DNA of 64,000 bases from contig NZ_JAUSAR010000013.1 in the NCBI RefSeq assembly GCF_030652515.1, positions 62,001 through 126,000 of the forward strand. Direction: 5' to 3'. Shown piece by piece: positions 1-64,000 of the stretch (within the stretch, counting starts at the first letter, position 1; each line of letters starts with the position of its first letter). Source of the stretch: Aquabacterium sp. Lineage in GTDB: Bacteria; Pseudomonadota; Gammaproteobacteria; Burkholderiales; Burkholderiaceae_C. Both the position numbers and the translations under genes were made by a program. Under the pieces are notes generated by a model that saw nothing but the letters and a program-made list of their open reading frames with translations, did not search any database and was not told the origin of the DNA.

Positions 1-392
1 GGCGGCAGGCCGGTGTGGGGGCGGCCCGCGCTGGCGGCGTGCAGGCGCTGCAGTTCGTCGAGCGTGCGGCGCACCAGTTGATGGGGCTTGATGAACTCGC
101 TGCGCCGGGCGTCGCCGAGGATGTCCTTGGCCCATTCGAAGCCGGGCTTGTCTTCAAAAGCCGGGCCCCACACGAACCACAGGTTGACGTAGCGGGCCAC
201 GCAGGGCCCTTCGGCCAGTTGGTGCTTTTGCGCGTGCTGCACGGCCAGGTCGATGAAGGCGCCGTAGCGATCACCCAGGCGCTCGAGCATGGCCGGCCAC
301 TGCAGCGCGAAGTAGGCGGCCACGCGGTGCACGAAGCGTTCGCGGGCCACCTGCGCCAGCAGGTCCATTTGTTGGGGGCTCAGTGACAGCAT
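1..392 (-). CDS. Partial hypothetical protein downstream of a DUF4123 adaptor (T6SS accessory)
   Basis: An ATG at 392 opens a frame that runs off the left edge of the window, giving about 130 residues that begin MLSLSPQQMDLLAQVA. It lies 7 bases after the stop of the DUF4123 gene on the same strand, so the two are very probably co-transcribed. The visible part is helical, with many Trp, Arg and Gln residues and a FVWGPAFEDKPGF stretch. I do not recognise a Pfam family. Proteins of this kind are often found next to DUF4123 chaperones in vgrG clusters, and a role in effector loading is inferred only from position. Its C-terminus is not visible. Confidence 0.6.
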   Translation of the reverse strand, partial: MLSLSPQQMDLLAQVARERFVHRVAAYFALQWPAMLERLGDRYGAFIDLAVQHAQKHQLAEGPCVARYVNLWFVWGPAFEDKPGFEWAKDILGDARRSEFIKPHQLVRRTLDELQRLHAASAGRPHTGLP

Positions 393-399
393 GGGGTGC

Positions 400-939
400 T
401 CATCCTGCCAGGGTTCGGGTGTCGGTCATCAACTGGCCGACGCTTTCGCGCCACCACGTCCAAGCCTTGGGCGTGGGTTGGGCGATGGCGGTGATGGGGC
501 CGAAGAACTGCAGCAACTGCGGGGCCGACAAGCTGGGCAACAGCACGCGCAGGATGCGACGGTCGTACCAGCGCAGGGTGAAGCGCTGGCCTTGGGGCGT
601 TTGCGCTTCGTTCAGATCGCGCAGGTGCTCGCGCAGTTGGCGCAGGCCCAGGGCGCTGACCACCAGCACACCCCAGTTTTCCATGGTGGCGCTGGCCTCG
701 TTCAGGAGCCAGTCGGTGAAGGGCGAGTTGGGTTTCAGCTCGACCAGGTAGGGCGCCTTGGAGGCTTCATCGGGTGGCAGGGCGCCGCGGTGCAGGCAGT
801 CCCAGCCCAGGATGTCGGCCTTGAGCAGCGCCTCGGTCAGGCCGGGCACCTGCGAGGCATCGATCACCGCGTAGACGTGGGCGTCGGACTGGGTCCACAA
901 GGTGGCTTTTTGCTGGGGCAAAGAAGACGGTGCGGACAA
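400..939 (-). CDS. DUF4123 domain protein, T6SS effector chaperone/adaptor (Tap/TEC type)
   Basis: The 179-residue product has the usual DUF4123 size and pattern: an N-terminal beta-rich part with VYAVIDAS and YLVELKP, a GVLVVSALGLRQLREHLRDLN segment, and RFTLRWYDRRILRVLLPSL. In the known family these proteins bind a cargo effector and deliver it to the VgrG spike. The start is taken as TTG at 939, because no in-frame ATG precedes it and a GGAG sits about 8 bases upstream. Unusually, the gene upstream on the same strand is not vgrG but a GGDEF-EAL gene about 150 bases away. The nearest vgrG in view is over 6 kb off, so this module is separated from its spike or serves one located elsewhere. 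Confidence 0.85.
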   Translation of the reverse strand: MSAPSSLPQQKATLWTQSDAHVYAVIDASQVPGLTEALLKADILGWDCLHRGALPPDEASKAPYLVELKPNSPFTDWLLNEASATMENWGVLVVSALGLRQLREHLRDLNEAQTPQGQRFTLRWYDRRILRVLLPSLSAPQLLQFFGPITAIAQPTPKAWTWWRESVGQLMTDTRTLAG

Positions 940-1091
940 GGGGACACTCCAAATGACAGTGCCCCCGAGGGTATCGAAAAAAACGGGTTTCTCGGACCCT
1001 GCCTGCAGGTACTTGTTCAGGGCGAACCCGTGTTAGGTGCTCCGGCTGTCGGCCCTGGCGTTTGGGGTGGTCAGGGAACGGGTATGCGAGG

Positions 1092-2927
1092 TCACAAAGA
1101 GGAAAGCAATTCGTTGATCGGTGCGGGCCGGTGCAGCAAGAAGCCTTGTGCAAAGTCAACACCGAGCTCGCGTAGTCGGGCGAGCACCGCGGGGTCGTCG
1201 ACAAACTCAGCCACCGTTTTCACGCCCATGACCTGGGCCACATCGACGAAACACCGAACCGTGGCATCGTCGAGCGGATCGGTCAGCAGGGTGCGGACGA
1301 ACTGCCCGTCGATCTTGAGGTAGTCGACCGGCAAGGCCTTGAGGTAGCCAAAGGACGAGGCGCCCGCGCCGAAGTCGTCGAGCGCAACCCGAACGCCCGC
1401 GGCCCTGACCAACTGCACAAAGGCCGTCGCGTCGGCCATGTTCGTGATGGCGGCGGTTTCCGTGATTTCCAGGCACAGCTTGCTGCGCAGTTCGGCCCCC
1501 ATGGCCATCAACGCGTCACCGGCCCACTGGTGGAAATTTCGGTCTCCGACCGAGTTTCCTGAGAGGTTCACGCTCAAGGTGCTGACCGAGTGGCCTGGCG
1601 GGCACGCCGCCAGCCAGGCCATCGCGCGGCTGAGTACCCAGTGGTCAATCCGCTGAGCCAGGTGGAAGCGCTCGGCCGCGGGCAAAAACAGGCCGGGCGG
1701 AACCAGCGTGCCATCGCGTTCGACCATGCGCACGAGAACCTCGGCGTGAGTGCCCCCGGCGCATCGGGTGAGTGGTGTGATGCGCTGCGCGAAGAGCACG
1801 AACCGATCTTCGTCAAGGGCCTGCTCGATGCGCGTGGCCCACAGCATTTCCCCATGTCTCGCGTGGATGGACTGGTCGCTGTCCATCCAGGTGCACACGC
1901 GATTACCGCCTTCTTCCGTCGCCGATCTGCAGGCCGAGTCGGCTGCCTGAAGCACCGGGGAAATGGCATCCCACCGTTGATCGACGGTCACGAGGCCGAT
2001 GCTGGCGCCGACGCGAAACCGGCGCTCGCCATGGGCGAAGCGAAACTCGTCCATCCGCTCGCAGATTTGCGTGGCCACCTTTTTGGCCTGCTCGGCCGGA
2101 CAGCGCTTGAGAATGATGGCGAAGTCGTCATTGCCCAATCTGGCGAGGCAGTCGCTGGTGCGAACAAACGCGGCCAGAATTCTGGCGACCTCCTGGAGGG
2201 CCAGGTCGCCGACGGTGTGGCCACCGGCATCGTTGACCCTGCTGAAGTCGTCAAGATCGACGAACAGCAAGGAATGCTCACTGCCATCGGCGTGCGCCAA
2301 TCGCAGCACCTCGCCGAGTTGCGCTTCGAACTCGGTGCGGTTGACCAAGCCTGTCAGTGCATCGTGCGTCGCTCGAAATCTCAGCTCGGCAGCCGCCTGC
2401 GCCGCTGCGGTGTCGGCCTTGCCCAGGCTTCGCGTCGCTCGCCGCCCTTCAAGGGCCGAGGCCACCGCCGTGGCGAGCTGGAGCATGATTTGCCGCTGGC
2501 CGGCGTCAAGCTGGCGAGGTTGGTGATCGATCACGCAGATCGTTCCGATGCGCTCGCCACAGTTCAGCCTGATCGGCGCGCCTGCATAGAAGCGCACATG
2601 AGGGGGGGCGGTGACCAGCGGGTTGCTGGCAAAGCGTGAATCCAGGTGGGCGTCCGGCACTTCAAACAGGCCGTCGTTCAGCACCGCGTGAGCACAGAAT
2701 GCGATGCCGCGCGGCGTTTGCCGCACGCCGGGCAGCCCGATGGCGGCTTTGAACCACTGTCGATCGGTGTCGAGCAGGCTGACCAGCGCGATGGGCGCCC
2801 TGCAGGCCAGCGCGGCCACCTCCGCCAAGGCGTCGAACTCGGCCTCCGGTTCCGTGTCGAGCACGTCCAGCGCGAGCAAGGCCTGGATTGATGCCGTTTC
2901 GGACAGGTGCTTGGCCGTGTTTTGCAT
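1092..2927 (-). CDS. GAF-GGDEF-EAL protein, probable c-di-GMP phosphodiesterase
   Basis: The 611-residue protein has an N-terminal GAF domain (about 20-165), a GGDEF domain (about 180-345) and an EAL domain (about 365-605). The cyclase signature is degenerate, GNDDF at 265-269, so cyclase activity is unlikely. The EAL signature reads EVL (396-398), but the metal-binding and catalytic positions I can identify are kept: N454, the LEITE motif, DD517-518, K538, E574 and QGF at 594-596. Phosphodiesterase activity is therefore plausible. No transmembrane segment is seen, so it should be cytosolic. The frame is open to 3083, but the ATG at 2927 gives the natural GAF start; the longer version would overlap the divergent HTH-receiver gene. 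The divergent arrangement suggests joint regulation. Confidence 0.88.
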   Translation of the reverse strand: MQNTAKHLSETASIQALLALDVLDTEPEAEFDALAEVAALACRAPIALVSLLDTDRQWFKAAIGLPGVRQTPRGIAFCAHAVLNDGLFEVPDAHLDSRFASNPLVTAPPHVRFYAGAPIRLNCGERIGTICVIDHQPRQLDAGQRQIMLQLATAVASALEGRRATRSLGKADTAAAQAAAELRFRATHDALTGLVNRTEFEAQLGEVLRLAHADGSEHSLLFVDLDDFSRVNDAGGHTVGDLALQEVARILAAFVRTSDCLARLGNDDFAIILKRCPAEQAKKVATQICERMDEFRFAHGERRFRVGASIGLVTVDQRWDAISPVLQAADSACRSATEEGGNRVCTWMDSDQSIHARHGEMLWATRIEQALDEDRFVLFAQRITPLTRCAGGTHAEVLVRMVERDGTLVPPGLFLPAAERFHLAQRIDHWVLSRAMAWLAACPPGHSVSTLSVNLSGNSVGDRNFHQWAGDALMAMGAELRSKLCLEITETAAITNMADATAFVQLVRAAGVRVALDDFGAGASSFGYLKALPVDYLKIDGQFVRTLLTDPLDDATVRCFVDVAQVMGVKTVAEFVDDPAVLARLRELGVDFAQGFLLHRPAPINELLSSL

Positions 2928-3081
2928 GGAGACGCTCTCTGATTTTTGGGTTGTGCAGCTATATCGGAACGCCGTGATGCGAACTTTAATTCGACCAAAA
3001 CATCCAAAGTAATTATTTCGTCCATCTGGCGCTGGTATGCGCCAAAATGCACCGGCCGCATGACAAGCTACGCACACGCCC
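2928..3081. promoter_or_regulatory. Divergent intergenic region between GGDEF-EAL and HTH-receiver genes
   Basis: These 154 bases separate two divergently read genes and are visibly more AT-rich than the surroundings, for example around 2975-3020. They must hold both promoters. I cannot assign definite -10 and -35 boxes or an operator. The HTH-receiver product is an obvious candidate to bind here. Confidence 0.4.
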
Positions 3082-3684
3082 ATGACCCCGCCCGTGACGC
3101 CAAACGACCACCGCTCCTACACCACCGTTGATGTTGCCAAGCGGCTCGGGGTGTCGCTCCAGACTGTTCAGCGGTGGGTGGACGCTGGGCATCTCAAGGC
3201 CTGGAAGACGCTGGGCGGCCACAGGCGCATTGACGCTGAGAGCGCCGAGCAACTGTTCAAGGCTCAGGCGCACAGAATCGGCACGTCGTCCGATTTGAAG
3301 CCGCCGGTGTTGGTCTCTGTCGTCGTGGTTGACGACGATGCCGCTGATCGGACGCTGATGGTCGAGCTCGTGGGCCTGGCCTTGCCCGAAGCTCGCGTCG
3401 AAGTGGCTGAAAACGGCTTCCAGGCCCTGGCCCTCATCGGGAAAGTCAGCCCCGACATCGTCGTCACCGACATCCACATGCCTCACATGGACGGCTTCGA
3501 GATGGTCCGCCAGATGATGGTCAACGAATTCATGCGGCCTAAGGCGCTCATCGCGGTGTCAGCGAATTCGGCGCATGAACTTGCCTCGCTGGGGCAACTG
3601 CCGCCGGGTGTGCAACTGTTCGCCAAGCCGATCGACCCTGCCCGCTTTGTGGCGGCGTTGCGCCTTGGGTTGGGGCCAGCGTAG
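3082..3684 (+). CDS. MerR/excisionase-type HTH fused to a response-regulator receiver domain
   Basis: The 200-residue protein reverses the usual response-regulator order, with DNA binding first and receiver second. Residues 12-60 form a MerR/excisionase-like winged helix (YTTVDVAKRLGVSLQTVQRW, then GGHRRI). Residues about 77-197 are a receiver with the acidic cluster DDD84-86, phospho-acceptor D130 in VVTDIHMPHMDG, and K182 in FAKPID. A partner histidine kinase is not adjacent. It is transcribed away from the GAF-GGDEF-EAL gene, and the pair may form a c-di-GMP switch, which is inference. The ATG at 3082 is used; a start a few codons downstream cannot be excluded because no strong ribosome-binding site is seen. 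Confidence 0.85.
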   Translation: MTPPVTPNDHRSYTTVDVAKRLGVSLQTVQRWVDAGHLKAWKTLGGHRRIDAESAEQLFKAQAHRIGTSSDLKPPVLVSVVVVDDDAADRTLMVELVGLALPEARVEVAENGFQALALIGKVSPDIVVTDIHMPHMDGFEMVRQMMVNEFMRPKALIAVSANSAHELASLGQLPPGVQLFAKPIDPARFVAALRLGLGPA

Positions 3685-3819
3685 TCAAGGCGCCTGCCTG
3701 GTGATTCATTCCACCAGGAACTGGCCGGTTCATGCTGATTCCTGAGGCTGAGGATCGATTGCGTCAGTGGCCATTCTTGATGCGCGGTGGGCCGTGAAGA
3801 TCTTGGCGGGACTTGTTCA

Positions 3820-4014
3820 GTCAGCCACATGGCGATGCCTTGCATCACCAGGCGGATCAGGATCGCGCCGCTGCGGGCGAAGTCTTTGCCCGCCAGTCAG
3901 ATCTGCACGCGCAGTTGCGGTGAGTTCGGGGCATCCCAGGCGCGGCGCACAGCCAGCTCCAGCAGGGCCGTGAGTTCGCCCAGGCTGTGCCCAATGGAGT
4001 AGGCCAGGAAGCCC
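3820..4014 (-). pseudogene. Degenerate internal fragment of the T6SS cargo effector gene (second copy of 7033-7227)
   Basis: This 195-bp stretch aligns without gaps to 7033-7227, at a constant offset of 3213, with about 11 mismatches by eye (roughly 94% identity). That part of the intact effector encodes residues about 81-146, from LGFLAYSIGHSLGE to IAMWLTQ. Here the same frame carries a TGA in place of the Arg codon of the QIRLAGKD segment (near 3899). The homology breaks off abruptly on both sides, so no toxin domain is left. It lies directly downstream of the Imm70-like gene and looks like the remains of an earlier effector-immunity unit built on the same N-terminal scaffold. The 135 bases between it and the preceding gene show nothing I can name. 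Confidence 0.85.
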
Positions 4015-4017
4015 CAG

Positions 4018-4434
4018 TCAACAGGGCACGACCTTCAGGGTTTGCTGGGTGATCTGCTGCGCGTCCAGCGCGTCCAGGATGGTATCGATGAGGTCGCGGC
4101 CGGTGGACGTGACGAAGTAGTTGGACAGGTCGGAAATGTCCTTGGCGATGTTCGTTCCCCAGGGCGGCGCCTTGCTGCGGTCTCCGTAGTCCCAGATCAC
4201 CTTGGCAGGCGGCAGCCGCCGCAACTCTTCCTTGACGATGTTCATCTCGCGCAGGCAGGCCTGGTTCTTGTCCGCGGTCAGCGTGCCTTGGTACAGGTCG
4301 TTCATCAAGGTGGGGAACCTCGATCCCCAGCCCTTGGGCTCCAGGTTTCCGGAGATGGTGGAAAAGAAGGCGTGGAAGAAACTGGATGCGCCAATTTCGC
4401 TGGTGATGTTCGCGACTTGCAGGCCAATGGCCAT
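4018..4434 (-). CDS. Imm70-like immunity protein
   Basis: The product is 138 residues if read from the ATG at 4434 (MAIGLQVANITSEIG); the frame is open 15 codons further, to 4479. Features I associate with the Imm70 family of polymorphic-toxin immunity proteins are SFFHAFFSTIS, WGSRFPTLMNDLYQG, KVIWDYGDRSKAPPWG and LSNYFVTSTGRDL. It should be a cytosolic protein that neutralises a specific toxin domain. Its cognate toxin is not present; the only effector sequence beside it is the 195-bp fragment that starts 4 bases beyond its stop. It is therefore likely an orphan immunity gene. The family name is from memory and needs a profile search; the immunity role is fairly secure from context. Confidence 0.65.
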   Translation of the reverse strand: MAIGLQVANITSEIGASSFFHAFFSTISGNLEPKGWGSRFPTLMNDLYQGTLTADKNQACLREMNIVKEELRRLPPAKVIWDYGDRSKAPPWGTNIAKDISDLSNYFVTSTGRDLIDTILDALDAQQITQQTLKVVPC

Positions 4435-4438
4435 TTGG

Positions 4439-4554
4439 CTAAATCTTGATGATGACGGTGAACGCGTCGCCCAGTTCATTCTGCAACTGCGAGCAGTAGC
4501 TGGGGATGCATCTCATAAGGGATGGCTGCCCAAATGGCTTCGATGGCGCTTCAT
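4439..4554 (-). pseudogene. Possible decayed small gene between two immunity genes
   Basis: Between the unknown immunity-island gene and the Imm70-like gene, two frames give protein-like pieces: AIEAIWAAIPYEMHPQL, then, in a different frame, QLQNELGDAFTVIIKI followed by TAG at 4439-4441. An ATG at 4554 overlaps the upstream stop (ATGA) but is one base out of frame with the first piece. Two single-base shifts would give a small coupled gene of about 37 codons. It may be a remnant of an immunity gene or chance; confidence is low. Confidence 0.3.
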
Positions 4555-5015
4555 TCGGGTTCAATCAGTTTGGACAGGTCCAGCTTGCGTGGCGACAGTT
4601 GAGAGAAGTACGCCTTGCTGATCAAGCCGGGCGTCTTTTTCAAGATAAATGCCCGGCAAACAGACACGGGTGCAAACTCCGTCTTACTGGCGCCATGGTC
4701 GATGACGACGGGCTGGTTGAAGTTGATGTTTTTGGGATCATCCAAGGGAAGAAACCAACGTCCCTGGTGGTTTTGAGCCATCACCTCGCCAAGATAACGG
4801 CCACAAGTCACCGCCAGGCTTTTGACATCCGGGTTTGATTTCGAGTTCAAAACTTTCAGGATGAACTTTTCGAGGGTGTCGAGGCTGCTGTCCGACATGT
4901 CCAGGCTCAGCTGATAGCCCTCTGCCTCCTTCTGCAGGCCTTCGATGCGGTCATCCATCTCCATCAGGAATTGTTGGAAGGCATCTTCTGCCTTTTCCTG
5001 GTCAAGCTGGTTCAT
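4551..5015 (-). CDS. Hypothetical protein in T6SS immunity row
   Basis: This 154-residue soluble protein starts MNQLDQEKAEDAF and ends in DLSKLIEPE. The first 60 residues look like amphipathic helices with many acidic residues; the later part is mixed (GRWFLPLDDP, PVVIDHG). I do not recognise a family. It starts 11 bases after the corrected stop of the PoNi-like gene and is followed at once by the Imm70-like region, so it is probably in the same transcript and may be an immunity protein. That role rests only on position, and codon use is like its neighbours. Confidence 0.6.
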   Translation of the reverse strand: MNQLDQEKAEDAFQQFLMEMDDRIEGLQKEAEGYQLSLDMSDSSLDTLEKFILKVLNSKSNPDVKSLAVTCGRYLGEVMAQNHQGRWFLPLDDPKNINFNQPVVIDHGASKTEFAPVSVCRAFILKKTPGLISKAYFSQLSPRKLDLSKLIEPE

Positions 5016-5026
5016 GGCAGACGTAT

Positions 5027-5433
5027 TTATGCTCGCGCAAATTCCACCAAATCTTCGGGGTAGAAGGGCATGTCACAGATGGGGCTGTCGTTGATGCCGA
5101 ACAAGGTGGCCACGCCTGCCGCTTCCAGAGCCCAGTATCCGAAGATCCCTCCGCCATCCGGGCCTTTGTGGTTGTCGTGCCAATAAAGCTCGCTCCTGCT
5201 GCTGTACCCAAGCGCTCAAGAATTGACGAAAGGTGGCTGGCTTTATCCTGTTGCGTGGCGGCTTGAGTGGCTGCATACAGCGGTTGAACGAGGTTGGCGT
5301 GTTTTAACTGAATGGTTGCTTGCTCCGCAGTAGGGGGCAGTTTTTTGATCATGGCGTCCAGCAAGGCATCCTGGCCCGTGCTGTTGATCAGCCGCACCAA
5401 TCGTTCAGGGTTCAGCGAAGCATGTTCAGCCAA
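5027..5433 (-). pseudogene. PoNi-like (DUF1911-type) immunity gene with a frameshift
   Basis: From the ATG at 5433 the frame reads MAEHASLNPERLVRLIN and looks genuine to about 5210. After that the open frame becomes low-complexity nonsense. The next frame gives a convincing C-terminus: ELYWHDNHKGPDGGGIF, GYWALEAAGVATLFGI, then FYPEDLVEFARA and TAA at 5027-5029. That pattern (W, H, GYW.LEAA, YPEDLV) matches the C-terminal half of PoNi immunity proteins, which neutralise PoNe DNase toxins. A single-base indel near 5205-5212 reconciles the two parts. The corrected product of about 134 residues is still shorter than typical PoNi (about 250 or more), so the N-terminal domain may also be missing. 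The corrected stop falls 11 bases before the next ATG, which supports that reading. Confidence 0.7.
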
Positions 5434-5897
5434 GCCTGGAAATCAGGGGCAATCAACCTCATGTAGCGACGCGAGCAAGTCGCAGGGTCCGGCTCTTCAT
5501 CCCAAGACCAATCGTAAACATGTCCAGCATCACGTCCGGTGGTCGACAGCACAATGCGATTGTCCGCCGGGTCACGAGCAATCGGCAGGATCTGCCGTGG
5601 GATCTGCCCTGCCAACGTGAACCCTTCGACCTCATGCCACAGGCTGTTTTCTCCTTCGCCAGCCAGCGGGAAGAACCAGGCCACCATGGATTCGACCTTC
5701 CCGTCCTGGGTGGTGAATCGTTTGGGGCTGGGTGCGCCGCCATTGTGTCGGGTCAAGAAATCCCTGTACGCAGCGGGCAGGGTCAGCCCCGAGCGCTGTT
5801 CGAACTCTGCCAGCTCAGTGTCGTTGGGCGCAGCAGCGCTGCCTGTGAATGCAATGTTCATGGAAGTGTCTGAGTGTCCGGTCATGGGCCTCTCCAT
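5412..5897 (-). CDS. SMI1/KNR4 (SUKH) family immunity protein
   Basis: The 161-residue protein has typical SUKH-1 features: ELAEFEQRSGLTLPAAYRDFL, HNGGAP, a long middle with LPIARDPADNRIVLS, and VYDWSWDEEPD near the C-terminus. In the known superfamily such proteins protect against contact-dependent or polymorphic toxins. Its ATG directly follows the stop of the pentapeptide gene, and its 3' end overlaps the start of the PoNi-like gene by 22 bases, so it lies within one operon. A later start at 5885, preceded by GGAGAGG, or at 5861 (MNIAFTG) is also possible. The cognate toxin is unknown. Confidence 0.85.
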   Translation of the reverse strand: MERPMTGHSDTSMNIAFTGSAAAPNDTELAEFEQRSGLTLPAAYRDFLTRHNGGAPSPKRFTTQDGKVESMVAWFFPLAGEGENSLWHEVEGFTLAGQIPRQILPIARDPADNRIVLSTTGRDAGHVYDWSWDEEPDPATCSRRYMRLIAPDFQAWLNMLR

Positions 5898-6410
5898 TCA
5901 GGCCGCTGTGTTCTGCCGTTTTCCGATGGGGTCGAACGACACGGTTTGCCGACCGTTCAGAATTTCCCCTGGCATAAGCTGCACCTGCGTGAAAGTGCAG
6001 TCCTCGAACAAGGTGTTGATCAGGCAGGTTGTGGAAAGATCCAGCCCTTCCAGGGTGCAACGCTTGAACACCGAGCCGGACCAATCGGCCCGAAACAGGC
6101 TTGTGCGATTGAGCTGGCATGCTTCGATGACGCAGTCCAGCATCTCGCTTTTATTCATCGCTGTGTCCGAGAAGGTGCAGTCCAGGATCTCGTTGCCGAT
6201 CCAGGTTGAACCTTGCAAACTGCTGCCCAGGCCGAACGATAGTCCGGACAAGCGGCTCATGGCAATGGTAACGCCGTCCAGATTCTGGACGGGGATGTCC
6301 GACACCTCGATGTCGCGGAGGTCATTCTCGGGGCTGTCCTGAGGACCTGTTTTTTGCCGGGCCACCAAGGCCTCGAACTCTGGCTTATTCAGTTTTCTCA
6401 TCTTTGGCAC
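5898..6410 (-). CDS. Pentapeptide-repeat-like protein, candidate immunity protein of the adjacent effector
   Basis: The 170-residue protein carries irregular five-residue periodicity through the middle and C-terminus (LSGLSFGLGSSLQGSTW, ILDCTFSDTAM, LFRADWSGSVFKRCTLEGLDL, LFEDCTFTQV). This is typical of a quadrilateral pentapeptide beta-helix. Its frame opens next to the effector stop on the same strand, the position normally held by the cognate immunity gene, so it is the best candidate to neutralise that toxin. This is inference; pentapeptide proteins can also mimic DNA. The frame starts at 6410 (MPKMRKLN); a start at 6401 is equally reasonable. No membrane segment or signal peptide is seen. 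Confidence 0.75.
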   Translation of the reverse strand: MPKMRKLNKPEFEALVARQKTGPQDSPENDLRDIEVSDIPVQNLDGVTIAMSRLSGLSFGLGSSLQGSTWIGNEILDCTFSDTAMNKSEMLDCVIEACQLNRTSLFRADWSGSVFKRCTLEGLDLSTTCLINTLFEDCTFTQVQLMPGEILNGRQTVSFDPIGKRQNTAA

Positions 6411-7469
6411 CTAGAAAAAGATGACGTTCTTGGCGAGTCCCACAATGTCCAGTGCATGCTGCAGTTCCGTGACGTGTTCGGCCGACATCTTTGCGGTGTC
6501 GACGATGACGTTCTCGCCCGCAGCGACCTCGGCGCTAATCTTCTGGACGGCGGCCGGGGTGTTGTAGCCCTTGGGCGCGTACTGGGAGTTGAAGCCTTTG
6601 ACGTCCCACTTTTGCCCTGCGGCATCAATGAACTCTGAGGACCCTGTGGGATCCCGGGTAATGGGGCGGGGTAGTTTGCCCTGTTCTTCAAGCTGCAAGC
6701 CGACCTCAGCCTCACGCATGGTCTTGGGCGTGACCTTGCCACCTTGGGCGGGGTCCGTCGCCAGTTCATTCAGGCGGTCAAGCCTGGTCTTCTTAGGGGG
6801 AGGAGGCGGTGGCGGTGGCGCCTCCTCCTTTGGTCGATTCGCCAATTTGCTCGGCGACTGCGCCTCCGACACCACCTCCTTGGCCGCCGAGCCCTGCCCC
6901 CGGTGCGGCTTGAGCCTCGGGTCCCGCATCAAGGCCGCCGCGTTTTCTTCCACCCAGGCCGCAAATCGCGGCCCCAGTTTGCTTTTGCGTAACTCGGCCA
7001 CCAACTCGCCGATCTTGTTGACGCCTTTCTGGGTCAGCCACATGGCGATGCCTTGCAGCACCAGGCGGATCAGGATCGCGCCGCTGCGGGCGAAGTCTTT
7101 GCCCGCCAGTCGGATCTGCGTGCGAGGCTGTGGCGAGTTCGGGGCATCCCAGGCGCGGCGCACGGCCAGCTCCAGCAGGGCCGTGAGTTCGCCCAGGCTG
7201 TGCCCAATGGAATAGGCCAGGAAGCCCAGCCCCAACCAGCCCAACACCGCCAGCCCCAGGTCGAAACCCACGGCGGCACCACCCACCGCACCCGGAATGG
7301 CACCCGCACCACCAAAGAAGGCCCCGACCACCGCGCCGATCGCACCGCCCAGCGCCGTGCTGGCCGCCAGTGCGATCAAGGCCTGGATCAAGCCCGGGAT
7401 CAGGGCGTCGAGGAACTGGTTGAGCTGGTAGCCGGTTTCCTTGTAAACCTCGGCAGGCATCTCCATCAC
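6411..7469 (-). CDS. T6SS cargo effector: glycine-rich membrane N-terminus plus nuclease-like C-terminal toxin
   Basis: The 352-residue product reads from GTG at 7469, immediately followed by an ATG, with AGGAG just upstream. Residues about 20-85 form glycine-zipper hydrophobic segments (ALGGAIGAVVGAFFGGAGAIPGA). Residues 90-180 are amphipathic, 218-225 are a run of prolines, and about 250-352 are the toxin. In the toxin, E255 and the pattern EFIDAAGQKWDVK (D282, D289, K291) resemble a PD-(D/E)XK nuclease core, as in several CdiA-CT RNase and DNase modules. Position directly after vgrG indicates a cargo effector. No PAAR domain or catalytic lipase/amidase motif is present. The frame upstream is continuous back to 7550 apart from one TAG, so the true N-terminus may be truncated. 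Part of the gene is repeated at 3820-4014. Confidence 0.75.
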   Translation of the reverse strand: MMEMPAEVYKETGYQLNQFLDALIPGLIQALIALAASTALGGAIGAVVGAFFGGAGAIPGAVGGAAVGFDLGLAVLGWLGLGFLAYSIGHSLGELTALLELAVRRAWDAPNSPQPRTQIRLAGKDFARSGAILIRLVLQGIAMWLTQKGVNKIGELVAELRKSKLGPRFAAWVEENAAALMRDPRLKPHRGQGSAAKEVVSEAQSPSKLANRPKEEAPPPPPPPPKKTRLDRLNELATDPAQGGKVTPKTMREAEVGLQLEEQGKLPRPITRDPTGSSEFIDAAGQKWDVKGFNSQYAPKGYNTPAAVQKISAEVAAGENVIVDTAKMSAEHVTELQHALDIVGLAKNVIFF

Positions 7470-7478
7470 CCCGATCTC

Positions 7479-7550
7479 CTAAGCCTCTTTCAAAGCCTTG
7501 AGGTTGTCGGTGCAATCCAGCGGCCCCAGCCAGTTGGTCCAGCGGCTCAT
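7479..7550 (-). other. Short ORF in frame with the effector, ending in TAG; probable severed effector N-terminus
   Basis: An ATG at 7550, six bases after the vgrG stop, opens 23 codons (MSRWTNWLGPLDC ... ALKEA) before TAG at 7479-7481. The distance to the effector start at 7469 is a multiple of three. Reading through the TAG gives a smooth helix, KALKEA-x-EIGVMEMPAEVYK. This suggests a nonsense change of a sense codon in an originally longer effector, with re-initiation at GTG/ATG 7469/7466 helped by the AGGAG that overlaps the stop. Alternatively it is a translational-coupling leader. Confidence 0.55.
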
Positions 7551-7556
7551 GGCGGA

Positions 7557-9554
7557 TCAGGACGCCAGCGGGTCCGCGAAGTCCTTGGGCGCGGCCGGAT
7601 CGGCCGGTGCGGCGGGCGCCACGGGTTGCGCGCCGCTGCCCCCACCGCCGGAGTTGATGTTGACCAGGGGCGCGCCCACGATGGCCACGCCCGCCGGGCC
7701 CAGCACGATGGAGTTGCCGCCGGCCTTGAGCGTGAGCGTGACGCCAGCTTCCAGGGTGACGTTCATGCCGCCCTTGATGTGCACATCGGTGCCGGCCTTG
7801 AAGGACACGCCGGTGCCCGCTTCACCCGCCAGGTCCTTGGCCGACTTGAGGCTGTACTGGCCGCCCGACTTGATCATCAGGTCGGTGGCCGTTTGCAGGT
7901 GCATGTCGCCGCCCACCTTGTGCTTGAAGTCCTTGCCCACTTCCAGCTGGTGGTCGTTGCCGACCTTCTCGGTCAGGTCGTTCTTGATGGTCACGAACTC
8001 GTCGTTGCCCACCGAGTGGGACGAGTCGTTTTTGACGTTGCGCAGGAAGTCTTTCTCGGCCTGCAGCCAGACGTGCTCGGAGCCCATCTTGTCTTCGAAG
8101 CGCAACTCGTTCGAGGTCGATGTGCTGCCGCCCTTGCTGGATTGGCTCTTGAGCGTGCTGACCGTGGCGTGGTCGGGCAGCTTGTAGGGCACGGTTTGTT
8201 CGGCGTTGTAAACGCGGCCGGTGATGAGCGGCTGGTCCGGATCGCCTTCCAGGAAATCGACCACCACCTCTTGCCCGATGCGGGGGATGTTGATCATTCC
8301 CCAGTTCTTGCCCGCCCAGGGCGACGACACGCGCACCCAGCAGGAGCTGTTCTCGTCTTTCTTGCCTTCGCGGTCCCAGTAGAACTGGACCTTCACGCGG
8401 CCGTACTCGTCGGTATGGATCTCGTCGCCGCTGGGGCCCACCACGATGGCCGTTTGCGGGCCCGCCACGCGAACGCGGATGGCGCGATCGGGCGAGCGGA
8501 ACACCTCGCGGCTGTCCAGCGCGGTGAACTGGCAATTGAAGTAAGGCGCCGCACCGCTTTGCCCTTCGTACTCGCCATAGCCCATCTGGATGCGGGTGGA
8601 GGTGACGATGTGCTCGCGGTTCTGGTCCTCGCGCGGGAACTCTTTCAGCGTGAAGCGCGAGCCGGTGACCAGGCCGCGCACATTGCCTTCGCCATACACC
8701 TGGGCGTGCAGCGACTGAAAGCCTTCCAGCCGCAGGTTGGCATAGCGCTCGCCATCGGCCTTGACCAGGTGGCGGCCGGGGTAGTCGTAGACCTCGCCGC
8801 TGGCGTGCGAGTGCGAGCGCGCCAGCACAGCATTGGCCAGCAGGTTGGTCGAGGGCGTGGTGAAGTTGTAGTCGGTCAGCGAGACCTTGCCGGTGCGGAT
8901 CTCGTGGTTGAACTGCCAGCGCGTGATCGCCTCCAGGTCGATGGCGCCAGACAGCGTCTCGCGGTAGACCATCTCGGCATGGCCGGCGTAGGGCGTGTGG
9001 GCGCTGTCCTTGTTGGCCAGCACCAGCGTGTGCTTGCTGTCCTTGTGCTCGAAGTAGTAGTAGATGCCTTCTTCTTCCATCAGGCGGCTGACGAAGTTGA
9101 AGTCGCTCTCGCGGTACTGAACGCAATACTCGCGCACGGGGTGGCTGCCGGTCAGCTTGTCCGAGAAGTCGGAGGAGTACTTCTCGAAGATCTGCTTGAG
9201 GATGTCGGGCACCGACTTGTTCTGGAAGACGCGGCAATCGTGGGTGCGCGTGAGCAGCCACAACCAGGGGCAGACCACCAGTTGGTATTCGAACAGGCGG
9301 CCCACGAAGCCCACCTGGCCAAAGCGCGTGACGATGCCGCTGAACTCGCGCTTGCCGCCATCGGCCAGCTCCAGCTTGACGGTGATGGGCTTGCCCAGCA
9401 GGTCGTTGACCGCGATGCCCTTGTCGTCAGACAGCGCGCTGATGTTGAACTCGTAAAGCTGGCCCAGCGACTCGGTGGCCGACATGGATCGCATCAGCAG
9501 CACGTCGTTGCCCAGCGGCGTGCTGATCTCCATCAGACGGGGGGGTACGGGCAT
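7557..9554 (-). CDS. vgrG: VgrG spike protein (TssI)
   Basis: The 665-residue protein has the full VgrG layout. An N-terminal gp27-like part contains YEFNISALSDD, CPWLWLLTRTHDCRVFQ and the VREYCVQYRESDFNFVSRLMEEEGIYYYF segment. A gp5 OB-fold contains DEYGRVKVQFYWDREGKKDENSSCWVRVSSPWAG and GQEVVVDFLEGDPDQPLITGRVYN. A C-terminal beta-helix has valine- and glycine-rich repeats (VGNDEFVTIKNDL, VGGDMHL). It ends in a short Gly/Ala/Pro tail with no extra catalytic domain, so it is a structural rather than evolved VgrG. It forms the tip of the T6SS tube and is followed on the same strand by the cargo effector and its immunity row. Confidence 0.97.
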   Translation of the reverse strand: MPVPPRLMEISTPLGNDVLLMRSMSATESLGQLYEFNISALSDDKGIAVNDLLGKPITVKLELADGGKREFSGIVTRFGQVGFVGRLFEYQLVVCPWLWLLTRTHDCRVFQNKSVPDILKQIFEKYSSDFSDKLTGSHPVREYCVQYRESDFNFVSRLMEEEGIYYYFEHKDSKHTLVLANKDSAHTPYAGHAEMVYRETLSGAIDLEAITRWQFNHEIRTGKVSLTDYNFTTPSTNLLANAVLARSHSHASGEVYDYPGRHLVKADGERYANLRLEGFQSLHAQVYGEGNVRGLVTGSRFTLKEFPREDQNREHIVTSTRIQMGYGEYEGQSGAAPYFNCQFTALDSREVFRSPDRAIRVRVAGPQTAIVVGPSGDEIHTDEYGRVKVQFYWDREGKKDENSSCWVRVSSPWAGKNWGMINIPRIGQEVVVDFLEGDPDQPLITGRVYNAEQTVPYKLPDHATVSTLKSQSSKGGSTSTSNELRFEDKMGSEHVWLQAEKDFLRNVKNDSSHSVGNDEFVTIKNDLTEKVGNDHQLEVGKDFKHKVGGDMHLQTATDLMIKSGGQYSLKSAKDLAGEAGTGVSFKAGTDVHIKGGMNVTLEAGVTLTLKAGGNSIVLGPAGVAIVGAPLVNINSGGGGSGAQPVAPAAPADPAAPKDFADPLAS

Positions 9555-9569
9555 GGTGGGGTCCTGAGG

Positions 9570-10916
9570 TTAAGGGTGTTGCGCGGTGAAGAGCCAGCCT
9601 GGCACGGGCACGCCGCCTTCGTTGCGAAGGTGGATGGCTTCGGCCCCAATGTGCACGAAGCCAGCCTGGCCGAGCACGTACTCGACATGGTCCTTGCGGT
9701 GGCTGTAGCGGCCGTGGGGATTGAGGTGGTACTGCTCTGCAGCATCGCCGCCTTCCAGGCTCTCCACGGTGAAGATCAGCCAGCCGCCGGGGGCCAGGGC
9801 GCGCCGCGCGGCGTGGGACACCGCTTCAAGCTTGCCAAAGTAGCACAGGGTGTCGGCCGACACAATCAGGTCATAAGCTTGGTGCTGTGACTGCAGGAAA
9901 GCCGTCAGCTCGGCCTTGATCAGCTCGTCGTAAACCTGCCGGGGCTGGGCCTTGGCCAGCATCTGGCCCGACAGGTCGATGCCGACCAGGCGCTGGGCAT
10001 ACGGCGCGATCAAGGGGCCGCACAGGCCGGTGCCGCAGCCTGCGTCCAGCACCTGCCATTGTTTGGCCGGGGTGCCGCCCAGGCGCTTGACCACGTCGGC
10101 CACATGCTGGGGCGCGCGGTAGGTGAGCATTTCCAGGTTGGCGTCGAAGCTGTCGGCGAACTCGTCGAAGGTGTTGGCGACGTAGGCGTCGTCCGCGCGT
10201 TCGGGCACGTCCTGGCCGGTGCAGGCGGCCAGGTAGTGCTTGGGCACGGGGTTGTCGGGCTCCTCAAGCAGCCATTCGCGGTAGACCTTGGCGGCTTCGT
10301 CGAAGCGCTTGAGCGTGTAGTACGCGATGCCCAGCATCTTGCGGGCGTGGTGCTGTTTGGGGTTGAGGATCAGGGCTTCGCAGAAGTGCCGCAGGGATTC
10401 TTGCGTGCGGCCCTGCAGCCGCAGCAGGTTGCCCAGGTTGTTGTGGGCTTCGGGGCGCGTGGCGTCCAGGGCCAGGGCCTTGGTGTAGGCCACCTCGGCT
10501 TCCTCAAAGCGCTCTTGCGCACGACGCAGGGCGCCCAGGTTGTTCAGGATGGTGGCGTTGCCGGGCGACATCTCGGCCGCTTGCTCGTAGGCATCGGCGG
10601 CCTCGGCCAGTTGCTTGGATTCCAGCAGCACATTGCCCAGGTTGTTGTACCAATCGGGCACTTTTGGGTCGAGCTCGATGGAGCGGCGGATGTGCTTGAC
10701 GGCCTGATCGCTGCGGCCCATCTGGTGGTGCAGCACGCCCAGGAAGTGCACCGCATTGGCTTGCCGTGGCGTCAGCCGCAGAATGCGCTCATACATTTGC
10801 TGGGCGGCGTCCATGTGGCCGTTTTGATGCAATTGCATCGCGATGGGCAAGGCATCCTTCAAGCTGACATGCTGAAGTGTTTTTCCAGGCAAACTTGAGT
10901 GTCTTTTGGCGGGCAT
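9570..10916 (-). CDS. TPR-repeat protein with C-terminal SAM-dependent methyltransferase domain
   Basis: The 448-residue protein begins with about six tetratricopeptide repeats (residues about 20-235, for example YERILRLTPRQANAVHFLG and DWYNNLGNVLLESKQLAEAADAY). It continues with a class I methyltransferase domain, with motif I VLDAGCGTGLCGP and a later ALAPGGWLIFTVESLEGG. The substrate is unknown; similar proteins are annotated as putative TPR-containing methyltransferases. It sits just upstream of vgrG on the same strand and is divergent, by 36 bases, from the fused sheath-like gene. It may be co-expressed with the vgrG module, but a T6SS role is inferred only from position. The start could also be at 10838 (MQLHQNGHM). 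Confidence 0.85.
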   Translation of the reverse strand: MPAKRHSSLPGKTLQHVSLKDALPIAMQLHQNGHMDAAQQMYERILRLTPRQANAVHFLGVLHHQMGRSDQAVKHIRRSIELDPKVPDWYNNLGNVLLESKQLAEAADAYEQAAEMSPGNATILNNLGALRRAQERFEEAEVAYTKALALDATRPEAHNNLGNLLRLQGRTQESLRHFCEALILNPKQHHARKMLGIAYYTLKRFDEAAKVYREWLLEEPDNPVPKHYLAACTGQDVPERADDAYVANTFDEFADSFDANLEMLTYRAPQHVADVVKRLGGTPAKQWQVLDAGCGTGLCGPLIAPYAQRLVGIDLSGQMLAKAQPRQVYDELIKAELTAFLQSQHQAYDLIVSADTLCYFGKLEAVSHAARRALAPGGWLIFTVESLEGGDAAEQYHLNPHGRYSHRKDHVEYVLGQAGFVHIGAEAIHLRNEGGVPVPGWLFTAQHP

Positions 10917-10952
10917 GTCTCATTATGTCGGCAATTATTTGGGGGTGGGGTC

Positions 10953-12320
10953 ATGACAGGACGAATGGATTTTGGATTGCACGACGGGCCCTTTCGGATC
11001 GTGGTGCTGGGTGACTTCAGCGGCCATGGCCTGCGCGGCCAGGCCCACCCTCAGCACCTGGCGCAGCGCGTGCCCCAGCGCGTCGACATCGACAACTTCG
11101 AGGCGGTGTTCAAGCGCATGGGGCCGGCCTTGTCCTTGCCTTGGCCGGGCGCGGTGAATGATCGGCTTGATTTGACGTTTGGCGCGGTGGACGACTTCCA
11201 CCCCGATCAACTGGCGGCACGCTTGCCGACGGTGAGCGTGGCCGCGCCAGTGGCAGCCTCGCCATCGGCCGCACCGGCTTCGGCCTCGCGCGAGAACGAT
11301 GCCTCGACCCTGGAGCGCCTGCTGGGCCGCAAGCCCGAGCCTTCGGCCAGCACCGGCCTGGACGCCTTGATCCAGCGCATCGTGGCGCCATCCCTGGTGC
11401 CCGAAGTGCCCGCAGGGCACGCCCAATCGGTGGCGGCGCAGCAAGCCGCCCAGGCCGATCTGTGGCGCGCGGTGTTGCACCACCCCGCCTTCCAATCGCT
11501 GGAAGCCGCTTGGCTGGGTGTGCAGCAACTGGTGCGCAGCCTGGACCTGGATGGCGACCTGCAGTTGTACCTGTTGGACGCGAGCCAGGCCGAGTTGCAG
11601 GCCGATGTGGAAGCGGCCAATGGCGACGAAGGCAAGACCAGCCTGGCGCATGCCTTGCAGCGCTTGGCCGATGTGGACGAAGTCGATGAGCCGGCCGTGG
11701 CGCTGGTGGTGGGCCTGCACGCGTTCGGGCCTTCAGTGGCCGACCTGGGCCTGCTGGCCGCATTGGGCGCTTTGGCCCGCCAGGTGGGGGGCACCTTCAT
11801 GGCCGCAGCCCAACCGGCCGTCGTTGGCCTGGCTTCCTTGGCGAATGGCCCGGATCCCGCGCATTGGCCTGGCATGGCCCCTGACGAGCAAGCGCGCTGG
11901 GACGCTTTCCGGCGCACGCCTGAGGCCGCTGGCGTGCACCTGGCCTGGCCTCGCATCCTGTTGCGCCTGCCCTATGGCCAGGCCACTGATCCCATTTCGG
12001 CCGGCCCCTTTGAAGAGATGGCGCCCGCCTTTGCGCACGAGCAGGCCCTGTGGGGCAACGGTGCGCTGGCCTGCGCGCAACTCATCGGCCAATCCTTCAT
12101 GGACCGAGGCTGGGACATGCGCGTGGGCGACCTGCGCGATGTGGAGGACCTGCCCGCCTATGTGCTGGAGCGCGATGGCGAGAAGCACCTGCTGCCTTGC
12201 GCCGAGGCCAACCTGAGCGAGACTGTGGGCGACCGCCTGCTGGCCTTGGGCCTCATGCCACTGCTGAGCTACAAGCACCGCAACGCGGTGCGCGTCATGA
12301 GTTTCCAGGCCATGGGCTGA
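10953..12320 (+). CDS. TssB-TssC fusion-like T6SS contractile-sheath domain protein
   Basis: The 455-residue protein can be matched by eye to both sheath subunits in this window. Residues 8-90 (FRIVVLGDFSGHG, RVDIDNFEAVFKRMGPAL, LDLTFGAVDDFHPDQLA) parallel TssB. After an Ala/Pro/Ser linker, residues about 160-455 parallel TssC (VLHHPAFQSLEAAWLGVQQLV, WPRILLRLPYG, the LWGNGALACAQLIGQSFMDRGW segment). It ends at a point about 100 residues before the end of TssC, so the C-terminal TssC part is absent. The ATG at 10953 is preferred, because the longer open frame (10899) would overlap the divergent gene. It may cap or modify the sheath rather than polymerise. Its 3' end overlaps the convergent gene by 26 bases. 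Confidence 0.8.
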   Translation: MTGRMDFGLHDGPFRIVVLGDFSGHGLRGQAHPQHLAQRVPQRVDIDNFEAVFKRMGPALSLPWPGAVNDRLDLTFGAVDDFHPDQLAARLPTVSVAAPVAASPSAAPASASRENDASTLERLLGRKPEPSASTGLDALIQRIVAPSLVPEVPAGHAQSVAAQQAAQADLWRAVLHHPAFQSLEAAWLGVQQLVRSLDLDGDLQLYLLDASQAELQADVEAANGDEGKTSLAHALQRLADVDEVDEPAVALVVGLHAFGPSVADLGLLAALGALARQVGGTFMAAAQPAVVGLASLANGPDPAHWPGMAPDEQARWDAFRRTPEAAGVHLAWPRILLRLPYGQATDPISAGPFEEMAPAFAHEQALWGNGALACAQLIGQSFMDRGWDMRVGDLRDVEDLPAYVLERDGEKHLLPCAEANLSETVGDRLLALGLMPLLSYKHRNAVRVMSFQAMG

Positions 12321-13188
12321 TGCCCGATGCGGTGATGGTGGCCGACCCGACGATGCCGTTGTCGCGTTCCGGCAGGTGGCGGCTCCAGTGGTCCTGGCGA
12401 CGCTGGACCACCACCACGCCCAGCAATGGCGGGGCCTCGTCCAGGCGCTCCCGCAGTTCTTTTTGTGAATCGCACAGGTAGCGGTTGCAGACGTCCGAGC
12501 GCATCTCGCGCGGCAAGGCGCATCCACCGGCCGTGTGGTTGATGCACGAGCCCACCTGGGTCTTGGGGGCCAGGCGGTCCAGGTAGGCCGACAGCACCTG
12601 AGCGGGTGACAGGTCCGGCTGTTGCGCCATGAAGCGGCGCACCGTGTCGGCCGACAGGTAGGCGGTGTCCCCACCCCGGGTGCAGCAGCCGCCACGGCAC
12701 AGGGCGCACACCTGGCCGGGCAGTGTGGACCGGGCATCAACGGCCACGGTGTCCGAAGGCGGCACTTCATCGCCGGGCAAGAAGGCCTGCGCGATGACCT
12801 GTGCCAGGTGATCAAGGTAATGTTGACGACGGCGCTGTGCCAATTTGCGCTGGCGTGCGGGTCCGCTGGGCAGTGCCAGCCGCATGAACTGATCCGGCTG
12901 ATGCCCTGGCCATGCGGACTCGACCGCGGCCCAATGGACGGTGTTCTCTGCGGACTCGGCCACCGTCCAGGCACGCAGGCGCTCGTCCTCAGCGCGGGCT
13001 CGGGAACGCTGCTCGCGCGTGTTTTTGGCCCGCCAGTGCAAATGCCTTGCAAAGGCCGTCTCGCCCATCGTGGCCCGCTGGTCCAGCACCATGCGGCAGG
13101 GCACCGCGTGGCAGATGGGGTAAGGCCCTGTTGCGCCGGGTGATCGCGCGGTGAGCTCGGTGCCGCACACCACGCATTCCAGGCGCAT
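12295..13188 (-). CDS. Cysteine-rich hypothetical protein at the end of the T6SS operon
   Basis: The 297-residue protein, read from the ATG at 13188, carries an N-terminal CVVCG motif with ICHAVPC. A C-terminal cluster follows, CALCRGGCCTRGG with NHTAGGC and VCNRYLC, which looks like a metal-binding (zinc or Fe-S) module. The middle is Arg- and Gln-rich and helical. I do not recognise the family; the C-terminal Cys spacing is loosely like YkgJ-type proteins. The start lies 8 bases after the stop of the preceding gene on the same strand, so it should be the last gene of the long T6SS transcript. The frame is open to 13461, but that part is antisense-like shadow inside the neighbour. Confidence 0.65.
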   Translation of the reverse strand: MRLECVVCGTELTARSPGATGPYPICHAVPCRMVLDQRATMGETAFARHLHWRAKNTREQRSRARAEDERLRAWTVAESAENTVHWAAVESAWPGHQPDQFMRLALPSGPARQRKLAQRRRQHYLDHLAQVIAQAFLPGDEVPPSDTVAVDARSTLPGQVCALCRGGCCTRGGDTAYLSADTVRRFMAQQPDLSPAQVLSAYLDRLAPKTQVGSCINHTAGGCALPREMRSDVCNRYLCDSQKELRERLDEAPPLLGVVVVQRRQDHWSRHLPERDNGIVGSATITASGISPWPGNS

Positions 13189-13196
13189 GGCGTGGC

Positions 13197-14204
13197 TCAC
13201 ACCAGCTTGGCGGCCTTGCGCTTGATCGACGCAAAGAAGCCCTTGCTCTGGTGCGTGGCCTTGTTCTGCGACAGCCCTTCCAGCTGGATGCGCGACGAGG
13301 CGATGTTCTTGCGCGCGATCTTGAGCATCGGGTCCATCTGGGTCTTCTTGATCTTCTCGACCTTGTCCATCCAGCCGGGCAGGCCGATGTCGGCCACGAA
13401 GAAGTTGGCCACCGACGAGGTGTCGGCGCAGGTCAGCAGGTAGCAGCCCAGAATGGGGCAATCTTCGAACACCGTGAGGTCGAGCGTTTCAGGCGTGGCC
13501 AGGCGGCGGTTGCCCGCGCGCATGTCCTTGATGGACAGGCCCAGCGAGAACAGCTCCAGGCCCAGGCTGGCCAGGGCGTTGGCCAAGCCGATGGCGGCCG
13601 TGGTGCCGGTGCCCATGTCGGCGAACAGCCCGGCGATCTTGGCGCCGGTGGCCGTGGCCTGCTGGGCCAACTGGATCGAGTGCTTGGCCAGGTCGCGCTG
13701 GATGAGGATCTGCACCGCCTCGGCCGCGGCCACCGGGTCGCCCCGCAGGAAGCCCTTCTTGTAGTTGCGGCACTGGTACAGGTTGTAGCCGTCTTCGACC
13801 ACGGCCTTGCCCGCCTTGGCCAGCTTGCCCCCGCTGACGAGCACGCCAACCACGGGCACGATCTCGGCAATGATGTCGGCCAGCACGGCCGAGGTGATGG
13901 CCTCGATCACGTCATCGATGCCGTCCAGGTCAGCGCACTGCACGATGAATTCCTTCACCGCTTTTTCAACGCCGGGGATGGCCGAGACGCTGCTGGCCGT
14001 GGTCTTGGCCGGGCCGACCAGCTTGTTGCTTGAGGAGCGCGCCTTCTTGGCCGAGGTCATCAGCTTCTTGGCCACGGCCACCTTGTCGGTGGAGCCGAAC
14101 TTGAGCTGGGTGCCCTTGAAGGTCTGTTGCAGCAGTTCGCGGCGGGCATTGGCGATCGCGCCCATGCCGATGTAGTCAGCGCGTGTCAGGGTGGTGGTGG
14201 CCAT
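13197..14204 (-). CDS. Hypothetical T6SS-associated protein with hydrophobic central region
   Basis: This 335-residue protein is of unknown family. The first 75 residues are Lys/Ala/Ser-rich; a hydrophobic stretch at about 105-130 (AVLADIIAEIVPVVGVLVSGG) and another at about 200-225 (TTAAIGLANALASLGLELFSLGL) could insert in or contact membrane. The C-terminus is very basic (FFASIKRKAAKLV). It lies between other unrecognised genes behind tssH and in front of the cysteine-rich protein. The basic tail and hydrophobic helices are reminiscent of pore-forming or membrane-targeted effectors, but no immunity gene with membrane segments is adjacent, so an effector call is not supported. Confidence 0.6.
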   Translation of the reverse strand: MATTTLTRADYIGMGAIANARRELLQQTFKGTQLKFGSTDKVAVAKKLMTSAKKARSSSNKLVGPAKTTASSVSAIPGVEKAVKEFIVQCADLDGIDDVIEAITSAVLADIIAEIVPVVGVLVSGGKLAKAGKAVVEDGYNLYQCRNYKKGFLRGDPVAAAEAVQILIQRDLAKHSIQLAQQATATGAKIAGLFADMGTGTTAAIGLANALASLGLELFSLGLSIKDMRAGNRRLATPETLDLTVFEDCPILGCYLLTCADTSSVANFFVADIGLPGWMDKVEKIKKTQMDPMLKIARKNIASSRIQLEGLSQNKATHQSKGFFASIKRKAAKLV

Positions 14205-14233
14205 GGTGTGTTACTGCCTTGAGGGGATGGGGG

Positions 14234-14548
14234 TCAGGGTTGAACGGTGATGGTGCGGTCGGCCAGCTTGGAGCCAGGTTGGATGGCCTTGCAGGGAGCT
14301 TGGGGCTTGGCCGTGGGGGCCAGGTCGATCTCGAAGCGCTGGCCCCGCTCGTCGGTCACCTGCAGGGTGTGGCCGTCGGGCTCCAGGGTCAACTGCTTGA
14401 TGAAACGGTCCTGCACGTCCTCTTCCATGTGCGGGTCGTAGCGGATCTGGTAAACCTGTTTCAACCAGACCTGCTGGCCGGTGGACAAGTCGAAGGCCTC
14501 GATGTAGCCCCCGTTTTGGCCCAGCCCCCGATCGCGGCCCCAATGCAC
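14234..14548 (-). CDS. Second copy of a tandem WG/EMEEDVQD-type repeat protein, cut off from its start
   Basis: This 104-residue frame (opening with GTG) is clearly paralogous to the neighbour at 14461-14922: HWGRDRGLGQNGGYIEAF against HWGRDAGLAQNGGYIEAY, and HMEEDVQDRFIKQLTLEPDG against EMEEDVQDGFIQNMSLTPQG. It lacks the N-terminal 40 or so residues of its paralog and overlaps it by 88 bases in another frame. The simplest explanation is that two tandem genes, or two repeats of one gene, were joined by an out-of-frame deletion or single-base indel near 14545. Function is unknown. It may be expressed only as a remnant, if at all. Confidence 0.5.
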   Translation of the reverse strand: MHWGRDRGLGQNGGYIEAFDLSTGQQVWLKQVYQIRYDPHMEEDVQDRFIKQLTLEPDGHTLQVTDERGQRFEIDLAPTAKPQAPCKAIQPGSKLADRTITVQP

Positions 14549-14922
14549 GGCTTCTCATCCGTGATCTGCAGCAGGCCTTGGGGCGTCAGGCTCATGTTCT
14601 GGATGAAGCCGTCTTGCACGTCCTCTTCCATCTCGTCGTCGTAAACGATCTCGTAGACCCGCAGGCGCCAGGCGGGCATGCTGGCCCCTGGCGCGTACGC
14701 TTCGATGTACCCGCCGTTTTGCGCCAAGCCTGCATCCCGGCCCCAGTGCAACGCGCGAATTTCCAACGCGCCCACCTGAACGGGCGCCACCTTCGGCGGG
14801 CCGACCCGCTTGGGCGACATGCTCATGCCGTCCTTTTCCAGGAACTTCTGCCACTCAGGGTCGAACTTCTGCTTCGACACCGTCTCGGAGGCTTTCTGAA
14901 AGGCTTCGGTAAAACGTTTCAT
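14461..14922 (-). CDS. Hypothetical T6SS-associated repeat protein, frameshifted at its 3' end
   Basis: The protein begins MKRFTEAFQKASETVSK and contains one repeat unit, ALHWGRDAGLAQNGGYIEAY ... DEMEEDVQDGFIQNMSLTPQGLLQITDE. After ITDEKP the frame turns into unlikely sequence (IGAAIGGWAKTGATSRP), while the neighbouring frame resumes with the second repeat unit. The authentic coding part is therefore about residues 1-127. I do not recognise the family. It lies in the run of accessory genes behind tssH, 21 bases from the gene before it. Whether the frameshift is real or a sequence error cannot be decided here. Confidence 0.55.
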   Translation of the reverse strand: MKRFTEAFQKASETVSKQKFDPEWQKFLEKDGMSMSPKRVGPPKVAPVQVGALEIRALHWGRDAGLAQNGGYIEAYAPGASMPAWRLRVYEIVYDDEMEEDVQDGFIQNMSLTPQGLLQITDEKPCIGAAIGGWAKTGATSRPSTCPPASRSG

Positions 14923-14943
14923 GAGGTGGTCTTGTCTGTCAGG

Positions 14944-15909
14944 TCAACCGAAGGGGTCCTTCAGTGAGGTGGTGGCGTCAGCGTCGGTGATGCCCAGGGT
15001 GGTGGCGCCGGTGCCCCCGCCCATGACGCGGGTGGCGCTGGTTCGGGCGAGGTGGTGCACCGCCCATTTCGTGCCATCGGCCGAACTGGACACGCCGAAG
15101 TGGATGAAGACGTTGTCTTCTCCGCCCTTGGCTCCAACGTATTCGTACATCTTGTAGGCGCGTTGGGTGATGAAGGTCACGTGGTCGAGCAGCACCGTGA
15201 AGTTGGCGTTGCCGCCCCCGTCCAGCCATTCGCAGTTGTCGGCGAAGTACTGCGTCAGCCCCGCGTAGGTGTTGGTGAACTCGGTCTGCCGGCGCTTGAT
15301 CTCAGCGCAGAAGGCCGCGAGCTCTTCCTGGAGCAGGCCGCCGCTGCGCGCCGTCACGATGTTGCCAAAGGCCTGGACGCCCTGGCGGGCCTGAACGGGC
15401 GCGCCGCGGATCTCGGCCACCTTCTTCGTCGATTTGTCATCCTTGGTCGATGAGACGTGCTTGGTGACGAAATCGGTGGTGACGCCGTCTTCGGCTTCAG
15501 CCGTGCTGATGGTGTGGTAGTGACGGCAGGCGGGATACGCCCAGTTTTCCATGTTGAGCGCAAAGGCGCACATCATCTTGGTGATCTTCGTGAAACGAGC
15601 CTTGTGATAGTCGCTGTCGATGGGCGGCACGAAGGTTCTGGGCGTTGTCCCATTGATGCCGCGGGCCAGGTCGTCGATGGCCCCGATGTAGGGCGCGCCG
15701 ACGGTGAAGCGAAGGCACGTCCCCTTGCTGGCCCATGCGCCCTGATCGAACAGGCCGGACATCATGGTTTCCAGCTGCGCCAGGCTGGTGGCGCCGCGTT
15801 GGTAGTTGCCGACATTGGTGGTGGCCCATTTCACGATGTCGGTGGGGCCGATGAGGTGGGGGCCACCAGCACCGTTCTTGGCGCTCAGGGCTTCTCGGAT
15901 GGTTGGCAT
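14944..15909 (-). CDS. Hypothetical T6SS-associated protein
   Basis: This 321-residue protein begins MPTIREALSAKNGAGGPHL and immediately follows tssH on the same strand. It is soluble and mixed alpha/beta, with aromatic- and glycine-rich segments (NMENWAYPACRHYHTIS, NANFTVLLDHVTFITQRAYKMYEYVG, VMGGGTGATTLG). No signal peptide, membrane helix or known catalytic motif stands out. I do not recognise a family. Its place in the long operon suggests a secreted or structural accessory role. It shows no clear similarity to its downstream neighbours. Confidence 0.6.
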   Translation of the reverse strand: MPTIREALSAKNGAGGPHLIGPTDIVKWATTNVGNYQRGATSLAQLETMMSGLFDQGAWASKGTCLRFTVGAPYIGAIDDLARGINGTTPRTFVPPIDSDYHKARFTKITKMMCAFALNMENWAYPACRHYHTISTAEAEDGVTTDFVTKHVSSTKDDKSTKKVAEIRGAPVQARQGVQAFGNIVTARSGGLLQEELAAFCAEIKRRQTEFTNTYAGLTQYFADNCEWLDGGGNANFTVLLDHVTFITQRAYKMYEYVGAKGGEDNVFIHFGVSSSADGTKWAVHHLARTSATRVMGGGTGATTLGITDADATTSLKDPFG

Positions 15910-15941
15910 GGTGTGCTTTCAGTGAGGGGTTTCGAGCGGCA

Positions 15942-18677
<2,736 letters not shown>

Positions 18678-18707
18678 GGGGGATCCTTTCAGTCTGATCG
18701 TTTGTGT

Positions 18708-19757
18708 TTAAGCGGCGGCGCGGGGACCTTGCGAAGGTCGTCGCCAGGATTCAGGGTGCAGGGTGAGCGAGTCGGCGTGGCCAGCCTGGCGGCGCTTGCC
18801 GACCCAGCTGGTCCAGCCCAGGCGGCCATTCAGGCCGGGGCGCGTGGCGGGCACGTCGGTGCTGCGCAAGTGCAGGCGCACGTCCCAGTCCAGCTCCATG
18901 CTGAAGTACTGGCGCACCAGCGCGGTCACGCCCGCCATGGCCGGGCCATCGGGCAGGAAGGCTTCGTACTGGGCCAGGCTGAGCGGGCCGATGTGGATGC
19001 GGAACTTGTGCTGCCGATCCCACACCTTGCCGCCCAGCACGGCGCCTGATCCCAGCTGCGAGCTGATGCCGCCGCCGCGCTCCATGCGCGTGCGTTCGCT
19101 GACCGGCAGCGTCATCCAGTGGCCGACGAAGGTCTCGATGCGCACGCGCTGGCGCAGGTAGCCGCTGAGCAGCGATTCCAGCCCTTCTGCATTGCGCACC
19201 TGGCGCGACAGTTGGCCCGCGAAGTAGAGCTTGATGTGATCCGGGGCGGCATCGCGCTGGCGCCAGGTGGGTCCGCCAATGCCGACCAGCGAGCCCACGT
19301 AGTCGGCGAAGCGGTCCTGGTTGGGCCGATCCAGGCTGACGGTGGGCTGGGCCTGCGCCCAGGCACGGTAGAACAGCAGCAACAGCCGGTGGTGGAACAG
19401 GTCGGCGAAGCGCGAGAAGGTGTGGTCCCCGCGGTGCAGGATGCGTTCGCGCGCGTGCTCGGTCAGGTGCAGTGGCAGCGGGCCATTGGGGCCGAACAAA
19501 CCAAAAAAGCGCACCTCCAGGCGAGGCATCGCGCCATTCACGCCGTACTTGAACGAGGACAAGGTGCTGGGCGCAAAGCCCAGGTCGGCCGTCTGGCCCA
19601 GGCGCAGCGGTTCATCGGCCGGCTTGCGGGCCGTGCCCAGGCGCGGCTTGCCGGGGTGCGCCGCTTCGATCCAGCGCAAGGCGTGGAAGAAGTCGTAGCG
19701 GTACGGCTCCGCAGCCAGGGCCGCGAACGGATCGCTGGGGCGCAGGTCGGTCGTCAT
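18708..19757 (-). CDS. tssG: T6SS baseplate protein TssG
   Basis: The 349-residue protein has TssG hallmarks: YRYDFFHALRWIEAAHP and PRLGTARKPADEPLRLGQ at the N-terminus, ARLEVRFFGLFGPNGPLPLHLTE-like sequence at about 65-90, and a C-terminal HKFRIHIGPLSLAQYEAFLP segment. TssG forms the baseplate wedge with TssE, TssF and TssK. Its ATG shares one base with the tssF stop (TGATG), which indicates translational coupling and stoichiometric production. Confidence 0.95.
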   Translation of the reverse strand: MTTDLRPSDPFAALAAEPYRYDFFHALRWIEAAHPGKPRLGTARKPADEPLRLGQTADLGFAPSTLSSFKYGVNGAMPRLEVRFFGLFGPNGPLPLHLTEHARERILHRGDHTFSRFADLFHHRLLLLFYRAWAQAQPTVSLDRPNQDRFADYVGSLVGIGGPTWRQRDAAPDHIKLYFAGQLSRQVRNAEGLESLLSGYLRQRVRIETFVGHWMTLPVSERTRMERGGGISSQLGSGAVLGGKVWDRQHKFRIHIGPLSLAQYEAFLPDGPAMAGVTALVRQYFSMELDWDVRLHLRSTDVPATRPGLNGRLGWTSWVGKRRQAGHADSLTLHPESWRRPSQGPRAAA

Positions 19758-21631
19758 CAGATGATCGCCCGGGTGCCGACACGTGGCACCCAGCGTTTGA
19801 TGTCACCGCGCGACTGCGAGCGCAGCGTGGTTTCGGTGAAGGCGTTGATCGAGACGTGCCGCGCGAAGAAGTTCTCCAGCACCGAGCCAAACAGGAAGGC
19901 GCTCAGGCCCTGGAAGGCCATTTCGTCCACTTCCAGGTTGATGGCCAGGCCGCGCCCGAAGGTGATGGGCCCCGGCATGGGCAGGCGCCGAACGATGGCT
20001 TGCGTGCTGACCGAGCGCAAGCCTTCGATCTGCTTGAGCATGCCGCCATCGCCGTTGTCGGCGTACAGGGTGAGCAGCTCGCGCAGGGCGGCGGCGCCTT
20101 GGTGCGCGTCGGTGTCCAGCAGCGACAAGTAGTTGAGCGACAACTGGTTGACGAACTTCCAGGCGATGCCACCTTCACGCAAGGCCGACAAAGGTTTGGA
20201 TGGCCCCTTGATGACGCGGATGGCCTTGACCGGTGCCGAGTCGTCCAGCGTCAGGTCGCTCTGGCCCAGGCCCACGGGCATCAGCAAGGGCAGGTCGCGG
20301 TTGGTGCACAGGGCGCTCAGGCCCAGTTGGCGCAGGTCGCCGGGGTAGGGCGCCTCGCGCGGGTCGACCAGCGAGATGTACAGCTCGGTGCCCACGTAGG
20401 ACGAGCGCGCGCCGTTGCGCTTTTGCGTGGTTGACAGCAGGCGCGGTTCGCGCTGGATGGCGTAGTAGGCGTTGTGCTGGCGGTCTTCGGTGTGGAAGGC
20501 CGCGTAAAACGGCAAGAAGCGCCGCTCGCTGTCGATGCCCACGCCATAGCCGTTGACTTCCAGCAGGTCGTAGATCTCGAAGTCCATGGGCCGGGTGCGG
20601 TCCACCAGCACGTGGTAATCGTTCTGCGTGGGCGTGACGTGGATGCGGTCGCAGCGACGCTCGAACAGGTTGATGGCCGGGGTGCAGTTCAAGGCCAGGT
20701 TGCTGGCATCGACCACGCTCTCCAGCGAGGCATCGGCGCGGTCGAAGAGCAGCACGATCTCTGCCTCGGTGCCGCCTTGCGCGCGCAGCGCGTCGCCCAC
20801 GCCCTTCAGGTCGAAGAACAAAAAGCGCTGCGGAAAGGCGAAGTATTCCTGCAGCAGTCGGTAGCCCGAAAAGCCGCGCAGGCTCAAAGGCAGCAGCGCG
20901 TGCTCGTCGTCAAAGCCCACGGGCTGCACGGTGGTGGCGGGCAGGAAGGTGTGCTGCGTGCTGCCTTTGCCGCCGGGCATGACCAGCGCGCCGATGGTGC
21001 TGCCCAGCACGCGTTCATGCAGCTTGTAGGCGATGTCGTCGCTGCCGCTGAAGTGCAGGCGCAGGTCGTTCAAGGCCAGCTGGCTGAAGTTGACACCCGC
21101 CGTGGTGCGCAGCTTCAGGCGCAGGCCGCCCTTGACCTTGCGGCCCACGGGCAAGGTGGACAAGGGCAGGTCGGCCGCGTAGCTGAAGTACTCGACGCCG
21201 GTGATCTCCAGCGGCCACAGGGTCACGTCGTGTGCGGTGCGGAACTGGCAGGGCGTTTCGTCCTTGGCCACCTGGCTGCCGCGCATCGGGCTGCCCCTTG
21301 GCACGGTCACGCCGCGCGCCAGGTTGCTGTCGCCCAGGTCGGGCTGCAATTGCGCGATCAGCATGGCCGGCGTGGGTGCCAGGAAGTGCGGGTGCACGAT
21401 CTCCAGCAGGCGCTGGGTGAAGCGCGGGAACTCGGCGTCCAGCTTGAGCTGCACGCGCGCGGTCAGGAAGGCAAAGCCCTCCAGCAGGCGCTCCACATAC
21501 GGGTCGTTGACCTCGATGCCATCGATGCCCAGGCGGCCGGCGATCTTGGGAAACTGCTGGGCGAACTCGGCCCCCATCTCGCGCAGATGCTGCAGTTCCT
21601 GGTTGTAGTAGCGCAGCAGTCGCGGGTCCAT
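19757..21631 (-). CDS. tssF: T6SS baseplate protein TssF
   Basis: The 624-residue protein starts MDPRLLRYYNQELQHLREMG, the conserved TssF N-terminus. It continues with FAQQFPKIAGRLGI, a DPYVERLLEGFAFLTARVQLKLD segment and RFTQRLLEIVHPHFLAPTPAM. TssF pairs with TssG in the baseplate wedges around the VgrG hub. Size is normal for the family. It lies 10 bases after tssE and overlaps tssG by one base. Confidence 0.97.
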   Translation of the reverse strand: MDPRLLRYYNQELQHLREMGAEFAQQFPKIAGRLGIDGIEVNDPYVERLLEGFAFLTARVQLKLDAEFPRFTQRLLEIVHPHFLAPTPAMLIAQLQPDLGDSNLARGVTVPRGSPMRGSQVAKDETPCQFRTAHDVTLWPLEITGVEYFSYAADLPLSTLPVGRKVKGGLRLKLRTTAGVNFSQLALNDLRLHFSGSDDIAYKLHERVLGSTIGALVMPGGKGSTQHTFLPATTVQPVGFDDEHALLPLSLRGFSGYRLLQEYFAFPQRFLFFDLKGVGDALRAQGGTEAEIVLLFDRADASLESVVDASNLALNCTPAINLFERRCDRIHVTPTQNDYHVLVDRTRPMDFEIYDLLEVNGYGVGIDSERRFLPFYAAFHTEDRQHNAYYAIQREPRLLSTTQKRNGARSSYVGTELYISLVDPREAPYPGDLRQLGLSALCTNRDLPLLMPVGLGQSDLTLDDSAPVKAIRVIKGPSKPLSALREGGIAWKFVNQLSLNYLSLLDTDAHQGAAALRELLTLYADNGDGGMLKQIEGLRSVSTQAIVRRLPMPGPITFGRGLAINLEVDEMAFQGLSAFLFGSVLENFFARHVSINAFTETTLRSQSRGDIKRWVPRVGTRAII

Positions 21632-21641
21632 GGGGCTCTTC

Positions 21642-22148
21642 TTACCTCGTCAGTTCTTTGATTTCAACCTGGCCCGATTCCAGGTCGACTTCGGTGCGCA
21701 GCATCAGCTCGAAAGGCACGGGCTGCGCCCACAGGTTGCAGGTGATGCGGAAGCTGATGACGTTGTGGTGGTCCATCGTCATCTCGTCCATCAAGGCGCT
21801 GACCTGCAGGGTGGACGCCATGATGCGCGGCTCGAAATCCAGCAGGGCCTGGCGCACTTGCGCTTCCAGGTCGATCACGTCCAGGGTGGAGGCCGTCTCG
21901 CCCGACAAGGTGGGCAGCCCGAAGTTGAGCACCGAGCGTTGCACATGCGGGTGTGCGGGCCAGTTGAAGTCGCCCGACATCTGCGTGCAGTTGAACAGCC
22001 AGGCCAGGTCGCGCAGCACCGCTTCGCGCATGCGGTTGCGGGACATGACCCGCATCTCGCGCGACTCGACCTGAACGTCGGGGTTGTCGTCCATCAAGCG
22101 GTCCAGCAGCGCGGGCTGCAAGCGTTCTTGTGGCGTCTGCTCGGCCAT
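21642..22148 (-). CDS. tssE: T6SS baseplate protein TssE (gp25-like)
   Basis: This 168-residue gp25-like lysozyme-fold protein lacks catalytic function in the family and connects the baseplate to the sheath. It carries ESREMRVMSRNRMREAVLRDLAWLFN, a FGLPTLSGETAS stretch and EAQVRQALLDFEPRIMA, all typical of TssE. It sits between tagJ and tssF with spacings of about 10 bases. Confidence 0.94.
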   Translation of the reverse strand: MAEQTPQERLQPALLDRLMDDNPDVQVESREMRVMSRNRMREAVLRDLAWLFNCTQMSGDFNWPAHPHVQRSVLNFGLPTLSGETASTLDVIDLEAQVRQALLDFEPRIMASTLQVSALMDEMTMDHHNVISFRITCNLWAQPVPFELMLRTEVDLESGQVEIKELTR

Positions 22149-22158
22149 GGCGGCGTGC

Positions 22159-23016
22159 TTACTCGGCCGCGGCGGCCGTGTCCGTGGCGTCGGACGGCGT
22201 CGCGTTGAAGGTGATGCTGCGCAAGTCCATCAAGGGCAGGTCGCCCTCGTTGGTGGTGAACAGGCGCTGGCCCAGGCCGGTGTAAAAGCCCGGCAGGGGC
22301 TCCAGCCAATCGGTCTTGCGCGACAGGGCAATGAGCCCGTCGGTGCTGGCCTCCGAGCCCGCATAGCGCGTGGGGATCAGGCCCACCGATTCGCCACCGT
22401 TCTCGAACACGAAGTGTGCAGGCATCCACACGGCGTCGCGCAGGTCTTCGGGCGGGTCGATGGTGAGCGCGCTCAGGCGCGCGAAAGGCACCCAGTAGTA
22501 CTTGCCATTGATGACGGCCTCGATGACCGGGCCCAAGCGCATGTCGGCGTCGGCGATCCACTCGAAGGCCTGGGCGGTATCGCCCTCACCCACGGTGCCG
22601 CTGACGGCGGGGGCTTGCTCAAACGCCTGGTCACGCAGCGATTTGGCATCGGCGTGCTCGCCCTTGCCTTCGCGCAGCAGCGCTTCGATCAGCAGCGCCA
22701 GCCAGGGCTCGGGCTGGCCAAAGATCATGGGCACCTTCAGGCCCTTGAAGACCTCGGCGCGCAGCAACTCGCACTTGATGCCTTCGCGGTAGGTTTGCGC
22801 CATGGCCAGGGTGGAGGCATCCAGCTCGGTGGCCACGTTCAACTGGTTGAGCGCACGCTCCCACTGGCCCAGCACGCACAGCAGCTGGAACAAAAAGACG
22901 CGCAGCTTGGCGTCGCCCGGCTTGCCGCGGATCAGGTCTTGCAGTTGCTTGAGCGCCTGCTGGGGATCGCCCGCGCGCAGGCTGTCTTCGGGGGAGGTGG
23001 TGGAAGGTGCGTTCAT
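22159..23016 (-). CDS. tagJ: T6SS accessory protein TagJ (ImpE family)
   Basis: The 285-residue protein matches the ImpE/TagJ family. The N-terminal helical TPR-like part contains LRAGDPQQALKQLQDLIRGKP and LRVFLFQLLCVLGQWERAL. The C-terminal part contains GPVIEAVINGKYYWVPFARL and WMPAHFVFENGGE. In systems that have it, TagJ binds the sheath protein TssB and supports sheath-ClpV function. Its presence places this locus with TagJ-type T6SS (like Pseudomonas HSI-I or Rhizobium imp). It follows the second hcp by 11 bases. Confidence 0.93.
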   Translation of the reverse strand: MNAPSTTSPEDSLRAGDPQQALKQLQDLIRGKPGDAKLRVFLFQLLCVLGQWERALNQLNVATELDASTLAMAQTYREGIKCELLRAEVFKGLKVPMIFGQPEPWLALLIEALLREGKGEHADAKSLRDQAFEQAPAVSGTVGEGDTAQAFEWIADADMRLGPVIEAVINGKYYWVPFARLSALTIDPPEDLRDAVWMPAHFVFENGGESVGLIPTRYAGSEASTDGLIALSRKTDWLEPLPGFYTGLGQRLFTTNEGDLPLMDLRSITFNATPSDATDTAAAAE

Positions 23017-23027
23017 GTCGGCTTGGC

Positions 23028-23519
23028 TCAGGTGTTGGGGCCCACATCGGTGGAGAAGTTGGAGCCGCCTTTGCGCGAACCCGTGCCGTCTTGTGGGTAG
23101 TAATCGATCGAGATCTTCTGGAAGCTGAGGCTGAGCTTCTCCACCATCTGGTGGGCGGCGCCTTCCACGGTGGCCACGTCATACGACGTGATGCGCGCGT
23201 TCTCGATCGTCACGATGAAGTATTCAACAGGCTTGCTGCCGGACTTGCGAACGGTGAGCACGCCTTTCTTGATCAATTCGTTGTTGCGCATGACGGACAT
23301 CAGGGCCGTCGAGGCGCTGTCCACGCGCTTGGTGATGTTCAGGGCATCGAGCGCGGTCTTGCCTGCGGCGCCACCGCCACCCATGGCCGAGGGCGAACGC
23401 ATGCCCCATGACCAGTCCAGGATGTCGATCTCGCCGGCGTGGGCGGTGTCGTTGGCTTCGCCTTTGACCGCGCCAGAGCGGCTGCCATCGACTTTGAAAA
23501 ACATGTCACCCAGGGACAT
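23028..23519 (-). CDS. hcp: Hcp-family T6SS tube protein, divergent second copy
   Basis: The 163-residue protein has the Hcp1 outline: DMFFKVDG at the start, the AHAGEIDILDWSWGMRSP motif, KTALDALNITKRVDSAS, then VEKLSLSFQKISIDYYPQDGTGSRKGGSNF. It differs substantially from the upstream hcp, including a longer N-terminus and different mid-loops, so it may form a distinct tube or carry different small effectors. A 12-bp inverted repeat separates the two hcp genes and probably sets their relative expression. It is followed closely by tagJ. Confidence 0.92.
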   Translation of the reverse strand: MSLGDMFFKVDGSRSGAVKGEANDTAHAGEIDILDWSWGMRSPSAMGGGGAAGKTALDALNITKRVDSASTALMSVMRNNELIKKGVLTVRKSGSKPVEYFIVTIENARITSYDVATVEGAAHQMVEKLSLSFQKISIDYYPQDGTGSRKGGSNFSTDVGPNT

Positions 23520-23558
23520 AAGGAACCTCTGCCAATGGCGTGCGATGGATTCAAACCA

Positions 23559-23592
23559 TTGAAGGGCAAGAGGCTGGCCCCTTGCCCTTCAA
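23559..23592 (-). terminator. Strong hairpin between the two hcp genes (partial terminator or mRNA-processing element)
   Basis: TTGAAGGGCAAG (23559-23570) is perfectly complementary to CTTGCCCTTCAA (23581-23592), with a 10-base loop. It lies between the upstream hcp stop and the downstream hcp start. No clean T-tract follows on the minus strand, so complete termination is doubtful. A stabilising or attenuating role that makes the first hcp the most abundant product is more likely, as is common after highly expressed hcp genes. Confidence 0.6.
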
Positions 23593-23615
23593 GAACACGA
23601 CGGTCTGATCGAGGA

Positions 23616-24101
23616 TCAGGCGTCGACGTTTTCGGCGATGTTGTAGACCGCGAGGACTTCGCCGCCTTCCTTGGCGCCGGTCTTGTCTTGCGGCTGGTAG
23701 GCCACCTTGAACTTGGCGAAATTCAGCGTGACGTTTTCAGTCAGGCGGTCTTCACCACCGCTGCCGCCGGTGCTCACCGAGGTGATCAGCACTTCGGTCA
23801 GGGTGATCTTGAGGTACTCAAGGGGCTTGTCGCCGGCCTTGCGCACGATCAGGGTCGCTTCTGGGTAGTGGGTGCCTTTGCAGCACGCCAGGATCAGGTT
23901 GGTCGACGACTTGTCGATGTACTTGGTGAACGACAGATCCTGCACGTTGACCTTGCCCGAACCAGCGCCGCCGCCGGTGTGAGCCGAGCCAGAGTTGCTC
24001 ATGCCCCAGCTCCAGGCCAGAACGTCGATGAGGCCCGCGTGGGTCTTGTCGCGCGATTCGCCCTTGACGTCGCCGATCTTGATGAACATGTCTACAGCCA
24101 T
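23616..24101 (-). CDS. hcp: Hcp T6SS tube protein
   Basis: The 161-residue protein has the canonical Hcp1 sequence: MAVDMFIKIGDVKGES, KTHAGLIDVLAWSWGMSNSG, VQDLSFTKYIDKSS, KAGDKPLEYLKITLTEVLIT and NFAKFKVAYQPQDKTG. Hcp hexamers stack into the inner tube propelled by the sheath and are themselves secreted. An AGGAG lies 8-10 bases before the ATG. It follows tssC by about 65 bases and precedes a hairpin and a divergent hcp paralog. Confidence 0.96.
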   Translation of the reverse strand: MAVDMFIKIGDVKGESRDKTHAGLIDVLAWSWGMSNSGSAHTGGGAGSGKVNVQDLSFTKYIDKSSTNLILACCKGTHYPEATLIVRKAGDKPLEYLKITLTEVLITSVSTGGSGGEDRLTENVTLNFAKFKVAYQPQDKTGAKEGGEVLAVYNIAENVDA

Positions 24102-24166
24102 GGTGTGCTCCTAAATTGAAAGTGGTGTTGAATGGATGAACGTCTGGAAAATGGCCTCAGGCCCGA

Positions 24167-25657
24167 TCAGCCCGCCTTGGCGGAGGGCAGCTTCGAGACC
24201 AGGCGCAGGGAAACCGTCAGCCCTTCGAGCTGATAGTGAGGACGCAGGAAGAACTTGGACGAGTAGTAGCCAGGGTTGCCCTCGACTTCCTCGACGACCA
24301 CTTCCGCAGCGGCCAAAGGCTTGCTGGCCTTGGTCGACTCGGAGGAGTGCGCAGGATCTCCGTCCACGTACTGCAGGATCCAGTCTTGCAACCAGCGCTG
24401 CATGTCGTCGCGTTCCTTGAACGAGCCGACCTTGTCGCGCACGATGCACTTGAGGTAGTGCGCGAAGCGGCAGGTGGCGAACAGGTAGGGCAGGCGGGCG
24501 GCCAGGTTGGCGTTGGCCGAGGCGTCCGGGTCGTCGTACTCGGCGGGCTTTTGCAGCGATTGCGCACCGATGAAGGCGGCGAAGTCGCTGTTCTTCTTGT
24601 GCACCAGGGGCATGAAGCCGGCCTTGGCCAGTTCTGCTTCGCGGCGGTCGGCGATGGCGATTTCGGTGGGGCACTTCATGTCCACGCCGCCGTCGTCGGT
24701 CGGGAAGGTGTGCGATGGCAGGTTCTGCACCGCGCCACCCGATTCGATGCCGCGGATGCGCGAACACCAGCCGAACTCCTTGAAGGAGCGGTTGATGTTG
24801 GTCGCCATGGCGTAAGCGGCATTGGCCCAGGTGTACTTGTTGTGGTCGGCCGCGCCAGTGTCTTCCTCGAAGTCGAACTCTTCGACCGGGTTGGTGCGCG
24901 AACCATAAGGCAGGCGCGACAGGAAGCGGGGCATGGCCAGGCCGATGTACTTGGCATCGTCCGACTCGCGCAGCGAGCGCCAGGCGGCGTACTCGGGCGT
25001 GGAGAAGATCTTGGTCAGGTCACGCGGGTTGGCCAGCTCTTGCCACGATTCCATCTGCATGGTGGTGGGCGAAGCACCAGAGATGAAGGGCATGTGCGAA
25101 GCCGCGCAAACCTTGGCCATCTCGGACAGCAGCTCCACATCAGGCGGGCTGTGGTCGAAGTGGTAATCGCCGACCATGGCACCGAAGGGCTCGCCACCGA
25201 ACTGGCCGTACTCTTCTTCATAGACGCGCTTGAAGATGGGGCTTTGGTCCCAGGCGGTGCCCTTGTAGCGCTTGAGCGTCTTGCCCAGATCGGCCTTGGA
25301 GATGTTCATCACCCGGATCTTGAGCTGCTCGTCGGTCTCGGTGTTGTTCACCATGTAGTGCAGACCGCGCCAGGCGCCTTCCAGCTTCTGGAAGTCTTCG
25401 TGGTGCATGATCAGGTTGATCTGGTCGGACAGCTTCTTGTCGATCGCGGCGATCATGGCCTCGATGGATTTGATGACGTCGTTGCCGATCAGCTTGGTCT
25501 GCGACAGCGCTTGCTGAGCCAGGGTCTGGATGGCCGTCTCGACGGCGCTCTTGGCCTCGTCGGTCTTGGGCTTGAATTCCTTTTGCAGCAGCGAAGCGAG
25601 GTCGCTGCCTTCCAGCGTGGCGCTGGCCAGGGCCGAGTTCAGTTGGGTTTCTGCCAT
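24167..25657 (-). CDS. tssC: T6SS sheath large subunit TssC (VipB)
   Basis: The 496-residue protein has all standard TssC segments: INLIMHHEDFQKLEGAWRGLHYMV, NISKADLGKTLKRYKGTAWDQSP, EEYGQFGGEPFGAMVGDYHFDH, AMPRFLSRLPYG and the C-terminal FFLRPHYQLEGLTVSLRLVS. With TssB it forms the contractile outer sheath. It is 13 bases downstream of tssB. The fusion protein at 10953-12320 resembles its first three quarters. Confidence 0.98.
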   Translation of the reverse strand: MAETQLNSALASATLEGSDLASLLQKEFKPKTDEAKSAVETAIQTLAQQALSQTKLIGNDVIKSIEAMIAAIDKKLSDQINLIMHHEDFQKLEGAWRGLHYMVNNTETDEQLKIRVMNISKADLGKTLKRYKGTAWDQSPIFKRVYEEEYGQFGGEPFGAMVGDYHFDHSPPDVELLSEMAKVCAASHMPFISGASPTTMQMESWQELANPRDLTKIFSTPEYAAWRSLRESDDAKYIGLAMPRFLSRLPYGSRTNPVEEFDFEEDTGAADHNKYTWANAAYAMATNINRSFKEFGWCSRIRGIESGGAVQNLPSHTFPTDDGGVDMKCPTEIAIADRREAELAKAGFMPLVHKKNSDFAAFIGAQSLQKPAEYDDPDASANANLAARLPYLFATCRFAHYLKCIVRDKVGSFKERDDMQRWLQDWILQYVDGDPAHSSESTKASKPLAAAEVVVEEVEGNPGYYSSKFFLRPHYQLEGLTVSLRLVSKLPSAKAG

Positions 25658-25670
25658 GAGGTTCTCCAGG

Positions 25671-26168
25671 TTACTCGGCGGGCTTTTCAGCGCTGCCCAA
25701 AGTGGCCAGCAGGGCGGGATCGGCCAAAACCTTGGCGATCAGTTCTTCGGCGCCGGTCTTGCCGTCCATGTAGGTGACCAGGTTGGCCAGCTGTTGACGG
25801 GCGTCCAGCAGCTTGCTCAGCGCATCGACCTTCTTGGCGACGGCGGCGGGCGAGAACTCGTCCATGTTGTCGAACGTCAGGTCGACGCTGATGTTGCCTT
25901 CGCCGGTCAGGCTGTTGGGCACCGAGAAGGCCACGCGGGGCTTCATCGACTTCATGCGCGAGTCGAAGTTGTCGACGTCGATTTCCAGGAACTTGCGGTC
26001 GGCCACGGGGGCCAGTGGCTCGGCGGGCTTGCCCGACAGGTCGGCCAGCACACCCATCACGAAGGGCAGTTGCACCTTCTTCTGGGCGCCGTAAAGCTCC
26101 ACGTCGTATTCGATCTGGACGCGCGGCGCGCGGTTGCGCGCAATGAATTTCTGGCTACTCATGATCAC
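25671..26168 (-). CDS. tssB: T6SS sheath small subunit TssB (VipA)
   Basis: The 165-residue protein has typical TssB sequence: MSSQKFIARNRAPRVQIEYD (starting one codon in, after MI), LYGAQKKVQLPFVMGVLADLSG, FLEIDVDNFDSRMKSMKPRVAF, VDLTFDNMDEFSPAAVA and the C-terminal helix with DARQQLANLVTYMDGK. It pairs with TssC in the sheath and carries the helix recognised by ClpV after contraction. It is translated between tssA and tssC. Confidence 0.97.
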   Translation of the reverse strand: MIMSSQKFIARNRAPRVQIEYDVELYGAQKKVQLPFVMGVLADLSGKPAEPLAPVADRKFLEIDVDNFDSRMKSMKPRVAFSVPNSLTGEGNISVDLTFDNMDEFSPAAVAKKVDALSKLLDARQQLANLVTYMDGKTGAEELIAKVLADPALLATLGSAEKPAE

Positions 26169-26218
26169 CTCCGGTCAATCTGGGTGGGGAAGGGTTGGTT
26201 ATCGTCCGAAGCGCGTCA

Positions 26219-27301
26219 TCATTCGACGTCTTCGGATTGGATGCTTTCAGGATCGACGCCCATGATGCGGGCCACCTCGTTGAGGGCGTCGGGGGCCAAT
26301 TCCCGCATCAGCTGCAGGAAGTTCTTGTTGATCAGGCGGCGGGCACGGCGCAGCAACAACTGGGCCGGGTTGGTGGGCTCGGTGCGCTCCAGGTAGTCGC
26401 AGACCATGTCGATGGCCCTGAGCGCGTCGGCGCGTGAATCAACGGCGCCGCTCAGGCCTTTGCCCGAGGCGCGTGGTGCTGAGCCGCCATCACCGGACGA
26501 GGCCTGGGCGCCGTCTTCGGCGTCGGCCCCGGCTTCATCGCCTGCACCAGCGGTGGGCATGACCTGGTTCACCATGCTGAACAAGTTGTGCAAGGGGCGC
26601 ACATCGGGGGCGCGCTCGATGCCCACGTGGTCGTTCAACAGGCTGCTCAAGGCCTTGAGGTTGGCCAGGGCGGCGGTGACTTGGCCGGGCAGCTCGGCGT
26701 TTTGCGCGGTGGCCGCGGCCAGCATCTGCTCGACCTGGTGGCGGGTCATGGGCGTTTCGCCGTCGCGTGGCGGGTACTTGCCCATCATCACTTCGATGTC
26801 GCGCACGCGCAACTCGCCGATGGATCGGTTCTGGATGACGAGGGCGCTGCGCACGTCGCCCACCATGCCTTCGACTTCGCCCAGCAGGGCCAGCACGTTC
26901 AGGCGCGCGTAGGCGTCGCCATCATCGGGGTCGGGTTGGGGGTGCAGGGTGTCCCAGAAGCGGTCGAGCAGGCCGAGTTGCAGGCGCAACGCATCGGACA
27001 CCGCGCGGAAACCGTTGAGCTGGATGTGGGCGCGGCCCCAATGCATGGCCACGCGCAGGTCGCGGGTGCGCTCGAAGAGCGATTGGCTGATGTCGTGCAC
27101 CTGGCGCCAGTCGGGCGGCTCGGCCGGGGCGAACTGGGTCTCGGGCTTGCCGGTGGCGGCCTGGGCCAATTCCAGGAAGGTGTTGTCGTATTCCAGATCC
27201 GCGCCGCATGGGGCGTCTGGATCTGGCAGCGGCTCAAACCAATCGTCCACGATGGTTCGTTCGCCAGTGCTGGATGGGTGGAAGTCTCCCGATTCACTCA
27301 T
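26219..27301 (-). CDS. tssA: T6SS protein TssA (ImpA family)
   Basis: The 360-residue protein has the ImpA N-terminal domain (CGADLEYDNTFLELAQAATGK, PDWRQVHDISQSLFERTRDLRVAMHW). A low-complexity Gly/Ala/Asp linker follows at about 255-290, then a C-terminal helical domain (ADALRAIDMVCDYLERTEPTNPAQLLLRRARRLI). TssA nucleates tail-tube/sheath assembly at the baseplate or distal end. It is the first gene of the minus-strand T6SS operon, so the promoter should lie in 27302-27504. Confidence 0.93.
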   Translation of the reverse strand: MSESGDFHPSSTGERTIVDDWFEPLPDPDAPCGADLEYDNTFLELAQAATGKPETQFAPAEPPDWRQVHDISQSLFERTRDLRVAMHWGRAHIQLNGFRAVSDALRLQLGLLDRFWDTLHPQPDPDDGDAYARLNVLALLGEVEGMVGDVRSALVIQNRSIGELRVRDIEVMMGKYPPRDGETPMTRHQVEQMLAAATAQNAELPGQVTAALANLKALSSLLNDHVGIERAPDVRPLHNLFSMVNQVMPTAGAGDEAGADAEDGAQASSGDGGSAPRASGKGLSGAVDSRADALRAIDMVCDYLERTEPTNPAQLLLRRARRLINKNFLQLMRELAPDALNEVARIMGVDPESIQSEDVE

Positions 27302-27504
27302 CTCGTCAACCTATTGAATTCACTGCTGAGGAGCATGAGTGTCTACGAATTGGAGGCCCTGCTGTGACAACTTTGCAAAAGCTATTGAGATTTTTCGCTT
27401 TGGCGTTGCTGTCCGCAATTGAACGGTGATTCTGGGTGGATGTTTTGCGCGCCGTCAAGATGCAAGCTAGGGGGGTGTTGCTAGAGGTAACACCTACATG
27501 ACAA

Positions 27505-27536
27505 CGCCCCGCCACCGGCTAAGCGGTGGCGGGGCG
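27505..27536 (-). terminator. Perfect 13-bp stem-loop downstream of the chemoreceptor gene
   Basis: CGCCCCGCCACCG (27505-27517) pairs exactly with CGGTGGCGGGGCG (27524-27536) around a 6-base loop. It lies 30 bases past the stop of the minus-strand chemoreceptor gene and upstream of tssA. The T-tract on the minus-strand side is weak (TTGTC). It is best read as the chemoreceptor terminator, insulating the T6SS promoter. Confidence 0.75.
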
Positions 27537-27566
27537 TGAGAGGGGTTGAGCAGTGCGGGGCGGCGC

Positions 27567-29324
27567 TTAGAAGGTTTCCCAGTCGTTGTCCGACGGGGGC
27601 GCGGCGGTTTTGCTGGCACTGGCGGTGACCACCGGTGCGCTCATCGGCGCGGCCGGTTTGGGCAAGGCGGCCTTCACGGGGGCCGGTTTGGCCGTGGCGG
27701 TGGAGGCCGGGGCGGGTGTGTGCCGGGCCGTGGTCTGCGCCTTGGCGATCACCGTGCTGGCTTCAACATGGGCGTTCACCGGGGCGGCGGCCACCGAGGG
27801 CTTGGCGGCGTGGTGGCTGCCCAGCTTGAAGGCCGACACGGCTTGCGCCAGGCGGCCGGCCTGGTCTTTCAGGCTTTCGGCGGCGGCGGCGGATTCTTCC
27901 ACCAGGGCGGCATTTTGCTGCGTCATCTGGTCGAGCTCGGTGATCGACTGGTTGACCTGGCCGATGCCGGTGCTTTGCTCGGTCGAGGCCGCGCTGATCT
28001 CGCCAATGATGTCCGACACGCGGTTCACGCTGGTCATGATCTCGGTCATCGAGTTGCCGGCGTCTTGCACCAGCTTGGAGCCCGAATCGACCTTCTCGGA
28101 CGAGGCGTTGATCAGGGTCTTGATTTCCTTGGCGGCCTGCGCGCTGCGTTGGGCCAGCGAGCGCACTTCGCCCGCCACCACCGCGAAGCCACGGCCTTGT
28201 TCGCCAGCACGGGCCGCTTCCACGGCGGCGTTCAGCGCCAGGATGTTGGTCTGGAAAGCGATGCCATCGATCACGGAGATGATCTCGGTGATCTTGCGGC
28301 TGGCCACGTTGATCTCCGACATGTTGGACACCACTTGCGAGACGATCTGCTCGCCGCGCACGGCGGCGGTGGCCGCACCCGAAGCCAACTGGTTGGCCTG
28401 GCGGGCCGAGTCGGCGCTCTGGCGCACGGTGCCGGTCAGCTCGCCCATCGAGCTGGCGGTTTTCTCCAGGTTCGAGGCGGTGTTTTCGGTGCGGTTGGAC
28501 AAATCCAGGTTGCCGCTGGCGATCTCTTGCGAGGCCGTGGCGATCGAGTCGGTGGCGTTGCGGATCAGGGTGATGGTGTCGCGCAGGCGGGTGGTCATGT
28601 TCACGACCGAGGCGCGCAGCGAGGTGCTGTCACCAGGGTTGGGGGCGATGGTCAGGTCCAGGTCGCCTTCGGCGATGCGGCCGACCAGGTCGCGCAGGAT
28701 GGTGGGCTCGTCGCCCAGGTCGCCCCACACCGATTTGACGATGGCTGCCGAGGCCACGCCCAGCACCGTCAGCACGATGGCACCGGTGACGACCGACACC
28801 CACAGGCTGGTGTTGACCCCGTGCTTGGCATCCGTCTGCGCGGCAAGGATGGCCGCTTTGGCCTGCGTCTTGCGCGTGTCCAGCAGCTTGCTCAACACGG
28901 TTTGCGACGCCTGCATCTGCGCCACCAGGTCACCGGGGGGCGCCTGGGTCAGCAAGGCCCGCGTGGCGCCAATGGCGGCGGTCTGGTAGGCGTTGTAAGC
29001 CGTGCCCAGTTCTTTGGCCACGGCATCCTTGCCGTCCAGCTTTTGCATGGAGGCCAGGGCCGCCTGGGCGCTGGCCACCATGGGGTCGGTGTCCTTGATG
29101 CGGTCAGGATCGCCTTCGGCGGCGGCCGTTTGCAGGGTGAGCCGCAATTGCTCGAAGCTGCGGTCCACGGCCAGCACGTAGTCGCTGTGCGGGCTGTCAA
29201 CGGCTTCCAGATGCTGCAGGCCACGCGAGGTTCTCTCCCCCACGAAAAAACTCAGTGCGACGCCGACGACGAACACGGCCCCCGCGCTGAGGGGCAACAT
29301 CCAGATCTTGGTGCGGAAATTCAT
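27567..29324 (-). CDS. Methyl-accepting chemotaxis protein
   Basis: This 585-residue class I chemoreceptor has TM1 at about 8-29 ([20 protein letters not shown]), a four-helix-bundle periplasmic sensor, and TM2 at about 193-213 ([20 protein letters not shown]). HAMP and the long signalling coiled coil follow, with the conserved hairpin tip [20 protein letters not shown] and [20 protein letters not shown]. The C-terminus is an Ala/Pro-rich linker ending in DNDWETF. That resembles the NWETF-type pentapeptide that tethers CheR/CheB, so adaptation enzymes are probably recruited. The ligand is unknown. No other che gene is adjacent. Confidence 0.96.
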
Positions 29325-29480
29325 TACTTGTGCCTCCGGGCATGCGCCTTTATCAGGCGCAATTCATGGGTGATCCATGACGCTATCGGCATCTTGGGGC
29401 GCAAGCTGAAGTGGCAAAAGCCGAAAATATGGGTTCGGTGCCGTGCATTCTGTGCATTCAGGCCTCCCTAGAATCCCGGG

Positions 29481-30998
29481 ATGAGTTTTCCCGCCGCCGT
29501 TGCCAAGCCCCCCACCACCCGCCGCCTGATGTTTTGGGTTGGCCTGCTGTATTTCTCGGAGGGTTTGCCGCTGGGCTTGTTCTTCGACCTCTTCCCGGTG
29601 CATTTGCGCCAGGCGGGGGTGGGCCCGGCCGAGATCGGGCTGTTGAGCCTGCTGGGCCTGGCCTGGACCGTGAAGTTTCTGTGGGCGCCCCTGGTGGACG
29701 CCTGGCGGCACCACCGGCTGTGGATGTCGGCGGCCAACCTGGGCATGGCGGCCGTGCTGGCCGCGCTGGCCATGAACCCGCAGGCTTTGGGACAGGGCGA
29801 GACCTGGCCCTGGGTGTTGCTGGCGGTGTTCACCTTTTTGTCGGCCACCAACGACATCGCCACCGACGGCTACACGATCGAGCAACTGGCGCAGGGGCAG
29901 TATGGGATCGCCAACGGCCTGCGCATTGGTTTTTACCGCGTGGGCATGCTGGCGGCTGGCGGGCTTCTGGTGGCCGCGGGCTGGATGGGCACGCCCGGAC
30001 AACCCAACTGGGCGGCGGCCTACGGCCTGGGCGCGGTGCTGATGCTGATGAACGGCGTGGCGGTGCTGCTGGCGCCCAGGCAACCGCCCCGCGCGGCCCG
30101 CCCCGAAGGCGCCTCGGCGCGCGAGTGGCTGGTGCTGCGCCAGCAACCCCTGTGGCTGTTGGCCCTGGCCCTGGTGATGGCGGGCCTGCTGTGGCCAGCC
30201 TTGTCGCCGCTGGGCAAAAACTTTGAGTGGGCCTGGGTGCAGGCGGTGTCGGGCACCTGGTGGTTCAAGGGGGCCGTGCCGGTGGGCTTGATGTTCGCGG
30301 GCGCGGGCCTGATGGTGACGGCGGCCCGGGGCCCACAAGCCCAGGCCTTGGCCGACGGGCCGGTGTTTGGCGCCTGGGTCAGCCTGCTGGCGCGGCCAGG
30401 CATGCTGGCAGTGTTGCTGTTCATCCTGCTGTTCAAGCTGGGGGATGCGGCCATGGGCTTCATGGTCAAGCCCTTCTGGGTGGATGCGGGCTTCACGCCC
30501 GCCCAGATCGGCTTGGTCAGCGTGAACGTGGGCCTGGGGCTGTCGATCGCTGGGGGGCTGGTGGGCGGCTGGTATGTGGACCGCGCGGGCATCTTCAAAG
30601 GGCTGTGGGTGCTGGGGCTAGCCCAGGCCCTGTCCAACCTGGGCTACGCGGCGGCGGCCTGGTACGTGCCCCACGCCCTGCCGGGCATGGTGGATCCGCA
30701 ATACCAGTTGGTGGTGTACGCGGCCAGCGGCCTGGAGAGCTTCACGGGCGGTTTGGGCACGGGCGCGTTTTTGGCCTTTTTGATGGGCATCACCCACAAG
30801 GCGCGGGCCACCACGGAATACGCCATCCTGTCGTCCATCTTCGCGTTCTCGCGCGCGGTGGCGGGGTGGGCGGGTGGCCTGGGTGTGGAGCAAATGGGCT
30901 ACTCGGCCTTCTTTTTCCTGACGTTCTGGCTGTCTTTCCCAGCTTATTTGATACTACCGGCGGTGCGCCGTATGCTGGATCGTGCCGATGAGCGTTGA
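29481..30998 (+). CDS. AmpG-like major facilitator superfamily transporter
   Basis: This 505-residue polytopic membrane protein has about 12-14 hydrophobic segments. The N-terminus LMFWVGLLYFSEGLPLGLFFDLFPVHLRQAGVGPAEIGL and the segments LAWTVKFLWAPLVD and FTFLSATNDIATDGYTIEQL are characteristic of the AmpG/PAT family (muropeptide or acetyl-CoA-type permeases). Transport of anhydromuropeptides for cell-wall recycling is plausible but not proven. No ampC or ampR is nearby. The following M48 protease gene overlaps or abuts its stop, suggesting co-transcription. Confidence 0.85.
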   Translation: MSFPAAVAKPPTTRRLMFWVGLLYFSEGLPLGLFFDLFPVHLRQAGVGPAEIGLLSLLGLAWTVKFLWAPLVDAWRHHRLWMSAANLGMAAVLAALAMNPQALGQGETWPWVLLAVFTFLSATNDIATDGYTIEQLAQGQYGIANGLRIGFYRVGMLAAGGLLVAAGWMGTPGQPNWAAAYGLGAVLMLMNGVAVLLAPRQPPRAARPEGASAREWLVLRQQPLWLLALALVMAGLLWPALSPLGKNFEWAWVQAVSGTWWFKGAVPVGLMFAGAGLMVTAARGPQAQALADGPVFGAWVSLLARPGMLAVLLFILLFKLGDAAMGFMVKPFWVDAGFTPAQIGLVSVNVGLGLSIAGGLVGGWYVDRAGIFKGLWVLGLAQALSNLGYAAAAWYVPHALPGMVDPQYQLVVYAASGLESFTGGLGTGAFLAFLMGITHKARATTEYAILSSIFAFSRAVAGWAGGLGVEQMGYSAFFFLTFWLSFPAYLILPAVRRMLDRADER

Positions 30999-31005
30999 TA
31001 TCACC

Positions 31006-31857
31006 ATGGATGAACGAATGAAGTCTGGTCAGAAGTTGCGGGCGGCGGTGTTGCTGCTGCCCCTGTTGGTGTGCGGTGTGGGTGCGCAGGCGCGCGAAGG
31101 CGTGGAGGTGGGCCCGCAATCCAGCTTGTCGCGCCTGGTGCCAGCGGACCAGGTGGAGCAGATGGCGGCCCAGCAGTACGTGAAGCTGGCCTCCCAGGCC
31201 AGGGCGCAGAACGCCCTGCTGCCTGATAACCACCCGCAGGTGATCCGCGTGCGGGCCATTGCCCGGCGTTTGATCCCCTACACGCTGGAGTGGAACAAGC
31301 GCGCTGCGCAATGGCGCTGGGAAGTCAATGTGCTGCAGTCCAAGGAGATCAACGCCTTCTGCATGCCGGGCGGCAAGATCGCGTTCTACACCGGCATCCT
31401 CGATCAATTGAAATTGAACGACGACGAGGTGGCCATGATCATGGGCCACGAGATGGCCCACGCTCTGCGCGAGCATGCGCGTGAGCAGATGGGCAAATCG
31501 GCCGCCACGGGCTTGGGCGCCAGCTTGCTGTCCAGCCTGCTGGGCCTGGGCAGCACGGGCGACATGGTGCTCAATGCAGGCCGCAGTCTGCTGACCTTGA
31601 GCTTTGGCCGCAAGGATGAAACCGAAGGCGATCTGGTGGGCATGGAGCTGGCCGCACGCGCGGGCTACGACCCCCGTGCGGGCTTGACTTTGTGGAAGAA
31701 GATGGGCGAGGCCAGCAAAGGTGCGCCGCCGCAGTTCTTGTCCACCCACCCGGCCAGCACCACGCGCATTCAGGACATCCAGGCCAGCCTGCCCAAGGTG
31801 ATGCCGCTGTACCAGCGGGCTGAGAAACCCGCGCAGCGGTTTGATCAGGCTCGGTGA
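31006..31857 (+). CDS. Exported M48-family zinc metallopeptidase
   Basis: The roughly 283-residue protein has an N-terminal signal sequence (KLRAAVLLLPLLVCGVGAQA) followed by an M48 domain. The zinc motif is H148-E-M-A-H152 in IMGHEMAHALREHAREQ, and the third-ligand region is KDETEGDLVGMELAARAGYDP. The C-terminus has LSTHPASTTRIQDIQASLP. It resembles the periplasmic BepA/LoiP class of proteases for envelope quality control. Possible starts are 30988, 31006 and 31018; 31006 gives a compact signal peptide without overlapping the transporter gene. Confidence 0.88.
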   Translation: MDERMKSGQKLRAAVLLLPLLVCGVGAQAREGVEVGPQSSLSRLVPADQVEQMAAQQYVKLASQARAQNALLPDNHPQVIRVRAIARRLIPYTLEWNKRAAQWRWEVNVLQSKEINAFCMPGGKIAFYTGILDQLKLNDDEVAMIMGHEMAHALREHAREQMGKSAATGLGASLLSSLLGLGSTGDMVLNAGRSLLTLSFGRKDETEGDLVGMELAARAGYDPRAGLTLWKKMGEASKGAPPQFLSTHPASTTRIQDIQASLPKVMPLYQRAEKPAQRFDQAR

Positions 31858-31890
31858 CCGTGGTGGGTACGCCAACTGCTCAAGCAGGGC

Positions 31891-32667
31891 ATGGCTTACA
31901 CCAACCCACACCCCAGCAACCGCCCCTGGAATCCCTTGCATGCCCATCGTCCGGCCACGAGGTCGAAAGCGGCCGACGACTTGGCCGCGCACGAGCGCCT
32001 GAAGCAGAAGATCCTGGATCCTGGCTTCCCCTGCGTTGCCGCACGTTCGGTCATCAATCGTAAAACTTATCGATTTGGCCACTACCCCGCTTTGGGGTCT
32101 TCAGAAGCGGCGGTGGCCATCTGCCATGACCTCTACGAGTTCCTGCATGAGCTGCCGCCGGGGCAGGCGCGGTTCAGCAGTTTCTTCGCGATGTTCGAGG
32201 GGCCGCTGGACCTGACCGAAGTGCAATTTGAAGCCCTGCTGTGGCGGCAACTCCAACTGGTCCATGAAGTCGATGCGCAGCATTTCAAATGGGATGCCGC
32301 AGTCAGCACGGATCCGGATGATCCGAAGTTTTCATTCAGCGTGGGCGGGCGGGCTTTCTTCGTCATTGGCTTGCACCAGGGGGCCTCGCGCTTGGCGCGG
32401 ACCATGGCGCAGCCTTGCCTGGTTTTCAACCCGCATGATCAGTTCGAAACCCTGCGGGCCGAAGGTGGCTATGAGCGATTACAGCAAGTCATTCGCCAGC
32501 GCGACATGGCCTATCAGGGCTCGGTCAACCCGGTGCTGACGAACTTTGGCCAGCAGGCGGAGTCAAGGCAGTACTCGGGGCGCCTGGTGCCCAGCCAATG
32601 GAAGTGCCCCTTCCACCAGGCGCTTCAGAATAGCCAGGCTTCACAACGGGTTCCTCATGATGACTGA
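31891..32667 (+). CDS. YqcI/YcgG (GntA-like) heme-dependent guanidino N-hydroxylase family protein
   Basis: The 258-residue protein has the family-defining FPC motif (DPGFPCVAARS, about residues 45-55) and the CPF motif near the C-terminus (WKCPFH). The body between them (TYRFGHYPALG, RFSSFFAMFEGP, DPKFSFSVGGRAFFVIGLH) is also typical. The characterised member GntA is a heme enzyme hydroxylating the guanidino group of an arginine-derived amino acid in guanitoxin biosynthesis; many homologs have unknown substrates. Its stop overlaps the start of a DUF1989 gene, so the two are translationally coupled. That supports a joint role in guanidino-compound metabolism, which is inference. Confidence 0.85.
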   Translation: MAYTNPHPSNRPWNPLHAHRPATRSKAADDLAAHERLKQKILDPGFPCVAARSVINRKTYRFGHYPALGSSEAAVAICHDLYEFLHELPPGQARFSSFFAMFEGPLDLTEVQFEALLWRQLQLVHEVDAQHFKWDAAVSTDPDDPKFSFSVGGRAFFVIGLHQGASRLARTMAQPCLVFNPHDQFETLRAEGGYERLQQVIRQRDMAYQGSVNPVLTNFGQQAESRQYSGRLVPSQWKCPFHQALQNSQASQRVPHDD

Positions 32668-33259
32668 ACACCACTGCGACCACCACGCCCGCATCGCGCC
32701 ACAGAGCGGCACCGGCTTCCATTTGAAGAAGGGGCAAACGCTGCGGATCATCGACCCCATGGGGGAGCAGGTGGCCGACTTGTTCTCGGTGAATGAGCAT
32801 GATCATCGCTGCACCCTTTCATCTGGCCGCAGCCTGGACTATGCCGGCAAGATCTACCTGAGCAAGGGCGATCTGCTGTACGCCAACGACAGCCGCGTGA
32901 TGTTCACCATCCTGGACGACCGCGTGGGCAAGCACGATTTCTTGCTGACGCCCTGCAGCCAGGAGATGTTCGAGATCCTGTACAAGCACGTGGGCCACCA
33001 CCCCAGTTGCTTTGAGAACCTCAGCCAGGCCCTGGCACCGTTCGGCATTGAGCAGGCCCAGATCTCGACCACTTTCAATGTCTTCATGAATGTGAACATC
33101 CACGAAGGTGGCCGCATGACGGTGGACGCGCCAACCTCCAAGGCCGGAGACTTCATCGACCTGCGGGCCGAGATGGACATGGTGTGCGGGCTGACCGCCT
33201 GCTCGGCCGAGGGCTCGAACAATGGCACGTTCAAGCCCATTGACTTCATGATCTTCTGA
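32657..33259 (+). CDS. DUF1989 (urea carboxylase-associated / carboxyguanidine deiminase-like) protein
   Basis: The 200-residue protein starts with ATGATG at 32657, overlapping the preceding gene by 11 bases. Family signatures are FHLKKGQTLRIIDPMGEQVADLF, the DDRVGKHDFLLTPCSQEMFE motif and HHPSCFENLSQAL. GLTACSAEGSNNG follows near the C-terminus, with conserved Cys and His residues that probably bind metal. Characterised DUF1989 pairs (CgdAB) deiminate carboxyguanidine in guanidine breakdown. Here only one copy is present, coupled to a YcgG-type hydroxylase, so a different guanidino substrate is likely. Confidence 0.87.
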   Translation: MMTEHHCDHHARIAPQSGTGFHLKKGQTLRIIDPMGEQVADLFSVNEHDHRCTLSSGRSLDYAGKIYLSKGDLLYANDSRVMFTILDDRVGKHDFLLTPCSQEMFEILYKHVGHHPSCFENLSQALAPFGIEQAQISTTFNVFMNVNIHEGGRMTVDAPTSKAGDFIDLRAEMDMVCGLTACSAEGSNNGTFKPIDFMIF

Positions 33260-33288
33260 CGGGGCTTGGGCGCCTTTCGCTCGTTCGT

Positions 33289-33921
33289 TCAGACCAGGTA
33301 AGGGTTGTACTGGCGCTCTTCGCCCAAGGTGCTTTCGGGGCCGTGGCCGGGCGTGAAGGTGACGTCGTCACCCAATGGCAGCAGCTTGTGCTTGATGGCG
33401 TGGATCAGGTGGGCGTGGTTGCCTTGGGGGAAATCGGTGCGGCCGATGCCGCCGGCGAACAGCACATCGCCCACGAAGGCGTGGCGGGTGGTGGGCTCGA
33501 ACAGGATGACGTGGCCCGGCGTGTGGCCGGGGCAGTGCACCACTTGCAAGGTGCAGTGGCCGATCTGAACCGTGTCGCCATCGGTGAGCCAGCGCGTGGG
33601 GGCGAACTGCTCGGCTTGCGGAAAGCCGAACATTTGTGATTGCTGGGGCAGGGCATCGATCCAGAACTGGTCGCCCGGGTGCGGGCCTTCGATGGGCAGG
33701 GCGTGCTCGCGCGCCAGGGTGCCGGTGGCGCCTGCGTGGTCGATGTGCGCGTGGGTGAGCCACAGGGCCTTGAGGTTCAGGCCCAGGGCTTTGATCGGGG
33801 CCATGAGGGAGGGGATGTCGCCGCCGGGGTCGATCAGGGCGGCGTCGTTGGTTTCATCGCACCAGACGAGGCTGGCGTTCTGGGCGAATTGGGTGACGGG
33901 GATGGTGAGGCGGTGGAACAT
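33289..33921 (-). CDS. MBL-fold hydrolase, YcbL/glyoxalase-II-like
   Basis: The 210-residue protein is read from the ATG at 33921 (MFHRLTIPVTQFAQN). The open frame continues to 34077, but that extension is unlike family members. The metal-binding motif is THAHIDHA (H57, H59, D61, H62), followed by CPGHTPGHVILF, FVGDVLFAGGIGRTDFP and TPGHGPESTLGEE, typical of type II hydroxyacylglutathione hydrolase-like YcbL proteins. It acts in the cytosol on thioesters, probably with a role in methylglyoxal detoxification. It is convergent with the DUF1989 gene. Confidence 0.92.
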   Translation of the reverse strand: MFHRLTIPVTQFAQNASLVWCDETNDAALIDPGGDIPSLMAPIKALGLNLKALWLTHAHIDHAGATGTLAREHALPIEGPHPGDQFWIDALPQQSQMFGFPQAEQFAPTRWLTDGDTVQIGHCTLQVVHCPGHTPGHVILFEPTTRHAFVGDVLFAGGIGRTDFPQGNHAHLIHAIKHKLLPLGDDVTFTPGHGPESTLGEERQYNPYLV

Positions 33922-34138
33922 GGGGAGCGACAAGGAAGCTGAAAAACAATGCATCGAACTGGATGGCAATGTATCGAACTTCTTGCCGACAAGGGCGATC
34001 ACTCGTTGACCGCGGTGCGGTTCATAAGTCATAGCTTGTGGGCGTAAGGCACAAGAATGGATTGTGCTATGTTTCAATTTGTACGAAACGACAGCGTTGG
34101 CTAGCAGCCTGGATTTCGAAAAAACAAAGGGAGCGGCG

Positions 34139-35746
34139 ATGGCACGTAGGAGCGGGTTCGAGTCATTCCTGAAGGCAGCGGCACGCGCCTCTGCAACGGC
34201 TGAACGCGAGCGGCAGCGGGCCGTTCGAAATCAGTTGACCCAGGCACGCCAGCTTGAGCGCCATGCACGCATGGCACGTAATCAGCAGATTCGCGACATG
34301 CGGGAAGCCGACAAATTGGCCAAGCGAGAGTACCTTGAGGACCGGATTGCCGAAACGTCCGACCTCAACAGTGAACTGAGCGATCAGGTAGAAGAGCTTG
34401 GCGGCATCCTTGCGCACACCTTGGCTGTGAACGACAAAATCAACTTCAACGGTTTGCGACGCACCGAGACCTTTGGCGCGTTCAAGCCGCTCGCCGATAC
34501 GATTCCCGGCGAGGCGCCTGCGAAGCGAACCGTTGCGGCGCCTTCTGGGCTGTCGAAGTTTTTTCCAGGTAGCAAGCGAAAGTACCAAGAGAACTTGGCC
34601 CAAGCTGAGCAGGACTTCAATGCAGCTTTGGTTAAGTTCGAATCGCAAGAGCACGCCAAGCGCGAAAGACTGGCAGCGTTGAAACAGAACTACGAGGAGC
34701 GCAAGAAGCAATACGAAGCAGAGCAGCAAGGGCGCAATGCGGAGGTTGATGCGTTCGAGGCCTCGTACATGAGCAAAGACGTGGACGCCGTGGTCGCTTA
34801 CAGCGAAATGGTTCTGGCGCGATCCGAGTACCCAGCCGAAGGTTTTCCGCAGAAATATAAGGTGGCTTACAACGCCCAGTCTAGCGAGCTGGTGGTGGAG
34901 TACGACCTGCCGGAACCTTCTGTGGTGCCCAGGGTGGCCGAGTACAAGTATGTGAAAAGCAAGGACGAGATCGAGACCAAGGCACGCAAGCCGACCGAGA
35001 TCAAACAGATTTACCAAGATGTCGTGGCGTCGATTGCCTTACGCACCATCCATGAGTTGATGGAAGCCGACCAGGCCGACGCCGCAGTGTTGGTGACGTT
35101 TACCGGGGTGGTGGACACGACCGATCCTGCCACAGGCCGCCCCATCAGGGTGCCCGTGATATCGGTACGTGCGCCTAAGGCCGACTTCACAAGCATTCGC
35201 CTGGACAAGGTGGACAAAGCGGCTTGCCTCAAGAACCTGGGTGCCAAGGTGTCGGCCCGGCCCGACGAGTTGCAGGCCGTCAAGCCCCTTGTTGAATTCA
35301 ACATGGTCGACCCTCGCTTCATCGATCAAGGCGAAGCGCTGTCCGGCCTGGAGTCTCGGCCCAATTTGATGGACATGACACCATCTGAATTTGAAGTGCT
35401 CGTGGCCAACCTGTTCGGCAAGATGGGCCTGGATAGCAAGCTCACGCGGGCATCGAGGGACGGTGGCGTGGATGCTGTCGCATTCGACACGCGGCCCGTG
35501 CTGGGAGGAAAGGTGGTGATCCAAGCCAAGCGCTACAAGAACACCGTGGGTGTTGAGGCCGTGCGCGACCTGTATGGGACGATGATGAATGAAGGTGCCA
35601 ACAAAGGCATTCTTGTCACGACCAGCAGCTACGGGGCGGATGCGTATAACTTTTCGAAGGACAAGCCTGTCGAGTTAATCGATGGGGGCGGGTTGTTGTT
35701 CTTATTGCGAGAGCATGCGGGTGTTGCGGCACGGATTGCGGTTTGA
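34139..35746 (+). CDS. Mrr-like restriction endonuclease with long coiled-coil N-terminus
   Basis: The 535-residue protein is read from the ATG at 34139, preceded by GGGAG; the frame is open to 34064. Residues about 1-100 and 150-205 are charged coiled coils rich in Arg, Glu and Gln. The middle (about 210-400) is a mixed domain I do not recognise. The C-terminal 120 residues are an Mrr-type PD-(D/E)XK nuclease: MTPSEFEVLVANLFGKMGL, then RDGGVD with D445, and VVIQAKRYK with Q462 and K464. Mrr-type enzymes cut modified or foreign DNA, so a defence role is likely. It marks the left side of an accessory island. Confidence 0.85.
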   Translation: MARRSGFESFLKAAARASATAERERQRAVRNQLTQARQLERHARMARNQQIRDMREADKLAKREYLEDRIAETSDLNSELSDQVEELGGILAHTLAVNDKINFNGLRRTETFGAFKPLADTIPGEAPAKRTVAAPSGLSKFFPGSKRKYQENLAQAEQDFNAALVKFESQEHAKRERLAALKQNYEERKKQYEAEQQGRNAEVDAFEASYMSKDVDAVVAYSEMVLARSEYPAEGFPQKYKVAYNAQSSELVVEYDLPEPSVVPRVAEYKYVKSKDEIETKARKPTEIKQIYQDVVASIALRTIHELMEADQADAAVLVTFTGVVDTTDPATGRPIRVPVISVRAPKADFTSIRLDKVDKAACLKNLGAKVSARPDELQAVKPLVEFNMVDPRFIDQGEALSGLESRPNLMDMTPSEFEVLVANLFGKMGLDSKLTRASRDGGVDAVAFDTRPVLGGKVVIQAKRYKNTVGVEAVRDLYGTMMNEGANKGILVTTSSYGADAYNFSKDKPVELIDGGGLLFLLREHAGVAARIAV

Positions 35747-35858
35747 GTGAGTTGCCCGAAAGACCTTTCAGGTGGGGTTGGTCAACTTTCGAGTCGGCGC
35801 TGTCGATGCGGGCAGAATTCAAAAAATTGATGGCGGCTCTGGCTCGCGGCTTGCGTCC

Positions 35859-36839
35859 ATGAAAACTTTCCTCGTACTTGTCGGCTTGCCCCTGGGCACA
35901 ATTCTCTACATCGTCCTCAATGTACTCATTGTTCGTTGGCTCATGAGCACTGGGCGAGAAATCGCAAGTGCCACTTTCCATTTTCTAAAGCGCTTCTTCC
36001 GGATTCAGTTTCAGTCGCTGTCGTCTATGCGGATCTGGACAACGGCTACTTTGCAGTTTGCGGCGATAGCGGTTCTCGCTTTGCTTTTGCAGCAGCCTCT
36101 TCAATTGCTTGCGCTTGCTAGCCTTCTGTTGGGCTATGTGTTCTTTGTCTCGGCGCTCTCCCTTTCATTGCTGGCTCAGTTTCCCTACTTCCGGAAGGCG
36201 TCGAACGATGTGATCGTTAAGCTTTGCCTGGTTGCACTGCCAGTCTTCTTTGGGTTCATTGCAAGGGGATATGCGTCTTCGTGGGTCGGAGAGGTCACCG
36301 GCGTAAGTGCCTCCAACGGCGGTAGCGCCGTCTTTGCTGCTACAGCTTTTCTCTTGTGCTTGGTAGCCGCTGCGTTGCTTGCACTCTCGGCCTTGGTATT
36401 TGAGCTTGCCATGTTGGCCTCCTTGGTCGTTAGTGATAAACGAGGTAGTTACAAGGTGGGACTGATGCTCCTGGCTGCCGGTAGCTTTGTCGGAACCTAT
36501 GGCGCCGCATATGCGGCGATACAGCTACCAAGTTCGCGATTGGGGAATCTTTTGCTTGCCGCTGTGGTGTACGAATTCGACGCAGGTCCCGCAATGCATT
36601 GCGATTTAAGCAAGGAAGAGAAGTCAATTGCGACTGGGGACGAGCCTTTCCTGAAAGCGCTGTATCTGTCTACATCACAAGAAAAGGCATTGCTGGTGAA
36701 GCGTGGGCCTGCCCTCTTCAGGCCTGTTGTATTACGCAATTTGAAGGCAAACGACGCAAGCTTGCTGCTTCAGCCGTTGCGTATAGCTGAGTGTTTTAAG
36801 GTGACAGTGACGCCGTCACGGACCTCCAAAGCATCATAA
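35859..36839 (+). CDS. Hypothetical multi-span membrane protein in the defence-like island
   Basis: The 326-residue protein, read from the ATG at 35859 (MKTFLVLVGLPLGTILYIVL), has about six hydrophobic segments within the first 245 residues, then a soluble tail of about 80 residues (EFDAGPAMHCDLSKEEKS ... LLQPLRIAECF). I do not recognise a family. Codon use is less GC-biased than in the T6SS region, suggesting acquisition. It follows the Mrr-like gene by about 110 bases on the same strand. A membrane partner could be the effector of an abortive defence, but nothing in its sequence proves that. Confidence 0.6.
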   Translation: MKTFLVLVGLPLGTILYIVLNVLIVRWLMSTGREIASATFHFLKRFFRIQFQSLSSMRIWTTATLQFAAIAVLALLLQQPLQLLALASLLLGYVFFVSALSLSLLAQFPYFRKASNDVIVKLCLVALPVFFGFIARGYASSWVGEVTGVSASNGGSAVFAATAFLLCLVAAALLALSALVFELAMLASLVVSDKRGSYKVGLMLLAAGSFVGTYGAAYAAIQLPSSRLGNLLLAAVVYEFDAGPAMHCDLSKEEKSIATGDEPFLKALYLSTSQEKALLVKRGPALFRPVVLRNLKANDASLLLQPLRIAECFKVTVTPSRTSKAS

Positions 36840-37277
36840 GCATGTGATGTCCAGCTTCCTTGCGCTGTCCCGATGTTGTCGCGCTTTCCTTGGATGGGAT
36901 GTGTCGGAAATAGGGCCTGTTCTCGGGGAGAAGCCGTCATTTGTCACTCATCGATGACGGACCGCTTGAGGCTGGTTGCTGACGGTCGCGGCCGGATTGG
37001 CTTGCAATGTTCAGGTGCCCACATCGATCATCCGGGACTGCGACTTGGGCGCGACAAAGCAGGCATTTGCTTCGCCTGAAGCCACTTGAGCAGTCCTGTA
37101 ATTTCCTCTGCACCGCACCAATCCGCTCTAGCGGATCAGGGATGGCCCGTCCATCCGCGGCTGATCAAACGGCACGAGCTAGTAGCAGTTGAGCGTCGTC
37201 GCGAGCACCCAGCGAAAAGAGGGCCTCGCGGCTGGCAGACTAGCTAATCCGCAAGTGGGCAGTGAAGGAGGGCCGAG
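36840..37277. other. Non-coding stretch without recognised features
   Basis: No credible gene, tRNA or repeat was seen in these 438 bases. The last 15 bases hold a good ribosome-binding site (GGAGG) for the HEPN/RES gene, so its promoter is presumably here. Composition differs from the neighbouring genes, consistent with a junction inside an accessory island. Confidence 0.4.
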
Positions 37278-38714
37278 ATGGTGAGCAGCGAAGACATTGA
37301 AGAGCTAAAGGCGAAGCGCATCTGCTTTCAGTGCGTCGGTGAGGCGTACCTCTCCGACCAGATGGAACGCGATGGCGCGGTCGCACAGTGCGCGTACTGC
37401 CAGGAGACGGAAAAGACATTCTCTGTCGGCGCCCTGGCTGACCGCATCGAGTCCGCGTTCGAGGATTACTACATCCTGACTCCCGATGAGCCGGACACGT
37501 GGGAGGAAGCACTGATGTCGGATATGGAGTCGGGCTACGAGTGGGAGCGCGGCGGGGAGCCTGTGGTTGATGCGATAGAGAACGCGGCCGGAGTTCCGCA
37601 TCGTGCGGCGGAAGACATCCAGGCGATCCTTGATGACCGGCACAACGATTTCGACTTGGCCTCTGGGTGGGAGGACACCGAGTTTTCTTCGAAGACCTAC
37701 TACGCGAAGAGGGGAACAAGAATGTTCGCCTGGGAGGAGACTTGGTGCGCATTCGAGCACTCGCTCAAGACCGAAGCACGGTTCTTCAGCCGTAATGCGA
37801 CCGTGCATTTGGCGTCCGTGTTCGGTAACATCGACAAATTGAAGACTAGGAAGGGCCGCTCACTCATTGTGCAGGCAGGGCCGAAGCGTGTGCTTAGCCA
37901 TCTGTACCGCGCGCGCGTCTTCCAGTCAAAAGACAAGCTCCAAGAGGCGTTGTGTCGACCGGATCAGCATCTCGGTTCTCCTCCGACGCGGCTAGCCAGC
38001 AGCGGCAGGATGAATGCTCGCGGCATCTCGGTCTTCTACGGCGCGACGGCTTCGCGCGTGGCGATCGCAGAAGTTCGTCCGCCAGTGGGCAGCGCGGTCG
38101 CCGTCGCAAAGTTCGATATCACTCGGCCGCTCCGCCTTCTTGACCTCACCGCTCTGGAGAACACCTGGGACGATGGGAGCATATTCGACCCGACCCTCAA
38201 GGACCGACTCGAGCGCGTGGAGTTCCTCCAGTCGCTTGGGGACCGGATGACGCAGCCAGTTATGCCCGACAACGAGGCCTTCGACTACCTTCCAACGCAG
38301 GCCATCGCCGATTTCCTCGCAACGCAGAACGAACCGCAGCTCGACGGCATCGTCTTTCGCTCCGTGCAGGTCAAAGGCGGGCGTAACGTCGTACTCTTCC
38401 ACAAGGCCGCGCGTGTCGAGGTTATCTGGTTCCCGGAGGGCACCGTGATCGAAGCGGACAGCATCCTCTACCACGTCAACGAATATGCCCCCCCGCCGTC
38501 TAACCGTTCGCCTGCGAACGATCATGACGACTGGCTTGGCGGGCAGCCATTCCTGGGCCCGAGCTACCACTCCCGTGATTACGACTTCCGAGATGTAGCC
38601 CTCCGCGTTGATCCTGCGTCCGTCACGGTAAATGAAGTTGACTGGGGCAGTTACCGCTGCACCGCATACAAGGTCTCGCGGCATCGACATGAGAAGCCCA
38701 AGCCTAAGTTCTGA
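37278..38714 (+). CDS. HEPN/RES N-terminal domain protein with C-terminal RES (NAD-consuming) domain
   Basis: The 478-residue protein has an N-terminal Cys-containing segment (ICFQCVGEAYLSDQM, QCAYCQET) and an acidic helical region to about residue 210 that fits the HEPN/RES N-terminal architecture. A RES domain follows (YRARVFQ, then MNARGISVFYGATASRVAIAEVRP, and the later YLPTQAIADFLAT). RES toxins such as MbcT and ParT degrade or ADP-ribosylate from NAD+. The usual Xre antitoxin is absent; the fused N-terminus may replace it. A GGAGG lies 6 bases before the ATG. The neighbours suggest an anti-phage or stress-toxin role. Confidence 0.8.
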   Translation: MVSSEDIEELKAKRICFQCVGEAYLSDQMERDGAVAQCAYCQETEKTFSVGALADRIESAFEDYYILTPDEPDTWEEALMSDMESGYEWERGGEPVVDAIENAAGVPHRAAEDIQAILDDRHNDFDLASGWEDTEFSSKTYYAKRGTRMFAWEETWCAFEHSLKTEARFFSRNATVHLASVFGNIDKLKTRKGRSLIVQAGPKRVLSHLYRARVFQSKDKLQEALCRPDQHLGSPPTRLASSGRMNARGISVFYGATASRVAIAEVRPPVGSAVAVAKFDITRPLRLLDLTALENTWDDGSIFDPTLKDRLERVEFLQSLGDRMTQPVMPDNEAFDYLPTQAIADFLATQNEPQLDGIVFRSVQVKGGRNVVLFHKAARVEVIWFPEGTVIEADSILYHVNEYAPPPSNRSPANDHDDWLGGQPFLGPSYHSRDYDFRDVALRVDPASVTVNEVDWGSYRCTAYKVSRHRHEKPKPKF

Positions 38715-39012
38715 AGCGAATTCTCGTGTCAGTAGAGACGCACCGGTCCTTCTGAGTCTTTGGTTCGTCCCCATCCCGATGGCTAAGTGGGCCGGGCCAT
38801 AGTGATGTGCGAGCGCTTCATCATGAGCACAAACGAGCGCCAGGCCAGCTGTCGTTGGCGAGCGGCAAGTTGTCCTAGCTCAACCCGCTCGCGGCCGAAG
38901 AACTGAAAGACGCTTCTCGCTGCAGAGAAGGCATTCGACTTCGGGCAGCTGATGACTACTTCAGGCTGAAGGTGGTCGGTTGACCTCGCGCGGCGAACTC
39001 TCTAAGTCGGGT
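38715..39012. other. Intergenic stretch between convergent accessory genes
   Basis: These 298 bases separate the HEPN/RES gene from the convergently read RNA ligase gene. No gene, strong terminator hairpin with T-tract, or repeat could be assigned by eye. Confidence 0.4.
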
Positions 39013-39714
39013 TCATCGTTCAGCTTCGCTTGAGAAATACACCCGATTCCATTCGATTGCGCGTTTGCGCCAATGGGTCTCGATGGCCTGCGTGAAGTCT
39101 GCGCGGACGAGCTTAGCCCTTAAGTCACACCACTGCGCAGATTCCCGGCGAATGACTACGCCTTCTAGGGGCCCCTCACGATATTGGCTGGAGCGTGTGG
39201 CCACCAGTTTTTTCAGTGAGGCGGTGGTGTACCGCCCGAATGCGACCTGCGGCACCGTAGCCAGCCTTGCCGAATGCGCCAGCGCATTGCGGCGTTCGCT
39301 GCTCCAGAAACGACCTGCGAACCGGTCATACACATCAAACAGCAAGAACCAATCAGGCAGTGCAGCGTAGTCCAGTGTATGACGCGCAGCACACCACTCG
39401 CCAAACACAATGATGTTGGGCGTCAGAACGCAGCGCAGCGCTTCGCCATGCTGGGCCAGCCATGCGGGGAGCTTGGCGAACTGCCCAGCGTGGGGCTCGG
39501 CCAGATACTGGCCCCGGTTTTGGGCGCGCAGGCTCCCATCCGGCGCCAGAGAAAGACCCAGATTTGCGCCATCCAGCTTTTCTTCCACCACTACATTGCT
39601 TTCCAGCAAAGCTTGCACGTCGGTAGGCGAAAGCACTTTGTCATCGCGCGGCGTGTCATGACCTAGCCAGGCCAAATGGGGAGTGTGGGGAAATCGAAAG
39701 AAGTCTCTATCCAT
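39013..39714 (-). CDS. Rnl2-type RNA ligase family protein, third gene of an ATPase-PIN-ligase operon
   Basis: The 233-residue protein has the nucleotidyltransferase motifs of RNA ligases: motif I KLDGAN with the AMP-accepting K46, then R67 in AQNRG, E106 in FGEW, FDVYD (126-130), motif IV EGVVIR (184-189) and motif V KLVR (201-204). It can therefore be expected to seal RNA ends after self-adenylylation. Its ATG is 5 bases after the stop of the PIN-domain gene, so it is made from the same transcript as a probable RNase and an ATPase. That suggests it repairs or modifies RNA cut by the PIN protein, possibly as a safety or reset step. It is shorter than T4 Rnl2, and no C-terminal specificity domain is evident. 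Confidence 0.85.
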   Translation of the reverse strand: MDRDFFRFPHTPHLAWLGHDTPRDDKVLSPTDVQALLESNVVVEEKLDGANLGLSLAPDGSLRAQNRGQYLAEPHAGQFAKLPAWLAQHGEALRCVLTPNIIVFGEWCAARHTLDYAALPDWFLLFDVYDRFAGRFWSSERRNALAHSARLATVPQVAFGRYTTASLKKLVATRSSQYREGPLEGVVIRRESAQWCDLRAKLVRADFTQAIETHWRKRAIEWNRVYFSSEAER

Positions 39715-39719
39715 TGCAT

Positions 39720-40247
39720 TCAGCCCGGCAGCTGGGGGATAGGTTTCTCCGGGAACTTATTGCAATAGAACTTGCAGACGTCATCCGCACACAAGAAGTC
39801 GACCTCAACGCCTTTGGCCCGAAGAGCAGGCCACCAATCCAGCCATTTGCAGTCTGCCGCCTGCCAGATCGAGGGCTTGTGTTGATGCGCATGGGCTACG
39901 GCCGCGAACTTTCGATCAGGAGCGTCGAACAATGGCTCCAAAGCTGGATCCGGGAATTCGGCAAAGCAGTTCTTAGTGTTTTCGTTCAGGGTGACCTGCT
40001 CGACCTTTTTCGAGCCTGATTCCCGCAGCAACCACTTTAAGAAAAGATCCCCAGGCCCCCTGGCCGGTTTGAGGCTGGTCTTGTTCTGATACTCACCTAA
40101 GATGCGGAAACCATCGTCGATAACGGTAATCCCCCGCTGTTGCATGTCCTGCAGTCGTTTCACGCATTCAATCACGCAGTCAGGTGAAATATCCTCATGC
40201 AACCCGTTGGCAACCAAGAGCACGTTGGTATCAATCACCGCTTTCAC
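39720..40247 (-). CDS. PIN-like nuclease, second gene of an ATPase-PIN-ligase operon
   Basis: The 175-residue protein starts with GTG in a GTGA overlap with the ATPase stop, implying translational coupling. It has a PIN-domain acidic set: D6 in MKAVIDTNVLL, E52 in RILGEYQN, D111 in DAPDRKFAAVA and D132 in QAADCKWLDW. PIN proteins are Mg-dependent ribonucleases, often toxins. No antitoxin gene is present; the ATPase may restrain or trigger it. The target could be tRNA or mRNA, given the adjacent RNA ligase. The last 25 residues hold C154 and C161 and a KFPEKPIPQLPG tail. Confidence 0.8.
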   Translation of the reverse strand: MKAVIDTNVLLVANGLHEDISPDCVIECVKRLQDMQQRGITVIDDGFRILGEYQNKTSLKPARGPGDLFLKWLLRESGSKKVEQVTLNENTKNCFAEFPDPALEPLFDAPDRKFAAVAHAHQHKPSIWQAADCKWLDWWPALRAKGVEVDFLCADDVCKFYCNKFPEKPIPQLPG

Positions 40248-41641
40248 AGGGCACCGCCTTGCTGGCTGCTTTGTTTCTTGCGCTTCATTGCGGCAATGGT
40301 GCGCCCAGCGATATCTGCCATCTCATCGCCGAAGAAATGTTCGGGCCAATTCTCGATCTCGCCAAACATGTTTAGCCTTAGTGGTTCCAGTTCTGTAGTT
40401 GCCCCGACGCGACGGCAGAAGTACACCGCCACGTCCTCTGGCTTAACCATTTCTTCGGCCATTCGGCGCTGCAAGCGGTTTAAGAAGTGCTCTGAGTGAC
40501 TCTCTACAATCAACTGCACGTCACGCGGCTTACCATCCTCACAGGCCTGGGTTGCTGAAATGAAAACGTCAGCCAACTCAGCCTGAACTTGCGGATGCAG
40601 GTGGATCTCAGGTTGTTCCATCCACACGGTGGAATGAGGCGGACAGTAGAAGGCCTGCACCAGCGCCGGTAGCACCTGAGAAATGCCAAAACCCACATCG
40701 GTGATCTTTACCTCCGGGGCTTTGGCATGGGACTTCACCAGTACCTCGTACTCTTTGCGCCCCACCGCCACGGGCCGCACAGCGAAGTCGTCAATTACCC
40801 CTAGGTCCTTAAGCCATGCCGCTATGAATTCGGCAAAGCCTTTGGTGTGATGTCCAGCCTTACGATTGAGGCGGCGGCCTTCCCCCTGTGCCGCCAAAAT
40901 AGCCGCCACGGCATACTCACCCATTTGCCCAACGCTGGCTGGCATGTCACCTGACCATTGGTAAATGCGCTGGGGATGGCTGCGTAGCGGTCCCAGGTAG
41001 GATATTCGTTCCAGCATGCTCTCAGCGGCCAATGCGAAGTCCACCAGAAAACCGCCGTTCTTGTACCGGGCCATGCTGGTGTCGGAAAATCGATAGAATT
41101 TTTCGGGCTCCTCAAGTGGCCATTTTCGTCCGTCGGCCATCTTGAAGCCGTAATGCGTAGATGACAGGTTGAGCTTTCGTTTCTCGTCGCGCTCAAGCGC
41201 AACGTCAATCACCTCCTTGGTCCCCGACGATAGCGAGTAGCGCAGCGCCTGAACTTCCGGTTGCTCCGCCTTGTTGGCCATCATGGTCACATCCAACCGC
41301 ATGCGGTCCCCTTGGTAGCGGGAACCGGCTTGCAATGGGTCGCGCACATCCAGAGCTTTGGGCAAGGTCCAACCTAACTCAAAGGAAAGGGCTTGTTTCA
41401 GATCGTGGCCATGTAGACAATCTGTGAAGGTGCCCAAATCGATCAGAGATGAGGCATCGCCCAGATGCAGCGCGCGCTTTCGGTCTGTCGAGCGCGCTGT
41501 TTGCTGCAAGGCCAGCAAGAGGTGGCCAAGACTACTTTTGCCGGCACTGTTAGCTCCGAAGAGCACGGTGAGAGGCGCCAATCGAATCGGTCCTGTGTCT
41601 TTCCAGGCCTTAAAGTTCTTAATGCGTAGGTGAGTGAGCAT
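40244..41641 (-). CDS. AAA-family (DUF3696/OLD-like) ATPase, first gene of an ATPase-PIN-ligase operon
   Basis: The 465-residue ABC/SMC-type ATPase has Walker A GANSAGKSSL (29-38) and a signature-like DVGFGISQVLPAL. Walker B is STVWMEQPEIHLHPQ, followed by an H-loop region LIVESHSEHFLNRL. The C-terminus NMFGEIENWPEHFFGDEMADI is typical of DUF3696-type AAA ATPases. Such ATPases act as sensors or regulators in anti-phage systems (compare AriA of PARIS and PtuA of Septu). No TOPRIM nuclease is fused. A GGAG lies about 10 bases before the ATG. It is followed, with overlap, by a PIN nuclease and then an RNA ligase. Confidence 0.88.
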   Translation of the reverse strand: MLTHLRIKNFKAWKDTGPIRLAPLTVLFGANSAGKSSLGHLLLALQQTARSTDRKRALHLGDASSLIDLGTFTDCLHGHDLKQALSFELGWTLPKALDVRDPLQAGSRYQGDRMRLDVTMMANKAEQPEVQALRYSLSSGTKEVIDVALERDEKRKLNLSSTHYGFKMADGRKWPLEEPEKFYRFSDTSMARYKNGGFLVDFALAAESMLERISYLGPLRSHPQRIYQWSGDMPASVGQMGEYAVAAILAAQGEGRRLNRKAGHHTKGFAEFIAAWLKDLGVIDDFAVRPVAVGRKEYEVLVKSHAKAPEVKITDVGFGISQVLPALVQAFYCPPHSTVWMEQPEIHLHPQVQAELADVFISATQACEDGKPRDVQLIVESHSEHFLNRLQRRMAEEMVKPEDVAVYFCRRVGATTELEPLRLNMFGEIENWPEHFFGDEMADIAGRTIAAMKRKKQSSQQGGAL

Positions 41642-42032
41642 CGGTACTGATCTCCGTCATTCGTTTGCATCCCTGCGCACGACCGTGGTGCTGAGTGGGA
41701 TAGTTCTTGAAAACATCTGACGCATCTTCCCAGCGCTGGCCTAGGAGATAATCAGCACTCGCTTTAAGGCGAGAAACTCATGTCCTCCGCTTCCCAGTCG
41801 GCGGGAAATTTGGCTTCTCGTTGGCGGCAGTAATGGCCTAAAGCGTGCGGTTCATCTCGCCAGTTTATAGGGCGGGACCCCAAGATGCATTCCTCGCTGG
41901 GTCGCGGCGCCACCATTTATATCTGTTGAAGGCCCAAAGACCGCTGTCGCTGCAGAACAGTCTTTGCCATCAAGTTATCGAACTTTTGCTTTGGGTCGAC
42001 ATGAGCCAATGGTGATCAGCCCAGCCTGCGCA
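41642..42032. other. Upstream region of the ATPase-PIN-ligase operon
   Basis: These 391 bases hold no credible gene or tRNA. They lie 5' of the minus-strand ATPase gene and 3' of the minus-strand TetR gene, so they should contain the operon promoter. I could not define promoter boxes. This is also the right boundary of the accessory island; no direct-repeat attachment site was seen. Confidence 0.4.
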
Positions 42033-42653
42033 TCACCCCATCTCGCCCCCGCGCGCCATGCGCCGCACCGCCTCAATGATCGCCGTGTCCATGCCTGGCG
42101 ATGCCGCCCCACCGGGGTGGCGGAACAGCGACACCCCTTCCAGCAAAGCCATGATCAAAGCCGCGCGGCGTGCCCGTTCCGCACCGCCAATGCCCGGCGC
42201 CACCTTGGCCACCGCCTGCTCGATCTCTTTACGATAAGCCAGGTAGAAGCCGTCCATGGCGCTGCGTGCACCCGCATCCCGCGCGGCCAGCGCCCACAGT
42301 TCCAGGAAAAGGCGGCAAGCTTGGGGCGTTTGGCCGGCCAGCACGAAGCGCACCAGGCTGGCCAGGTCATGCTCGGCGGGATGCCGCCCGAACTCGGCCA
42401 GTGCATCGGCCAGCACGCCCGCCAGCAGGGCCTCCAGCAAGGCCTCACGGGTGGGAAAGTAGTACTGCACGTTGGACAGGCGCAGCCCCAGCCGTTCGGC
42501 CACCTGCCGTGTCGAGAAGCCCGCGTAGCCCGCCTCGATCAACTGCTGCGTGGCCGCATGCAGGATCTGAAGCCGCCGCTCGTGTCCCTTGCCGGTCAAG
42601 CCCCGCTGGCCGGTCTGCTCGCCCACTTCGGCTGGATGCGGTTGTCGCCCCAT
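42033..42653 (-). CDS. TetR-family transcriptional regulator
   Basis: The 206-residue protein has an N-terminal TetR helix-turn-helix (RLQILHAATQQLIEAGYAGFSTRQVAERLGLRLSNVQYYFPTREALLEAL, about residues 25-75) and a helical ligand-binding C-terminus. The start at 42653 is chosen, because upstream starts would place the first palindromic operator on or inside the coding sequence. It is divergent from a saccharopine-dehydrogenase-like gene, and two matching palindromes in the gap suggest it represses both itself and that gene. The inducer is unknown. Confidence 0.9.
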   Translation of the reverse strand: MGRQPHPAEVGEQTGQRGLTGKGHERRLQILHAATQQLIEAGYAGFSTRQVAERLGLRLSNVQYYFPTREALLEALLAGVLADALAEFGRHPAEHDLASLVRFVLAGQTPQACRLFLELWALAARDAGARSAMDGFYLAYRKEIEQAVAKVAPGIGGAERARRAALIMALLEGVSLFRHPGGAASPGMDTAIIEAVRRMARGGEMG

Positions 42654-42682
42654 GCACACCCCAATCGTTGATTGCCAAGATT

Positions 42683-42696
42683 TGGTCATTTGACCA
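42683..42696. promoter_or_regulatory. Palindromic operator 1 (TGGTCA-TT-TGACCA), probable TetR site
   Basis: This is a perfect inverted repeat TGGTCA/TGACCA with a 2-base spacer, located 30 bases upstream of the tetR start. The same half-sites recur at 42722-42735 in the same intergenic region, so a shared dimeric regulator, most simply the adjacent TetR protein, is implied. Confidence 0.75.
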
Positions 42697-42720
42697 TGTT
42701 TGATCCGTGCGCTACATTTA

Positions 42721-42736
42721 TTGGTCACATGACCAA
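42721..42736. promoter_or_regulatory. Palindromic operator 2 (TTGGTCA-CA-TGACCAA), probable TetR site
   Basis: This perfect 7-bp inverted repeat with a 2-base spacer ends 11 bases before the ATG at 42748. Its centre is 39 bases from that of operator 1, close to four helical turns, so the two dimers would bind the same DNA face. Its position suits direct occlusion of the rightward promoter or ribosome-binding region. Confidence 0.75.
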
Positions 42737-42747
42737 TAAATAAACCC

Positions 42748-43992
42748 ATGAACGTTCTGATCATTGGCGGCTATGGCGTGGTGGGGCGGCAGATCGCCGC
42801 ACTGCTGGCCCATCGGCATCCCCAACTCACGCTGACCTTGGCCGGCCGCTCGCTGCCCGCTGCGCAAGCCGCCGCCCAAGAGCTGCCCGGGGCCCAAGGT
42901 GCCTGCATCGACATCGCATCGGCCAACCCGCTGCACGGCCTGACTGCGCCCATCGATGTCATCGTCGCGGCCGTCAATGACGATGATGACCACCTGCTGC
43001 TGGCCGCGGCAGCGCGTGGCCTGCCCTTGATCGACATCACCCGCTGGACCGAGCGCGTGCAAACGGGCGCCGCGCGCTTGCTCGCGTTGCCGCAGCCGTC
43101 GGCCTTGTCGGCCCCGATCGTGTTCGCGTCGTCGTGGATGGCCGGTTTGGCCGCCACCCTGGCGCGTGAGGCGGCTTTGATGTTGGCCACGGTCGAGCGC
43201 ATCGACATCGACATCCTGTACGCCCTGAAAGACCGGTCGGGGCCCAATTCGGTGGCCTACATGGACCGCCTGGCCACGCCGTTCCGGGTCATGGAAGAGG
43301 GGCGGCAGGTCTGGGCCAGCCCCTTGTCCGATCTAAGGGACGTGGCTTTTGCCGATGGCCCCACTGCCCGCACCGCGCGCTTCGACGCCCCCGACCAGTT
43401 CACGCTGCCGACGCTGACGGGCGCGCGCACCGTGGCCACCCGGATCGCCTTTGACGACCCTTTGTCATCCTGGGCGCTCAGGGCGGCCGTTCGCAGTGGG
43501 CTGTGGCGCCTGCTCTCGCGCCCCAGCCTGGCGGGTTTGCGCCATGCGCTGCTTCACAACCCGGGGCCGGGCGGGCCTCACCGCATCGAGGTGTCGGTGA
43601 GCGGCCAAGACGCCGCTGGCGGGCGGGTGCATTCGGTGCTTTCTCTGGCCGACCCGCAGGGGCAAACCCACTTGACGGCGGTGGGGGCGATGATCCAGGT
43701 GGAGCGCGTGCTGGGTTTGAACGGCCACGTGCGGGCACCGGCCGGGCTGCAAGTGGCCGAAGCCTTGACGGATGGCGCCCTGGTGCGGCAGACCTTGCAA
43801 GAGGAGGGCATCCAGCTCACCACCACGGGGCGGTGCGCATGGGCTACCATGGCCTTCCCGCTGACTTCCGAGTTGCGCGCCCCTCATGCCTCACCCCGTC
43901 AGCAAGACGCGACCACCCGAAGCACCCTGCTTGCCACAGGAGGCGCGCCGCCATTTTGTGACGACGATGTTGGGCTTGCTGGCCCTGCCTGA
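42748..43992 (+). CDS. Saccharopine dehydrogenase-like NAD(P)-binding protein
   Basis: The 414-residue protein begins with a Rossmann fingerprint (MNVLIIGGYGVVGRQIAALLA) and has LTLAGRS and an APIDVIVAAVNDDDDHLLLAA segment, as in saccharopine dehydrogenase-like reductases. The substrate is unknown. The last 35-40 residues (after about 375) look like shadow sequence and overlap the next gene by 107 bases. Either the overlap is real or the original C-terminus was altered by a frameshift near 43870. Palindromic operators precede the ATG, so it is probably induced through the divergent TetR regulator. Confidence 0.82.
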   Translation: MNVLIIGGYGVVGRQIAALLAHRHPQLTLTLAGRSLPAAQAAAQELPGAQGACIDIASANPLHGLTAPIDVIVAAVNDDDDHLLLAAAARGLPLIDITRWTERVQTGAARLLALPQPSALSAPIVFASSWMAGLAATLAREAALMLATVERIDIDILYALKDRSGPNSVAYMDRLATPFRVMEEGRQVWASPLSDLRDVAFADGPTARTARFDAPDQFTLPTLTGARTVATRIAFDDPLSSWALRAAVRSGLWRLLSRPSLAGLRHALLHNPGPGGPHRIEVSVSGQDAAGGRVHSVLSLADPQGQTHLTAVGAMIQVERVLGLNGHVRAPAGLQVAEALTDGALVRQTLQEEGIQLTTTGRCAWATMAFPLTSELRAPHASPRQQDATTRSTLLATGGAPPFCDDDVGLAGPA

Positions 43993-45076
43993 CAGCGCCC
44001 TGGCGGCCACCGCGCCCAAGGCCCGCCCGCGCATTGCGTTTTTCACGCCCAACAGCGAAGGCAACACTTACTGGCCCCAGGTGTTTCGCATCATGGCGAT
44101 CGTGGCGCAATCGCTGGGCTTTGAGTTCGTGCCCTACAGCTTTGGCGTCCAGAATCGATTCACCCGCTTGCGTGATGCCGTGCAGGCGCTGAACATGCAG
44201 CCGCGCCCGGATGCCGTGATCGCCTCGGTGGTCATCGGGCAAAGCCGGGGCATATTGGAGGCGGCGCAGTTGATGGGCATCCCGGTGTTCATCCTGGGCC
44301 CGCTTTTCCCCGCGGAGCTGCCAGCCATCGGTGGTGCGCCCCGGGTTCAGTACAAGAACTGGCCCGCGCTGTTCAACTGGGCTGAAGAGCAAAAAGGCCA
44401 TGCCCTGGGCAAGGCGCTGTTGCAGGCGGCGCAGCAGCACAACGCCGTGGCGGACGATGGCCACATTCACGTCGTGGGCTTGGGGGGCGACCCCAGCTGG
44501 TTTGGCTCGGGCTTGCGACAGGCGGGCTTGCGGCGCGCGGTGGCAGAGCACCCCAAGGCGGTGTTGAAGCAAGTGGTGCCCACGCACTGGACGCAAAAGG
44601 AAGGCCAGCAGCTCACGGCCAAACTGCTCGCGCGCTTTCCGCAGGCCAGTGTGTTCTGGGCCGCGAGTGATCAACTGGGTTCCGGCGCCGCGCAGGCCCT
44701 GATCGCGGCGGGCAAAGTGCCTGGCAAGACGGCCTTCACTGGTGGCCTGGATTTGTCCGAACTGGGCCTGGACATGGTGTCCCAAGGCCGGTTCGTGGCC
44801 ACGGCCGCCAGCCCCTTGCTGTCTTATGCCCAGGTGGCCATCCTGGTGTACGACTACCTCCACGGGCAGGACTTTGCGGCCGAGCTGGGCCGCGAGATCG
44901 AGTTCCCGGCCTTGGTGGCCACGCGGGACAACGCGGCGCAGCACCAGCGTTTGGGCGAGTGTGTGCAAGGCATTGATTTCAAGGCTTTTTCCAAGGCCCA
45001 CAACCCCAAGCTGGCCCGCTACGATTTCTCGTTCGACGCTTTCCGAGAAGCCGCAGGCGCTTGCGCCCGAGCCTGA
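43886..45076 (+). CDS. Periplasmic sugar-binding-like protein (ABC substrate-binding type)
   Basis: The 396-residue protein has an N-terminal export signal with twin arginine (ARRHFVTTMLGLLALPDSALA). A periplasmic-binding-protein fold of the ribose/autoinducer-2 type follows (RIAFFTPNSEGNTYWPQVFRIM, DAVIASVVIGQSRGILEAAQL, a hinge FWAASDQLGSGAAQALI). There is no ABC permease; the next gene, 1 base after its stop, is a hybrid histidine kinase. This suggests the protein is a sensor subunit presenting a ligand to the kinase, as LuxP does for LuxQ. It overlaps the previous gene; a start at 43967 would shorten that overlap. Confidence 0.85.
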   Translation: MPHPVSKTRPPEAPCLPQEARRHFVTTMLGLLALPDSALAATAPKARPRIAFFTPNSEGNTYWPQVFRIMAIVAQSLGFEFVPYSFGVQNRFTRLRDAVQALNMQPRPDAVIASVVIGQSRGILEAAQLMGIPVFILGPLFPAELPAIGGAPRVQYKNWPALFNWAEEQKGHALGKALLQAAQQHNAVADDGHIHVVGLGGDPSWFGSGLRQAGLRRAVAEHPKAVLKQVVPTHWTQKEGQQLTAKLLARFPQASVFWAASDQLGSGAAQALIAAGKVPGKTAFTGGLDLSELGLDMVSQGRFVATAASPLLSYAQVAILVYDYLHGQDFAAELGREIEFPALVATRDNAAQHQRLGECVQGIDFKAFSKAHNPKLARYDFSFDAFREAAGACARA

Positions 45077-45077
45077 C

Positions 45078-47368
<2,291 letters not shown>

Positions 47369-47378
<10 letters not shown>

Positions 47379-48031
47379 GGCAGCAGCGCCTTCGCCGCTT
47401 CGATGCGCAAGCTCAACTCGACGGTGTCGTTGTTCATGACTTCCAGCAGAAAGCTTTTGGGTGACCGCGTGGTGGAGGGCATCAGGCTTGCATCGGCGCG
47501 TGCCTCGGGTGCAGGGGCAGACACAGGGCCGAGCCGTTCCAGGGCCCTTTGAAAATCAGCGCGCTTGATGCTGTCCAGGCGGCACAGCAAATCGGCCTGG
47601 CCATCCGGGCTGGGTGGGATGTCGAGCCACGGGGTCTCGGCAAACACCGGGGCCAGGTCCGGTGCCACGAAGGCCGACCAGTTGCCTGTGGGCGTCTGCA
47701 AGGCCGGCACCATGGGGGGCTGTGTCGTCAGGCTGATGCGGTCTGCCGCGATGCCGGGCAGGTAGCGCACGCGCAGCGCTTCAAGGAACGCCATGGCCTG
47801 GGCAGTGGGCCTGGGTTCGGCGAGCGAGAACCAGACCTGGTAGCCATCCACGCCGGAGACCGCGATGGCGGGGGCGGGCCAACCCAAGTCGGCCTGAACG
47901 CCTTGCCACACCTTTGAGATGGCCTCCCAGTCGGCTGGCTGGCCCAGCGCCAGAACCATGCACCGCGTTTGATCATGGGCGCCACCATCCAGGTGGTAGA
48001 GGCGTTGCAATTCGGCTTGCAGTCTGTTCAT
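47369..48031 (-). CDS. Hypothetical protein
   Basis: The 220-residue protein, read from the ATG at 48031 (MNRLQAELQRLYHLDG), is soluble, with Trp- and Pro-rich segments (GVDGYQVWFSLAEPRP, PMVPALQTPTGNWSAFVAPDLAP). The helical C-terminus is FLLEVMNNDTVELSLRIEAAKALLPYL. I do not recognise the family; related hypothetical proteins probably occur in Burkholderiales. The upstream 11 codons of the open frame are probably untranslated. It is divergent from the GST gene by 38 bases and convergent with the kinase, overlapping it by 10 bases. Confidence 0.7.
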
Positions 48032-48069
48032 GGCGGGCTCGGGAATAGGAGGCCGGTCAAGCATACTGG

Positions 48070-48741
48070 ATGACCATGATCACACTCCACCACTGCGTCA
48101 GCGCCCGTTCATTCCGCCCCTTGTGGATGCTGGAGGAATTGGGCGTGCCCTACGAACTGAAGATGCTGCCCTTTCCGCCGCGCGTTCATGACGTGGCCTA
48201 CCTGGAGCTCAACCCGCTGGGCACGGTGCCAACCTTGTTCGACGATGGTGTGCGCATGACCGAATCGGCGGCCATCTGCCAGTACCTCGCGGCGCGCCAC
48301 CCAGCCGCGCGCATGGACGTGGCGGTGGATGAGCCTGCTTATGCGGCCTACCTCAACTTCCTGCATTTTGGCGAGGCCACGCTGACCTTCCCGCAGACCT
48401 TGATCCTGAGATACGCGCACTTTGAATCACCCGAGCGCCGCCAGCCGCAGGTGGCCGAGGACTACGCCAAGTGGTTCCTGGCCCGGCTGCGCACGCTGGA
48501 GCCCTTGCTGGCGCAAGAGGCGTTTGTGTGCGCGGGCCGCTTCACGGCGGCCGATGTGTCGGTGGGCTATGCGCTGTTGCTGGCCAGCCACCTGGGGTTG
48601 GCCGAGCGCTTCAAGCCCGCCGTGCAAAGTTACTGGCAGCGTTTGCAGCAACGCCCGGGGTACTTGCGCGCGTTGGAGGCGCAGCATGCTGCCGCCATGG
48701 CGCAAGGCGTTTCAACGGTGCCCGCGCCCGACATCCGCTGA
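48070..48741 (+). CDS. Glutathione S-transferase family protein
   Basis: This 223-residue two-domain GST has a thioredoxin-like N-terminus (ITLHHCVSARSFRPLWMLEELGVPYE, LNPLGTVPTLFDDGVRMTESAAICQYLA). The P-T-L and E-S-A glutathione-binding elements are intact. A helical C-terminal domain follows (FTAADVSVGYALLLASHLGLAERF, with the usual TAADV N-capping box). It should act in the cytosol on electrophiles. The start at 48070 or 48076 (MITLHH) is uncertain. Confidence 0.93.
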   Translation: MTMITLHHCVSARSFRPLWMLEELGVPYELKMLPFPPRVHDVAYLELNPLGTVPTLFDDGVRMTESAAICQYLAARHPAARMDVAVDEPAYAAYLNFLHFGEATLTFPQTLILRYAHFESPERRQPQVAEDYAKWFLARLRTLEPLLAQEAFVCAGRFTAADVSVGYALLLASHLGLAERFKPAVQSYWQRLQQRPGYLRALEAQHAAAMAQGVSTVPAPDIR

Positions 48742-48846
48742 GGCCTGAGGGGGCTGGAAAGCGGTGCTTTTCGCATGCTTATCCAGGCTGGGTGTGAAGA
48801 GCTGACATGCCATCCTTGACGTGCTCTTTCACACTTCAGGGACACC

Positions 48847-51537
48847 ATGTTCAGACCAGCAACACCCCATCTGAGCCCCATGCAAAAGACCCTGCTCAAG
48901 GGTGTCTTTCTTCTGCTGGGTGCGCAGGCGCTGTCTTTTCCGGCGCATGCCCAAGGCATGCCCGAGATCACACCCAGCCTGAAGAAGATGCTTGGTGGCC
49001 TGCCCATCGCAGGCCTCAAGGACGATGTGCAAGGCATGGTGGGCGCCCTCAAGCAGACCAGTTGCGGTGGTGGCCTGACAGGCTGCTACGCCACGCAGTC
49101 GGGCCCGATTCAGCTGTACTTCTTCACCAGCAAGCAGGCGCAACAGACCTTCCTGCTGGTGATCGACAAGAAGATGACGATGCCGCCGCTGCTCAAGGAC
49201 AACGTGCAGAAGGCCATGGGGGGCACCTCGCTGGCCTCGCCCATCATCTCGATCTCGACGACGGACTACGCGCTCGACGTTGCCAAGATGCCGCCCGCCC
49301 TGCAGAAAGTGGTGCGCGACAGCTACTTCAATGTCGGCTCGTTGGAGTTTTCCAGCGGCGTTCAACTGGCCGCCCGGGCCAACCTGGGTGGGGCCATCAG
49401 ACTGGCCATGGAAAGCCTGGGCGTGCGTGCCGATCAACTGACCATGCGCGCAGCAGTGGTGATGCCCATCCCGACCGACCTGGCCGGTGGTGCCGGCACA
49501 GGTGCTGGCCTGGCCGATGCCGTGAGCCATGGCGACACCATGAAGCAGGCCGGGGCCAAGGCGGCCATGCCCGAGGCCTTCGTGGAGTTTCAGTTCGCCC
49601 CGAATGCCAAGTTGCCGCTGACCATGCCGGCGATGAACCTGACGGACGCCACCTTCTTCCTCAACAACGTGCTGACCTTTGGCTACAAGGGCAACGCGGC
49701 ATACAAGGGCCTGAGTGACAAGAAGATCCTTGTGCAGTTCCAGACCCCGCTTGATCCGGCGGGCGCCATGGACCTGCTGGACTTCCAGTTCCGCATGGCC
49801 ACGCCTGCCAGCTTCACCATGGAAGACTCCGCCAGGGTGATGGTGGCCATGGCCACCCCCGATGTGCGCCTGGCCAAATACGGCGGCGGTTTCATCCGCA
49901 ACATCGAGTCGTACAAGGATGTTCTGCTGAGCGTGACCAAGGCCTTGTCGGTGTTCCAGTTCAAGAACCCGCACCCGGTGGAGTACCGCTTCGGCGACAG
50001 TAAAAAGCCTTGGCCGGATGACCCCAAGTACTTCAACATCGTGGTGCTGGGGCCCTTGGCCGACGATGGCCCGATGATGAAGCTTGCGGGCGACACCGTC
50101 ATCCTGGGGCAGAAGATGGGCTGGCTGGACGCGTCCGCCGGGCGCTCTGGCCTGCATGGCGTGGCGGGTGAGGCCATCACCATCAAGCTGGGGCCGCTGG
50201 GCAAGACCCGCATCAAGTTCGAGGCCAAAGCCGACGTTGACAAGGGCAGCCAGGACATCAGCCTGAAGGGCAACTTCATGGGCCAGGCCGTCAATGTGAT
50301 CATGAGCGGCAGCACGCTGACCATCGATGTGCCGCCCAGTTGCGCGAACCCCTTCGAGATCAAGACCAAGGTGTCGATCCAGGCCAGCACCAACATCGCT
50401 GAGGTGTTTGAAGGCCAGGGCGGTGCCAATGTCGACCCCACCAAGATCGGTGGTTGCGTTGGCAAGCAACTGGAAGCGGCGTTGAACAAGATCGCGGGCG
50501 AGTACAAGTCGCTGGGCGGCTACACCGCCGGCCAGGCCAACCAGGCCTTGAAGCAGATGACCGGCTTTGGCAGCAAGTCGTATGAGCAGGCCAAGGACAA
50601 GGCCCGTGATGTGGCCAACAAGACGAGCAATGGCGCCACCCAGGCCTTCAACGACGCGGGCAACGCTTTCAAGCGCATTGGCAAGAAAAAGAAGCACAAG
50701 AAGGGGCCGGACCCGAAGTTCGCCGGTTCGGTGTTCGATTGGGACTACTACTACGACAACAACCCCGACCTGGCGGACGCCAAGGTTGACCTGGCCCAGC
50801 ACTGGCGGGACTACGGTTTCAAGGAGGGCCGCCAGGGCAGCCCCGAGTTCAGCGCCAAGTACTACTGGTCGCGGTACACGGATGTCCAGAAACTGTGCCC
50901 CAACCGCGATCTGCAGTGCGCCCTTCAGCATTGGCTGGACTACGGCTTGTACGACGGCCGCCAGGGCAGTGCCAATTTCAGCATCGCAAGCTACCTGAAC
51001 CGTTACGCCGATCTTCGGAAGGCTTTCGGCCAGTACAACTACGATGACGCCTTCGACCACTGGTTCAACAGTGGCGAAGATGAGGGCCGCAAGGGCCACC
51101 CGGACTCCGCCTTCAACGGGCCGGTGTCGGGGCCGACCCGTGCGGGCGGCGGCGGTGGCGGCGCCTGGAGCGATGCCGACTTCTGCGATGGGCGATACGT
51201 GACGGGCTTTCGGGTGAACAACGGCAAGACGGTGGACCGCCTGCAGTTTCGTTATCCCAATGGCTGGGCCCCGCCCCAAGGCGGCAACAACGGCTTCAAC
51301 GCCGACGTCACCTTGCCCAGCGGTGACTACATCGTGCAGGTCAACTACCGCAGCGGCAGCCGCCTCGACAGCGTTGCTTTCGTCTCCAACCGGGGCAAGA
51401 CGTATGGCCCCTATGGCGGCGGCGGTGGCAGCCCTGGCACGTACACGGTCACGTCTGGCGAGAAACTGGGGTGCATGTCGGGCCGCGCTGGCAAGTCCAT
51501 CGATCAGCTCATCTTCTCTTCGACAGGGCCGCGCTGA
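48847..51537 (+). CDS. Exported multidomain protein with wing-like repeats and C-terminal jacalin-like lectin domain
   Basis: The 896-residue protein has a signal peptide (KTLLKGVFLLLGAQALSFPAHA) and a long domain to about residue 600 that I do not recognise (beta-rich, many VMV and TTDYALD-like strands). A Lys-rich linker follows, then three roughly 40-residue repeats of the pattern YY-NPDL-HW-YG-EGRQG (about 630-755). After a Gly run comes a jacalin-like lectin domain (VTGFRVNNGKTVDRLQFRYPNG, YGPYGGGGGSPGTY). It is probably a secreted or surface carbohydrate-binding protein. GGGA precedes the ATG; a start at 48880 (MQKTLLKG) is also possible. The TPR-secretin gene follows 3 bases after its stop. 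Confidence 0.75.
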   Translation: MFRPATPHLSPMQKTLLKGVFLLLGAQALSFPAHAQGMPEITPSLKKMLGGLPIAGLKDDVQGMVGALKQTSCGGGLTGCYATQSGPIQLYFFTSKQAQQTFLLVIDKKMTMPPLLKDNVQKAMGGTSLASPIISISTTDYALDVAKMPPALQKVVRDSYFNVGSLEFSSGVQLAARANLGGAIRLAMESLGVRADQLTMRAAVVMPIPTDLAGGAGTGAGLADAVSHGDTMKQAGAKAAMPEAFVEFQFAPNAKLPLTMPAMNLTDATFFLNNVLTFGYKGNAAYKGLSDKKILVQFQTPLDPAGAMDLLDFQFRMATPASFTMEDSARVMVAMATPDVRLAKYGGGFIRNIESYKDVLLSVTKALSVFQFKNPHPVEYRFGDSKKPWPDDPKYFNIVVLGPLADDGPMMKLAGDTVILGQKMGWLDASAGRSGLHGVAGEAITIKLGPLGKTRIKFEAKADVDKGSQDISLKGNFMGQAVNVIMSGSTLTIDVPPSCANPFEIKTKVSIQASTNIAEVFEGQGGANVDPTKIGGCVGKQLEAALNKIAGEYKSLGGYTAGQANQALKQMTGFGSKSYEQAKDKARDVANKTSNGATQAFNDAGNAFKRIGKKKKHKKGPDPKFAGSVFDWDYYYDNNPDLADAKVDLAQHWRDYGFKEGRQGSPEFSAKYYWSRYTDVQKLCPNRDLQCALQHWLDYGLYDGRQGSANFSIASYLNRYADLRKAFGQYNYDDAFDHWFNSGEDEGRKGHPDSAFNGPVSGPTRAGGGGGGAWSDADFCDGRYVTGFRVNNGKTVDRLQFRYPNGWAPPQGGNNGFNADVTLPSGDYIVQVNYRSGSRLDSVAFVSNRGKTYGPYGGGGGSPGTYTVTSGEKLGCMSGRAGKSIDQLIFSSTGPR

Positions 51538-51540
51538 ATC

Positions 51541-53448
51541 ATGAACCACATCCATCGACTTGGCCCAGTGGCCGCAGCATGGGCGCTCACGCTTTGCCTC
51601 ATGTCCCCGGCCTGGGCCGGTGAAGAGCCTTCCAGGTCCTTCGCAGACGTGGTCAAGGGCTTGGCCCTGGTGCCGGCTGGTGCGGCGGATTCAGAGATGC
51701 TGGCCAAGGCTTCGGCGGCGGTGGCGTTCATCCGCAAGATGGAGCTGCCCGAGGCCCACCAGGCCATCAACGAGGCCTTGCAGCTGGATGCGCGCAACGC
51801 CCACCTGCATTTCCTGAATGGCTTCATCTACCACCTGCAGGCCAAGCAAGGCGACACGCAGAAGGCCGAGATCGCCATCGAGGGCTACCAGCAGGCCTTG
51901 CGCATCGATCCCGGCAACTGGATCGCGCAGGAGTTCCTGGGCCTGGCCTACATGGACCTGAAACAGTTCGACCGGGCCAAGGCTCAGTTCGCGGGGGTGC
52001 TGATGTTGACGCCCGAGAGCACCGTCTCGCTTCAGGGCTTGATGGTGTCCTCGTACCTCACAGGTGATGCCAGCACGGCGTGCGCCATGGCCGACCAGTT
52101 CAGGAAGGTCTCTGTCAAACCGCACCTGGGCTTTGTGCGCTCCAGCATCCCGGTCTATGCCTCTTGTGGCAACTTCGAGCAGGCCGATCGGATGCTGACT
52201 GGGCTGGGCGCCGGGGGCGCGGACACTGAACGCGTGGACAAGCGACTGGCCCAATGGAAATCCTTCTACCAGCGGCAGGCGCCAGCGGGTGCGGTTTTCG
52301 TCAAGGCCAGTGCCTTGTCGCCCGAACGCTTCGCCCAAGCCTTCACCTTGCCGAACCTGGGCAGCCGACCTTCAGCCCGGCCGCCAACCGAATCTGCCGA
52401 GACCCCGGCACCGGTGGAATCGGCAGCGGCCGCTCCATCGGCCTCCCCCGTGGTGCCCCGCGCCGACGCTGGCAGTGAGGGCCCGCGCATGGTCCTGATC
52501 GACGTGGTGCTGCTGTCCACGCAGGAGCTGGTGTCGACCTCCAAGGGCGTCAATCTGCTGAGCGCTTTGACCTTGCAGCTGGGCGCTGCCAACAACGTGC
52601 CTGGCTACTCGTGGTCGAACAATTCGTCAAGCACCAACGGTGGGCCCAGCACCACGAGCACCGCCATCACGCGGGCGGTCACCATCCCGGCCTTGTCGTA
52701 TTCACTGAACATCGCCAATGCCAACAGCTCTGTCAACGAGGTGCTGGCGCGGCCCACGCTGGCGGCGATCGAGGGCTTGCCGTCCGAGTTCTTCTCGGGC
52801 ACGAACCTGAGTGCCGGTGTGGTTTCGACCAGCACGCAGGGTGGCACCACCATCGTGCCGCTGGACAAGCGCTTCGGCATCAAGCTGGCGGTCACGCCCG
52901 TGTTCTTGCCTCAGGGGCAGGTGCAGCTCAAGGTGGAGGCGCAACGCACCTCGCTGAACGCCAGCGCCGAGAACTCACGCGTGGCCTACCAGATCGAGAT
53001 CGGCGAGACCACGGCCAACGCCAATGTTGTCATGAAGCTGGGCGACACCCTGGTGTTGAGTGGCCTGAGCGAGAAGACATCGTCCAGCACCCGCGATGGC
53101 GTGCCGGGCTTGCAAGATGTGCCGGGCCTGCAGTACCTGTTCTCCAACAAGAAGACCAACGACATCCAGCGCTCGGTGCTGATCCTGGTGACCCCGAGGT
53201 CACCGGTGCAGATTGCCGAAGCGGACCCGGTACAGGGCGGCAGCATGCTGGATGCCATGAAGGCCCTGCGAGAGCGGTTCGGGCTGGCGGCCAGCATCCC
53301 CGCCAACGTCGAGGCGGTCATGAACCAGATGAAGCCGAATGACTTCTTTCGGGAGTTTCGCCAGGGTGATGTGTCGATGGAGCGCTGGGACCGCATGCGC
53401 ACCACGGGCGAGCGCTTGCAGGAAGCCCTGGGCTTTTTGTACTACTAG
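51541..53448 (+). CDS. TPR protein with C-terminal secretin domain
   Basis: The 635-residue protein has a signal peptide (LGPVAAAWALTLCLMSPAWA), TPR-like helical repeats (about 45-240, AHQAINEALQLDARNAHLHFLNG, GYQQALRIDPGNWIAQEFLG), and a Pro/Ala linker. The C-terminus resembles the secretin homology domain of type II/III and type IV pilus secretins: LARPTLAAIEG, VPLDKRFGIKLAVTPVFLP, LGDTLVLSGLSEK, VPGLQDVPGLQYLFSNKK and SVLILVTPR. It may form an outer-membrane pore or be a secretin-like domain without N-domains. Its coupling to the lectin gene suggests they act together, perhaps in export or surface display of the lectin protein. Confidence 0.82.
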   Translation: MNHIHRLGPVAAAWALTLCLMSPAWAGEEPSRSFADVVKGLALVPAGAADSEMLAKASAAVAFIRKMELPEAHQAINEALQLDARNAHLHFLNGFIYHLQAKQGDTQKAEIAIEGYQQALRIDPGNWIAQEFLGLAYMDLKQFDRAKAQFAGVLMLTPESTVSLQGLMVSSYLTGDASTACAMADQFRKVSVKPHLGFVRSSIPVYASCGNFEQADRMLTGLGAGGADTERVDKRLAQWKSFYQRQAPAGAVFVKASALSPERFAQAFTLPNLGSRPSARPPTESAETPAPVESAAAAPSASPVVPRADAGSEGPRMVLIDVVLLSTQELVSTSKGVNLLSALTLQLGAANNVPGYSWSNNSSSTNGGPSTTSTAITRAVTIPALSYSLNIANANSSVNEVLARPTLAAIEGLPSEFFSGTNLSAGVVSTSTQGGTTIVPLDKRFGIKLAVTPVFLPQGQVQLKVEAQRTSLNASAENSRVAYQIEIGETTANANVVMKLGDTLVLSGLSEKTSSSTRDGVPGLQDVPGLQYLFSNKKTNDIQRSVLILVTPRSPVQIAEADPVQGGSMLDAMKALRERFGLAASIPANVEAVMNQMKPNDFFREFRQGDVSMERWDRMRTTGERLQEALGFLYY

Positions 53449-54494
53449 CGCCACTCTTCTTCCGACTTCGTGCTGCATTCCGGATCAGCCGGGTTCACAT
53501 TGCAGCGCACCCGCTTGATGACCTTGAGCCCGCGTTTGTCGTAAACACCCTGCTGCGCGATGTCGATGCGCGACTCGCGCAACATCAGCGAGTACTTGTA
53601 GGCGTTCTCGGGTGACAGATCCAACCAGGTGGTGGGCGGGATGCTGTTGTCGGCCTGCTTGATGAACTGCAGCGCGCGGTCGAACTGGCTCAACCAATAC
53701 GTGCGGGATGGCTCGCCCATGCCTTCCGGAAAGCGCGTCCGGTTGAAGATCATCTGGTAGGTGAGGATCATGATCGGGAAGCGCACGACAGACCCGCTGT
53801 CGCCAATGCCCCGGTACAACTCCAGCGGCTTGTAGGCGATGGAGGGCGCGGCCACCATGTCGAGCAGGCCGTTGTTGAACTTGTTGGCAAAGGTGGTGAT
53901 GTCGGCCGACACGGGGATCGCGCCGATGCGCTTGATCATCATGGCTTGCGCCTTGTCGTGGTCAAAGGCGGCGATGCGTTTACCGGCCAGGGCCTCGATG
54001 GTGTTGATGCGCCGGTCGTGGACCATCGGGTAAGCCGCACCCAGCGGCATGATGCCGCCAACCTCGTTGTTGCCTTCCACCATCAGGGCCTTGGCCGATG
54101 GGGAGGCGTAGGTCTGGATCAGCTTGCGAACCACTTCGTAGCTGCCTGGCATGTCGATCTTGCCGTCGCGGACGATGGTGGTGGATCCGAGCGTGTCAAT
54201 GGCGCCCGAGGTGCGGTTGAACTGGCGGGCACGAAAGGCGGTGGTGACGACCGCATCGCATTGGCCCGAACGGTAGTCCTCGGCGGCCTGGCGTTCGTCG
54301 GTGTAGCCCTTGAGTGTGATGTTGGCGCCGAATTTCTGCATGGCCAGCACGTAGTCCTTGGTCATGCTGAACAGGTCGCCCGAGGCGCCCAGCATGTCGT
54401 AGACGCAAACTTTTTGAGAGGGGGCGGCCTGGGCGCTCAGGCTGGCCAGGGTCATCGCCAAGGCGGCCAGACTGCTTCGGGTCAATGGGTTCAC
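53445..54494 (-). CDS. AdeT1/2-like putative solute-binding protein (DUF6091 type)
   Basis: The 349-residue protein is read from GTG at 54494, preceded by CAGGAG 8 bases upstream. The start codes for a signal peptide (LTRSSLAALAMTLASLSAQAA) directly before KVCVYDMLGASGDLFSMTKDYVLAMQKFG. The family pattern continues with YTDERQAAEDYRSGQCDAVVTTAFRARQFN and the DRALQFIKQADNSIPPTTWLDLSPENAYKY stretch. It should be periplasmic and bind a small ligand; transport partners are not adjacent. Its 3' end overlaps the secretin-type gene by 4 bases in convergent orientation. The open frame extends far upstream without a plausible protein. Confidence 0.8.
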   Translation of the reverse strand: MNPLTRSSLAALAMTLASLSAQAAPSQKVCVYDMLGASGDLFSMTKDYVLAMQKFGANITLKGYTDERQAAEDYRSGQCDAVVTTAFRARQFNRTSGAIDTLGSTTIVRDGKIDMPGSYEVVRKLIQTYASPSAKALMVEGNNEVGGIMPLGAAYPMVHDRRINTIEALAGKRIAAFDHDKAQAMMIKRIGAIPVSADITTFANKFNNGLLDMVAAPSIAYKPLELYRGIGDSGSVVRFPIMILTYQMIFNRTRFPEGMGEPSRTYWLSQFDRALQFIKQADNSIPPTTWLDLSPENAYKYSLMLRESRIDIAQQGVYDKRGLKVIKRVRCNVNPADPECSTKSEEEWR

Positions 54495-54729
54495 GCGGGG
54501 ATCTCCTGTTTTGGGTGCAACCTTGGATACTCGCCAAATCAGGGCCTGCACACAAGCTGATGCACCCGGTGTGAAGCTTGTATAGCGCGCAAATGTTCGT
54601 GAAATCGCCCCTTGTTGCCATTGGTTTCGGGGTTGAAAGGCGCCGTGAGCCGCTGGTGAGGCCCTGTTCTGCGGATCGTGTCTAATCCTCCCCTGGCCAC
54701 GGGCATTGAGCAGCGTGGCAGACAGAAGA

Positions 54730-55395
54730 ATGCATTTGCGCCGGAATTTCAGCAGTTCAAGACTCGTTCGCTTGCTCAGTGAGGCCGCCTCGGTGGACGT
54801 GGACGCGTCCCGCCAGGACGTGGCCGAGAAACTGGGCCTGTGGCTGGGCACGCTCGACACCCTTCAACTTCATGCCGCTCACCAGTCGATCAAAGCGTTT
54901 GCCGAAGAGACGCCCTCGGGCGCGCGGGCCACGGCCCATCACCCCCTGGAAGAGGATGTCCAGCGGGTGCGCTCGGCCATGGTGCAGGCCATCACGGCGA
55001 ACGGTTCAACCAAGGCCATCGAGGCGGACGCCGGTTACGCGCCCTTTCGCCAGCGTTACCTTGAACAACAACGCCACATTGAATCCAAGATTGCTTCATT
55101 GAGATCCCACGTCCGGCAAGTCCTTTCCCGGGCCTCACCCCGGCTCAAGCAGCTGGCCTACCTGGACACCGTGATGGACCAGGTGATCGGTGCGCGCGAG
55201 CAAAGGCTGATGTCCACGGTGCCCGTGCTGCTTGAAAAGCGTTTCGAGCAATTGCGCCGGGCCCAGGCGGACGGTTGGCAAGGCACCTTCTGCCAGGAGT
55301 GGCAAGAGGTGTTGCTGGCCGAGATGAACGTGCGCCTGCAGCCGGTGGTGGGATTGATGGAAGCATTCAGCAACGAGGTCACAAAGTCACCATGA
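54730..55395 (+). CDS. DUF3348 family protein, first gene of a motor-like operon
   Basis: The 221-residue protein is read from the ATG at 54730 (MHLRRNFSSSRLVRLL), with CAGAAGA upstream; a TTG at 54706 is the alternative. It matches DUF3348 proteins of Burkholderiales in its N-terminal LVRLLSEAASVDV and a QDVAEKLGLWLGTLDTLQLHAAHQ segment. The helical C-terminus (LRSHVRQVLSRASPRLKQLAYLDTVMDQVIGAREQ) also fits. It is soluble and mostly alpha-helical. Its stop overlaps the next ATG (ATGA), so it is coupled to the MotA/ZorA-like DUF802 gene. Confidence 0.85.
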   Translation: MHLRRNFSSSRLVRLLSEAASVDVDASRQDVAEKLGLWLGTLDTLQLHAAHQSIKAFAEETPSGARATAHHPLEEDVQRVRSAMVQAITANGSTKAIEADAGYAPFRQRYLEQQRHIESKIASLRSHVRQVLSRASPRLKQLAYLDTVMDQVIGAREQRLMSTVPVLLEKRFEQLRRAQADGWQGTFCQEWQEVLLAEMNVRLQPVVGLMEAFSNEVTKSP

Positions 55396-57551
55396 ACAGG
55401 ATTGTTTTTGCAGCCACCTTCGCCATTGGCCTGATGGTCGTCGGCTGGGTTGGTGTGGGGTTCATCGGATCGAGCCCCTTGGCCTTGCTGATGACGGTGC
55501 TGATCGCGGCGGTTTACTTGCTGGGCGCGTTCGAGCTCCAGCAGTTTCGCTCGGCCACGTCGTCCTTGGCCGCCGCGTTGACCAGCATCCCGCAGCCCTT
55601 GTCCGACCTGCGTGGCTGGTTGGCTGGCGTGCATTCTTCCTTGCAAAACGCCGTGCGTTTGCGCATCGAGGGTGAGCGCGTGGCCTTGCCGGGCCCCGCC
55701 TTGACGCCTTACCTGGTGGGCCTGTTGGTGATGCTGGGCATGCTCGGCACCTTCCTGGGCATGGTGGTGACCTTCAAGGGCGCCGTGTTCGCGCTGGAAG
55801 GCTCGACCGACCTGCAGGCCATCCGCTCGGCGCTGGCGGCGCCCATCAAGGGCTTGGGCTTGTCGTTCGGCACCTCGGTGGCGGGCGTGGCGGCATCAAG
55901 CATGTTGGGCCTGATCTCGGCCATCAGCCGCCGCGAGCGGCTGGACGTGGCGCGGCAGCTTGACGCGCGCATCGCCACTGAGCTGCGGCCCTTCTCACGC
56001 GCCCACCAGCGCGAGGAAAGCTTCAAGGCCCTGCAAGTGCAGGCGCACGCCTTGCCCGAGGTGGTCAACCAGTTGCAGGCCATGATGGATGGCCTGGAGC
56101 GCCGCCATCAACAGTTGAGTGAGCAGTTGCTGGGCCAGCAGGCGCAGTTCCACCGCGACGTGACCGCGGCCTACACGGGCTTGGCGGGCGAGGTGGGGGC
56201 ATCGCTGAAAGACAGCCTGGTCAGCAGCGCGAAAATGGCGGGCGAGACCATCAAGCCGGTGGTCGAGGCCGCGATGTCGGAAATCGCGCTGGAATCAACC
56301 CGCGCGCACCAGCGCCAGGTGGACGCAGCGCAAACGCAGTTGAATGGCCTGTCGGACCAGTTCAGCGCCACGGCCCGCACCGTGGCCGATGGTTGGGCCG
56401 CCGCCTTGCAGACCCACGCGCGCACCAGCGAAAGCCTGGTCGATGGACTGGACCGTTCGCTGACGGTCTTCACGCAGACCTTCGAGCAGCGCTCGGGGGC
56501 GCTGTTGGCCACGGTCAACGAGGCCGCGGCCCAGTCGCAAGCCAAGCTGGCTTTGGCCGATGACCAGCGCCTGCAAGCCTGGACGGGCGCGCTGGAAACC
56601 ATGGCCGCCAAGCTGCAGGGCGAATGGCAGCAGGTGGGCGCGCAAACGCTGGCCCAGCAGAACGCCGTCTGCCTGACGCTGGAGACCACCGCCCGCGAGA
56701 TCACCGAGCGCACCAGTTTGCAGGCCGGCCAGACCCTGGATGATGTGGCGCGCTTGTTGAACCAGTCCGAAGAGTTGATCCGCTCGCGCATCGAATCTGA
56801 AGCGCAATGGATGCAGCACCACCGCGAGCGCATGGACCAACTGGCCAGCGTGTGGCGCACGGAGTTGGGCGCGTTGCGGGATGACGAGGCTGCGCGTGGC
56901 AATGCGGCGGTTGAGCGTTTGGGCGAGTTGCAAACCGCGATGACCAGCCATTTGGCGACTTTGGGCACGGCCCTGGAAGCACCGATGACCCGCCTGATGC
57001 AGACGGCGTCCGAGGTGCCTCAAGCTGCCGCCCAGGTGATCGCGCAGCTGCGCCAGGAGATGGCCCAGCTCACCGAGCAAGGCAATGTGGCGCTGCAAGA
57101 GCGCAATGGCCTGGTCGAGAAAATCACCACCTTGCTGCAGGGCCTGAACCAGGCCTCTGGCGAACAGCGCGAGGCCATCGAATCTTTGGTGACTTCGGCC
57201 ACCCAGGTGCTGGACCAGGCGAGCAGCCAGTTCGCGCAAGCGCTGCAGGCGCAAGCGGGCCAATCGGCCGATGTGGCCGCGCACCTCACCGGCAGCGCGG
57301 TCGAGCTGTCCAGCCTGGGCGAATCCTTTGGCCACGGCGTGCAGTTGTTCAGTGCCAGCAACGACAAGCTGCTGGACAGCCTGGCGCGCATCGAAGGCTC
57401 GATCAAGCAGTCCACCGCGCGCAGCGATGAGCAACTGGCTTACTACGTGGCGCAAGCGCGCGAGGTCATCGACCTGAGCATCTCGTCGCAACAAGGCATC
57501 GTGGAAGACCTGCGCCGACTGCACCGTGAGGCCGCCGATGTCCGAGCTTGA
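55392..57551 (+). CDS. DUF802 protein: MotA/ZorA-like membrane motor subunit with long coiled-coil tail
   Basis: The 719-residue protein has four membrane spans (about 4-26, 29-49, 104-130, 153-178). The last two (LTPYLVGLLVMLGMLGTFLGMVV, LGLSFGTSVAGVAASSMLGLISA) resemble the MotA/TolQ/ExbB/ZorA channel helices. Residues 180-719 are a continuous Gln/Ala-rich coiled coil, comparable to the cytoplasmic tail of ZorA. With the following OmpA/MotB-like protein it should form a proton-driven rotary unit. ATGA overlap with DUF3348 before and overlap with ompA after show tight coupling. It differs from MotA in lacking an obvious FliG-binding cytoplasmic loop. Confidence 0.88.
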   Translation: MNRIVFAATFAIGLMVVGWVGVGFIGSSPLALLMTVLIAAVYLLGAFELQQFRSATSSLAAALTSIPQPLSDLRGWLAGVHSSLQNAVRLRIEGERVALPGPALTPYLVGLLVMLGMLGTFLGMVVTFKGAVFALEGSTDLQAIRSALAAPIKGLGLSFGTSVAGVAASSMLGLISAISRRERLDVARQLDARIATELRPFSRAHQREESFKALQVQAHALPEVVNQLQAMMDGLERRHQQLSEQLLGQQAQFHRDVTAAYTGLAGEVGASLKDSLVSSAKMAGETIKPVVEAAMSEIALESTRAHQRQVDAAQTQLNGLSDQFSATARTVADGWAAALQTHARTSESLVDGLDRSLTVFTQTFEQRSGALLATVNEAAAQSQAKLALADDQRLQAWTGALETMAAKLQGEWQQVGAQTLAQQNAVCLTLETTAREITERTSLQAGQTLDDVARLLNQSEELIRSRIESEAQWMQHHRERMDQLASVWRTELGALRDDEAARGNAAVERLGELQTAMTSHLATLGTALEAPMTRLMQTASEVPQAAAQVIAQLRQEMAQLTEQGNVALQERNGLVEKITTLLQGLNQASGEQREAIESLVTSATQVLDQASSQFAQALQAQAGQSADVAAHLTGSAVELSSLGESFGHGVQLFSASNDKLLDSLARIEGSIKQSTARSDEQLAYYVAQAREVIDLSISSQQGIVEDLRRLHREAADVRA

Positions 57552-58194
57552 CGAGCAGGGCAACGGCATCGAAGACACCGCTCCGGTGTGGGCTGTGTTT
57601 GGCGACCTCATGGCGGGCCTGCTGGGCGCCTTCGTGCTGATCCTGGTGGGCGTGCTGGTGGTGCAGATGGACCTGGTGGCCAACCTGCAATCGGAAGTGC
57701 AAAAGCGCCAGGTGGAAGAGAAGCGCCGCATCGCCCTGGAGAAAGCCCTGGCCATCCCCTTGGCCACCGGGCGCGTCACCTTGAACAACGGGCGCATTGG
57801 CATCAGTGGCAGCGTGCTCTTCCCCGTCAACTCTGATCAGTTGCGGCCTGAGGGGCGGCAGTTGTTGAAGGGGCTGGTGCAGCCCTTGCTGGTCTACCTG
57901 GGTGAGCGCGACGAGATGCTGATGGTGAGTGGCTTCACCGATGACAAGGGCCTGCGCGAGAGCAGCAACAAGCGCTTCGCGGACAACCTGGAGTTGTCGG
58001 CCCAGCGTGCTTTGACGGTGACCCGCGCCTTGATGGCAGAGGGCATGCCGTCGTCCCGGGTGTTCGCCGCGGCCTTCGGGCCCGAGCAACCGGTGGCCTC
58101 CAATGCCGACGAAAAGGGGCGCGCCTTGAACCGGCGTGTAGAGATGGCGCCGGTGCCCAAGTCTGCCAACGTGAAGGCTGAGGCGGCCCCATGA
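57538..58194 (+). CDS. OmpA/MotB/ZorB-like peptidoglycan-binding motor subunit
   Basis: The 218-residue protein, read from the ATG at 57538 (MSELDEQGNG), has one N-terminal membrane span (AVFGDLMAGLLGAFVLILVGVLVV). D23 sits at the start of that span, the position of the proton-carrying Asp in MotB/ZorB. A short coiled linker and a C-terminal OmpA domain follow (VLFPVNSDQLRPEGRQLL, VSGFTDDKG, NLELSAQRALTVTRAL, GRALNRRVEM), which binds peptidoglycan. It should be the stator partner of the DUF802 protein, whose 3' end it overlaps by 14 bases. It is in turn overlapped by the DUF2894 gene. Confidence 0.9.
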   Translation: MSELDEQGNGIEDTAPVWAVFGDLMAGLLGAFVLILVGVLVVQMDLVANLQSEVQKRQVEEKRRIALEKALAIPLATGRVTLNNGRIGISGSVLFPVNSDQLRPEGRQLLKGLVQPLLVYLGERDEMLMVSGFTDDKGLRESSNKRFADNLELSAQRALTVTRALMAEGMPSSRVFAAAFGPEQPVASNADEKGRALNRRVEMAPVPKSANVKAEAAP

Positions 58195-58793
58195 GCCAGG
58201 TGCCTGTGCCATCGCTGCAAGCCTGGCGCCGCGAGGGCGCTGGGCGCGTTGATCCGGTGCGCTTTCATTTCCTGGAAGTGTTGTCACGGCGAGTGGACGA
58301 GGCCTCTGGTGAGTTGCGGTGCATCTTGCAAGGCAAGTTGGACCAGGCCCTGGCGGACTATGGCCAACGCATCGCGCAAGCGCCTCCAGTGGTCCGCGAT
58401 GAACGGGCCCAGCCCTTGTCGTCCAGCGCACCGTTGGCCCAACTGAACCAGTACATCCAGCGCCGCACGAAGCACGTGGACGGTCCGGGAACGGAAGGGC
58501 ATGATGATGGCGGTTCTGAAATCAAGAGCGCCCGCCGTTTCCGGGAAACCTGGTCCCGCATCGCGGCTGAAAAGCAGGTGAACGAGGCTTTTGGGCGCGG
58601 GCCTGAAAATGCCGGTCCGCTCAATGCGCACATGCTGGTGCTGCATTCCCTGCGCTTGATGCGTGACCTGTCGCCCCACTACCTGCAGCAGTTCATGTCG
58701 CAGGTCGATTCCTTGCTTTGGCTGGATCAGGTGAACCACAAGTACACGCTGACGGACGCCAAACCGGTGCGTCAAAACCGCGCCAAGAAATGA
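58191..58793 (+). CDS. DUF2894 family protein, last gene of the motor-like operon
   Basis: The 200-residue soluble protein starts in an ATGA overlap with the ompA-like gene. It has the DUF2894 features AGRVDPVRFHFLEVLSRRVD near the N-terminus, LAQLNQYIQRRT, and a C-terminal FRETWSRIAAEKQVNEAF with LNAHMLVLHSLRLMRDLSPHYLQQFMSQVDSLLWLDQ. Function is unknown. It always appears, as far as I recall, with DUF802 and DUF3348, and so is probably a cytosolic partner of the motor. It is strongly basic at the C-terminus (KPVRQNRAKK). Confidence 0.85.
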   Translation: MSQVPVPSLQAWRREGAGRVDPVRFHFLEVLSRRVDEASGELRCILQGKLDQALADYGQRIAQAPPVVRDERAQPLSSSAPLAQLNQYIQRRTKHVDGPGTEGHDDGGSEIKSARRFRETWSRIAAEKQVNEAFGRGPENAGPLNAHMLVLHSLRLMRDLSPHYLQQFMSQVDSLLWLDQVNHKYTLTDAKPVRQNRAKK

Positions 58794-58834
58794 ACACCCT
58801 CCCGCCACTTCTCAATCATGAAAGCGAGCCCCTC

Positions 58835-59734
58835 ATGGAACTGAACTTCAACGGCCGAGTGGCCATCGTGACGGGCGCTGGTGGCGGCTTGGGCCGTCAG
58901 CACGCGCTGGCCCTGGCCGCGCGCGGGGCCAAGGTGCTGGTCAACGATCTGGGCGATAGCTCGGGCCACTCTGCGGCCGCGCAAAAAGTGGTTGAAGAGA
59001 TCCAGGCCGCCGGCGGCGAGGCCATGGCCAATGGCTGCTCGGTCACCGACTTTGCCGCGGTGCAGGCGATGGTGCAGCAGGTGCAAGATGCCTGGGGCCG
59101 TGTGGACGTGTTGATCAACAACGCGGGCATCTTGCGCGACAAGTCTTTCGCCAAGCTGGACATGGACGACTTCAGGCTGGTGCTGGAGGTTCACCTCATG
59201 GGCGCGGTCCATTGCACCAAGGCCGTCTGGCCATTGATGACAGCGCAGAAGTACGGCCGCGTGGTGATGACCACCTCGTCCTCCGGCTTGTACGGCAACT
59301 TCGGTCAGGCCAACTATGGCGCCGCCAAGATGGCGCTGGTGGGTTTGATGCAGACCTTGTCCATCGAAGGCGCCAGGAACGACATCCGCGTGAACTGCCT
59401 GGCCCCGACCGCGGCCACGGCGATGACGGAAGGCCTCTTTCCCCAAGCCATGCTTGATCTGCTGAAGCCCGAGGCGGTGGTGCCAGCGATGCTGGTGCTG
59501 GCCCACGAGAGCGCGCCGAACCGCACCATCCTGGGGGCGGGGGCGGGCACGTTTGCGGCGGCGCACATCGCGATGACGCCGGGGGTGTACCTGGGCGTGG
59601 GCGGCGATGTGCCTGAGCAGTTGGCCCAGCATCTGGCGGTGCTGGGAACTTTGGATGGCGCCACGGTGCCGGGCAGTGGGGCTGATCAGGGACGGCAGGA
59701 GCTCACGCTGGCGATGGGGAGCGCGGCCACCTGA
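58835..59734 (+). CDS. SDR family dehydrogenase (HSD17B4/FabG-like)
   Basis: The 299-residue protein is read from the ATG at 58835. The cofactor motif is TGAGGGLG (about 14-21), the active-site residues are in SSSGLYGNFGQANYGAAK (Ser, Tyr, Lys), and LINNAGILRDKSF is intact. The C-terminal extension of about 60 residues resembles 3-hydroxyacyl-CoA dehydrogenase domains of multifunctional beta-oxidation proteins rather than FabG. Reduction or oxidation of 3-hydroxyacyl-CoA is plausible. It is 41 bases downstream of the DUF2894 gene but probably functionally unrelated. Confidence 0.93.
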   Translation: MELNFNGRVAIVTGAGGGLGRQHALALAARGAKVLVNDLGDSSGHSAAAQKVVEEIQAAGGEAMANGCSVTDFAAVQAMVQQVQDAWGRVDVLINNAGILRDKSFAKLDMDDFRLVLEVHLMGAVHCTKAVWPLMTAQKYGRVVMTTSSSGLYGNFGQANYGAAKMALVGLMQTLSIEGARNDIRVNCLAPTAATAMTEGLFPQAMLDLLKPEAVVPAMLVLAHESAPNRTILGAGAGTFAAAHIAMTPGVYLGVGGDVPEQLAQHLAVLGTLDGATVPGSGADQGRQELTLAMGSAAT

Positions 59735-59846
59735 TGGTGTAGCGGCGGCGCCCGCCCAAGTTTGTCTGGTTTCATGCATTCCCAGGGTTCGCCCGATGAT
59801 GGCTATCCCGGTGTTCGTTGGCACTTGCGTCGGCGGTGATCCTGCG

Positions 59847-60614
59847 ATGATTGGCATGGCATTCAACAGCAGGACCAACGTGGCCACAGCAAGCACCATC
59901 GATGTCGCAGGCATTTTGGGAAAAGACCCGTGGTTCAGGGAAGTGCCCGAGTTGCTCCAGTCGGCCGTGCTGAAAATGGGTGTGGTTCGTCGGCTGCGAA
60001 CCGGGCAGCGCCTCTTCTCGCGCGGCGATGCAACCAATGGGGTGTACGCCGTGCTTGAAGGGCGGCTGGCGGCCCTGGATGTGAACGAGCAAGGCGATGA
60101 GGCCATCCAGCTTCACCTGGAGCCGGTGTCCTGGTTCGGCGAGATGGGCCTGTACGACAGGCTGCCCCGGGTTCACCACATCCGTGCGGAGCGGCCCTCT
60201 GCCGTGTTGTGGCTCAATGACCAATTGCTGCGCGCCCACCTGGAGCAGTGTCCGCAGCATTGGCATCACTTCGGCCTGTTGTTGACGCAGAAGCTGCGCC
60301 TGGCCTTGTTCATCCTGGATGGGCGCAAGCTTGATTCCAATGATCTGGTGGTGGCGCGCACGCTGCTGATGATCGCCCAGTCTTACGTGCCGCGCGGTGA
60401 AGGGCCGGTGAAACTGCGAGTCACCATCCAGCAGCAAGAGGTGGCCGACATGCTGGGCATGTCGCGGCAGACGGTGAGCCAGGCGCTGCAGCGCTTGAAG
60501 GCCGAGGGCATCTTGCAGATCGCTTACGGCAAGGTCGAGATCCTGGATGTGGCGGCTTTGCAGACCAAGGTGCACTACGAGAACTGGCTGCCGGTCATGT
60601 CAACGGGCCGTTGA
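59847..60614 (+). CDS. Crp/Fnr-family transcriptional regulator
   Basis: This protein of about 255 residues has a cyclic-nucleotide-binding-like fold (LRTGQRLFSRGDATNGVYAVLEGRLAAL, WFGEMGLYDRLPRVHHIRAE) and a C-terminal Crp-type helix-turn-helix (QQEVADMLGMSRQTVSQALQRLKAEGIL). No Cys cluster for an Fe-S centre is present, so it is not an oxygen-sensing Fnr. Candidate starts are 59796, 59847 and 59856; none has a decisive ribosome-binding site. The effector ligand and regulon are unknown. It is convergent with the GlxA-type regulator. Confidence 0.88.
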   Translation: MIGMAFNSRTNVATASTIDVAGILGKDPWFREVPELLQSAVLKMGVVRRLRTGQRLFSRGDATNGVYAVLEGRLAALDVNEQGDEAIQLHLEPVSWFGEMGLYDRLPRVHHIRAERPSAVLWLNDQLLRAHLEQCPQHWHHFGLLLTQKLRLALFILDGRKLDSNDLVVARTLLMIAQSYVPRGEGPVKLRVTIQQQEVADMLGMSRQTVSQALQRLKAEGILQIAYGKVEILDVAALQTKVHYENWLPVMSTGR

Positions 60615-60620
60615 GGGGCG

Positions 60621-61664
60621 TCATGGGCGGGCGTAGGCGGGGATGCTGAAGCGCTTGCGATAAGCCCCTGGCCCCAGCCCCGTGGTCCGCTTGAACAAGC
60701 GCCTGAAGAAGGCGGCGTCTTCATAGCCCACGCGCCAGCTGATCTCATCGACCGAAGCTTCGGTGCGTTCCAGGCGGCGCTTGGCGTCTTCGATGCGCAA
60801 GCGCTGCACATAGGCGATGGGTGCGATGCCCGTGGCGGCGGTGAAGCGCCGCTTGAAAGTGCGCTCGGCCAGCTTCGAGCGCTTGACCATTTCCTCGACC
60901 GGGTTGGCCACCGAGAAGTGCGTGCCAAGCCACTGCTGCGCGCTCTGGATTTCTGCATCGCCGTGGTCGCTGTGGCCTTCGAAGGTGATGTAGGGCGTGA
61001 GCCCATCCTGGTGCCATTGCAGCGCGAACAGGCGGGCCACCTCTTGCGCATCGGTCGCGCCCGCATAACGCGCGATGAGGTACAGCACCATGTCGTGCCA
61101 GGTCATGGACGCGCCCGAGGTGACCAGCTCTTCGCGCCGTCCGGAGATCACCAGCACCCGTTCGGGGTGCAGCGTGATGGCCGGGTTCAAGGCCGAGAAA
61201 TGCCGGGCGTACGTGAAGTGCACGGTGGCATCTTTGCCATCGAACAGCCCGGTCTCGGCCAGCAGGAAGATGCCCGAGCACGCCGAGCACAGCACGGCGC
61301 CCCCCGCGTGCATGCGTTGCAGCCACTCGACCAGTTGCGGGTAGCGGCCCTGTTGCCAGCCCTCATCGCGCAGCAGCACCGAGGGCACGATCACGATGTC
61401 GGTCGATTCGATGGTGTCGATGGCGCGTTGCACCGGGATGGGCACACCGCTGGCCAGCTCGATGGGGCCCACTGCTTCGCCCACGATCTCGACATGGAAG
61501 GGCGGCCTGGCCAGGCTGCTGGGCAGGCCAATGAGCGAGGGGGCGTTCATCACGTCGTAGATGCCTGCCAGCGTGGACACCACGGCATCGGGCAAGGCCA
61601 GCAAGGCGATGTGCAGCCTGGTTTGATCGGCGGGCAAGGCCGTTGAGACGGAAGGCTTTGGCAT
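60621..61664 (-). CDS. GlxA-type AraC-family regulator (DJ-1/PfpI domain plus HTH)
   Basis: The 347-residue protein is read from the ATG at 61664 (MPKPSVSTALPADQ). The N-terminal amidotransferase-like domain (about 18-200) has IVIVPSVLLRDEG and GAVLCSACSGIFLLAETGLFDG, where the nucleophile-elbow Cys lies in CSACSG. The C-terminal AraC HTH (about 235-340) has RTFKRRFTAATGIAPIAYVQRLRIEDAKRRLE and FFRRLFKRTTGLGPGAYRKRF. It is divergent from the haloperoxidase-like gene by 135 bases and is a natural candidate to regulate it. Confidence 0.92.
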   Translation of the reverse strand: MPKPSVSTALPADQTRLHIALLALPDAVVSTLAGIYDVMNAPSLIGLPSSLARPPFHVEIVGEAVGPIELASGVPIPVQRAIDTIESTDIVIVPSVLLRDEGWQQGRYPQLVEWLQRMHAGGAVLCSACSGIFLLAETGLFDGKDATVHFTYARHFSALNPAITLHPERVLVISGRREELVTSGASMTWHDMVLYLIARYAGATDAQEVARLFALQWHQDGLTPYITFEGHSDHGDAEIQSAQQWLGTHFSVANPVEEMVKRSKLAERTFKRRFTAATGIAPIAYVQRLRIEDAKRRLERTEASVDEISWRVGYEDAAFFRRLFKRTTGLGPGAYRKRFSIPAYARP

Positions 61665-61799
61665 GGCAGGTGGCTTTGTCACGTTGGCACGAACGGACCG
61701 ATTTCGGGCGATTTCAGCTCTCCCGCGATGGCGGTCGGATTGCAATCATGAGCGCGCTGTTCAAGCACTCATGTTTGTTTGTCAAAGGAATCGTAAATC

Positions 61800-63113
61800 A
61801 TGAAGACCTCTTTGAAATCACGGCGCGCCGTCGTGGCGCGTCTGTTGAGCGTGGCCGCCCTGGTGGGCATCGCCGGGACCTGCTCTGCACCAGCTTGGGC
61901 CGAGCCCCGCGACGTTCACCCGGCGCGCCATCATCATCATCACCGACCGGGCCAGGCCGTGGTCCACTGGAACGCCGTTGCCAGCGAGGCGTTCACACCC
62001 AGTCAGGGCACGAACCCGATGATGCAATCGCGCACCTTGGCGATCATGCACGCGGCCATCCACGATGCGCTGAACGCCATTGACCGCCGCTACCAGTCGT
62101 ACACGCCCGGCTTGCAGGCCGCCCCGCGCGCCTCGCCCGATGCGGCGGTGGCTGCGGCAGCGCGTGAGGTGCTCGTCAACCTACTGCCCGACCAGGCTGC
62201 GATGGTGGAGACCGCTTATGGCCGCGCACTCATGGCTGTGCGTGACGGACAGTCCAAGACCGCGGGCATCACCACTGGCCAGGCCGCCGCCTGGGCGACG
62301 ATGAACCGCCGACAGGGCGATGGTGCCGACACCGCAGCACAGCCGGTGTACGAGCCGGGCCATGCCCCTGGCGAATACCAGTTCACCGCGCCGTTCAACT
62401 TCGCGGCTCAGCCTGGCTGGGGGCGGGTGAAGCCCTTCGTCATCGACCTGCACCAGCACGCCACCGAAGGGCCATTGCCTTTGACCAGTGTTCAGTACGC
62501 GCAGGACCTGGCCCACATCCGGGAGATCGGGCACGAGGCCAGCACCACGCGCACCCCGGAGCAATCGGAGGTGGCCAAGTTCTGGTACGAGGATTCGCCA
62601 CTGGGCTGGACCCGCATTGCCAACGCCGTCGCGCGGCAACGGGGCCTGGATGACTGGGCGGCCGCGCGGGCTTTTGCGCTGATGCACTTCGCCATGGCCG
62701 ATGGCTTCATCGCGGGCTTCCATGCGAAATACCAGCACCGCTTCTGGCGCCCTGTCACGGCGATCCACCTGGCGGCCACCGATGGCAACCCACTGACGCA
62801 CGCTGATGCCAGCTGGCAACCCTTCCTGGTGACGCCGCCGGTGCCTGATTACCCCTCCACGCACACCGTGCTGGGTTGGGCCGCGGCCGAGGTGCTGATC
62901 GATGTGTTTGGTGACAAGGTGCGCTACAGCGCCACCAGCTTGACGCTGCCGGGCGTGACGCGCCACTACCGAGGCTTTTCGCAGGCAGCGCAAGAGAACG
63001 GACTGTCTCGCTTGTACGCCGGCATCCACTTCCGGCATGCGGTGAAGGATGGCCGCCGCCAGGGCCGCAGCGTGGGTCAAGCCGTGGCCGAAGCGCTCGC
63101 CCCAGTGCGCTGA
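61800..63113 (+). CDS. Exported vanadium-haloperoxidase / PAP2-superfamily protein
   Basis: The 437-residue protein has a signal peptide (MKTSLKSRRAVVARLL ... CSAPAWA) and a natural HHHHH stretch shortly after it. The C-terminal half has the vanadium/acid phosphatase site: KYQHRFWRPVTAI (motif 1 K and R), PDYPSTHTVLGWAAAEVL (motif 2 with S and H) and LSRLYAGIHFRHAVKDGRRQG (motif 3 with R and H). It may be a haloperoxidase or phosphatase; sequence alone does not decide. AAAGGA lies about 10 bases before the ATG. The AraC-type gene is divergent and the methyltransferase gene follows by 31 bases. Confidence 0.9.
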   Translation: MKTSLKSRRAVVARLLSVAALVGIAGTCSAPAWAEPRDVHPARHHHHHRPGQAVVHWNAVASEAFTPSQGTNPMMQSRTLAIMHAAIHDALNAIDRRYQSYTPGLQAAPRASPDAAVAAAAREVLVNLLPDQAAMVETAYGRALMAVRDGQSKTAGITTGQAAAWATMNRRQGDGADTAAQPVYEPGHAPGEYQFTAPFNFAAQPGWGRVKPFVIDLHQHATEGPLPLTSVQYAQDLAHIREIGHEASTTRTPEQSEVAKFWYEDSPLGWTRIANAVARQRGLDDWAAARAFALMHFAMADGFIAGFHAKYQHRFWRPVTAIHLAATDGNPLTHADASWQPFLVTPPVPDYPSTHTVLGWAAAEVLIDVFGDKVRYSATSLTLPGVTRHYRGFSQAAQENGLSRLYAGIHFRHAVKDGRRQGRSVGQAVAEALAPVR

Positions 63114-63144
63114 TCAAACCTCCAACTGAACCAAGGACAACACC

Positions 63145-64000
63145 ATGGACACCCATGTGATTGATGCGGCGAAGCTTGAAGCTCTCGCCATGCGTGCGAT
63201 CGGCGATGTGGCTTCGGCCTATGCCGGTGTGATGATCAGCCTGGGCAGCAAGCTGGGCTTGTACAAGGCGATGGCGGGTGCCGGGCCGCTGCGCGCCAAA
63301 GAGCTGGCCACGCGGGCCGACTGCGCCGAACGCTATGTGCAGGAGTGGCTCAATGCCCAGGCAGCGGGCGGCTACCTCAACTACCACGCTGTCAGCGACA
63401 CCTATGAGCTGTCGCCCGAGCAGGCGATGGTGCTGGCCGACGAGGACAGCCCTTGCTACATCCCACCCGCGTGGAACGTGCCCGCGTCGATGTGGTTTGA
63501 CGAGGACCAGGCCTTGCAGGCCTTTCGCACCGGGCGGGGCGTGGCCTGGGGCGAGCACGATGCGCGCATGGCCTGCGGCGTGGCCGCGTTCTACCGCAAC
63601 GGCTACCGTGCCAGCCTGGTCTCGCAGTGGCTGCCCGCCCTGGATGGCGTCGTGGCCAAGCTGGAGGCTGGCATCGCGGTGGCCGACGTGGGCTGCGGCC
63701 ATGGCCATGCGACCTTGCTGATGGCGCAGGCCTTTCCCAACTCGCGCTTCTTTGGCTTCGACACGCACGAGGCCTCGATTGCGGAGGCGCGGCGCCACGC
63801 CGAGGCAGCGGGCCTGTCGCACCGGGTGAGTTTCTCGGTGGCACGGGCGGTGGACTATCCTGATCACCGCTATGGCCTGGTCTGCTTCTTCGACACCTTG
63901 CACGATCTGGGCGACCCGGTCGCCGCCGTGCACCACGCATCACAGGTGCTGGCACCCGGCGGCTCGGTGATGCTGGTGGAGCCTTTCGCGAGCGACCGGG
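63145..64000 (+). CDS. Partial SAM-dependent methyltransferase (rossmann class I)
   Basis: The frame from the ATG at 63145, with AAGGAC upstream, stays open to the right edge, giving at least 285 residues. An N-terminal winged-helix-like region (ISLGSKLGLYKAMAGAGPLRAKELATRA, VQEWLNAQAAGGYL) is followed by SAM motif I VADVGCGHGHATLLMAQAFP, motif II FFGFDTHEASIAEARRHAEAAG, and LVCFFDTLHDLGDP with LAPGGSVMLVEPFA. This resembles methyltransferases with an added dimerisation domain acting on small molecules. The substrate is unknown. The C-terminus is outside the window. Confidence 0.88.
   Translation, partial: MDTHVIDAAKLEALAMRAIGDVASAYAGVMISLGSKLGLYKAMAGAGPLRAKELATRADCAERYVQEWLNAQAAGGYLNYHAVSDTYELSPEQAMVLADEDSPCYIPPAWNVPASMWFDEDQALQAFRTGRGVAWGEHDARMACGVAAFYRNGYRASLVSQWLPALDGVVAKLEAGIAVADVGCGHGHATLLMAQAFPNSRFFGFDTHEASIAEARRHAEAAGLSHRVSFSVARAVDYPDHRYGLVCFFDTLHDLGDPVAAVHHASQVLAPGGSVMLVEPFASDR

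What the first reader, a model, noticed from the sequence alone, without database searches (positions are those of the whole stretch)
39013..41641. Three-gene operon: AAA ATPase - PIN nuclease - RNA ligase, a candidate undescribed anti-phage or RNA damage/repair system
The genes overlap or abut (GTGA overlap, then a 5-base gap), so they form a single translational unit. The ATPase keeps Walker A, signature and Walker B; the PIN protein keeps four acidic residues (D6, E52, D111, D132); the ligase keeps K46, R67, E106 and motifs III-V. An ATP-driven sensor, an RNase and an RNA-sealing enzyme in one operon suggest a cut-and-reseal logic: the PIN toxin may cut tRNA or mRNA on infection and the ligase may limit or reverse self-damage, or the ligase may tag the cut RNA. 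This does not match PARIS (ATPase plus TOPRIM), Septu (ATPase plus HNH), PrrC or RloC, and I know of no named system with these three components. The setting is an accessory island with other defence-type genes.
Basis: partly seen in the sequence, partly recalled or inferred. Interest (0 to 1): 0.88.

Follow-up and report, generated by a model that had tools for sequence, protein, structure and literature searches.

The report
Candidate defence operon with RNA ligase
This is a recurring mobile bacterial operon that pairs an ATP-driven switch and a probable RNA-cutting enzyme with an RNA-sealing enzyme, which suggests a defence system that carries the means to mend the RNA it cuts.

Summary
The three genes are real, open and overlap or abut. 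The ATPase-PIN pair is not new: PADLOC lists it as candidate system HEC-03 (HEC-03B E 9e-130, HEC-03A E 3e-23). The third gene, an Rnl2-type RNA ligase (PF09414, E 8e-32), matches no PADLOC model. The ligase is a conserved part. Of 105 distinct close relatives, 97 directly follow a PIN gene, 91 also an ATPase; none has the HD+kinase end-healing neighbour seen beside 14 of 66 lower-scoring ligase rows. Catalytic residues are kept (ligase K46 105 of 105). One ligase lineage sits behind two distant ATPase-PIN families, with 21-22 partner changes on the tree. Two Variovorax loci share flank and ligase while the ATPase-PIN block differs. Best reading: a gated PIN RNase cuts host RNA and the ligase reseals it, limiting self-damage. 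Defence, RNA target and end chemistry are untested. Two papers point to VapC ends that this ligase could not join directly, and ligase-less copies exist. New variant of a known candidate kind.

The parts
40244..41641 (-). AAA_15/AAA_21 ATPase with DUF3696 C-terminus (465 aa), PADLOC HEC-03B; predicted sensor and gate
   Evidence: PADLOC HEC-03B E 8.7e-130; Pfam AAA_15 2.8e-19, AAA_21 1.9e-16, DUF3696 1e-9; K35, E342, E345 70 of 70
39720..40247 (-). PIN-fold protein (175 aa, GTG start), PADLOC HEC-03A; predicted RNA-cutting effector
39013..39714 (-). Rnl2-type RNA ligase, nucleotidyltransferase module only (233 aa); predicted RNA-sealing part
40244..40247 (-). GTGA overlap of the ATPase stop with the PIN start, likely translational coupling
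   Evidence: ATPase-PIN overlap or abutment in 76 of 91 relatives
39715..39719 (-). five-base gap between the PIN stop and the ligase start
   Evidence: within 25 bases in 95 of 97 relatives

Best explanation
A mobile, defence-type operon: the HEC-03 ATPase-PIN pair plus a dedicated RNA ligase. Proposed working: the ATPase holds the PIN RNase in check and releases it on a phage-linked trigger (inferred, by analogy with ATPase-gated systems such as PARIS). The PIN enzyme cuts a structured host RNA, most likely a tRNA or rRNA loop as VapC enzymes do (inferred from fold). A two-metal PIN cut would leave 5'-phosphate and 3'-OH ends (recalled general PIN chemistry, disputed for VapC), and the ligase seals these directly. 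Leaky cuts are then repaired in uninfected cells, and damage can be reversed if the trigger passes. Shown here: gene content, co-conservation, kept catalytic residues, predicted folds, and repeated exchange of ATPase-PIN blocks beside one ligase lineage. Inferred: gating, RNA target, end chemistry, defence.
For: 97 of 105 close ligases directly follow a PIN gene, and 0 of 105 have the HD+AAA_33 protein. Of 66 lower-scoring rows 0 have PIN or ATPase by these models and 14 have a strong HD+AAA_33 neighbour, 7 of which built that model. So ligases that need healed ends keep a likely healing partner, and PIN-linked ones do without. PIN plus ligase without a detectable ATPase occurs in L062/L064 (one locus in two related genomes) and L105. 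The ligase stays while ATPase-PIN types change: 21-22 changes, AU p 6e-14 against one clade; 17 pairs with ligase at least 78% identical and different partner types; 18 of 69 ligases have their nearest relative with the other partner type. That fits action on a common RNA product rather than a private protein contact. L070 has the ligase behind an RmrA homologue and a PIN protein (PF01850 E 3e-4, just under the curated cut-off). Catalytic residues are kept.
Against: PMC6459853 (passages) states that VapC family members leave 5'-OH ends; PMC7790460 (passages) treats activation of RtcR by VapC as consistent with tRNA fragments ending in 2',3'-cyclic phosphate. An Rnl2-type ligase could not join such ends unaided. 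The ligase model has only the nucleotidyltransferase module; T4 Rnl2 cut to that module seals 5'-phosphate ends poorly (recalled). Ligase-less ATPase-PIN pairs exist: 4 of 18 genomes, within about 1.4 kb held downstream, and an Acinetobacter plasmid with HNH in its place, so the ligase is not obligatory. L043 has the ligase behind PD-T4-4, whose nuclease PMC10952713 lists as PD(D/E)XK, not as an RNase. L042 and L060 show no match to the ATPase or PIN queries. A HNH_2 gene lies downstream of the ligase in 29 of 105 loci, so the ligase may serve another unit. No experiment shows defence by HEC-03.
Confidence: 0.48

Rival explanations
1. The ligase is part of the attack, not the cure: it adenylylates, circularises or mis-joins the ends made by the PIN enzyme so that phage enzymes cannot repair the cut RNA.
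For: The ligase has only the nucleotidyltransferase module, which in T4 Rnl2 can adenylylate on its own (recalled). Ligase-less pairs exist, so a protective antidote is not strictly needed.
Against: Residues of the sealing motifs are invariant in 105 of 105 (one row unreadable at R189 and R199), which does not exclude this rival. PIN plus ligase lives on without a detectable ATPase in L062, L064 and L105, easier to explain if the ligase limits PIN damage.
Confidence: 0.17
2. The ligase is a general RNA-repair passenger of defence islands that protects the host from various RNases, phage or rival toxins included; its place behind PIN genes is operon convenience.
For: Some close ligases stand beside other systems or without a seen partner: L043 (PD-T4-4), L097 (PDC-S46), L042, L060, L106. 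The ligase lineage occurs with both ATPase-PIN types.
Against: 97 of 105 directly follow a PIN gene, 95 of these within 25 bases. L106 keeps a 39-residue PIN remnant directly upstream, so that copy derives from a PIN-ligase locus.
Confidence: 0.18
3. The ATPase-PIN pair is a plain addiction or dormancy module without anti-phage role; the ligase acts as a post-cut antitoxin.
For: PIN model closest to VapC toxins; triads on conjugative plasmids of Aeromonas and Rhodococcus.
Against: Best library match is a defence candidate. 97 neighbour proteins match 73 PADLOC families at E 1e-15, against 11 families for 97 control proteins (families overlap, so these are not counts of proteins). The window island carries a type IV restriction enzyme.
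Confidence: 0.12

Closest known systems
HEC-03 (PADLOC Hma-embedded candidate)
   Same: ATPase and PIN are best matches to HEC-03B and HEC-03A, adjacent
   Different: The HEC-03 models that I saw are A and B only. Here, and in 13 of 18 surveyed genomes, an RNA ligase follows. A second ATPase-PIN family (type b) also carries it: its ATPase still scores best on HEC-03B (E 3e-87, 6e-81), its PIN only weakly on HEC-03A (E 8e-5 to 2e-7)
PARIS (AriA/AriB)
   Same: AAA_15/AAA_21 ATPase next to a nuclease; AriA models score E 1e-21
   Different: PIN instead of TOPRIM nuclease (the latter recalled), plus a ligase
Menshen (NsnABC)
   Same: NsnB ATPase model scores E 1e-58, below HEC-03B
   Different: PMC10952713 (passages) links Menshen to DUF262 and a predicted OLD nuclease; neither appears in the Pfam scan of the three proteins
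PrrC or RloC anticodon nucleases with T4 Pnkp/Rnl1 repair
   Same: logic of RNA break and ligase repair (recalled)
   Different: there the ligase is the phage's counter-defence and needs end healing (recalled); here it is in the bacterial operon with no HD+AAA_33 protein beside it
RNA ligase + HD-AAA_33 cassettes
   Same: distant relatives of this ligase, about 30-40% identical, in chromosomes, plasmids and viral contigs
   Different: partner is a HD plus P-loop kinase-like protein, not a PIN; 0 of 105 close ligases have it
RosmerTA (RmrA/RmrT)
   Same: L070 has an RmrA homologue, a PIN protein and this ligase in a row
   Different: the PIN protein of L070 matched no PADLOC model, and I know of no ligase in RosmerTA (recalled)

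Membership tests
HEC-03 | PIN protein matching HEC-03A | tested here: met
   E 3.1e-23, residues 1-159 of 175 to 1-157 of 159
HEC-03 | ATPase matching HEC-03B, adjacent | tested here: met
   E 8.7e-130 over 1-459, four-base overlap with the PIN gene
HEC-03 | anti-phage activity | not testable with these tools
   candidate label; one paper found, naming it in a list
Rnl2-type RNA ligase (PF09414) | family score above the curated cut-off | tested here: met
   111.2 bits against 27
Rnl2-type RNA ligase (PF09414) | nucleotidyltransferase motifs I, Ia, III, IV, V | tested here: met
   K46-x-D48-G49-x-N51, R67, E106, E184, K201 in 105 of 105 (motif names recalled)
Rnl2-type RNA ligase (PF09414) | separate C-terminal domain as in full-length T4 Rnl2 | tested here: not met
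   233 aa; the model ends in one helix and a low-confidence tail and fits the T4 Rnl2 fragment 1s68, residues 1-233
PIN superfamily | PIN fold | tested here: met
PIN superfamily | four acidic residues | tested here: met
   D6 in all 94 aligned rows of 96, E52 and D111 96 of 96, D132 D 90 and E 6 of 96
PIN superfamily | Pfam PIN family score | tested here: not met
   no Pfam hit at E 0.1
PARIS | TOPRIM nuclease AriB beside AriA | tested here: not met
   the neighbour matches HEC-03A alone in PADLOC
Menshen | NsnA and NsnC partners | tested here: not met
   PIN matches HEC-03A alone and the ligase nothing in PADLOC
PrrC/RloC | AAA_13-type ATPase fused to a HEPN nuclease | tested here: not met
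   no AAA_13 or HEPN match in the three proteins at E 0.1
RNA repair cassette with end healing | HD+AAA_33 kinase-type partner | tested here: not met
   0 of 105 close ligases in the held DNA, some with only 1.5 kb of flank; other kinds of healing enzyme were not searched for

The most novel reading that the evidence does not exclude
A portable RNA ligase is the built-in antidote of at least two distant ATPase-PIN defence cassettes, and perhaps of other nuclease systems. It repairs the host RNA that the system itself cuts, so immunity can be reversible rather than suicidal, and it stays at the locus while ATPase-PIN cassettes are exchanged beside it.
Probability: 0.36. Interest if true: 0.88.

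Novelty: new variant of a known kind. Interest (0 to 1): 0.72.

Why it matters
RNA repair in phage-bacteria conflict is known mainly as phage counter-defence (T4 Pnkp/Rnl1 against PrrC; recalled) or as separate repair cassettes. A ligase held next to the RNase inside a defence operon would be a host-side undo step and makes reversible abortive infection testable by one active-site mutation. The exchange of ATPase-PIN blocks next to a retained ligase, seen between two Variovorax isolates, is a natural experiment on how defence loci are rebuilt. The family is common enough to test: 11 of 399 genomes of the order hold a close ligase, 10 of them with ATPase and PIN upstream, and it sits on conjugative plasmids.

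Tried and rejected
Completely novel three-gene system: rejected, ATPase and PIN are PADLOC HEC-03. PARIS, Menshen, PrrC: rejected on partner genes. Chance neighbours: rejected. One origin of the pairing of each ATPase-PIN type with its own ligase clade: rejected (AU p 6e-14), with the limits that both trees are quick searches and that starred branches alone force at least 4 changes. Within type a alone the three genes co-vary about equally (Spearman 0.77-0.79), within type b weakly (0.11-0.32), so exchange is shown between types, not within type a.

E. coli: DNA search with the Lelliottia operon (L049) in the E. coli collection gave no match. Solved-structure sequence search for the PIN profile gave one chance-like match to a designed protein; for the ligase three weak matches, E 6e-5 to 2e-3. 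Foldseek alone did not place the PIN model firmly; the second look did.

33 of 204 ligase rows were dropped as duplicates. The 66 rows under 230 bits include at least five pieces (L024 twice, L027, a second frame in L043, L191) and many weak matches. Of the 8 close ligases without a PIN hit, L058 and L109 begin at a contig end; among the 97, L012, L083 and L101 hold only contig-cut PIN pieces. Many loci have 1.5 kb of flank. One triad may be damaged: the ATPase of G570 falls into two frames (L167). The neighbour test used 97 proteins chosen by a simple longest-frame rule; the tool gives family counts (25 of 73 shown), not the number of proteins with any hit, and the control stretches come from 10 genomes.

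Literature: Burroughs and Aravind 2016 (RNA damage and repair in conflicts), the likeliest place for an earlier mention of PIN-ligase pairs, is not held. In the listings I saw no title or abstract start naming such an operon; listed papers that I did not open could hold it. Passages only were read in PMC8565338, PMC9252829, PMC9519451, PMC10952713, PMC13356809, PMC10855318, PMC7824862, PMC13092281, PMC3710099, PMC7790460 and PMC6459853.
Full report
What is there. The operon lies on the - strand: ATPase 40244-41641, PIN 39720-40247, ligase 39013-39714. ATPase and PIN genes share GTGA and five bases separate PIN and ligase. It sits in a low-GC island, 0.55-0.59 between 34 and 42 kb against 0.62-0.68 in the rest of 20-64 kb, with an Mrr-type type IV restriction enzyme at 34064-35746, a protein without Pfam or PADLOC match at 35772-36839, and a HEPN/RES protein at 37278-38714 that converges on the ligase.

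How often the three go together. With the window ligase as the only query, 20 of 399 genomes of the order match. Eleven are close (E 3e-59 or better); 10 of these have ATPase and PIN upstream and the 11th is cut by a contig end. Of the other nine, seven have a HD+AAA_33 protein beside the ligase (L018, L019, L020, L022, L023, L025 scored; L021 was dropped there as a duplicate of L022, and its next gene begins alike); one is in two pieces (L024/L028) and one is a weak match (L026). From the PIN side, 6 of 369 genomes of the class and 13 of 399 of the order match, 18 distinct: 13 have the ligase next to it, four do not within the DNA held (L002, L003, L165, L168), and one is cut by a contig end (L171). 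With a ligase alignment I fetched 80 loci from GTDB genomes (best 80 of 497 confirmed) and 50 from viral contigs, and plasmid regions. After removal of 33 duplicates 171 ligase rows remain: 105 close (230 bits or more) and 66 below. Of the 105, 97 have PIN and 91 PIN plus ATPase; none has the HD+AAA_33 protein. Of the 66, none has PIN or ATPase by these models and 14 have a strong HD+AAA_33 neighbour (221-618 bits), 7 of which had served to build that model; nine more matches are weak (19-25 bits); at least five of the 66 are pieces. The genes are tightly packed: ATPase-PIN overlapping or abutting in 76 of 91, PIN-ligase within 25 bases in 95 of 97 and 87 and 90 bases in the other two.

Catalytic residues. 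Ligase K46, D48, G49, N51, R67, E106, E184 and K201 are invariant in 105 of 105. PIN D44, E52, D108 and D111 are invariant in 96 of 96; D6 in all 94 rows that reach it; D132 is D in 90 and E in 6. ATPase K35, E342 and E345 are invariant in 70 of 70.

Two ATPase-PIN families, one ligase lineage. PIN proteins fall into two groups, 57 (type a, the window) and 39 (type b); ATPases over 250 residues fall into matching groups with no crossing, apart from two unplaced ones, L061 and L175. On the ligase tree the partner type changes 21 times (109 rows) or 22 times (96 rows). Starred branches alone force at least four changes, and holding all type b rows together is rejected, AU p 6e-14. Among 69 full triads, pairwise scores agree between ATPase and PIN (Spearman 0.83) but hardly between these and the ligase (0.17, 0.09); within type a alone all three agree (0.77-0.79), within type b they agree weakly (0.11-0.32). 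For 18 of 69 the nearest ligase has the other partner type. In 17 pairs the ligases are at least 78% identical with different partner types; in 15 of these the PIN proteins are 21-30% identical, and the other two PIN alignments are short. In Variovorax L031 and L033 the DNA is 88.5% identical from the ligase start for 2.4 kb downstream and 87.7% identical over 1.06 kb of upstream flank; the stretch between, holding ATPase and PIN, gives no match, with the proteins at 34% and 21% identity.

Variants. PIN and ligase without a detectable ATPase: L062 and L064 (related loci) and L105 (only 1.7 kb is held upstream in L064). Ligase with a 39-residue PIN remnant: L106. Ligase behind PD-T4-4 (L043), behind RmrA plus a PIN protein (L070), behind PDC-S46 (L097). 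PMC10952713 lists a PD(D/E)XK nuclease for PD-T4-4, so that partner need not be an RNase. In L097 and L106 a Schlafen AlbA_2 protein follows the ligase. Ligases without a match to the ATPase or PIN queries: L042, L060. A HNH_2-type protein lies downstream of the ligase on the same strand in 29 of 105 loci, next to it in 23; six of the 29 built the model and some hits are fragments. In an Acinetobacter plasmid it takes the place of the ligase (one of three such plasmids examined). Triads sit on plasmids of Aeromonas, Azotobacter, Tistrella and Rhodococcus.

Setting. Among 97 neighbour proteins of triads 73 PADLOC families match at E 1e-15; those shown include HNH (11 proteins), Argonaute (3), HEC-05 (3), PDC-M55C (3), RtcR (2), JetA, JetB and type I specificity (1 each). 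Among 97 control proteins 11 families match, mostly overlapping Cas12f-type models on one protein each. Related models overlap, so families are not proteins, and some HNH hits are the fourth gene itself.

How it most likely works. Inferred: ATPase-gated PIN cleavage of host RNA, with the ligase resealing. The strongest comparative point is the partner contrast. Ligases of the Rnl1/Rnl2 kind need 5'-phosphate and 3'-OH ends, and RNases that leave other ends call for kinase and phosphatase helpers (PMC7824862, passages). Distant ligases keep a helper-like HD+kinase protein; PIN-linked ones have none beside them, as expected if the PIN enzyme leaves ready ends. Against it: PMC6459853 states 5'-OH ends for VapC, PMC7790460 links VapC to a signal of cyclic-phosphate tRNA ends, and the ligase lacks a C-terminal domain. 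PIN RNases have recently been validated in other phage-defence systems (PMC13092281, passages). HNH domains fused to Rnl2-type ligases are known in phages (PMC7824862), which fits the optional fourth gene.

Verdict. The pair is a known candidate, the ligase is a conserved third part unlisted in the libraries I searched, and the mechanism is plausible, contested on end chemistry, and testable.

Noticed in passing
window 34064-35746: Mrr_cat type IV restriction enzyme (PADLOC mREase_IV E 8e-84) in the same low-GC island, near the triad.
   Followed up: partly
window 37278-38714: RES domain protein with HEPN_RES_NTD1 N-terminus, convergent with the ligase gene; possible separate toxin.
   Followed up: no
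L033:6699-7496, L039:2763-3530, L056:6690-7457 and others: A HNH_2-type gene overlaps or follows the ligase stop in 23 of 105 loci, with both partner types: an optional fourth gene that may move with the ligase.
   Followed up: partly
L070:3759-6132: RmrA-like HTH-peptidase protein, PIN protein and this ligase in a row: a RosmerTA-like pair that carries the ligase.
   Followed up: no
L043:3969-6735: PD-T4-4 pair followed by this ligase, next to a large Eco57I-type methyltransferase and a DUF3800 protein.
   Followed up: no
L097:4453-5652, L106:6712-8358: Schlafen AlbA_2 + HATPase_c_4 proteins directly behind ligases that lack an intact PIN partner.
   Followed up: no
A6 neighbours of triads: Two neighbour proteins match RtcR, the CARF regulator of the RtcBA RNA-repair operon.
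   Followed up: no
L201:3627-6284: Acinetobacter soli plasmid with ATPase (annotated in two pieces), PIN and HNH_2 but no ligase, behind a N-6 methylase.
   Followed up: partly
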